Below are positions 1 through 30,342 of a stretch of 30,342 bases of DNA, one piece after another. Each line of letters opens with the position of its first letter. Positions within the stretch are counted from its first letter, which is position 1. The notes beneath the pieces were generated by a model, which was given only the letters and a program-made list of their open reading frames with translations, searched no databases and was not told the origin of the DNA. This stretch comes from a virus. The position numbers and the translations under genes are program-made. The DNA is taken from positions 1-30,342 of IMG/VR virus record IMGVR_UViG_3300042879_001125, one strand, 5' to 3'.

Positions 1-772
1 TCCATGTGTCAAGCATGTCGTCGATTCCCTTGAAGTGGAATCGAAGAGTCTTGAATCCATGAGCGTCATCCACTTGCCGCGAAATATCGCTGCACTTCTT
101 TTGCAGTAGCGCTAGAAGTTCTGTCGCATCCTGCAATGTCCGAGAGCATGGGCCGGTGGGCTTGCCCTTGGATTTCGTCTTGGCGATCTCCGACTTGATT
201 CGCTTCTTCCTCTCGCCCTTGTCGTGGATCGACACAATCTCGTCCTTGGCGGATTCTGGAATCGCCCCAATCTGAGAGACTTCGGAGAGCGGCATTTCTA
301 GTGCAACTTCACGAATCTCATCCGGGGCCGTATCCAGCACCCTTCCAGCCGCAGCATCGCGATACACCTGTCGTTCGCTTCGCTGTGTCTGCTCGGCGAC
401 TTCTCGAACCACTGCCGTCACCGGGGCCGACGGAGATTCGATCGTTCGCTGATTGACGATTCGGTGGACCAGGACTGCCCGTTGTGCGGGAGTCATGTTC
501 CGCCTCATGAACTGCCAATTCGCCATCCACTTCAGGACTGCCGTTCGATCTGCGAAGTGCATCTCCTCGACGCGATACGGGAGTCCTCGTCTCTGGCAGA
601 TTTTGTATCGACGGTGACCATCGACAATAACGCCGTGGCCCTTCCACACCACAATCGGATCTCTTGCCCCTCCACATTCGACAAGACTTGCCTCTAGGGC
701 AGCATCGTCCTCTTCGTGGCAATCGACCAGGAATGACTCAAACTCTGGGTCAACTTGCAGCAGCATCGACAT
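1..772 (-). CDS. ParB-like N-terminal domain protein, C-terminus cut by window edge
   Basis: This frame stays open from an ATG at 772 to the left edge, giving about 257 codons without a stop. Residues near 33-58 carry the ParB/Srx-type signature: a Gly-x-Arg-Asp-Pro-Ile strand followed by Val-Asp-Gly-His-Arg-Arg-Tyr. A segment WMANWQFMRRNMTPAQR follows, the usual helix after that domain in phage and plasmid ParB-like proteins, and the region beyond it resembles a ParB/KorB helix-turn-helix segment. The start is supported by AAGGA six bases upstream. An in-frame ATG two codons later is possible. The gene overlaps the end of the SMC-like gene by 23 bases, so the two are probably co-translated. 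Known members bind DNA and CTP or act as nucleases. Whether this one serves partition, regulation or DNA cutting cannot be told from the sequence. Confidence 0.85.
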   Translation of the reverse strand, partial: MSMLLQVDPEFESFLVDCHEEDDAALEASLVECGGARDPIVVWKGHGVIVDGHRRYKICQRRGLPYRVEEMHFADRTAVLKWMANWQFMRRNMTPAQRAVLVHRIVNQRTIESPSAPVTAVVREVAEQTQRSERQVYRDAAAGRVLDTAPDEIREVALEMPLSEVSQIGAIPESAKDEIVSIHDKGERKKRIKSEIAKTKSKGKPTGPCSRTLQDATELLALLQKKCSDISRQVDDAHGFKTLRFHFKGIDDMLDTW

Positions 773-2081
773 GGCCGTTCCTTATCACAACAGAGCATAG
801 ATCGTTGTCCTGCTGAGTTCGGGTAACGACTTCCATAATCATCTGGAAGTCACCTTCTTTCAGCATTTCGTCCAGCACTGACAAAGTGTCAGTGTCCAGG
901 CTTGATCCGTCCTCGCACACCAGGAGGCGAAGGGATGGATTGAGGGCCATCCCGATCTTGGTAGAGATCTCCACTCGCTTCGCTTTGTTGGCCTGCTGGA
1001 ATGGAAGTTCTTCGTAGAGAACGCAATCGTCGGTGAGGGACAGCCCCGGAACCGGCCAGTTTGCATTTTTGATCTTGCTGGCCTTCTCCTCAAGGATCTG
1101 CTTGAGGCGATTGGTCAGAGCCTCCGACTGGCTTCGCATGTCTTCCAGTTCGGCCAGTTTCTCCGATCGATTCTTGTTCTCCAGAAACTTCTGGTTCTGG
1201 GATTCGAGTACCGACATCTGCGACTTGATTTCGGTAACGTCGATTTCTGGAGGCATGTTGGAGAGTTCTTCTTCCTCTGCCTTGATTCTGGCTTCCATAG
1301 AAGCCGCAAGGGCGGCAAGGTCAGCCGCTTTCTTTGCAAGCTGTTCGATCTTCTGATTGATCTCTTCGATCTGTTCTTCGGTGGACCGTAGGTTCTTCGT
1401 GCCCGATTCGATGTTTCTTCGCATCTTCTCAAGCGTGCTGTTGTGCTGGACAGCCTCATTCATCTTGTCGGCCAGATCGCCCATGCTGACCATTTCTTTC
1501 GGCGCGTCGTCGTGAGACTTCATGGCGTCAACGACTGCCTTCAGCTTCTTGCCTGCGTTGTTCACTTGGGTTCGCTCGGCATACTTCTCCTTGTATTCCG
1601 AGTCGAGTTCAGACAGGTCCAGGCCAACCAGCTTGACCACCAAGGCCAGTTGCTCCTTGGGTGACATTCTCTCGAACGCCATCGGGTCGAATGCCTTGAG
1701 GCTGTAGAGGCTCTTGAGAAGATCCCTTGGGCTGGCTGCTGGGTCGCCGGTCGAATCGAGGACTTCAAACTCCTCGGACACGCCGCCGCCGACTTTCCGT
1801 TTCATGTGAAGCCTTACGGTGAACCCCTTGTCGTCGTGGAGTTCCTGGCTTCCTGACAACTTGACAGTAACAAAACCAGAGTCTTCGCCTTCGCGTAATG
1901 CGACTTCGGGATAGTCGCTCATTCCCGATCGACCGCACAGAGCCATCAACAGGGCCTTGATTGCAGAGGTCTTTCCCTGCCCGTTCTTCCCTCCGATGAG
2001 GAACAGGTTGTGTCCCTCAAGATCGAATCGAACGTCCTTGATACCCATGACGTTGTGCGCAACGAGTTCCAGCACTTTCAT
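750..2081 (-). CDS. SMC/Rad50-like coiled-coil ATPase
   Basis: The 443-residue protein begins with a strand typical of RecF/SbcC/Rad50 ATPases and has a Walker A loop GGKNGQGKTS at residues 30-39. A long charged coiled coil with repeated Glu/Lys heptads occupies roughly residues 170-345. The C-terminal head returns with LPFQQANKAKR, an ABC-signature-like segment, and a Walker B-like stretch LRLLVCED near residues 384-391 followed by a D-loop-like GSSLD. It is much shorter than bacterial SbcC (about 1000 residues), as is usual for phage AAA_23-type proteins, and no zinc-hook CxxC is visible in the coil. GGAG lies about eight bases before the ATG. It follows a P-loop ATPase and overlaps the ParB-like gene. 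A role in DNA recombination, end processing or replication is likely, but no nuclease partner is visible in the window. Confidence 0.85.
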   Translation of the reverse strand: MKVLELVAHNVMGIKDVRFDLEGHNLFLIGGKNGQGKTSAIKALLMALCGRSGMSDYPEVALREGEDSGFVTVKLSGSQELHDDKGFTVRLHMKRKVGGGVSEEFEVLDSTGDPAASPRDLLKSLYSLKAFDPMAFERMSPKEQLALVVKLVGLDLSELDSEYKEKYAERTQVNNAGKKLKAVVDAMKSHDDAPKEMVSMGDLADKMNEAVQHNSTLEKMRRNIESGTKNLRSTEEQIEEINQKIEQLAKKAADLAALAASMEARIKAEEEELSNMPPEIDVTEIKSQMSVLESQNQKFLENKNRSEKLAELEDMRSQSEALTNRLKQILEEKASKIKNANWPVPGLSLTDDCVLYEELPFQQANKAKRVEISTKIGMALNPSLRLLVCEDGSSLDTDTLSVLDEMLKEGDFQMIMEVVTRTQQDNDLCSVVIRNGHVDAAAS

Positions 2082-2121
2082 AACTCACTCCAGAAAAAGG
2101 GTAGAAGCGACCAGAGTTTGG

Positions 2122-3231
2122 TCAGAACGGTGTTTCTTCAGCCGAGATAGTTTGGCTGGCCTGGGAGTCCATTCGCTTATTCGCCGCCACAGTGGGCAGA
2201 GGCTCCCATCCAAACTTAGCACAGATGCTTTCGTATCCGGTCTTCAGTTCATCAACGTGAAGTTTCTCAATCAGGGTCCATGCCCTGGTTTTGAAAATCT
2301 CTTCCATCAGGTTGAACCGACCCTGCTTGTCTTCGGCGGACTGGCTAGGATACTGCTTTTGAATCGCCTGCTTGACTTCTTCAAGGACGATCTTCCGTTG
2401 GTTGTAAAGCTGATTTCTCTCAGACTCAGAGACAAACAGGTGGGCACTGTCGGCCTTTGGATCGAACGCCATCACCTCGCCTCCGAGGTTCAGGCTGGCG
2501 ATATGCGGCATGAAGTCGGCGAATGTGGGATTCTCGATGCAGATCCCGTCCATCGTGTTTGACCGATCCTTGAGGATCGTCGCAGTCCTGACGGTCCTTG
2601 CCAGTTTCCCGTTATCGTCCATCGCCTGCTCTCGCTGCATCAGCACCAGGAGGCTAGGTTCGTAGCCGGTTTCAGTCTCGCCCTTCATTTTGACGCCGAC
2701 CTTGCTGATCTGCTTCTTGCCGTCTTCGTCTTCGATATGAGCGTACTCATATCCCTGACGGCCAAGCATAATGACATGGTTCGGCTGGGTCAGATAGCGG
2801 TCAGTGAATGGCTTCCAAAGATTCTTAATCGCACCCCAGTCCTCGAACGTAACCCGCTTCTGCTTGAACTCTGGCTGCTTCGATTTGTACGACAAAACCA
2901 AGTCCTGCCAGAAGTGCGTGATCGAGTCGATAATAAGGATTCCGTTGACCCTTGCAACGTGGTCCATGTCATCCAAAAGGGTAGCGAACGACCGAGTGTG
3001 ATCGACTTCAAGGGCGATTCCGGCCTTTCTGAAAGATTCGACCAGCCACCCAGATCCAGTCTCCGTATCGACCATGAACACGGTCCCGATACCGCCTGGG
3101 AGTTGCTTTTTCAGAAGAAGATCATGGAACCCAATCGCGAGTTCCTTTGCCGTGAACGTCTTCCCGGAACCCTGGAGTCCGAGAATCCCTGCCTTGAGAT
3201 ACGCCTGATTCGTCTCTTGCTTCTTAAACAT
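2122..3231 (-). CDS. P-loop ATPase of the phage AAA_24 / Sak4 type
   Basis: The protein (369 residues from the ATG at 3231) has Walker A GLQGSGKT at residues 18-25, a VDTETGS segment near 54-60, and Walker B ILIIDS at 98-103. This order matches RecA-fold phage ATPases of the AAA_24 group, which include Sak4-like annealing proteins. The C-terminal 100 residues are helical and end in a polar tail. An upstream in-frame start at 3297 exists, but 3231 is chosen because GGAG lies seven bases before it and because the longer version would begin inside the -35 box of a good promoter. It is the first gene of the leftward DNA-metabolism unit, 40 bases ahead of the SMC-like gene. Function as a recombination or single-strand-annealing partner is inferred. 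It could also be a replication accessory ATPase. Confidence 0.75.
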   Translation of the reverse strand: MFKKQETNQAYLKAGILGLQGSGKTFTAKELAIGFHDLLLKKQLPGGIGTVFMVDTETGSGWLVESFRKAGIALEVDHTRSFATLLDDMDHVARVNGILIIDSITHFWQDLVLSYKSKQPEFKQKRVTFEDWGAIKNLWKPFTDRYLTQPNHVIMLGRQGYEYAHIEDEDGKKQISKVGVKMKGETETGYEPSLLVLMQREQAMDDNGKLARTVRTATILKDRSNTMDGICIENPTFADFMPHIASLNLGGEVMAFDPKADSAHLFVSESERNQLYNQRKIVLEEVKQAIQKQYPSQSAEDKQGRFNLMEEIFKTRAWTLIEKLHVDELKTGYESICAKFGWEPLPTVAANKRMDSQASQTISAEETPF

Positions 3232-3268
3232 TGCCCTTCTCCGTGATGAATTGCCAGCGAATGACAAT

Positions 3269-3297
3269 AGATTACACGGAGGGCGTTCTTGTGTCAA
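3269..3297 (-). promoter_or_regulatory. Sigma70-like promoter ahead of the ATPase gene
   Basis: On the minus strand a perfect TTGACA (3297-3292) is followed after exactly 17 bases by TAATCT (3274-3269). The -10 box matches TATAAT at only three of six positions. Transcription would begin near 3262, giving a leader of about 30 bases before the ribosome-binding site and ATG of the ATPase gene at 3231. This is the only spacer in the window long enough to hold a promoter. It lies exactly where the late virion genes end and the DNA-metabolism genes begin. Confidence 0.5.
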
Positions 3298-3309
3298 TGG
3301 TCAGGCGGA

Positions 3310-3606
3310 TTATTTTGCCGCTCGCCCCTTAGCGGCAGTGGTTTTCTTGGAGCCTCCAGCCGTCCAGAGTGCTTCGCAAGCCAGTCCCCTTGGCGTGTTT
3401 GGGCTAGCTGTTGCGCAGTTGTGTCTGGCTCGAAAATTCTTCCTGGCACCAGGGCTGATGTTGTGGCCGTACTGCGTATCGCCTGCGTGAATCAATCTCT
3501 CGGCACCGCCCTGACAAACCTTCTTCATCACCTTCTTGCCTGGGCGAGTGGACTTCCTGACTTCTCCGCACCGCATTTGCTTCTTGGCGTCAAGCGTCTT
3601 GCTCAT
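3310..3606 (-). CDS. Small basic His/Cys protein of unknown function
   Basis: A 98-residue, strongly basic protein. Its centre (residues 40-81) has the pattern Ala-Gly-Asp...Tyr-Gly-His-Asn, then an Arg-rich stretch with RARHNC (59-64), then Pro-Arg-Gly-Leu-Ala-Cys near 72-77 and a Trp at 81. The spaced His and Cys residues (His48, His62, Cys64, Cys77, with Cys13 and Cys31 earlier) would allow metal binding, but no named zinc-finger spacing is met. I recall similar small phage proteins of this Arg/His/Cys pattern, without a known function. The N- and C-termini are Lys/Arg/Ala-rich and probably disordered. GAGG lies five bases before the ATG, and the gene begins eight bases after the C1 peptidase stop. 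It is the last gene of the late series. DNA binding or a virion accessory role is possible but unproven. Confidence 0.65.
   Translation of the reverse strand: MSKTLDAKKQMRCGEVRKSTRPGKKVMKKVCQGGAERLIHAGDTQYGHNISPGARKNFRARHNCATASPNTPRGLACEALWTAGGSKKTTAAKGRAAK
3316..3337 (-). terminator. Hairpin at the end of the late gene series, weak terminator candidate
   Basis: A perfect 7-bp inverted repeat, TGCCGCT and AGCGGCA, encloses an eight-base loop. It spans the last codons of the small basic protein gene, whose stop codon ends at 3310. On the minus strand the bases after the stem are A-rich, not T-rich, so it lacks the U-tract of a classical intrinsic terminator. It may act as a 3'-end stabiliser or a partial terminator just before the promoter at 3269-3297. 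The evidence is structural only. Confidence 0.3.
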
Positions 3607-3613
3607 GCTGTCC

Positions 3614-4384
3614 TCAGATTGGTTCGGGAGTTGGGTGAATCATTTCGGCGGGACCATACCCGATGAAGGTCGAGTATCGGTGCTTGATGGCTCGATCGAT
3701 CGACGCCTCGGTCCATTCGTGGACGCCATCGCCGTTCCATCGCTTGCCCCAAGAGTTGATGTTTCTGACGTTGCCGCTCTTGCTGCGGAACCAGAAGAAC
3801 GTCGAGTGACCGCCGCCAGCCGGTTGCCAGTTGCTAACGATTTCCCGATCACATGAGTCTCCCCACATGACCCCGATCTGAACCGGCAAGCCGAGGTCGA
3901 TCCAGGCCAGCAAATCTTGCGTTCTGGAAAACGGCTTTGTGACGGCTAGCTTGTAGGAATAGTTGGCACCTTCCGGCTCCCGGTTGTTGTACTGCTGCGG
4001 GTACGGCCAGTCGTCCTCAATGCACATCCCATGTTGAGTGGCAACCCATTGGCCCCCGCTCAGGGTGGAGCCTCGATCCCCGACAATCCCGTCTCGCTTT
4101 TGGGACAGGTAGTATCCTGCCGCCGCACTGAACTTGATCTTTCGTCCAGTGTGCAGCCAGAAGCAGGCACCGAAGATCCCGGCAAGAGCTTGCCCCTGGC
4201 AGGAGCCTTGCCTTCCTTGGTCGCGAACGTCGTACACGCCAGTCGGATCGGAGTCGATTGCCAACTTAGGAAGCACATCCTTGAACTTTGCCATAAGCTC
4301 CAGGGGTTCCTCCCCCCGATTGTCGAGCATGGCCTTACGTTCAAACTCCCAGGCGTATCCGAGTGTTCCTCGTTCCAGCGTCAT
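3614..4384 (-). CDS. Papain-like (C1 family) cysteine peptidase
   Basis: The 256-residue protein shows the full C1 catalytic set in order. Gln56 lies in a DQGxxGSC context with nucleophile Cys62. His193 lies in GGGHSTFFWF, and Asn210 starts NSWG, the classical Asn motif of papain enzymes. The usual CWAFA after the Cys is replaced by CQGQALA, so the sequence is divergent but the key residues are intact. No signal peptide or long inhibitory propeptide is evident; about 50 residues precede the Gln. Its start overlaps the stop of the secreted Gly-Pro-linker protein gene (ATGA), which implies coupled expression. In a late phage operon it could cut virion proteins during assembly, act at the host surface during entry, or attack a protein-rich cell envelope at lysis. 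Enzyme class is clear from motifs. The biological target is inference. Confidence 0.85.
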   Translation of the reverse strand: MTLERGTLGYAWEFERKAMLDNRGEEPLELMAKFKDVLPKLAIDSDPTGVYDVRDQGRQGSCQGQALAGIFGACFWLHTGRKIKFSAAAGYYLSQKRDGIVGDRGSTLSGGQWVATQHGMCIEDDWPYPQQYNNREPEGANYSYKLAVTKPFSRTQDLLAWIDLGLPVQIGVMWGDSCDREIVSNWQPAGGGHSTFFWFRSKSGNVRNINSWGKRWNGDGVHEWTEASIDRAIKHRYSTFIGYGPAEMIHPTPEPI

Positions 4385-5178
4385 TTGACTTGCTCCAGTG
4401 CCGATGCAATCTCGTTGAGTGCGAAGAACCAGTTGTCTCGCGTAAAGAACTTCCGCCTTTGCTGCTCAAGAGCAAGAGCCTTGGTGACTTCGTTCTTCCA
4501 GATATTCCATTGCCTGCACGATTCTTGGTCAGTGCATTGCTTGTCCTGGAACTTTCGGTCGATGTCACGAATAACCGTCTGAATATCAGAAATCCCGCTC
4601 TGGCCGAAAAGCCTGTCGGCACCATCCTTGTAGAATCCGGCAATCTTCAAGGCCAAAGCGGGGTCTTTGGGAGCGTTTTGAAAAGCGACCAAGCCGACGT
4701 TGTAGTCGTTCAGCACGTTGGGCGCTGGGTCGGGCGTCGGCTCTGGTCCAGGCCCCGGTCCAGGTCCGGGCGGAACGGGCTGAGTGCCCTCGATCTTTAC
4801 GACGATCTGCTGCCGCTTGATCCCCAGTTCTGGGTCAAACGCGACCGCCTCAATCAAGTAATCCCCTGGGGTTCCGGTGAGAATGTAAACCACCACGCCA
4901 GGGGCCAGAGAGATTTGGTCAAGAGTCCCGGACTCTTGGATCGACTTTCTCGCCGTAACGTCCACGAACTTCATGTTGTGTTCGACGACGACTTTCGCCG
5001 CCGACACAACTGATGCACCCGTAAGCCCTTCGGCTACGACGGTCTTCCCGTAAATCTCAGGCTGAGACTCTGACTTGATCTCAACCACCTTCGTCGGCCT
5101 AGCCACGATAGAAAGCTGGGCAGGGTCTTGAAAGACGATCGCGAAAACCGCAGTAGTCAAAAGGGCGATGGCGTTCAT
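4381..5178 (-). CDS. Secreted protein with Gly-Pro linker, unknown function
   Basis: The 265-residue protein begins with a hydrophobic segment (residues 2-16) that reads as a signal peptide or a single N-terminal anchor. A beta-rich domain with alternating Val/Ile strands covers about 22-130. A linker at 132-154 consists of repeated Gly-Pro and Pro-Asp/Glu pairs. The C-terminal 110 residues are helical, include two Cys residues in QCTDQESC, and end in a Trp/Phe-rich helix. Gly-Pro linkers of this kind are common in planctomycete secreted proteins, which supports such a host. No catalytic motif is visible. It is coupled to the C1 peptidase by a four-base overlap, so it may be a carrier, substrate, inhibitor or surface anchor for that enzyme. 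That relation is inferred from position only. Confidence 0.7.
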   Translation of the reverse strand: MNAIALLTTAVFAIVFQDPAQLSIVARPTKVVEIKSESQPEIYGKTVVAEGLTGASVVSAAKVVVEHNMKFVDVTARKSIQESGTLDQISLAPGVVVYILTGTPGDYLIEAVAFDPELGIKRQQIVVKIEGTQPVPPGPGPGPGPEPTPDPAPNVLNDYNVGLVAFQNAPKDPALALKIAGFYKDGADRLFGQSGISDIQTVIRDIDRKFQDKQCTDQESCRQWNIWKNEVTKALALEQQRRKFFTRDNWFFALNEIASALEQVK

Positions 5179-5195
5179 CGTAGTTCCGTGAATCC

Positions 5196-5504
5196 TTACA
5201 GAAGAGAGATGATCTTGATGATGATAGCGATAATCTCGTCGGCGTTGTCAAGCAGCCAATCGAGAAACCTGATTCCGTCTGCCGGGGCCTGGGGCCTTGC
5301 GGCAATTTCTAGGAGGGCAGAATCAATCACATCGCCATCCCGAAGGGCCTGCTGTAGCTGATTCTTCTGCTCTGGCGTCAGCTTGGGGTTGTTTCGGATT
5401 TGGCCGCGAATGAACGCCCGTAGCATTGGCCTATTGCCAAACATCCTCTGCCGTCGCTCCAGTGTCTTCGATCCCATCAGTTCTTCGTTGTTCGAGTCCG
5501 ACAT
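5196..5504 (-). CDS. Small protein with hydrophobic C-terminal helix
   Basis: A 102-residue protein with a polar, Arg/Gln-rich, helical N-terminal half and a C-terminal segment (about residues 79-102) that becomes strongly hydrophobic, ending in IIAIIIKIISLL. The end could be a tail anchor, a membrane-active helix or an amphipathic helix; it is interrupted by Asp/Glu at its beginning. GGAG lies seven bases before the ATG, and the gene begins four bases after the 1267-aa gene. Its place between giant virion proteins and a secreted protein/peptidase pair is where phages often keep lysis genes, so a holin-like role is conceivable. No family is recognised. Confidence 0.7.
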   Translation of the reverse strand: MSDSNNEELMGSKTLERRQRMFGNRPMLRAFIRGQIRNNPKLTPEQKNQLQQALRDGDVIDSALLEIAARPQAPADGIRFLDWLLDNADEIIAIIIKIISLL

Positions 5505-5508
5505 TTCG

Positions 5509-8500
5509 TCACTCCATAGATTGAGACTTCATCAGGTTGGCACGTTGCTTTTCCTGTTCCTTGAGCGCCTTGCGCTTCTTTGTTTCCTCGGCAAGCATAT
5601 TCGCAATCGATTGAAGTTGCAAGATTTCCATCTGCTCGTCGGGCGAAAGAGTCGCCATTTCTTCCTTTGGATAGTACGTCCGAAGGAACTGCTTGGCCCC
5701 TCTCTTGACCATCTGCTGTTCAACGAATCCTCGTAGCAACTGATCTTTGACGGCTGGGCTTACGTCGGTGACTTTGATACCCGTCAGGAGGTTTGCTGCT
5801 TTGGCAAGGCTGTTCTTTCTGGTATCGGTCAGTTGGCGTGCAATCGTTAGGAATGGGCTGATGGGGCTGTTTGCCGCAAGGAACTCGATCGGTTCTTGGT
5901 AGGCGAATCGCACTGGCTTTTCCAGTCCTGTCAGGTTGGCCATCAGTCGCCCGATGTTTGGGTCTTGGTCTGCAAGCTCCCGGCCCCCGGTAGGCGTCCT
6001 CTGGAAGAACGACTCTCCAGATCCCCACTCGATTGCACCCTTCACAAGCGGGTTCATTCGGCTGATAGTCTCTCCGATCGCACCGCGACCGCCGCCGCTG
6101 AGGAACGCGAAGGGATCTTCAAACGCAAACCCAAACCCAGTGACGTACCTGTCCGTTCCCGCTGGCTTGCCGTAATCCAGTGGCGTCCCGGTCGTTGGGA
6201 TACTCACCGATTCGGCGACGTAATCGGGCGTCAGTTCATCGTTCTCGGAAGTTCTCCCAGACTGCCGAATGAGTTGAGATTGAAGCCCTCCGGGGTTCTG
6301 GGCGAGATACCGCAGTTCTTCAGGAATGGTCCCTCTGGTGAACTTGTAGAACGGAAAGAGCCTCGTCATTCGCTGAAGTTCGAGCTTCGTGTAGTTCCTG
6401 GAACCGTAGTCAACCTGAGCCTCCGCGACTCTCCTGGCCGCGACAACTGGATCGTATCCCTGTCGCATCAAATAGATCATCGGGCTGGTTCTAGCGAACG
6501 CCTCGATCGCACCTCCCAAGTATTTCCCGGAAGTGACCGGCGCTAGCTTGTCAACATTGATCCAGTCCTTCACCTTCCAAGAACTATCGTCAGACATACC
6601 GGCGACTTTGCGAGCGAACTCACGGAACGATAGGACTTTGTTTCCTCTTCCTGTTACGCCCCCAAGTATTTCCGAAATGCTTCCCGGATCTGGGTCAACG
6701 GTTGCACCGATCTTGTTAGCCAGTTCGCCTCCGAGCCTTGGCCCCTGGCCCGATGCAGCCAGCATTCGTCCTAGAACTTCGGTCGCTTTCTGGTCGTCAA
6801 ACTGGTCAAGGCTGTTGCCCATCTCAGTCCAGTATTCACGCACCTTGGGAATCTTGCTAGCATTCCGAACCGTCTTGCCTCGCATGAGATCCCAGGTGTC
6901 TTTGAGCGACTGAACGTCGATCATGTTTCGCAGGGCATTCTTGAGTGTAGCACTCATCAGGTTGCGAACGTGGAACGCTGGACGAACGCCGGTGAGCATT
7001 GCCTTGTGAAAGTTCATTGCTGAATCGTATAGCTCGTACCAGCGAGTCGTAGACTCTGGGGCGGTAAACGGCTTAATGAATCGCAAGATGTCTTCAGCGA
7101 TGTCGTTGCGGACAAACATTCCCTTCGGGTCAATGTCGGATGCCTGTGCAATGCCTCGTCTTTCAAGCTCCTCAGCGATTCTCGGAAGGAATCCATCCAT
7201 GTCCTCAAGCGGCAGGAGATCGCCAGCTTCATCCGTCACTAGCTGCCCTGGCTTCAGGCGTAGCTTGGAAATCATCTTCAGTAATGGCTGGTTCTGCCCG
7301 CGAACGTATGTGTTCTGGATGACACCCGGTTCTGCAAGAAGTTTCACGGCATTCTCAAGTTGCTTCTCGTAGTCGGACGCGACCGATCGTCGAACGATGA
7401 AGTCTGCAAACGGACTGTTGGTGAAGATCCCATTGGCAAGGTCTTCGCTCGCTTGGTTCTCCATGAACTTTCCAAGAGCCTTGAATCTGTCTTTCGTTTT
7501 TGGTGTTTTGCGGGGTATCAGCGGCTTTGGCTCCTGGCCTTTCGCTACGCGCTCCTGATTCTGCTTGGAGATTTTCGCATTCTTGATGTCAATCTCTTTA
7601 TTGATCGCCTCGATTCGCCTTCGTTCCTCAAGGGTCGTGTATCTATCTGGGACGATGTTTCCAAATTTTGCCCTTAGCGCTTCGGCAATCGTGTCCGAAT
7701 CGGCACTTGAGTCGATAAGCTGCCAGATGTCTTCGTCCGAAAGAACTTCGTTGAGTGTCTTTTCTGCTCCCGGAATGTCTCGGAAGAAGTCAAGTCGAGC
7801 CTTCTGTCCAAAGTCATTGGCTGCGAATGCTGTCGTCTGGGTGGCTCCCTTGACCTTCCCTCCGGATTTCTGCCGAGCGAAGTAGTCGGCATACATATCG
7901 TTCAGGTACTTCATTGGGATGCCGTAGTGTTGGGCAGTGTTGAGCATTCGTTGCCCTGCCCCCTTCAGGACGCCAAGGGCTTCCTGGATTTTTTGCGGCT
8001 GTCTCTCAAGAGGACTCTTCAGTTCCATGAGTCCCTGGAGCCTATTCACTTCGTCGGCATTGTTCACGCCGAAGTTGGTAATGAGGTTGTCTACCGCATC
8101 GACCACTTCTTGGTCTTGAGTCGCAAGGAAGTTCGGATCGCTGAATAGCTTTTGAATGTCAGTTGCTTTGTCTTTGACAAACCCTGCTCGCATTAAAGGT
8201 GCTGCGGCATTCTGGAAGTCGAGAGGTGTTAGGCCGATCTCAGTCTTTGCCGTCAGTAATTCCCGAAGTTTTTCCTGCCCTTCTTCTGTCACAAACTCAG
8301 TTCCCTTGAGTTCGTCCATAACGTCGTAGGCTTCCATCTTCGCGCCGTATCGACCGGCCTGCTGGTCCTCGAATGCTTGGCGTGCGTAGGCCCTGGCGGT
8401 TGGGGAGCGAGTTTCGTTGGATCGCTTGCTAAACCAGTTCATCATGTCATTGACTGGTGCGATGTCGCTTCCGAGAGCTTTCAGAGGCTTGCCAAACTGA

Positions 8501-9312
8501 ATCCCTCGCATCAGGGAGTCCACGCCCTCGGCGTATGCTTCTCCAGCCTTTCCGAGTCCAGGAACGATCGGCATCATTCCCGGAAGTGCGAACGCAAGCG
8601 GCCCCCCAAGCGTCTGATTGAGGATCTTTTCCTGCCGCTTTTGCGAGTACCTAGAAAGCATGGCTCGCAATGTATCGGCCTGCTCTTTGGGTGCTTCGTC
8701 AATCAACTCCCGGAGGGTGGTAATCGATCGGGCTTGTCGTGGCCCGACGCGACCGACTTCCTTGTTCAGCTTCTTCGCGGCGGCGAACTTCGCCGTATCG
8801 AGAGCCTTGGCCCTGGCCGCAAGCTGACCGCCCTTCGATAGACCGCCTGTCAGGAGAGTCAGGGGATCGGTGACGATCTCGGTGGCGACACCCGCAAGAA
8901 AGTTTCCCCATGTGTCCTCGTCGCCAATGAGTCCCTGCTGCCTGAGAATGTCCCGTCCTGTCGTTCGATTCTCTGAGGAGGTTGGGCTGAGAAGCGGGGC
9001 GAACGATTCTCCGAGAGGCTTCCCGGCAATCAGGTTCCGAATTACGTCCCCCGGCGTGCTGAGAAGATTGGCCCCCTTCTGGAGTCCACTGATCCCAGTG
9101 TCGGCGATGCTTCGGATGATGCTCTGCTGTTCTTCCTTCGGCTGCTCCGTGAACTCGTACTCAGGAAGCTGAGGCTCTTGTGGCCGAGGGATTCCTGGTG
9201 CTGGGTTCTGAAATGCAGGGGTTTGGAACGGCGACTGAATCGGCTGTGCCGGTGCAAATGGCGATCGAGTCCAGCGAATCTGATTGCCAAACATAGGGAG
9301 TCCGGTGGACAT
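5509..9312 (-). CDS. Giant 1267-aa virion-associated or polyvalent protein
   Basis: This is the longest gene in the window. The N-terminal 70 residues are Pro/Gln-rich and disordered. The rest is mostly helical, with charged coils, a basic Lys/Gln stretch near 600-640 and a helical Lys/Glu tail at the end. Around residues 773-787 lies TGVRPAFHVRNLMSA. A Phe-His-x-Arg-Asn-Leu motif of this type recurs in very large phage structural or 'large polyvalent' proteins. No clear enzyme motif is visible, and there is no long transmembrane segment beyond a mildly hydrophobic patch near 232-258. GGAG lies eight bases before the ATG at 9312. Together with the preceding 885-aa gene it may be an internal or ejected protein, or it may take the tape-measure role that no other gene clearly fills. 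Function is unproven. Confidence 0.8.
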   Translation of the reverse strand: MSTGLPMFGNQIRWTRSPFAPAQPIQSPFQTPAFQNPAPGIPRPQEPQLPEYEFTEQPKEEQQSIIRSIADTGISGLQKGANLLSTPGDVIRNLIAGKPLGESFAPLLSPTSSENRTTGRDILRQQGLIGDEDTWGNFLAGVATEIVTDPLTLLTGGLSKGGQLAARAKALDTAKFAAAKKLNKEVGRVGPRQARSITTLRELIDEAPKEQADTLRAMLSRYSQKRQEKILNQTLGGPLAFALPGMMPIVPGLGKAGEAYAEGVDSLMRGIQFGKPLKALGSDIAPVNDMMNWFSKRSNETRSPTARAYARQAFEDQQAGRYGAKMEAYDVMDELKGTEFVTEEGQEKLRELLTAKTEIGLTPLDFQNAAAPLMRAGFVKDKATDIQKLFSDPNFLATQDQEVVDAVDNLITNFGVNNADEVNRLQGLMELKSPLERQPQKIQEALGVLKGAGQRMLNTAQHYGIPMKYLNDMYADYFARQKSGGKVKGATQTTAFAANDFGQKARLDFFRDIPGAEKTLNEVLSDEDIWQLIDSSADSDTIAEALRAKFGNIVPDRYTTLEERRRIEAINKEIDIKNAKISKQNQERVAKGQEPKPLIPRKTPKTKDRFKALGKFMENQASEDLANGIFTNSPFADFIVRRSVASDYEKQLENAVKLLAEPGVIQNTYVRGQNQPLLKMISKLRLKPGQLVTDEAGDLLPLEDMDGFLPRIAEELERRGIAQASDIDPKGMFVRNDIAEDILRFIKPFTAPESTTRWYELYDSAMNFHKAMLTGVRPAFHVRNLMSATLKNALRNMIDVQSLKDTWDLMRGKTVRNASKIPKVREYWTEMGNSLDQFDDQKATEVLGRMLAASGQGPRLGGELANKIGATVDPDPGSISEILGGVTGRGNKVLSFREFARKVAGMSDDSSWKVKDWINVDKLAPVTSGKYLGGAIEAFARTSPMIYLMRQGYDPVVAARRVAEAQVDYGSRNYTKLELQRMTRLFPFYKFTRGTIPEELRYLAQNPGGLQSQLIRQSGRTSENDELTPDYVAESVSIPTTGTPLDYGKPAGTDRYVTGFGFAFEDPFAFLSGGGRGAIGETISRMNPLVKGAIEWGSGESFFQRTPTGGRELADQDPNIGRLMANLTGLEKPVRFAYQEPIEFLAANSPISPFLTIARQLTDTRKNSLAKAANLLTGIKVTDVSPAVKDQLLRGFVEQQMVKRGAKQFLRTYYPKEEMATLSPDEQMEILQLQSIANMLAEETKKRKALKEQEKQRANLMKSQSME

Positions 9313-9329
9313 TTACGAAACTCCGTTGA

Positions 9330-11987
9330 TTACTGGGTCAGCATGTATCGCCTTGGGTTAAATTGCCCGGACTGATACTGTGGCAATCTTGGCAATCGCT
9401 CTATCATTTGCTCATAAAGAGACTGTTGCCTCTGCTGCTCCCGAAGTCGCTGCGCTTCCATCTCTTGCTGCACTAGCATTATTTCCTCTAGTGTAATCGG
9501 CCTTCTTGCCGTCGGCGCTCGGAGTTCAGGTGGCGGCATCGGAGTTGCACCCCTGGGTGGAACGGCAAGCCCCCTAGCTGGCAATGGAGGAGTGCCTTCG
9601 TCTGGTGCGGCAACCGGGACATTGATCGCCGTTGCCGGGATCTCGGCTGCATTGTTGGCGAATCTGTCCTGTGGAGGGAAGTTGCCTCGCGGGATGATCG
9701 TTGGGCCAAAGCCCAATGCACCCTGCAAGGCAGTCATTCCTTGATTGACTGCCCCTCCGATAGCCGATCCTGCCCTTCTGGCTGCTGGTCCGTAGTATTC
9801 TTCTGCTGCGGTAGATCCAGGGGCCATAGCCTGCATGAAAGCGCTTACCGCTGCTCGCCCCTCTGGCGAGGCAAGCAGGCGACCGACCGCCGCCCCACCA
9901 AGTCCAGATCGTTCGTCTTCTTGCCGAATGAATCTTCTGCCAAGAGGATTGCTCGTAGGTTGCTGTGGAGGCATGGATGGACTTGGTGAAGGTTGCGTTG
10001 CTGGTATGGATTGAGGTACTGCCGGTTGCTGTGGAAGGCTGGCTTGGGTCGCTTCCCTTACTTGCTGAAGCGGAGTCTTTGGTACAGGCTGAGAAACTTG
10101 AGACTCAATGTCCTCTGCCTCGTTCTGCGCCTCGGCCATAGCGAAGGCTGCTTCTTCGGCTGATGGCACTGGCCTCGCCTGGGGCTGTGCCGTGGCCGGT
10201 GGTGGCGTTGCTGGCCTCGTCGGTTGCTGCGAAGGTGCCTGTGGCCGTCGGCCTTTTGGAAAGATTTCCCTTGCCGGTGGTGATAGGTAGCTATTGATTA
10301 CGTCATCTATTGAACGCATTCCTTGCATCGCTGCCGCAAAAGCCGATGGAATTGTTTTCTCAAGAGGCTCTGTTGACATCCAAGGCTGTTCAGTCTGAAG
10401 CATACTCCTCGATGGCGACGCTTGAGGCGCCGGGGAGGCAGGCGATGGCTGTACCGCTGGTGGTGCGGTTTGAGCGGGTGCCGCTGGTGGTGCGGTTGCT
10501 TGTGGTGCCGCCGGTGCCTGTGGCGATGCAGGCCGTGGTGGAGCGGCAGTCGCGGGGGTTGTCGGTGCCGCTTGAGGCGGCGCCCCAGGCGGTGCCTGGA
10601 TTCCCGCAAGAATCTGCTGGTCTTCCTGTGGCAATAACGCAACGGAACCAGATTTGTAAACGTCTCTCAAAGTTCGTAGCGCCGCTTCTCGCTTCTTTCC
10701 TGGAGGTGCGTTGATGATGTCGTCGTAAACTCTCCAGTTTCCACCAGACAATCCAAAAAGAGTAGGAAGTCTTCTCTGGCTTCCGGCCCTAAACGTCGTG
10801 TCCACTGCCCCCATCGCATTAACGTAATTGGATAACTTCTGAAGAACATCTTCAGGCGGAACGACTCCATACCGAAGTTTCTCTCCCATTGTCCAGGCAA
10901 TGGATTGAGGGTCTTTCATGTCGGGAAAGTATTGCTTGAGTCCTTCGTCGTACTTGGCAGTATCGATTACATCCTGACGCTCCTGTGGATTCATGTTGGC
11001 TGCTTGCATCGGAGTCAGGGCCTTGACCGCTTCCGATGGGCCTGCTTGTCCTGGGGGTCCAGCTTGCGTAGCACCCTGCCCAGTCAATCCTGACGAAAGT
11101 TCAAATAGTCTCTTCTGGGCCTTTCTCTGCGTCTGCTGGTCAATTCCAGGAGTCGTAATCAGCGTCGTCAAAGAATCCATTTCGGCCTGTCTGGCCTGCT
11201 GTTCAAACATTCCCTTCTGATATTCCATCTGGGCCTTGGCTTGTTCTGACGCTGCGTCGGCTGCATTCAGCGCCCCCATTGCCGTCATGGTTTCGACTGG
11301 CTGGTTGGTCATGGCGTAGAGGTTTGCCGTCGCCATGTCCGGGAGGATTCCGTAACGGTCGAGGGCGATCCTGCCATACTTGGCTCGCTCGAAAGCGGCC
11401 TTGCGATCGAGCATTCTCTGTCGAGCGTCTGCCCGTTCTGCCCATGCGTCCATTTGCCCTGGCGATCTTGGAGTTCCGTACTTGTTCATGTAGTACGCTC
11501 TGTCAAGCGCCATGTTCCCTCGAAGGATCTGGTTGTAGTTGCCGCTTTCCTCTCCTTGCCGCATTGCGTCGGCAGTTAGACGCTCCCGTCTTGCTGCCCC
11601 AGCTTCGGCCATCGCTTGACGCGCTTCGGCAAGATCCATCCTTCGATCGTTTTCCGCCATCAAGTTGATCGGTGCAATTCCGGTGCGATTGCCTGGGGAT
11701 AGCGATCGAGGGTCGGTCATTGCTCGTCGATAGATTGCTCGATCGACGAATCGATTGGCTTCGCCGATTCCCTGCTGTTGCATCCTGCCAACCGAGAACG
11801 GCTGTCCCGTCATGCGGTCCAACCCGTACTCTGCTCCAGGCTCTTGCACTCCGGCCCTTGCATCTTTGAGAACATCGCCGTAAGTCGGAGTCTGGTACGG
11901 TGCTGGCACGTTGGCCGCTGCCCGTCGCTTCTGCTGTCCCTGCTGATTTGCGTTTTGGGTGGCGTATGGGGTTCCGTCCAATGGCAT
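9330..11987 (-). CDS. 885-aa Ala/Pro/Gln-rich virion protein candidate
   Basis: The start is set at the ATG at 11987, just after the stop of the 122-aa gene with TAGGTG upstream. A longer version from 12041 would overlap that gene and is not favoured. The first 330 residues are helical and rich in Ala, Arg, Gln and Met. A less biased segment follows (about 340-490). Residues about 490-730 are a low-complexity Pro/Ala/Gln/Ser stretch broken by one short conserved-looking helix. The C-terminus has an Ala/Gly-rich segment and ends in a Gln/Arg/Glu coil. No catalytic motif or membrane span is evident. The composition fits an internal virion, scaffold-like or tape-measure-like protein. It sits between a small structural protein and the 1267-aa gene, with an 17-base gap to the latter. 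Confidence 0.75.
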   Translation of the reverse strand: MPLDGTPYATQNANQQGQQKRRAAANVPAPYQTPTYGDVLKDARAGVQEPGAEYGLDRMTGQPFSVGRMQQQGIGEANRFVDRAIYRRAMTDPRSLSPGNRTGIAPINLMAENDRRMDLAEARQAMAEAGAARRERLTADAMRQGEESGNYNQILRGNMALDRAYYMNKYGTPRSPGQMDAWAERADARQRMLDRKAAFERAKYGRIALDRYGILPDMATANLYAMTNQPVETMTAMGALNAADAASEQAKAQMEYQKGMFEQQARQAEMDSLTTLITTPGIDQQTQRKAQKRLFELSSGLTGQGATQAGPPGQAGPSEAVKALTPMQAANMNPQERQDVIDTAKYDEGLKQYFPDMKDPQSIAWTMGEKLRYGVVPPEDVLQKLSNYVNAMGAVDTTFRAGSQRRLPTLFGLSGGNWRVYDDIINAPPGKKREAALRTLRDVYKSGSVALLPQEDQQILAGIQAPPGAPPQAAPTTPATAAPPRPASPQAPAAPQATAPPAAPAQTAPPAVQPSPASPAPQASPSRSMLQTEQPWMSTEPLEKTIPSAFAAAMQGMRSIDDVINSYLSPPAREIFPKGRRPQAPSQQPTRPATPPPATAQPQARPVPSAEEAAFAMAEAQNEAEDIESQVSQPVPKTPLQQVREATQASLPQQPAVPQSIPATQPSPSPSMPPQQPTSNPLGRRFIRQEDERSGLGGAAVGRLLASPEGRAAVSAFMQAMAPGSTAAEEYYGPAARRAGSAIGGAVNQGMTALQGALGFGPTIIPRGNFPPQDRFANNAAEIPATAINVPVAAPDEGTPPLPARGLAVPPRGATPMPPPELRAPTARRPITLEEIMLVQQEMEAQRLREQQRQQSLYEQMIERLPRLPQYQSGQFNPRRYMLTQ

Positions 11988-11997
11988 GATGCACCTA

Positions 11998-12366
11998 CTA
12001 CTGCTGGAATACGAGGAACGTGAGGTTGACGGTCGAGGCACTGGCCTTCGCGTAAACGTCGAGGGTCTGTAGCCTTGGCAGGAACGCTATCTCCCCTGGT
12101 GGCAGAGTGAATAGCGGGTAGAAAGTCCCGGAAACGTCTACGCCAATCTGAACGCTGTTCGTCGTATCTGGATTGAAAAGGTAGGTTGCCCCGCCGTTGG
12201 TCAGGGCTGAAAGAACGACTGCCTCTGCTGTGGTCCCGATGTTCTGAGATCCTCCAGCATAGAGGGTTGATCCGCTGTCGATCAGGAATTGCTTGTTGGG
12301 AATCTGGATGGCGATGCCCGACCGCTCGAAACGTAGCCCGAAGTCGATCGTCACTTCATTCGCCAT
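11998..12366 (-). CDS. Small beta-rich structural protein candidate
   Basis: A 122-residue protein made mainly of alternating short strands rich in Thr, Val, Ser and Gly, with few charges. There is no signal peptide, membrane segment or catalytic motif. Its composition matches small phage decoration, tail-tip or stopper proteins. It begins two bases after the methyltransferase stop and ends eleven bases before the 885-aa gene, so it returns the operon to virion genes after the sugar-modification cassette. No family is recognised. Confidence 0.7.
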   Translation of the reverse strand: MANEVTIDFGLRFERSGIAIQIPNKQFLIDSGSTLYAGGSQNIGTTAEAVVLSALTNGGATYLFNPDTTNSVQIGVDVSGTFYPLFTLPPGEIAFLPRLQTLDVYAKASASTVNLTFLVFQQ

Positions 12367-12368
12367 GA

Positions 12369-12938
12369 CTATCCCTTTGCAAGAACTCCAAAGCTATCCC
12401 AGTCGTCTTTTCCTTGGTAGACGGAAAGTTCCTTGGGGATGTGCCCAAGAAACTCCGACCTGATGTCCTCAATGATATAGAATTTGCGAGCCAATGGGGA
12501 AAGAATTTCGTAGGTCAAGAGCATGTCGGCAATTTCGTGCGAACCATCGTCCACGATGATGTCGAACTTCTGGCCTGTACTCGCTAGGTTTTCCAGGCTT
12601 TTTGGGCAAGATTGATCCAGGAAAAAGCTGTGGATTCTCCTCTCAAAAATCAGGGAATCCCTGCAAATATCCGCCCCGAAAACGGTGGCTCTTGGGAAAT
12701 AGCTCCGCCACATTCTCAGGCTGGCCCCGACTTGGTATCTATCCCCCACGATGGGTATCATTAGATCCGGCCTTCCGATTCCAATTTCCAGAATGCTCAG
12801 GATGTTTCGTCGAGATTCATGGAAAATGGCGTCGTACTTTGGCGTGTAAGTGTGCAGGATTCGCGGGCATTTGTCGCTTCCGAATCGGTATGCTGCTCGG
12901 CAAAGATCGGTTTCCGGCTGGTCTACTTCGATAGCCAC
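12369..12938 (-). CDS. Class I SAM-dependent methyltransferase
   Basis: The 189-residue protein starts at GTG 12938, which has AAGGA eight bases upstream and overlaps the preceding glycosyltransferase by 16 bases. An upstream start at 12980 would make a 58-base overlap and is less likely. SAM-binding motif I is LEIGIG at residues 50-55, the acidic motif after the second strand is GAD at 88-90, and DDGSH at 130-134 is the post-IV catalytic/metal region. The N-terminal GSDK followed by HTYTPKYDAIF is typical of sugar O-methyltransferases of the macrocin/mycinamicin group, which methylate hydroxyls of glycosyl units with Mg2+. This suggests that the substrate is a sugar added by the neighbouring glycosyltransferases; that link is inference. 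Confidence 0.85.
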   Translation of the reverse strand: MAIEVDQPETDLCRAAYRFGSDKCPRILHTYTPKYDAIFHESRRNILSILEIGIGRPDLMIPIVGDRYQVGASLRMWRSYFPRATVFGADICRDSLIFERRIHSFFLDQSCPKSLENLASTGQKFDIIVDDGSHEIADMLLTYEILSPLARKFYIIEDIRSEFLGHIPKELSVYQGKDDWDSFGVLAKG

Positions 12939-13498
12939 TTGATTATTCCTTCGCAGGCTAGCTCTGGCCTGCCATGCCATGCGACAATTCGTGGTGAATC
13001 AGATCGGTGGTCTGGATCATGGTCAAGGCTGTTCCATTCGTAGCCAAGTCTCTCGGCCATGAACGGCCTGTCCTTGAGCATGAGATTGAGGCAGTGCTGT
13101 TCTTTCCACTGGTGCCCATCGTCCCTGGAGTTTTCCCAATCGTCAACGAATGAGGCCAGCCCGTCCCTGTTGAGGATGTGCATGACTCCTGCATTGTAGT
13201 GGTCATATATGGGGTTGTGGTGCCACACCATTCCGAATGCGGCTTGTTGCTGAGTGTCCAGCGTGCCGTGAAGCCAAAGGGCGTCTGCGTCAATCCAGAC
13301 GATCCTTTCATATCCCTGGCGAAGTGCATCGCGAATCAGATACACCCTCTCCCATACTGGGTGCCTGTCCGTCCTGATCGTGTGCGAAACCTGATAAGAG
13401 TAGTCATAACGACGGCATAGTTCGTAGTGATGCCCTGCCGTGAGATACAGCATAGACTTGTAAATGCCGGTGGCATTTTGGATGACGACTGTTCTCAT
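12923..13498 (-). CDS. Glycosyltransferase with DxD motif (GT8/GT34-like)
   Basis: From the ATG at 13498 the protein has 191 residues. A longer frame back to 13663 lies wholly inside the preceding gene and begins with Arg-rich nonsense, so it is rejected. ATGA couples this start to the stop of the GT-B-like gene. Residues 66-72 read IVWIDAD, with the DAD at 70-72 being the metal/nucleotide-sugar DxD motif of GT-A enzymes. A later YNAGVMHI segment matches the Asn-Ala-Gly loop seen in GT8 and GMA12/MNN10-type enzymes, and a Trp-His-Gly near the C-terminus resembles their HxxG-type end. It is short compared with full GT34 members. Donor and acceptor are unknown. Confidence 0.75.
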   Translation of the reverse strand: MRTVVIQNATGIYKSMLYLTAGHHYELCRRYDYSYQVSHTIRTDRHPVWERVYLIRDALRQGYERIVWIDADALWLHGTLDTQQQAAFGMVWHHNPIYDHYNAGVMHILNRDGLASFVDDWENSRDDGHQWKEQHCLNLMLKDRPFMAERLGYEWNSLDHDPDHRSDSPRIVAWHGRPELACEGIIKWLSK

Positions 13499-14196
13499 AG
13501 TTCTGGTAGCTCGATCTTTCCATCTTGGACGTAGGATACTCCGTATCGATTGAATCGAACGGCGCTGTCTGTCTTCTCTGTGACTTCGACGATCATCTTG
13601 GGATGCTTGAGTCCTTCGGCAATCGCTGTCGAGCATGTTGCATTGCCAAGGTAGATGTCGCATCCAGCTATGGCCTGTGCGACTTCCATAAGATCGTTTG
13701 CAGGAATCCTTGGGATGCTTTTCTTGAACGCATTACAAAAGTCGATCCACTCGTCGTACAGTCCGATAAACCCAATGTTTCCCTGATATTTGTCGCAAAC
13801 CGCACCCCAATTAAACCACTGGCTTTGGTATCTAGCCGTTCTGTTGATGACTACTCTGTGGGTTTTGGTGGCCTCTGGAACCTTCAGCCAAGCGGATTCT
13901 CTGTGTCGCCAATCCATGCCCATTGTGGACAAGTGCTTATCACTAAGATTTCCCTGTCTCTTATGATCTCGGAACCCGTTGATATTGGTGTCGGTCGGAT
14001 GCTCGGTGAACCCAAAGGCGGTGATGTAGTCCTGGTATTCAATTAGTCTGCGAAGTCTCTCGGCTCGCTCCCTGGTCATTTCATGGGTCGTTCTTCCTGG
14101 GTAGTTGAACAACCATAGCTCCCCGCCGCCGCAAGCCCGGATGGTCGGCAGGGCATAGATGATGTCGCCCAAGTCGCCGCTATGGCTGAAGTACAT
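13495..14196 (-). CDS. GT-B-fold glycosyltransferase-like protein (heptosyltransferase-like)
   Basis: The 233-residue protein begins with SGDLGDIIYALP at residues 6-17, the Gly-Asp-x-Gly-Asp/Asn loop typical of GT9 heptosyltransferase-like and ADP-heptose-type proteins. Its C-terminal half has IPANDLMEVAQAIAGC followed by YLGNATCSTAIAEG, the region that in GT9 proteins binds the nucleotide sugar (usually written as a Ser/Asn-x-Thr/Ser-Gly-x-x-His pattern). The canonical acidic/His catalytic residues are altered here. It is shorter than bacterial heptosyltransferases (about 330-350 residues). The start overlaps the GT25 gene by 17 bases and has GGAG upstream. It could be active, or it could be a binding scaffold in the same cassette. 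Confidence 0.65.
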   Translation of the reverse strand: MYFSHSGDLGDIIYALPTIRACGGGELWLFNYPGRTTHEMTRERAERLRRLIEYQDYITAFGFTEHPTDTNINGFRDHKRQGNLSDKHLSTMGMDWRHRESAWLKVPEATKTHRVVINRTARYQSQWFNWGAVCDKYQGNIGFIGLYDEWIDFCNAFKKSIPRIPANDLMEVAQAIAGCDIYLGNATCSTAIAEGLKHPKMIVEVTEKTDSAVRFNRYGVSYVQDGKIELPEL

Positions 14197-15196
14197 TGGC
14201 CCTTACTCCTTCAAGTTGACGGATGGCATCTTCTGATGTGGACGCTGTTACCTTGTGCCAACGTGCGAAGGTGAACTGCTCAAGCAACTCGTCGGTGATG
14301 GATGGGTGGTAGAGGCATGGCAAGATCATGCCGTCCCGGACGACTTCACGCTGAACCCATTCGTACCATCGCCTGATGTTTTCTGCTGGCTTGGACGATC
14401 CTATTGCTTGGCACACTCCACGATCAAGCCCTTCTTCGGTCTTCCAGTTTCCTTGGTGCCATCCAAGTTTCTGAAGGTCTGCCGCAACTTCGAGAGGTGC
14501 CCGAAGGAAAATCCCCTCCGGCCTGCTGAACAACCTATGATCCCGACTGAACTTCTCTGGGTCATGCCACCAGTTCGCAGGATTCTCCTTTCCGCTAATG
14601 TTCGATCTGCCTGCATCCTGACCTACTAACCAGCGATTCGGAACGTACACGTTGATTCCGTGGCGTTCGTGCAGCCTCCCAAGGTGATGATCGATATGCT
14701 CCCCTTCGTGGAACGGGACCGCAAACAGATGCTCGTACAGTTTGGGATAGCCTCTTCGGTGGACAGCAAAGCAGTGAGTTCGGTTGACGTTGTAAGGCAT
14801 CAGCCAGTGTTGGCTGACGCGATTCGGCGGATGCTCGGCCTCGTAAAGAAGTTGCCCTCCGAGATAAAGCTGCTCCCAATCTTCAGGGAGAGTCTGCATC
14901 ATGGTCGCCAAGGATTCGGAGAAGTCTTCCGCAAAGATTGCGTCGTCCTCGAATACTAGATATGACTCATACCCCATGTTCCATGCGCGTTCAAGGATCT
15001 GCATGTGGGACCGATAACAACCCCACGCGCCGCGACCGGCAGTCCACCAGGAGGGGTGCTGGACAGTGTCGCCATGCACTGCTCTCCAGACTTGAAGTTC
15101 TCCGAGAAATGATTCCGGGTAAGCCTCACGGAATTTTTCTAGCCTGTCGTTTTTGAAGTGAAGGTTGATGACGAATGCTGCGTCAAACGGTTTCAC
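14180..15196 (-). CDS. Glycosyltransferase family 25-like (GT-A) with C-terminal extension
   Basis: The start is GTG 15196 with AGGAG five bases upstream, overlapping the preceding gene by 14 bases. The N-terminal strand AFVINL at 7-12 with Arg at 18, GAWGCYRSH at 56-64, and FEDDAIF at 82-88 form the signature set of GT25/LPS-biosynthesis-type enzymes, with EDD at 83-85 binding metal and nucleotide sugar. A further NRTHCFAVHRRGY segment and an Asp-His-His near residue 170 follow the family order. About 100 extra residues after residue 230 form a separate helical part of unknown use. Such enzymes transfer galactose or glucose to polysaccharides or to hydroxyl side chains of proteins (for example the collagen-modifying GT25 enzymes). 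Confidence 0.85.
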   Translation of the reverse strand: MKPFDAAFVINLHFKNDRLEKFREAYPESFLGELQVWRAVHGDTVQHPSWWTAGRGAWGCYRSHMQILERAWNMGYESYLVFEDDAIFAEDFSESLATMMQTLPEDWEQLYLGGQLLYEAEHPPNRVSQHWLMPYNVNRTHCFAVHRRGYPKLYEHLFAVPFHEGEHIDHHLGRLHERHGINVYVPNRWLVGQDAGRSNISGKENPANWWHDPEKFSRDHRLFSRPEGIFLRAPLEVAADLQKLGWHQGNWKTEEGLDRGVCQAIGSSKPAENIRRWYEWVQREVVRDGMILPCLYHPSITDELLEQFTFARWHKVTASTSEDAIRQLEGVRANVLQP

Positions 15197-15695
15197 TGCC
15201 TCTCCTTTCGTGCAGCATGATCGCGGTCATTACCAGTCCGCGAGCCGCAGTTTCGATGAAGGGGATTCCTTTTCGCGCCGCTTCCGTTCGCAGCCACGAC
15301 AAGATTTCGTCAATGCGTTCCCGGCACAACGCCGGACCCCAAAGATCCATCATCTGCTGATGGGCCTTGCAGTCGCAGCCTTCGGTATCGAGCCACGAAA
15401 AGAACTTCGACAGGGATGTTCCCGGCCCGGACTTCGGAACTTTTCCGACTGCTCCATCGCGAAGGTAGGCGTGCTGGCCGTTGATGTCGAGCTTGCCTTC
15501 GTTCTTGAGGTGATAGATCGCAATGGAGTAGGTGACATGGTTCGGTGCCATTGCCTCGGCCTGGGCGTGGCAAAACACACAAGCGTCGTTGATGACTGCC
15601 GCCCTCTTCTCTCCGTCTGCAATCCTCGCCAGAGAGCTTGCCACTCGGCACGAATAAGAACCGTCTCTTTCAACTTCACGCCAAGCGCAGTTCAT
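15183..15695 (-). CDS. Cys-rich protein of unknown function in the glycosylation cassette
   Basis: The start chosen is ATG 15695, which overlaps the stop of the poly-serine gene as ATGA; an upstream TTG at 15707 is less likely. The 170-residue protein has Cys at 3, 16, 39 and 42 in the N-terminal third and Cys at 107, 109 and 124 later, spaced as if for metal or disulfide. Residues 89-102 read SGPGTSLSKFFSWL, followed by Cys-Asp-Cys and MDLWGPALC, then helices. I recall this Gly-Pro-Gly-Thr plus Cys-x-Cys plus Met-Asp pattern in uncharacterised phage and planctomycete proteins that lie next to glycosyltransferases, but I know no function. A metal-binding accessory factor is one possibility. 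Confidence 0.7.
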   Translation of the reverse strand: MNCAWREVERDGSYSCRVASSLARIADGEKRAAVINDACVFCHAQAEAMAPNHVTYSIAIYHLKNEGKLDINGQHAYLRDGAVGKVPKSGPGTSLSKFFSWLDTEGCDCKAHQQMMDLWGPALCRERIDEILSWLRTEAARKGIPFIETAARGLVMTAIMLHERRGSETV

Positions 15696-16378
15696 ATTGC
15701 ACCGCAATTCGTAACTACAGTTTGACCAGGAAAGTCACCGTTAAATTGTGGCGGATTGCAAGCACATTTAGGCCCACCTGGGAATGGTGCTGTGCAATCG
15801 TCGCTAGTGTTTGTCCATCCAGATCCGTTCCATGTCAAGGTGCATGTTCCGCAAACAGGAGGCTCGCCGCCTCCACCGCTACTGCTGGACGATGACGAGC
15901 TTGAGGAACTAGATGATGACTTTCCAGGAGGCGGTAGGGAGCTAGACGACTCCGATGGAGGCGGGCTGCTGGAGCTTGACGGGCTTGAGGAACTGGAGCT
16001 TGGGCTAGAACTGGAGGAGCTAGAAGAACTGGAGCTTGACGGGATTGAGGAACTGGAGCTTGAAGAACTAGACTCTGATGGTGGTGGAGGGGGCGTCTTG
16101 CAAGTGCAGCAAGTGACTTCAAAAACTGGGACGAACGATGCTGTGGCCCCAAGGTAAGTGCCTGGGTATCTCAGTCCCGGAGTAAACGTCTCGCATTCGT
16201 TGACTATGAACAGGGGCGATCCGTCCGACGATGGACCTGCGTAAACCATCACACGCCTCGACGCCTTCTTATCGCCGCAGCGAGTACCGAAAACGGTGTT
16301 GCCAAGGTGAACAGCCTTGTACCGCCTGCGAGTGATTGAGCATATTCCAGATGAAGAAGAACTGCTGTCAGAACTCAT
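15692..16378 (-). CDS. Poly-serine virion protein with Cys-rich C-terminal module
   Basis: A 228-residue protein in four parts: a short Ser cluster at 2-10; a globular part at about 11-95 ending in a Cys-rich CCTC; a Ser/Pro stretch at 96-167, in which about 52 of residues 101-167 are Ser; and a C-terminal module at 168-228 with Cys at 176, 179, 195, 205, 207 and 225, a WNGSGW segment and FNGDFPGQT. The last module resembles small Cys-repeat modules that I associate with planctomycete and planctomycete-phage proteins. ATGA overlaps join it to the 427-aa tail gene before it and the Cys-rich gene after it. The layout suggests a surface-exposed appendage tip with a flexible stalk, located directly before three glycosyltransferases. 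That it is the acceptor of their sugars is a hypothesis. Confidence 0.75.
   Translation of the reverse strand: MSSDSSSSSSGICSITRRRYKAVHLGNTVFGTRCGDKKASRRVMVYAGPSSDGSPLFIVNECETFTPGLRYPGTYLGATASFVPVFEVTCCTCKTPPPPPSESSSSSSSSSIPSSSSSSSSSSSSPSSSSSSPSSSSSPPPSESSSSLPPPGKSSSSSSSSSSSSSSGGGGEPPVCGTCTLTWNGSGWTNTSDDCTAPFPGGPKCACNPPQFNGDFPGQTVVTNCGAI
15878..16078 (-). repeat. Poly-serine coding tract
   Basis: This stretch encodes residues 101-167 of the poly-serine protein, with Ser runs of up to 14 broken by Pro, Glu, Ile, Leu and Lys. The codons are not a DNA microsatellite: the last run of 14 Ser codons (residues 154-167) contains all six serine codons in mixed order. The tract is therefore repetitive in protein but not in DNA. 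Confidence 0.9.
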
Positions 16379-17658
16379 GTCGATAAGTCCTTGACCTTGC
16401 AGACGTATAGGTCACGCCACGATCCGTTCTCGAATCTCTGGACGATTCCGTCGTAGAGTCCATCTGTTCCTGGTGCGCTGGATGTCACCAGGACAACTTC
16501 CATCACCGAATACGCTCTCTGGATCGGCTTGGGTAGATCGAACTCGAATGGTTCAAACAGTTCGATGACTGTGTAGTCGCCCTTCTTCTTTGAGTCGTGG
16601 TAGTAGACTCGCGACAACTGCTCTCCAGGAACAAGATCAAACAGAAGTTGGGAGTAGGCTGATAGTCCAGGAAGGGAATTGGCGGTCGCCTTGCCGTAGA
16701 TCGAGTACGAAAGATCGGTGGCTCGGTTGTTGATTTGCGTGGTGTTGTAGACTTGGCCGTCAAGGAGGACCGTGTACGTCGTATCGACAATGCTGACCTT
16801 CGTGCCGGGAATGGCTCCCGATGCCCCGCTGCTGAACTCTATCGCCTCTGGCTGTGCGTAGGAGGCCCAAGTAATCTTCGTGTGCAGAACCGGAGGAAAG
16901 ACGACGCTCACCTTTTCTGGTGCGTTGCGTCCGTTGTACGGAACATCTGCCGTCCACTTGATAAGAGGCTCGTAGCTTGAGAGTAGTGCGCTCAATCCAG
17001 TCTGCGTGCCGTTGTGCGAAGCGAATCGGTACAGCCCCGTTGCGAGATCGTAGACTGGGAAATGGCCGCAGGCTTCAAGGGCTTGGCAGATCGATTGCCA
17101 GACGCTCACTCCGTCGAAGTTCAGATTTTCAGGAACGCTCACCGGAGTCCTTGCAAGCGTAGGGCATGTCGTTGAGTTTGCTTTCGCTGTCGCTGGGAGG
17201 AGCAACCATAGCGCGTTGAGTAGCTGCTGCCAAGTGAGTCCTGCGCTAACGTCGAAGGCAAACATCTTATCGTTCAAGAGCCAAGAGTTATCGACAAACG
17301 CATTCTCGCCGACATGCCTTGGGTCTTTGCACTGAACGTAGTAGGTTCGTGCTGGGTCAGGATTCGCCTGTGCCTCTTCGATCGCTTCAATCTTGGTGAT
17401 CGTCCACCCATCGCTAGAGAACGTCGGTGCCCCGTCTTGGGCGACCGAAATTGTTACTGTCGCTGGTGCGGCTGGAAGCTGTTCGACGTACTGTTTGTCT
17501 ACCAGGAGGTGTGCTGTCGCCGCCCTTCGTCCACGAAAATGCTCGATGCTGTTGACCTTGTTCCACCAGTTCAGTGCGTAGATCGATTCGCTGCGAGGGG
17601 CGTGCAGCAGATCCGGCGAGGTACACGGATACCCATTGATACTGAATTGCGTCGGCAT
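16375..17658 (-). CDS. Tail-tip / baseplate-type protein candidate
   Basis: A 427-residue, beta-rich protein without signal peptide or membrane segment. It starts with FSINGYPC, a strand-turn pattern frequent at the N-terminus of phage distal-tail or hub proteins, and continues with mixed alpha/beta segments rich in Trp, Tyr and Thr; several regions resemble the tail-hub domains that surround the tube exit. No enzymatic motif is visible. Its start shares one base with the stop of the 248-aa gene (TGATG), and its end overlaps the poly-serine gene (ATGA). Position after the tail-tube candidate and before the appendage-like protein supports a tail-tip role. The specific family is not established. 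Confidence 0.6.
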   Translation of the reverse strand: MPTQFSINGYPCTSPDLLHAPRSESIYALNWWNKVNSIEHFRGRRAATAHLLVDKQYVEQLPAAPATVTISVAQDGAPTFSSDGWTITKIEAIEEAQANPDPARTYYVQCKDPRHVGENAFVDNSWLLNDKMFAFDVSAGLTWQQLLNALWLLLPATAKANSTTCPTLARTPVSVPENLNFDGVSVWQSICQALEACGHFPVYDLATGLYRFASHNGTQTGLSALLSSYEPLIKWTADVPYNGRNAPEKVSVVFPPVLHTKITWASYAQPEAIEFSSGASGAIPGTKVSIVDTTYTVLLDGQVYNTTQINNRATDLSYSIYGKATANSLPGLSAYSQLLFDLVPGEQLSRVYYHDSKKKGDYTVIELFEPFEFDLPKPIQRAYSVMEVVLVTSSAPGTDGLYDGIVQRFENGSWRDLYVCKVKDLST

Positions 17659-18404
17659 CAGAGAATCACTGGGGCTAGGTTGTTATTGTACGGGAATTGA
17701 TAGATATACTTCCACGCTGTTCGGTAGAGAGCATACCCCTGCCCCCACTTCTTCGGAGAAGTGTAGGCTACGGTTGTCAAATCTTCTAGGTAATTCCATC
17801 CAGATGCAAGAGGTGATGGAGGAGTTGGGTATCCGAGTAGGGATACGGCATATCCGCTGTGAACGATCTTCTGAATACTGTAATACGATAGGAGGCGAGG
17901 CTGAGGGTACTGGGTTGGGTAAACCCTCCACCGCTTGATCGGACCCGCTGTTCCGATCCTCTGAATCGTGTCCTGGTAGTCAACGACGTTCGAGTACGAC
18001 GACACAAACTCGTTGTAAAATCCTGCTTGAAACGTCTTCTTCGAGCAGAACTCAGTGTCGTCCCCAGGTGCCCAATTCAAGTAGGTCAGCACGTTTCCTG
18101 TGAGGCTTGTCGAATGTGCCGACTGAAGGAACATCGAAGTAACGTCGCCGTCGTCTCGGTAGAATCCGATGTCCTGATAGTCAGTTGAATATGCCGCCTC
18201 CAGTGCCAGCATTTTCGTGTTGAGATCGTCTTGCTTCTGAAGGTTGGTGGTCAGTGTCGGGTTGGCCAGGAGTTCTCCGCGAACATGAACCTCGACTCTG
18301 GTGGTCATTCGCCTCCCGCGAGGGGATCTGCTTGGTCGGTAGTTGAAACTTGCGACCGTCACCGTGTTGTCGTCGTGCTGATAGCTGCCGACCTTGAAGT
18401 ACAT
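17658..18404 (-). CDS. Tail-associated structural protein candidate
   Basis: A 248-residue protein with a beta-rich N-terminus (about 1-50, including a basic RSPRGRR turn), a central helical segment with Tyr/Asp-rich loops, and a C-terminal half rich in Tyr, Trp and Pro. It has no signal peptide, membrane span or catalytic motif. Both ends share one base with neighbouring genes through TGATG junctions, which indicates re-initiation by the same ribosomes. The position between the disordered 290-aa protein and the hub-like protein points to a tail or tail-tip structural role, in the place where distal-tail proteins usually sit. No family is recognised. Confidence 0.55.
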   Translation of the reverse strand: MYFKVGSYQHDDNTVTVASFNYRPSRSPRGRRMTTRVEVHVRGELLANPTLTTNLQKQDDLNTKMLALEAAYSTDYQDIGFYRDDGDVTSMFLQSAHSTSLTGNVLTYLNWAPGDDTEFCSKKTFQAGFYNEFVSSYSNVVDYQDTIQRIGTAGPIKRWRVYPTQYPQPRLLSYYSIQKIVHSGYAVSLLGYPTPPSPLASGWNYLEDLTTVAYTSPKKWGQGYALYRTAWKYIYQFPYNNNLAPVIL

Positions 18405-19276
18405 CAGTCTGCTCCAATACGGTCTAGCAAATCTTCGACTAGCCTGAGTCGCATGGTAAGGTTCGCCACTTGACCGGCAAGTCGTTCAATGATCGCGACT
18501 GAATGCTCGTTGAACTGCTCAAGCGAATCGCTCTGGTCTTCAGACTCCATGCCCTCTTGAGAAAGCTGCTGCCACTGGTTGAAGTCGGCCCCTGTCGCCT
18601 GCTCGATCGCCGATCCTTTGACGCCAGCCATTTGCTGGTTCAGCATGGAGAACGGAGTTGGCCCGATGTCAATCGGTGCCCCAGGCTGAGGAGGCCCTGA
18701 AGGTTCTTGTGGCCCCTCGTCTACCGGCTCCTCCTCCCCAATGATAAACGGCTCGTCCTGCGGCTCGGCCTGGACGCCCTGACCTTCCTCCAGGTCCAGT
18801 GGCATCGCCGTCGCTACCGCCTCAGTGACCGCCGCGATAGGCGTCTCAGGGAGGGGTTTCGGTCCCTCCAGTTCTGACGGCTTCAGAACCTCAAGAGGCT
18901 TTGAAAAGATCGTCGGAGTCGTGTCCCTTGTGGCGTCGGCCTCCATGCCTGACGCCTGTGGCTCCTTGCCTATTTTAACTGACAAATTGTCAGTAACTTG
19001 GTCAGTCGTGATTTCGGTGACGGCTTCCGAAAGTCTTTTGGACTGTTCTTTGTCTGCGGAAAGATCGACCTGAGAGGCGAAGGCGGAAAACGAAAGATCC
19101 GATTCCATTGTGTCGGGCGTCGTTACCTTCGCCTTTGGAATCTTGGGGATCGTAGCTTCGGTCGAGGTGAGCTTTTGGCCGATCGCGAACTTGGCGTCAT
19201 TGGATAGAATCTTGAGCGCTTCGTTCGCGGCCTTCTTCACCTGGGCCGGTGTCATCTTCCGCTTAGGTGCTGCCAT
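18404..19276 (-). CDS. Disordered acidic protein with C-terminal coiled coil
   Basis: A 290-residue protein with a basic N-terminus (MAAPKRKMTPAQVKKAA), a long Pro/Glu/Thr-rich and mainly acidic middle (about 40-210) that should be disordered, and a C-terminal helix of about 35 residues with Leu/Ile/Val heptads. The layout is similar to phage scaffold, chaperone or linker proteins. It follows the tail-tube candidate by four bases, the usual place of tail-assembly chaperones, but there is no sign of the slippery-site frameshift pair common there. No family is recognised. A start seven codons later (19255) is also possible because the first ATG has only a poorly spaced AGGA. Confidence 0.6.
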   Translation of the reverse strand: MAAPKRKMTPAQVKKAANEALKILSNDAKFAIGQKLTSTEATIPKIPKAKVTTPDTMESDLSFSAFASQVDLSADKEQSKRLSEAVTEITTDQVTDNLSVKIGKEPQASGMEADATRDTTPTIFSKPLEVLKPSELEGPKPLPETPIAAVTEAVATAMPLDLEEGQGVQAEPQDEPFIIGEEEPVDEGPQEPSGPPQPGAPIDIGPTPFSMLNQQMAGVKGSAIEQATGADFNQWQQLSQEGMESEDQSDSLEQFNEHSVAIIERLAGQVANLTMRLRLVEDLLDRIGAD

Positions 19277-19280
19277 AATC

Positions 19281-20225
19281 CTAGCTAATGTTGGTTACGC
19301 TGAGTTCATTTCCTGACGCGCTGGCCTGTGCTTCGAGCATGAATTGGAGCGGCATTTCTCCGTGGCCCTTGGCCGTGGGAGGCTCCTGGGTGTTGAACAT
19401 GAGAGGGAAGTCGAACTGAAGGGCTTCGTCCGAAACGCCTGTCCCAGTCTCCCATCGCAGCCGAACGTCGTCGGCGGCGTCGTAGAGGCTCTGTGCGGCT
19501 GACCATGCCCCGGTTGTGAACGGTGCCGTAATCATTGCCCGAATCCTGCGGCGAGTCTTGAACACGCAGTTGGGAGTCAGGCTGTTTCGCGTGCGTGCCT
19601 GGATTCCGGTGTCAATGAGGATGGAAGTCTCCATCGAGTTGTAGGCAGTCCCGTTGATTGAGAATCGATGCTGGCCGTGGGTGTATGGGGCGTAGTCCTC
19701 CCCGTCAAAGTGTGTCGGAATTGTTCCCGGCCACGACTTCGTGAGATCCTCTTCGCGTGCGATGATGCGAAGCTGGGTGTTTAGGATTTCTTCTTCGTCC
19801 CCTCCGTCCGCCGACTTCGACTGGAACAGGGCAGCGGCTACTACGCAGTTGCGGTAGTAGAATACGCCGTTGTCCCGATAGATCATCATGTCAAATAGCT
19901 TGATCGATTCCGAGATGGCAAAGACGTTGCTTGATTCGTCTGCTCCGAGAATCCTTGGTAGCCACTTGTCGAGTTCTGCCGGTCCAAGCTGCAAGCCGAT
20001 CGGTCCCTGCGGGACGTAGCTTGCCTTGGTGGATCTTGAAGAATACTGGGAGCCTGATCCGGTAATCAGATTGCTTGACACCCGCTTGCGGACTGCCTTC
20101 ACATCCTCGTACAGAAACGGATAGATTTCCGACGATGCGTTGAACGTCGGGTCTGCATCTGTGGTGTTGGTTCGCGGCATGACCAGCATGACCGCAAGGC
20201 TTCCGACTGCTGCACATCCAGTCAT
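19281..20225 (-). CDS. Tail tube protein candidate
   Basis: A 314-residue protein with an excellent ribosome-binding site (AGGAG seven bases before ATG). The N-terminal 30 residues are mildly hydrophobic and then rich in Thr/Asp/Asn. The part from about 35 to 95 (YPFLYEDVKAVRKR, then a Gly/Ser loop and VPQGPIGLQLGPAELDKWLP) fits the pattern of long tail-tube proteins, in which a first hairpin, a conserved 'no-gap' strand and a lid helix precede a beta-sandwich. Later beta strands with aliphatic and Arg residues (RRRIRAMITAP) agree with this fold. It follows a neck/tail-completion-size gene, which is the usual order. The assignment is by pattern and position, not by a diagnostic motif. It implies a long tail (siphovirus or myovirus type). 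Confidence 0.5.
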   Translation of the reverse strand: MTGCAAVGSLAVMLVMPRTNTTDADPTFNASSEIYPFLYEDVKAVRKRVSSNLITGSGSQYSSRSTKASYVPQGPIGLQLGPAELDKWLPRILGADESSNVFAISESIKLFDMMIYRDNGVFYYRNCVVAAALFQSKSADGGDEEEILNTQLRIIAREEDLTKSWPGTIPTHFDGEDYAPYTHGQHRFSINGTAYNSMETSILIDTGIQARTRNSLTPNCVFKTRRRIRAMITAPFTTGAWSAAQSLYDAADDVRLRWETGTGVSDEALQFDFPLMFNTQEPPTAKGHGEMPLQFMLEAQASASGNELSVTNIS

Positions 20226-20235
20226 TGCGTCTCTC

Positions 20236-20682
20236 CTACAAAACTTCCCGTATCAGGGTGGTGACTTCCATTGCCGAAACGTCCAGCGACTTTCTCCATT
20301 CTCTGGGGAACCGCATTTGGCTCGGCTTAACTTTCGTGATGATTTCGCAAGAACCGTCCGTCATTATCCGCAAGTCATTGAGGTACTGCCTCACCAATAT
20401 GCGGAACTGAGAGCGGTAGTTCAGGCTGTCTCTTTGGTGGGTTGATACGGGTATCACCCGTACAACTGTGCATTTGTATCGAACGTCTGTCTTGTTGGAA
20501 ACTCCGATGCCGAAGTCTTCCTCGTTGACGATGACATGAATCCCCCTGCCAGGAGAGGATGCGCTGAATACATCCTCCGATCGGCGAACCTCGTCGGCTT
20601 TGATTCCGTCTGGCCAAGTGATCGTCTTGAGGATTTCGACGATACGGTTGGCGTGCGCTAGGTGCCGGTCGGTGGACCCCAT
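20236..20682 (-). CDS. Neck / tail-completion protein candidate
   Basis: A 148-residue mixed alpha/beta protein. The ATG at 20682 shares one base with the stop of the 770-aa gene (TGATG); a GTG one codon earlier is also possible. The helical N-terminus (HLAHANRIVEIL) is followed by strands and a central segment that alternates polar and aliphatic residues, ending in a helix. Size and position (after the connector-like module, directly before the tail-tube candidate) match tail-terminator or tail-completion proteins. No conserved motif confirms it. It ends eleven bases before the tail-tube gene. Confidence 0.5.
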   Translation of the reverse strand: MGSTDRHLAHANRIVEILKTITWPDGIKADEVRRSEDVFSASSPGRGIHVIVNEEDFGIGVSNKTDVRYKCTVVRVIPVSTHQRDSLNYRSQFRILVRQYLNDLRIMTDGSCEIITKVKPSQMRFPREWRKSLDVSAMEVTTLIREVL

Positions 20683-22994
20683 CACTGGCCTCCCATCACA
20701 TCCACGTTCGGCTCAAAGTCCTCAAACGTGTCAACATCGTAGCAGATCGCACTTTCGTTCTGGTTGGAATCTGCGGAATCAGCGGCGATTCCCCGGTCAA
20801 ATTCCTGTGTGGCAAGCGCCCTGGCGGTTGGCAGAAGCTCCACCGCCTGTTCGTGGTTGATGCAGTATTTTTCCCATGACAAGGCTTCCAGGGCGGCAAG
20901 CATTGTGGTTGGGTCGAGGTCTGCTGGATCGCTTACGGTGTACCCCTTCCCGCTTGCGGTTGCCGTGAACGATGACGAAACCTTGACTTCGGTAGGAGAT
21001 ACGACTTCCGTGATGAACGTCTGGATGGCGAAGTCAACTCTCGCCTCGTCAAAGATTGTCCTCCCCTTGGGCAGAGTGGCGCTTGCGGAGATTCTAAGTA
21101 TGCACCCGACATGATTCGCCTCAAACGCTGCCGTGGCAGAGGTGAATGTCTTGGTGCTGGTGGTGTACGCCCCGTCGGTGCCGGTCAGTTCATAAGTCTT
21201 GAACGGCCTGGGCCTGACGATCATCGCAATCTCAAAGCGAGTCGCCTGGGCTGGGACTGGGCTGAACTCGATCTCCTTTAGGCCCATGTAATTCTCGCTA
21301 GATCGCAGGGTGTATCTAAGCGTCTGCCCTGTGGTTCGTGCCAGCTTGCGATGGCGAACTGCATCGGATGGACTCATGTAAACCAGTGGCCTGTATGCGT
21401 CCTCGTCAATCACCGATCTGATTTCCCGGATCATGAACGGCAAGGCATAGCTCGCCTGCATCCAGGTGACGGCTTTGCTGGTGAAGTTCGCCGCTGGTGC
21501 CGTGGCTGAATGAATGAGCAACGTGGTATCTGTGAGCCTTGACGCAACTTTGTAACGCTGGTTGTCGTAGACCACCTCTCCGTACTGCGCGTCGGTCGGC
21601 CATGTGCCTGTGGCAATGGACATCACCATAGTTGAGGCGTCGTAAGATGCCGTATGGTAGGAGACGGCTTTGGTAGTGACTGCCGCCCGTCGATTGTAAT
21701 GCCTCCATGTTGATCGACCCGCGAGTTCCGTGAGTGCGTCCTGCACTGCAATCTTCAGCATGTGAATTTCGCGAGTGCTTCCAGCCAAGCCTCTCTTGTC
21801 CCTGAGTCGCTGGACAATATCGGCATAGGTGAACAGGTCGCTCGTCATGTAGATCGCTAGAGGGTATGGTGGAACCTGGAGCGATGGGTATGTGCCCGCC
21901 CCGCTGCCGCCCCCTCCTCCGCCGCCACCCGATCCAGTCACCCAAGCCTCGTCGCCACGATCGCGGATTGCCTGGAGCGAATCGGTGGTTTCGTTGTACG
22001 CCGCCCCTGCCGTGGTCGCATTGATTTCTGCCCTGGTCGCCGAGTCTGCCGTCTTGCCAGCGATTGCCCCCAGCCATCGACTCATGTAGGTGATACCAGA
22101 GAATAGATTCGCCGTGATCCTTGACGTAAGTTGATTGACTCCGGTGAGAATCGAAGTCGCGGTTGACTGTAAGGCAATTCCCATATCCTGAACGAAAGTC
22201 GCCGCAAAGTGGGTCGAGTCGATAACGCCTGACTGTAGCTGGTGAACGTTCGAAGCAATATGATATGATGCGTTGACCTGGACTGTTCGATTCTCGTTGA
22301 GCGAAACAAGCCCGCGATTCGCATAGTTGGGAGGAAGCAGGTTTTCTATATCGTCCAGCGAATCGCTGGAAATATCTACCGTAGACGCAACGCCTCCAAC
22401 GTTTCCTATTAGGTTGCCAGTGATGCTGCCGGTAATGTCGATAGTTGCAGAGGACGGCAGCACAACAGCGTTCGTCAACTGCGTAACGGTGGGGATCGTG
22501 ACACCCGTTTGAGTAGGCTGGAGCAGCACCCGCCCGGATGAGTCTACTGATAGCGCCGCAAAGTTTGTCGGGAATGCCTGGACCAGAGAGTAGCCGGTCT
22601 TATCGTTGTTGGCAGCCACCGTCACGCCATCGGTGACGGCCTTGATTGTTGTCCCGCTGAGGTTGACCGTTGATGTTGGATTGGCGATCTTCGCCTGATC
22701 CGTGCCAGCGTAGCCGAAGGAAGACGACGCGCTGAATACCGCTTGAGCAGTCACTGGAATGCAACCGGACTTGTAAACGTTGATCCGTAGGCTGTCGCAA
22801 TCCGTTTCGCTTTGCGTAGGCGTGTAGGAGTGAATGCCGTTGCTCACGTCAAGCGTCCCGCCACCAGCAGAAAAAGCTCCGCCATCCTTTGAGATTTCCA
22901 CCGACGCGCCGGTAGTCTGCACGGCACCATCGCTAATTTGAACCACTGCCCCAACGGTGATCGGTCGCGGGGTTGCATTGTTTCGCGGGTACAT
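20682..22994 (-). CDS. Two-module virion protein: beta/fibre-like half plus connector-like half
   Basis: A 770-residue protein that reads as two unrelated parts. Residues 1 to about 85 form a beta-sandwich-like module (DGxxxTTGASVEISKDGG type) followed by a Thr/Ala/Val-rich repetitive stretch to about 350, as in phage fibre or decoration proteins. Residues 354-367 are a flexible linker of mostly Gly with two Ser. From about 370 the sequence becomes helical (YADIVQRLRDKRG, then a helix ending in LAGRSTWRHYNRR) and then mixed strands, resembling head-tail adaptor/connector proteins, which often begin with such helices and a Trp-containing turn. The ATG follows the LamG gene stop directly, with GGAGG about ten bases upstream. 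The split into two functions is inference. Confidence 0.65.
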   Translation of the reverse strand: MYPRNNATPRPITVGAVVQISDGAVQTTGASVEISKDGGAFSAGGGTLDVSNGIHSYTPTQSETDCDSLRINVYKSGCIPVTAQAVFSASSSFGYAGTDQAKIANPTSTVNLSGTTIKAVTDGVTVAANNDKTGYSLVQAFPTNFAALSVDSSGRVLLQPTQTGVTIPTVTQLTNAVVLPSSATIDITGSITGNLIGNVGGVASTVDISSDSLDDIENLLPPNYANRGLVSLNENRTVQVNASYHIASNVHQLQSGVIDSTHFAATFVQDMGIALQSTATSILTGVNQLTSRITANLFSGITYMSRWLGAIAGKTADSATRAEINATTAGAAYNETTDSLQAIRDRGDEAWVTGSGGGGGGGGSGAGTYPSLQVPPYPLAIYMTSDLFTYADIVQRLRDKRGLAGSTREIHMLKIAVQDALTELAGRSTWRHYNRRAAVTTKAVSYHTASYDASTMVMSIATGTWPTDAQYGEVVYDNQRYKVASRLTDTTLLIHSATAPAANFTSKAVTWMQASYALPFMIREIRSVIDEDAYRPLVYMSPSDAVRHRKLARTTGQTLRYTLRSSENYMGLKEIEFSPVPAQATRFEIAMIVRPRPFKTYELTGTDGAYTTSTKTFTSATAAFEANHVGCILRISASATLPKGRTIFDEARVDFAIQTFITEVVSPTEVKVSSSFTATASGKGYTVSDPADLDPTTMLAALEALSWEKYCINHEQAVELLPTARALATQEFDRGIAADSADSNQNESAICYDVDTFEDFEPNVDVMGGQ

Positions 22995-23777
22995 TTAGCG
23001 GAGTCCTCCACCAATCAAAAATGGTCGCCGTGTTACCCAGGCTGCCCTAAATGATGGGCCTGCTGCAAACTTGAAAAATCCAGTGTCGTCTATCGGAAAC
23101 AGGTCTGCGTTTCGCCCGCGAAGATACAGCCCCATAATTTCGTCGGGAGTATGGGTTACGTTATAGAGCCTGCAATCGCTGAGCCTTCCGAGATAAAAAT
23201 TTGCAGCAGAAACGCGAGCATAAGCACCTAATGACACACGGTTCAGTGTCATTGTTCTTGCCACAGTGTCTGCCGTTTCAATGTCAAGCCGACCGTTGAC
23301 GTAAATTCGCACCGATGACGTTGACTGGGAGACGTAAACGTGAGTCCAGATATTTGCATTGGTTGCAACGGATCCCTGGACTATGAGAGTACCAGTTCCG
23401 CCATCGGCTCGAACGACTAAGCGAATAGGTCGTCCAGCATTTTGAGACCCTATAATCCAGTAAGGGTTGTTTGAAGTTGAACTTGAAAGACCAAAAATTC
23501 CTCTGAATCCAGTTGTGGTGTCGTTGGTCTTGCACCAAAGAGACATAGATACTGTTTTATTTGCTGCCATCGCTCCTTCGACTTGAGTACCTATGATTGT
23601 TGCATAGTCGTTTGAGCCATCGAAATCGAGAGAGTACGAAGATCCATCGGCAACCCAGTCGGTCGCTGGGTCCATGTCGATGAGTCGCATCTGCAAGTCT
23701 TCACGCCAGACGTCTTTTACGCCCCAGCCAGAAGGGTCTTGCATCGAGAACGCTCGAACTAGCCCACGCGTTGTCAC
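22995..23777 (-). CDS. LamG / concanavalin A-like domain virion protein
   Basis: A 260-residue protein starting at GTG 23777, which overlaps the preceding stop (GTGA). Residues 49-59 read SLDFDGSNDYA, the usual first strand of LamG/ConA-like lectin domains, and a later segment IWTHVYVSQS followed by VRIYVNGRL is the typical pair of strands with a Trp-x-His-Val and an Asn-Gly turn. The domain spans about 45-215. Such domains in phages bind glycans on the host surface or decorate capsids and fibres. A Pro/Phe/Arg-rich C-terminal 40 residues follow. Its position in the head/connector block suggests a decoration or attachment role; the ligand is unknown. Confidence 0.8.
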   Translation of the reverse strand: MTTRGLVRAFSMQDPSGWGVKDVWREDLQMRLIDMDPATDWVADGSSYSLDFDGSNDYATIIGTQVEGAMAANKTVSMSLWCKTNDTTTGFRGIFGLSSSTSNNPYWIIGSQNAGRPIRLVVRADGGTGTLIVQGSVATNANIWTHVYVSQSTSSVRIYVNGRLDIETADTVARTMTLNRVSLGAYARVSAANFYLGRLSDCRLYNVTHTPDEIMGLYLRGRNADLFPIDDTGFFKFAAGPSFRAAWVTRRPFLIGGGLR

Positions 23778-24289
23778 GATTGAGCAACCTGTCTTCGGAT
23801 CGGTTGGACTCGGACCAAGTGATCGCCAGCAGTAGAGCTAAGCGCAGCACCTGTGGAGTGCGTGAAAAAAAGCGAAACTTTAGGAGGCAACCCAACTGGA
23901 GACCTGAAAGCAGATCGCAATAATAAACCTGAAAAGTGGTAAGTCCTCGCAGTAGCATCTGTGGCAATTTCCGTCAAAGCACCACAGATATAAGGTTTAA
24001 CCAGGCTGCTCGAAATTGTTCTACCCGCATTCGCACCAGCAAAAACATCTGGCCAGCTTGTTCCATCGTAAGAGGCAACACCAAAAATCTGGATCGAGCG
24101 GTTGGCGGTAGGGGTGCCAGCCGTGGTGATCTTGCCGCTAATCAAAACATCCTCCCAGCCGTCGGTGGAAAGATCGATCAGTGCCGACTCTCTGCCCGCG
24201 AGGAGGTTCACGTCACTAGCCAAAGAGGCCAGCGTGATCGTCAGATCGAACGGAGTTCCGTAGATTAGTTTGATGTCGCCAGCAGCCAT
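23774..24289 (-). CDS. Beta-rich virion structural protein
   Basis: A 171-residue protein with a very strong ribosome-binding site (AGGAGG five bases before the ATG), which suggests high expression. It begins with a strand set (FDLTITLASLASDVNLLAGRES), then DVLISGKITTAGTPTANRSIQIF, a pattern I recall from small phage structural proteins in environmental phages, and continues as short strands with Ser/Thr/Gly loops. The C-terminus is basic. There is no signal peptide or catalytic motif. It lies two bases after the 151-aa gene and is coupled to the LamG gene by a four-base overlap. A head-decoration or attachment role is plausible. Confidence 0.65.
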   Translation of the reverse strand: MAAGDIKLIYGTPFDLTITLASLASDVNLLAGRESALIDLSTDGWEDVLISGKITTAGTPTANRSIQIFGVASYDGTSWPDVFAGANAGRTISSSLVKPYICGALTEIATDATARTYHFSGLLLRSAFRSPVGLPPKVSLFFTHSTGAALSSTAGDHLVRVQPIRRQVAQS

Positions 24290-24290
24290 A

Positions 24291-24746
24291 TCAGCCTCCT
24301 ATTTCTTTTCTCGCATTGCGCACGAATCCCACGCCTATTTCCGGGAGTCCGTTCGCCTGCGGCCACGGCATCAGCTTCCATCCTAGCTCGTTGATTTCGC
24401 CTGCCACCTCTGGGGTTGCGTGCCCAAGCTCCACAAGGCTTTCGACCATCTGAACAAAGCCTGGATCATCTGGATCAATTTTTGCCAAGCGCCCACCGGA
24501 ATCATCTACATAGCGAACTACGGTCAGACACAATGCCCGAACGTCGATTGGTATCGCTGCGTCCCACGCCATCAACTCCAACCGAGCGAGCAGCATCCTG
24601 CGGCTCAAGGCCACTTTCAGATCGCCCAAGTCAATAAGCATACGGACTGGGATCAGCTTTGCATTTATCGCGCTTGCTGCATCCTGGTCAGCCATTGAGG
24701 AGTATGCAGGGTCACGCAGTTCTTCTACAAGTTTCCGTAAATCCAT
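24291..24746 (-). CDS. Helical protein of unknown function in the head block
   Basis: A 151-residue, mostly helical protein. The N-terminus (VEELRDPAYSSMADQDAASAIN) matches a short 'Asp-Pro-x-Tyr-x-x-Met-x-Asp' helix pair that I have seen in small phage proteins near structural genes, often with Asn at the end of the helix. The remaining helices are rich in Leu, Ala, Val and Asp. No membrane span or catalytic motif is visible. GAGG lies five bases before the ATG, nine bases after the coiled-coil gene. Function is unknown. Confidence 0.65.
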   Translation of the reverse strand: MDLRKLVEELRDPAYSSMADQDAASAINAKLIPVRMLIDLGDLKVALSRRMLLARLELMAWDAAIPIDVRALCLTVVRYVDDSGGRLAKIDPDDPGFVQMVESLVELGHATPEVAGEINELGWKLMPWPQANGLPEIGVGFVRNARKEIGG

Positions 24747-24754
24747 CGCATCCT

Positions 24755-25036
24755 CTAGGCTATCTTCTGCTCGATTTCCTCAAGCCTGCCCTTCATGTAA
24801 CCCACTTCCGAAGTGAGTTCGATGATTTCCCTGGTGGACTTCTTGTGTTCTTCAGCACATGAAGCGACTGCATCCTCAAGGCTTTTGATTTTCTTGCTGT
24901 TCTCTCCTTCGCGTACCTTCCACATGGCGGCAAGTGCGCTGGCAAGGATTCCTAGAACCCAGTTCATAAGTCCAGAATTGTCGCTGGGAGGAACAGGTAG
25001 ATTTCCAGGCTGCATGATATTCCCTTCTGTAGCCAT
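24755..25036 (-). CDS. Small membrane-anchored coiled-coil protein
   Basis: A longer frame begins at 25162, but its first 42 residues overlap the preceding gene and are Arg/Cys-rich noise. The ATG at 25036 has GAGG eight bases upstream, which begins within the stop codon of that gene. The 93-residue protein has a Pro-rich N-terminal tail, a transmembrane segment at about 20-38 (LMNWVLGILASALAAMW), and then a charged coiled coil to the end with heptads of Ile/Leu. One membrane segment plus a coil resembles small phage membrane proteins such as XhlA-type lysis helpers or spanin-like parts, in different orientation. Its place inside the head block is unusual for lysis. The role is unknown. Confidence 0.7.
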   Translation of the reverse strand: MATEGNIMQPGNLPVPPSDNSGLMNWVLGILASALAAMWKVREGENSKKIKSLEDAVASCAEEHKKSTREIIELTSEVGYMKGRLEEIEQKIA

Positions 25037-25047
25037 GTCGTAAACCC

Positions 25048-25341
25048 TCACGCAATCGCGTTGATTGCAGTGACAAGTTCGTTTGCCGCGCCTCGATTTC
25101 CCATTACTACCGCGAGTGCAGTTCGACAATTCTCGGTGATTGCTGCGCCAGTTTCGCAGCAATCGGCAATCGTGTCTGCCTCCTTGGCGTTTCCGATCGC
25201 AATGGTCAATGCCCTGCGGGTTGCTGCTGGAACAGTTGTTCCTGTCGTTCCTGCGTCAGCGATGTCGCAAATCTTATTTGCCGCTGCCCTGTTGCCAAGT
25301 CCAGTGGCGAATATGCGTCGTGTTCGTTTGCTGATTGGCAT
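25048..25341 (-). CDS. Small protein built of three internal repeats
   Basis: A 97-residue Ala-rich protein with three copies of a helical unit of about 31-34 residues, each carrying Arg, aliphatic residues, then Gly-Asn, then Ala/Glu-rich helix. The Gly-Asn pairs are at residues 16-17, 50-51 and 81-82. AGGAG lies five bases before the ATG. There is no signal peptide. It sits between the 238-aa gene and the membrane/coiled-coil gene. Repeat proteins of this size in phage head blocks can decorate or clamp the capsid, but I know of no named family, and the function is open. Confidence 0.7.
   Translation of the reverse strand: MPISKRTRRIFATGLGNRAAANKICDIADAGTTGTTVPAATRRALTIAIGNAKEADTIADCCETGAAITENCRTALAVVMGNRGAANELVTAINAIA
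25057..25320 (-). repeat. Three diverged tandem repeats within the 97-aa gene
   Basis: The units begin at residues 8, 42 and 73 and align as Arg-(Arg/Thr)-x-(Phe/Leu)-(Ala/Thr)-x-(Gly/Ala/Val)-(Leu/Ile/Met)-Gly-Asn followed by (Arg/Ala)-x-(Ala/Glu)-Ala and an Ile/Val-containing helix. Spacing is 34 and 31 residues. The second unit differs most (Gly-Asn-Ala-Lys-Glu-Ala-Asp). The repeats are seen at protein level. Confidence 0.6.
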
Positions 25342-25349
25342 GGTGACTC

Positions 25350-26066
25350 CTAGTGAATCTTGTGGCTGTGCTTCTCAATAACCATTTCCCGCAACTCCCT
25401 TCGGCTTTTGTTCCGTAGGGATGGATCTGTCGCTTGGTACTTCGCGATGTTCCTTCGGATAATATCCTCGCCAAGTGGCTTGCAGTTCTTGGGAGCGAGA
25501 GGATCATCTTCGGGTGGTCGAGCAACGATCTCAGACAGCTTTCCGTTGCACTCATACCCTCGTGATTCGAGAAGCCTGCGAATGTACCCTCTCCCCTGCG
25601 CTCGGCTTACCCAAGCGGCGGGATCTCCCGGCCTCTGTGCGAGTCCAGGCATGTAAACGTCGTTGACGCCTGGGGTGAATCCCTGCTTCTTCGCAGCATC
25701 GACATACCGCTTCAGGTGCTTCTGGCTCTGGAACTGATCGTAGACTGTCCCGAACCCTGCAAAGAACGTGTCGTCGGTTGATAGAACCGGACCCGCCTGG
25801 GTCGCCACCATTTCAGCGAACTTGTGGGCAGTGCCCTCTCGCCGCATCTTGACGTAAAGAGCCAAGCATGGGATGCCGTAGCTTGTGACCCGATGTTCGT
25901 AAGACTTCAGCGAACTACGGCCGCACTCTGGAAACTCCTCGACCACCTCGCTCCAATCGGGAGGGATGATGAGAAGATCGATGTAGCCAGCCCAGTCCGG
26001 GTACTTAGCGACAATGGCTTCGTGAACGCATTCGTCCTCTTCGTCCTGAATCCAAGCTGCTGTCAT
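25350..26066 (-). CDS. 238-aa protein of unknown function next to the portal
   Basis: The start is coupled to the portal stop (ATGA). The N-terminal half is acidic and aromatic with Cys residues. The middle, residues about 100-155, has FFAGFGTVYDQFQSQ, then KKQGFTPGVNDVYMPGLAQRPGDPAAWV, a Gly/Pro/Tyr pattern that I recall from an uncharacterised phage protein group found near portal genes. A glycine/arginine turn (AQGRGYIRRLLESRGYEC) follows, and the C-terminus is a Lys/Arg-rich helix. There is no recognised catalytic motif, signal peptide or membrane span. It does not look like an HK97-type capsid protein. Virion or assembly role is inferred from position. Confidence 0.65.
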   Translation of the reverse strand: MTAAWIQDEEDECVHEAIVAKYPDWAGYIDLLIIPPDWSEVVEEFPECGRSSLKSYEHRVTSYGIPCLALYVKMRREGTAHKFAEMVATQAGPVLSTDDTFFAGFGTVYDQFQSQKHLKRYVDAAKKQGFTPGVNDVYMPGLAQRPGDPAAWVSRAQGRGYIRRLLESRGYECNGKLSEIVARPPEDDPLAPKNCKPLGEDIIRRNIAKYQATDPSLRNKSRRELREMVIEKHSHKIH

Positions 26067-28216
26067 GTTGAGAGCGCCTTCTTTATCATTTCGATGTTGA
26101 ACCGCTCAACGTCTTGTGCGGTCTTCTGCTCAAACTCCTGTTGTTTCTGTCCGAGTTTGAGTTGTGCTTCCTGCTGTGCCATCATCAGTCGCATTTGCTG
26201 GTCTGCTGTCGGGTCGGCCTGCCCTTGCATCTGTGCCATCGCGGCGGCTCGTTGGGCCTCGCCTTGGAGCTTTGCAATCGTGGCTTCGTCCTTCTGCATG
26301 GCGAGCATCTGTTGCTGCTGCTGCATCTGCTGCTCTTCTGGGTCCGGCTCTGGTTTATCTGGAATCATGGCATCGTCCAGGTCGGCATCGTGATACTCGG
26401 CCCACTTCCGCATCAGTGCATTCATTGGCTCGTAGTCGCCAGAGCTTGCACCGTACTGCTGCATAACCGGCATCCAGATATTCATCGCCTGCTGGAAGTT
26501 TATTACATCCCGGTCGCGGTTCGGTCTGCGGATCGAGTTGGCTTCGATGGTGTACTCGTACTGGCGAGTGATCTTCTCGTCGCTCTGCCCTTCGATGAAG
26601 TCTTGCCAAAGTCTTGCACCAAGAGGTCCAAGCAATTCGTCAACGTCGGCACTGGTCACGAATGTCTTCGTGATGAACGCTTCGAGGGAGGCAAAGTCTG
26701 ACTGCCACTTCACCACTTGCTTCTGCATGTACTCAGGACGAATGCCAATCGCTCTCTGCTTGGCGATGGTTTCCTCTGCCGTCCTGTTCTGCGTGCCGCC
26801 CTCGTTGCCACCGTAGGCCGTGGCCATCAAGCCGGTTCGCTTGTCGAACTGCATCGACACGAACTCAATGATTCTCAGGAGGTCGCCGCGAGTCTCAGGC
26901 TGCTGAAGAATCTGAAGGGACTTGCGAACATCGTCCACCCCAGGAGGAACTGCAAGTATCGACTGGTCCTCTCCCTTCAGGATCGTTTCTCGGTAGTCGT
27001 CTAGGTACTGCCTTGGAACTGCCCAGAAGTCTCTCGAAGAACTCCACACCCGATTGCACAGCCAGGGGATCAGGAAGTTCAGGAGCTTCAGTTCCCCCAT
27101 TGCAGGCTGGAGTGGAGGCATTGGCCAAGGCGAGGTTGGGTCTGGGTAGAAGTCGATGACTTCCATTGGCCAGCGACTATCCTTCCATGACTGGATTGGC
27201 CAAGAGAACGCTTGCTGAACTTCTTCGTTCGTCATGCCGTCCCGAAGTCGATCGGACGGACAGTTCAGAGGCCAGGGAACGCTATCGCAGATTGCAATGT
27301 AGGCGTACTGGCCTACGATTTCCTCAAGCTGCTGCTGGATTCCGTCAACCATTCCGCAGTTTCGGCAACCCGCACCCATCTTGGAAAGGATCTCGTACCA
27401 GACAACTAGGTCGCGTCCCTTTCCAGCCTTGCGGTCGGCGGTCCCTCTGCCACTGACGGCAAACGCTTCAGAGTATCGCCATAGACTTTCGAGGGTAGCC
27501 TTTTCCTTGAGAGTATCCTTCGGCAACTGGAATCGTCGCTCGACTTCCCAGTAAGGGTCAACATGGCGGATCGCAATCCACTTCGCGTCGTCAAGGCTCT
27601 TTGCGTCTGGGTCAATCAGCAAATCTTCTGGGTCGAGATTAAATCCCCCGGTGATAACTTTGTTGCTTCCTGGGGTAATGTACGGCCTTGCCACTATGAT
27701 TCCACGCCCCTTGATTAGAGCGTTGGTTGTGGCTTTTTCGCACTGCCGAACCAGCCCACCTCCGGGAATCTCCCGAACGGTGTAGTTCAGCCATGTCTGC
27801 ATCAGTTGTGCAGTGACTCGATCGGTTGACTCAAAGGAATCCTGCTGCTCTTGAAGCTGCTGATAGAACTGAAGCATGTTCGGGTCAGAGACGAGATCGT
27901 CCAGATCGAATCGCTGCTTCTTTCTCGGCACCACATTTCGGAAAGGGTTTTCCCACAACAGAGAGGGCCCGAAGATGGCAACAAGTTCAAACGCCTTGTT
28001 GACCGTGATGCGAAACTTGGGAGCCTTGACACCTTTCCAGAATTTCTTCGAGTAGTCGTCGCTCCACATGGCAGCGGCAGACTTCCCGTAAAACATCAGG
28101 CATTCGTCGGAGACTTCTTTCCAGTCTTTGCGTGCTGCTTCTGCGCAGTCTAGCTTCGCCAGCCAAGCGGTGTGCATGGGCCGGAAGAACTCGGACTCGA
28201 TAACCGAGTAATCCAT
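26063..28216 (-). CDS. Portal protein
   Basis: A 717-residue protein directly after the terminase block. The N-terminal half has the mixed helices and strands of portal wings and clip, with an aromatic start (EFFRPMHTAWLAKL) and an FELVAIFGPSLLWENPF segment characteristic of large phage portals. The C-terminal region from about 620 is Gln/Met/Ala-rich and forms a long helix or barrel, as in long portals whose C-terminal barrel enters the head. Length and Gln-rich end match the large portal class. It forms the ring at the head vertex through which DNA enters with the terminase. The gene starts ten bases after the preceding gene and overlaps the next by four. The assignment is from position, length and overall pattern; no single diagnostic motif exists. 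Confidence 0.8.
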   Translation of the reverse strand: MDYSVIESEFFRPMHTAWLAKLDCAEAARKDWKEVSDECLMFYGKSAAAMWSDDYSKKFWKGVKAPKFRITVNKAFELVAIFGPSLLWENPFRNVVPRKKQRFDLDDLVSDPNMLQFYQQLQEQQDSFESTDRVTAQLMQTWLNYTVREIPGGGLVRQCEKATTNALIKGRGIIVARPYITPGSNKVITGGFNLDPEDLLIDPDAKSLDDAKWIAIRHVDPYWEVERRFQLPKDTLKEKATLESLWRYSEAFAVSGRGTADRKAGKGRDLVVWYEILSKMGAGCRNCGMVDGIQQQLEEIVGQYAYIAICDSVPWPLNCPSDRLRDGMTNEEVQQAFSWPIQSWKDSRWPMEVIDFYPDPTSPWPMPPLQPAMGELKLLNFLIPWLCNRVWSSSRDFWAVPRQYLDDYRETILKGEDQSILAVPPGVDDVRKSLQILQQPETRGDLLRIIEFVSMQFDKRTGLMATAYGGNEGGTQNRTAEETIAKQRAIGIRPEYMQKQVVKWQSDFASLEAFITKTFVTSADVDELLGPLGARLWQDFIEGQSDEKITRQYEYTIEANSIRRPNRDRDVINFQQAMNIWMPVMQQYGASSGDYEPMNALMRKWAEYHDADLDDAMIPDKPEPDPEEQQMQQQQQMLAMQKDEATIAKLQGEAQRAAAMAQMQGQADPTADQQMRLMMAQQEAQLKLGQKQQEFEQKTAQDVERFNIEMIKKALST

Positions 28217-28226
28217 CGTGCTTTAC

Positions 28227-28667
28227 CTATGCTTTGACTGGCTCTTTCAGCGTTTGACTGAGCGTCTGGATCTGTTGCTGGACAGCCTCCATGCGGGCAC
28301 TCAACTGTTTGAGGTGGTAGTCGTAATGCTCTTTGGGAACCTTCGAGAACTTCGGGTAATCCCAGCATCCGTTGGTCATTGTCTCGGCATTGCTTGGCTT
28401 TGCGTGAGACTGATGTTCGTGAAAGTACACGCCGGTCTTGTGGATCGGCATTGCGTTTGGACGGAAGACGATCAGCGAAACCTTGCCTGAGTCTTGAATC
28501 TTCGTGACGATTGCCGCATGTTCTCGTTCGGGATCATCCTTCTTGCCGTTGCTATACCAAGCGACGGAAGATCCTACTGGAGGGGTTGGGAGAGGATTCT
28601 TTGCCGTCTCCTTGTACCCTTCAAGTTGAAGTCGGTAGGGTTGCAGATGACTTTCATCGAGTGGCAT
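28227..28667 (-). CDS. Small protein of unknown function between terminase and portal
   Basis: The start is set at ATG 28667, which has GGAG nine bases upstream and overlaps the terminase stop by 14 bases; a TTG at 28697 is possible but less likely. The 146-residue protein has a Pro-rich beginning, a beta-rich middle (SVAWYSNG, then HAAIVTKIQDSGKVSLIVF) with the look of a small barrel or SH3-like fold, two His/Tyr-rich loops (YFHEHQSHAK and KEHYDYH), and a Gln/Leu-rich C-terminal helix that could form a coil. Position between terminase and portal suits a packaging or connector accessory protein. No family is recognised. Confidence 0.65.
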   Translation of the reverse strand: MPLDESHLQPYRLQLEGYKETAKNPLPTPPVGSSVAWYSNGKKDDPEREHAAIVTKIQDSGKVSLIVFRPNAMPIHKTGVYFHEHQSHAKPSNAETMTNGCWDYPKFSKVPKEHYDYHLKQLSARMEAVQQQIQTLSQTLKEPVKA

Positions 28668-30342
28668 CGTCGAATGCTCCGGGTCCAAGGTGAACAAACT
28701 CTGAGTCTCCTGCCGATAGTTTCTTCAGGAGTCCCATCGCCTTCTGGTAAATACCGCTTCCGTTTGCGCGGTTCAGTGACGGATCTATGTATGCTGCGCC
28801 TTGCATCATCAGGGGATACAGGTAAGCACAGCCGTATTCTAGTGCGGCCATGCAGTCGTGTGTCCTGGGATTGCTCGGCTGATCTAGGATAACCTCTCCG
28901 TCTGCCTGCTCCATGACTTTCTTCCGGTACGTCGTAAATTCTTTTCGAGTTTCCGGGCACTGACTCTCGACAAGAATCAGCATGGGGCATTGCGAGTCCG
29001 GTTGAATTGAAAGCATATCACGAACGATGCGGTAGCGTTGCGATGGAACATTGCAACCTGGGATAAATCCATGCCCAGACGATCGTGCATATAATTTCAC
29101 CTTCTTAAATTCTTTTTCATACGCTTGAAAAGTCGTATCATCTCGTCCGATTGTTGTCATTCTTCCCGCCATCTGGTCCATGATGAACGCCTCGTATGTT
29201 TCACCAGAACACTTTCTTGCAAGCTCCTCTGCAAGCATTCGGGCAGAGAACTTCTTGACCACCAGTTCCCATTCGACAATGGCCATCGATCCGTAGTAGA
29301 CGCGAGCGTCTTCTTGGGGAGGGATCACGAAACTTAAAACCGCAGTCCTCGTATTCGATGGGTCGATCGCAAGGTATCTGGTCCACGTTCTGGGAAACTT
29401 CCCCGATGTCTTCCATAGGTCGTAAACCTTCGCGAATGTCGGCGTAAACTTGTCGGTCTTCGTGTCTTTCGACTGAATGAAATGCGAGTCCACATGGATC
29501 GAGTACATCGCATAGGTGTCGGTCATTAGGTCGCCGTAGTTTCGCCTTGCGATTTCGTCGGCGCTATCCATTCGGCCAAGGGATTCCCGCTTCCCCTTTT
29601 CCGTGATGAACGGGTTCTCGGTCATGGCCAAACGGAAGGATCTGATTTGAGGCTCGTCCTCTTCGACAGCAGCGTCGGCACGATCGAGCAACTTCACCAG
29701 TGCATCGTTCTGATTGTGCGGCCACACCGACCAAATGAACCACCCCTCTTCGTCAGTGAGTCGGTCTTGCCATTCCTTCAGGTGCTTGGGGTATCTGATG
29801 TCTTCGTCGATCCATATCCCGCTGATTGCATCCCCCTGCTTTGGATGCAGAGCGCTCGAAGGGTACGCACAGATTCTCGCCCCGTTGGTAAGCTCCACCT
29901 GAGAGAAGATGTTCTGCCTCTTGTCCTCCCATGCCCAGGAATCTTTGACGATCATTCGTTCCGGGATGACTGGATCTGTAAGCTGGGAATCCTTGTATCG
30001 GTCCTGGTCTTTTGGGTCTGCTCGATTGTATGTTCGCCACTGCCCTGTCACTTCGTCCCGTATGCAACGGAACTGGCCCCCCATTCCTGGCTCGAAGAGA
30101 AGCCGGTGAATGGTTTGCCCGATATGGTCAGTCTCCCATCCGATGATCCAGTAAATCCGAGGGTGCTTGTGCGATGCGACCGGCCAGCGTGAATCGATTG
30201 GCTTGCCGTCAATGCCAATGATCGGGTTTCCGGTAACGCGAGATCCGAATACCGCTGCCGCCGCGACCGACTTTCCTGAACGCTTACCACCACGGATGAT
30301 AAGCTCAGTGCATGGAGATCGATGAACTTCTTCTTGCTGAGG
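28654..30342 (-). CDS. terL: Terminase large subunit, N-terminus beyond the window
   Basis: The frame is open to the right edge, so the first residues are missing; 562 codons are visible. Numbered from the edge, Walker A GGKRSGKS is at 18-25 and Walker B IWIDED near 176-181, the ATPase core of the DNA-packaging motor. The nuclease domain has acidic residues typical of the RNase H-like fold: RYLAIDPSNT (Asp near 327), FIMDQMAG (Asp near 389) and HDCMAALEY (Asp near 496). This set and order identify a TerL that packages DNA into the procapsid and cuts concatemers. The ATG at 30084 lies after the Walker A motif and is internal, not the start. The next gene overlaps the end by 14 bases. No small terminase subunit is seen; it would lie to the right. 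Confidence 0.95.
   Translation of the reverse strand, partial: PQQEEVHRSPCTELIIRGGKRSGKSVAAAAVFGSRVTGNPIIGIDGKPIDSRWPVASHKHPRIYWIIGWETDHIGQTIHRLLFEPGMGGQFRCIRDEVTGQWRTYNRADPKDQDRYKDSQLTDPVIPERMIVKDSWAWEDKRQNIFSQVELTNGARICAYPSSALHPKQGDAISGIWIDEDIRYPKHLKEWQDRLTDEEGWFIWSVWPHNQNDALVKLLDRADAAVEEDEPQIRSFRLAMTENPFITEKGKRESLGRMDSADEIARRNYGDLMTDTYAMYSIHVDSHFIQSKDTKTDKFTPTFAKVYDLWKTSGKFPRTWTRYLAIDPSNTRTAVLSFVIPPQEDARVYYGSMAIVEWELVVKKFSARMLAEELARKCSGETYEAFIMDQMAGRMTTIGRDDTTFQAYEKEFKKVKLYARSSGHGFIPGCNVPSQRYRIVRDMLSIQPDSQCPMLILVESQCPETRKEFTTYRKKVMEQADGEVILDQPSNPRTHDCMAALEYGCAYLYPLMMQGAAYIDPSLNRANGSGIYQKAMGLLKKLSAGDSEFVHLGPGAFDDATR

Follow-up and report, generated by a model that had tools for sequence, protein, structure and literature searches.

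A poly-serine tail-region protein coupled to GT25 glycosyltransferases in uncultured phages and planctomycete prophages: a candidate self-glycosylated stalk

Virion self-glycosylation by phage glycosyltransferases (GTs) is described for mycobacteriophages Che8, Corndog and Myrna (Freeman et al., 2023, as summarized in PMC12363180 and PMC11256854). According to these summaries, the phage-encoded GTs are proposed to modify structural proteins of the same phage, with capsid and tail tube proteins as acceptors, and the glycan itself has been shown. Long serine tracts are known from a different setting: polyserine linkers are common in bacterial carbohydrases, where their function is not known (PMC2699552). 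The linkers of Saccharophagus and Teredinibacter enzymes are about 80% Ser over about 40 residues and connect carbohydrase domains to binding domains in secreted proteins. GT25 enzymes with protein acceptors occur in eukaryotes (procollagen galactosyltransferase 1, COLGALT1) and in a giant virus (mimivirus R655). The serotype-converting (gtr) cassette combines a membrane flippase with a polyprenol-linked GT. That phage GTs alter host surface glycans is established, and we know of no described phage system that sugar-coats its own Ser/Thr stalk in quite such a way.

The window analyzed here, the whole 30,342-nucleotide stretch of viral DNA, carries a cassette encoded entirely on the minus strand. 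As expected of a self-glycosylating phage, GT genes adjoin virion genes, and the tight gene run read earlier from the sequence is borne out: a poly-Ser protein (228 aa, 15692..16378) is followed by a Cys-domain protein (170 aa, 15183..15695), a GT25 glycosyltransferase (338 aa, 14180..15196), a GT-like protein (233 aa, 13495..14196), a Nucleotid_trans GT (12923..13498) and a MycE-like methyltransferase (12369..12938), with a small 122-aa protein (11998..12366) closing the cassette. Three starts are revised, placing the Cys-domain protein at 15695 (4-base overlap), the Nucleotid_trans GT at an ATG at 13498 (191 aa, 4-base overlap) and the methyltransferase at a GTG at 12938 (189 aa). The earlier note held that a virion glycoprotein made by the phage's own cassette would be unusual; the mycobacteriophages, as these summaries present them, already provide a precedent. 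By description, the window differs from them in its core, which consists of a GT25 and a Cys-domain protein, and in its proposed acceptor, a poly-Ser/Thr stalk.

The poly-Ser protein consists of an N-terminal domain, a CCTC motif (residues 90-93, 16100..16111) directly preceding the stalk, the stalk itself (residues 101-167, 15878..16078), which is the proposed O-glycan acceptor, and a C-terminal Cys/Trp "bead" domain (15695..15853) with the pattern CxxCxxxWxGSGW...C...CxC...C. The earlier count of 52 Ser is exact (67 residues, 78% Ser), and against a background of 6.6% Ser, taken from six other long proteins of the window, the chance of such a stalk is 7e-48. All six Ser codons are present in it; furthermore, 25 of the 26 codon differences between the window and the near-identical phage L003 are synonymous and the stalk residues are unchanged. 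The stalk is thus kept at the protein level and is no DNA microsatellite. Like the carbohydrase linkers, it lies between domains as a long tract made up almost wholly of Ser, of similar purity and greater length. In contrast to them, it lies in a phage tail-region protein adjoining dedicated GTs, and Pfam finds no domain on either side that would make it a linker to a carbohydrase or carbohydrate-binding module. Immediately upstream lie a 427-aa protein of the tail-region series (16375..17658) and a 248-aa protein (17658..18404) with homologues at three other loci (L143, L186, L042) and a very weak match to the lambda tail-tube protein (E=0.044). By gene position, the poly-Ser protein is presumably a virion component.

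The enzyme assignments mostly hold. The GT25 matches PF01755 (E=3e-9, 37.5 bits against a cut-off of 24) and contains EDD, NVNRTH and HxDH motifs that are invariant; E83, D84 and D85 are conserved in all 17 aligned subfamily members and align with the EDD of COLGALT1. Its nearest solved relatives are COLGALT1 and R655, with which it shares the Pfam family, although the window has no collagen repeat and its proposed acceptor is Ser. A profile of the subfamily matches a protein O-galactosyltransferase at 1.4e-14, compared with 1e-3 for the PDB GT25 proteins 8xlz/8xc8. The enzyme called DxD-type in the earlier note belongs to the nucleotide-diphospho-sugar transferase-like family (PF03407, E=3.9e-5, 24.2 bits against a cut-off of 22). 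The sugar O-methyltransferase is confirmed as MycE-like by homology (PDB 3ssm, E=1.6e-19; 8ia9, E=1.2e-16), and its predicted acceptor is a sugar hydroxyl; MycE itself is a 419-aa enzyme acting on macrolide sugars, whereas the window protein is a 189-aa domain within a phage GT cassette. The methyltransferase is present in the window as read earlier but is no fixed part of the cassette, being cleanly absent from L003, and is dispensable to it. For the 233-aa protein, sequence searches of Pfam, NCBIfam, PHROG and PDB gave no significant match and the fold model is unusable (pLDDT 30), so that the label GT-B-like reflects motif reading only; a homologue sits with poly-Ser, Cys-domain and GT25 genes in a separate lineage (L254).

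The coupling of stalk and GT genes is real and extends far beyond the phage of the window. Because protein-seeded viral scans stopped at very close relatives, DNA patterns were used. In IMG/VR, a GT25-subfamily pattern that takes no account of serine retrieved 55 loci; those with 2 kb or more of upstream sequence, 44 in all, were counted. A Ser/Thr tract (at least 18/30) lies upstream on the same strand in 41 of these 44; the opposite strand carries one in 3/44 and the downstream side in 1/41. The three loci under the cut-off are Ser-rich nonetheless. All ten GT25 clusters have the upstream tract, as does every Pirellulales prophage copy for which the upstream side was available. Most of the ten clusters, and the Pirellulales prophages too, share a conserved core of poly-Ser, Cys-domain and GT25 genes; in the prophages the order is tape measure (PHROG, E=3e-80), poly-Ser, Cys, GT25. 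The further GT and methyltransferase genes vary between phages. The co-occurrence asked for in the earlier note is therefore strong, and a GT cassette lacking a Ser-rich neighbor, named there as the refuting case, was not found for the window's GT25 subfamily. An apparent absence of poly-Ser at three loci (L217, L241, L246) proved to be an ORF-calling artefact in which an antisense ORF was kept; the in-frame reading is 30/30 Ser. Conversely, a poly-Thr ORF in L112 is out of frame within a longer gene and was left out of the counts. An independent scan with a DNA pattern for the Cys motif, checked on the window and the loci before use, finds Pfam GT25 or GT2 within 3 kb in 8/10 stalk clusters versus 1/37 stalk-negative clusters (p=1.2e-6, a value that overstates independence since some Cys-family clusters are related). 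When fused GTs missed by Pfam are added, the figures become 10/10 and about 10/37. The residues are also paired with the enzymes: poly-Ser occurs with GT25, and poly-Thr with a fusion of GT2 and the Cys domain.

The Cys-domain protein is defined by the signature GPGTxL...CxC-x6-M[DN]xWG-x3-C and has no match in Pfam, NCBIfam or PHROG. Its structure model is helical and confident. Foldseek against PDB with VIA-align gave no convincing match (best Z 4.7, over part of the helical region), and only two phage proteins, both uncharacterized, stood out in BFVD. A pentatricopeptide identity suggested by phmmer was rejected, as no stretch passes alone and the fold search is unsupportive. Elsewhere, the domain is fused to GT25, GT2, GT8-like and Mannosyl_trans3/FkbM proteins. 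Because of these fusions, the Cys-domain protein may be an adaptor through which the GT binds the Cys-rich tail protein.

Stalk and GT stay paired in planctomycete prophages and across phages that are not related to one another; most likely, therefore, the cassette enzymes sugar-coat the stalk of the phage that encodes them. The tail stalk serines (threonines in relatives) are probably O-glycosylated by these enzymes; gene co-occurrence partly supports the earlier self-glycosylation proposal, and sugar on the stalk is what we infer from linkage. Glycosylation would take place in the host cytosol, ahead of assembly, by enzymes encoded directly behind the stalk gene. The GT25 would add the first sugar to the stalk Ser, the variable GTs would lengthen the glycan and the methyltransferase could cap it. 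The outcome would be a rigid, protease-resistant, mucin-like stalk bearing the bead domain, perhaps the receptor-binding tip, with a glycan coat able to diversify between phages. More tentatively, and close to an even call, the loci may represent a widespread, undescribed phage system of mucin-type O-glycosylation, in which the Cys domain (CxC-x6-M[DN]xWG-x3-C) docks interchangeable GTs on Cys-rich tail proteins, and in which tail regions of planctomycete prophages and of mutually unrelated phages hold matched poly-Ser/GT25 and poly-Thr/GT2 pairs.

The main rival explanation is that the enzymes act on the host surface. The stalk protein would then be the receptor-binding tip and the GTs would alter the surface glycan that it recognizes, which would exclude superinfecting phages or keep virions from adsorbing to debris; co-evolution would keep enzyme and adhesin linked. 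Such activity has precedent among phage GTs, glycans could be bound by the bead that terminates the stalk, and the further GTs and the methyltransferase differ between phages. However, this explanation does not predict a Ser-rich neighbor for GT25 in ten of ten clusters or a Thr-rich one for GT2, and the fusion of the Cys domain to GTs also speaks against it. Furthermore, in none of the cassette proteins does mean hydropathy over 19 residues exceed 1.5, and there is thus no sign of the membrane GT or flippase that serotype conversion needs, in contrast to the gtr cassette. We consider the host-surface explanation unlikely.

Alternatively, the acceptor could be the Cys-rich tail protein itself (its bead or CCC region), the stalk being an unglycosylated flexible linker that often accompanies it. 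More distant GT/Cys-domain fusions, at L022, L045, L051 and L080, adjoin Cys-rich tail proteins that have no Ser/Thr stalk. The Cys domain is thus not specific to Ser/Thr stalks, and the sugar may really go on the Cys-rich bead. The carbohydrase linkers, with no known function, also fit a passive tract. Nevertheless, a stalk is present at almost all GT25-subfamily loci and the GT family tracks the Ser/Thr identity, which makes an unmodified linker quite improbable.

It is very improbable that stalk, Cys-domain and GT genes merely travel together as a mobile cassette (moron) with no mutual action. The distribution is patchy, and deposited phage records are without the cassette save for a distant GT25 in three huge-phage records. 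However, the GT25 cores are widely divergent (38-78% identity to the window), yet order and strand are kept. GT-Cys fusions exist, and L113 makes the same pairing with another GT family and residue, in a poly-Thr/GT2 cassette closed by a gene homologous to the 122-aa one in the window. Modification of phage DNA bases was considered and set aside as extremely improbable: among phage families the GT25 matches PHROG 854 best, a family named glucosyltransferase, but the window proteins scanned include no base-hydroxylating or thymidylate-synthase-like gene, and the stalk linkage would be left unexplained.

If stalk glycosylation is correct, many uncultured phages and planctomycete prophages use enzymes of their own to make tail stalks that are glycoproteins, through a compact and modular system with interchangeable GTs. 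GT25 would gain a role on protein in bacterial viruses, the unnamed Cys domain would gain a function, and a short gene set for defined mucin-like O-glycans in bacteria would become available. Beside the mycobacteriophage precedent, the mucin-like stalk, the GT25 and the undescribed Cys domain appear to be novel. With Ser/GT25 and Thr/GT2 as matched pairs, the identity of the acceptor can be tested directly. Among the relatives of the poly-Ser protein (near identical in L003, 68% in L004/L005), a CC or CCC motif precedes the stalk in most, and a bead-type domain also follows the poly-Thr stalk of L006 and the Ser stalk of L216.

The window is a complete IMG/VR record (30,342 bp) whose late genes lie on the minus strand. 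In transcription order they begin with a terminase (PHROG 2) and a portal-like protein, followed within the virion gene series by a LamG/concanavalin-like lectin domain protein (22995-23777, E=1.6e-17), several genes without assignment, and a 248-aa and then a 427-aa protein directly before the poly-Ser gene (15692-16378). Next, on the same strand, come the Cys-domain protein (15183-15695), a GT25 glycosyltransferase (14180-15196), a GT-B-like protein (13495-14196), a Nucleotid_trans glycosyltransferase (12923-13498) and a MycE-like methyltransferase (12369-12938); a 122-aa protein ends the block. Because the poly-Ser and Cys genes, and likewise the GT-B-like and Nucleotid_trans genes, overlap by four bases, the block looks translationally coupled. 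The window also carries a papain-like peptidase gene (3614-4384, weak PF00112 match), and a similar-looking gene occurs in the Pirellulales element L206 (8277-8879). GT25 and the Nucleotid_trans enzyme exceed their Pfam cut-offs, and the methyltransferase matches MycE (PDB 3ssm, E=1.6e-19). The GT-B-like gene has no family assignment, having given no significant Pfam, NCBIfam, PHROG or PDB sequence match. When the GT25 profile was run against the PDB, it hit procollagen galactosyltransferase 1 (1.4e-14) and mimivirus R655 (2e-11), with other GT25 structures reaching only 1e-3.

The stalk (residues 101-167) contains 52 Ser, and all six Ser codons occur in it. The near-identical locus L003 (59.6 kb) differs at 26 codons of this gene, 25 of them synonymous, and leaves the stalk residues unchanged. 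L003 retains the cassette except the methyltransferase gene, which is cleanly absent and replaced by a short spacer (L003 11456-11577). Loci L004 and L005 keep the entire block at 68% (stalk protein) and 76% (GT25) identity to the window, and a protein of L006 combines a C-terminal bead domain of the window's type with a stalk made of Thr. In the stalk proteins of loci L036, L042 and L099, short Cys/Trp bead-like segments adjoin Thr tracts, resembling beads on a mucin string.

The Cys-domain motif (C.C.{6}M[DN].WG...C), recast as a DNA pattern and tried on the window with no match expected by chance, matched at least 119 viral stretches and 61 from genomes of bacteria and archaea, of which many belong to Pirellulales. 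After protein checking, the family comprised 164 loci (74 clusters at 70% identity). Among the members scanned, the domain falls under no Pfam or NCBIfam model, and the window protein has no PHROG match; its AF2 model is helical and confident (pLDDT 89), with no convincing fold match in the PDB. Fusion partners include GT2, GT25, GT8-like and Mannosyl_trans3/FkbM proteins, and all 41 loci in which a Ser/Thr tract was seen have it on the same strand, no more than 3 kb upstream. We infer that an adaptor role fits the domain best. Cys-domain proteins also form large groups (L108, L082 and related clusters) that lack a recognised GT and stand alone behind Cys-rich tail proteins; there the domain must have a GT-independent role.

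Stalk and GT were scored in 50 viral Cys-family records (47 clusters), requiring a Ser/Thr stalk of at least 20/30 and a Pfam GT25/GT2 match (E<=0.01) within 3 kb. Both were present in 8 clusters, a stalk alone in 2, a GT alone in 1 and neither in 36 (Fisher p=1.2e-6; 2.0e-5 with two weak GT2 matches added). In the two stalk-alone clusters (L026, L137) the Cys domain is fused to an unclassified GT-like partner; with such fusions counted throughout, a GT accompanies 10/10 stalk clusters vs about 10/37 others (approximately 4e-5, hand calculation). A second sample, drawn with a YNVNRTHxF pattern independent of Ser or Cys, gave 55 viral GT25-subfamily loci, most of them, not all, with a Cys-domain gene. 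Where at least 2 kb of upstream sequence was available, a Ser/Thr tract lay upstream within 5 kb on the same strand in 41/44, vs 3/44 on the opposite strand and 1/41 downstream; all 10 clusters (formed at 60%) had the upstream tract, and the three loci under the cut-off (L213, L244, L219) are Ser-rich nonetheless.

Every GT25-positive Cys-family locus is poly-Ser, and in the poly-Thr loci the Cys domain forms a fusion with GT2. We propose that the stalk would be the acceptor and the adjoining GT its enzyme; such a pair would explain both the match between stalk residue and GT family and the fact that the cassette enzymes can do without membrane parts. Most loci keep a constant core of poly-Ser, Cys and GT25; the GTs and methyltransferase that come after it vary. 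The main rival, that the GTs modify the host surface, accounts for variable GTs beside an adhesin but leaves the Ser/Thr pairing with GT family unexplained.

Two reports describe mycobacteriophage GTs that glycosylate the phage's own capsid and tail tube proteins (PMC12363180; PMC11256854). Polyserine linkers occur in carbohydrases, where their function is unknown (PMC2699552). Literature searches turned up no paper that brings together polyserine, glycosyltransferase, phage and tail. In a set of 50,697 deposited phage records, neither the Cys protein nor the GT2-Cys fusion had a match, and GT25 had only distant matches, in three huge-phage records; no Ser/Thr tract lies upstream of distant huge-phage GT25 genes in L258 and L259. 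The near-absence from deposited records would explain why the proposed acceptor-enzyme system has not yet been described.

Homologues of the 248-aa gene preceding the window block occur in loci L143, L186 and L042, and of the 122-aa gene ending it in L113 and L163, so one tail-gene slot takes either poly-Ser/GT25 or poly-Thr/GT2. In Pirellulales the order is tape measure, 263-aa protein, poly-Ser, Cys, GT25, GT2, GT2 and radical SAM. There the YNVNRTHxF pattern marks Cys-family loci bearing a poly-Ser gene; the few marked loci lacking one have incomplete upstream sequence. These elements, which could be prophages or domesticated particles, occur in several copies per genome, the Rhodopirellula rubra genome having four motif matches. 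The Pirellulales chromosomal loci L145-L198, and for example L206 and L207, appear as compact prophage-like elements with head/protease genes ahead of the tape measure and cassette. The radical SAM-like protein of the L207 cassette (3450-4259) is possibly a further modification enzyme.
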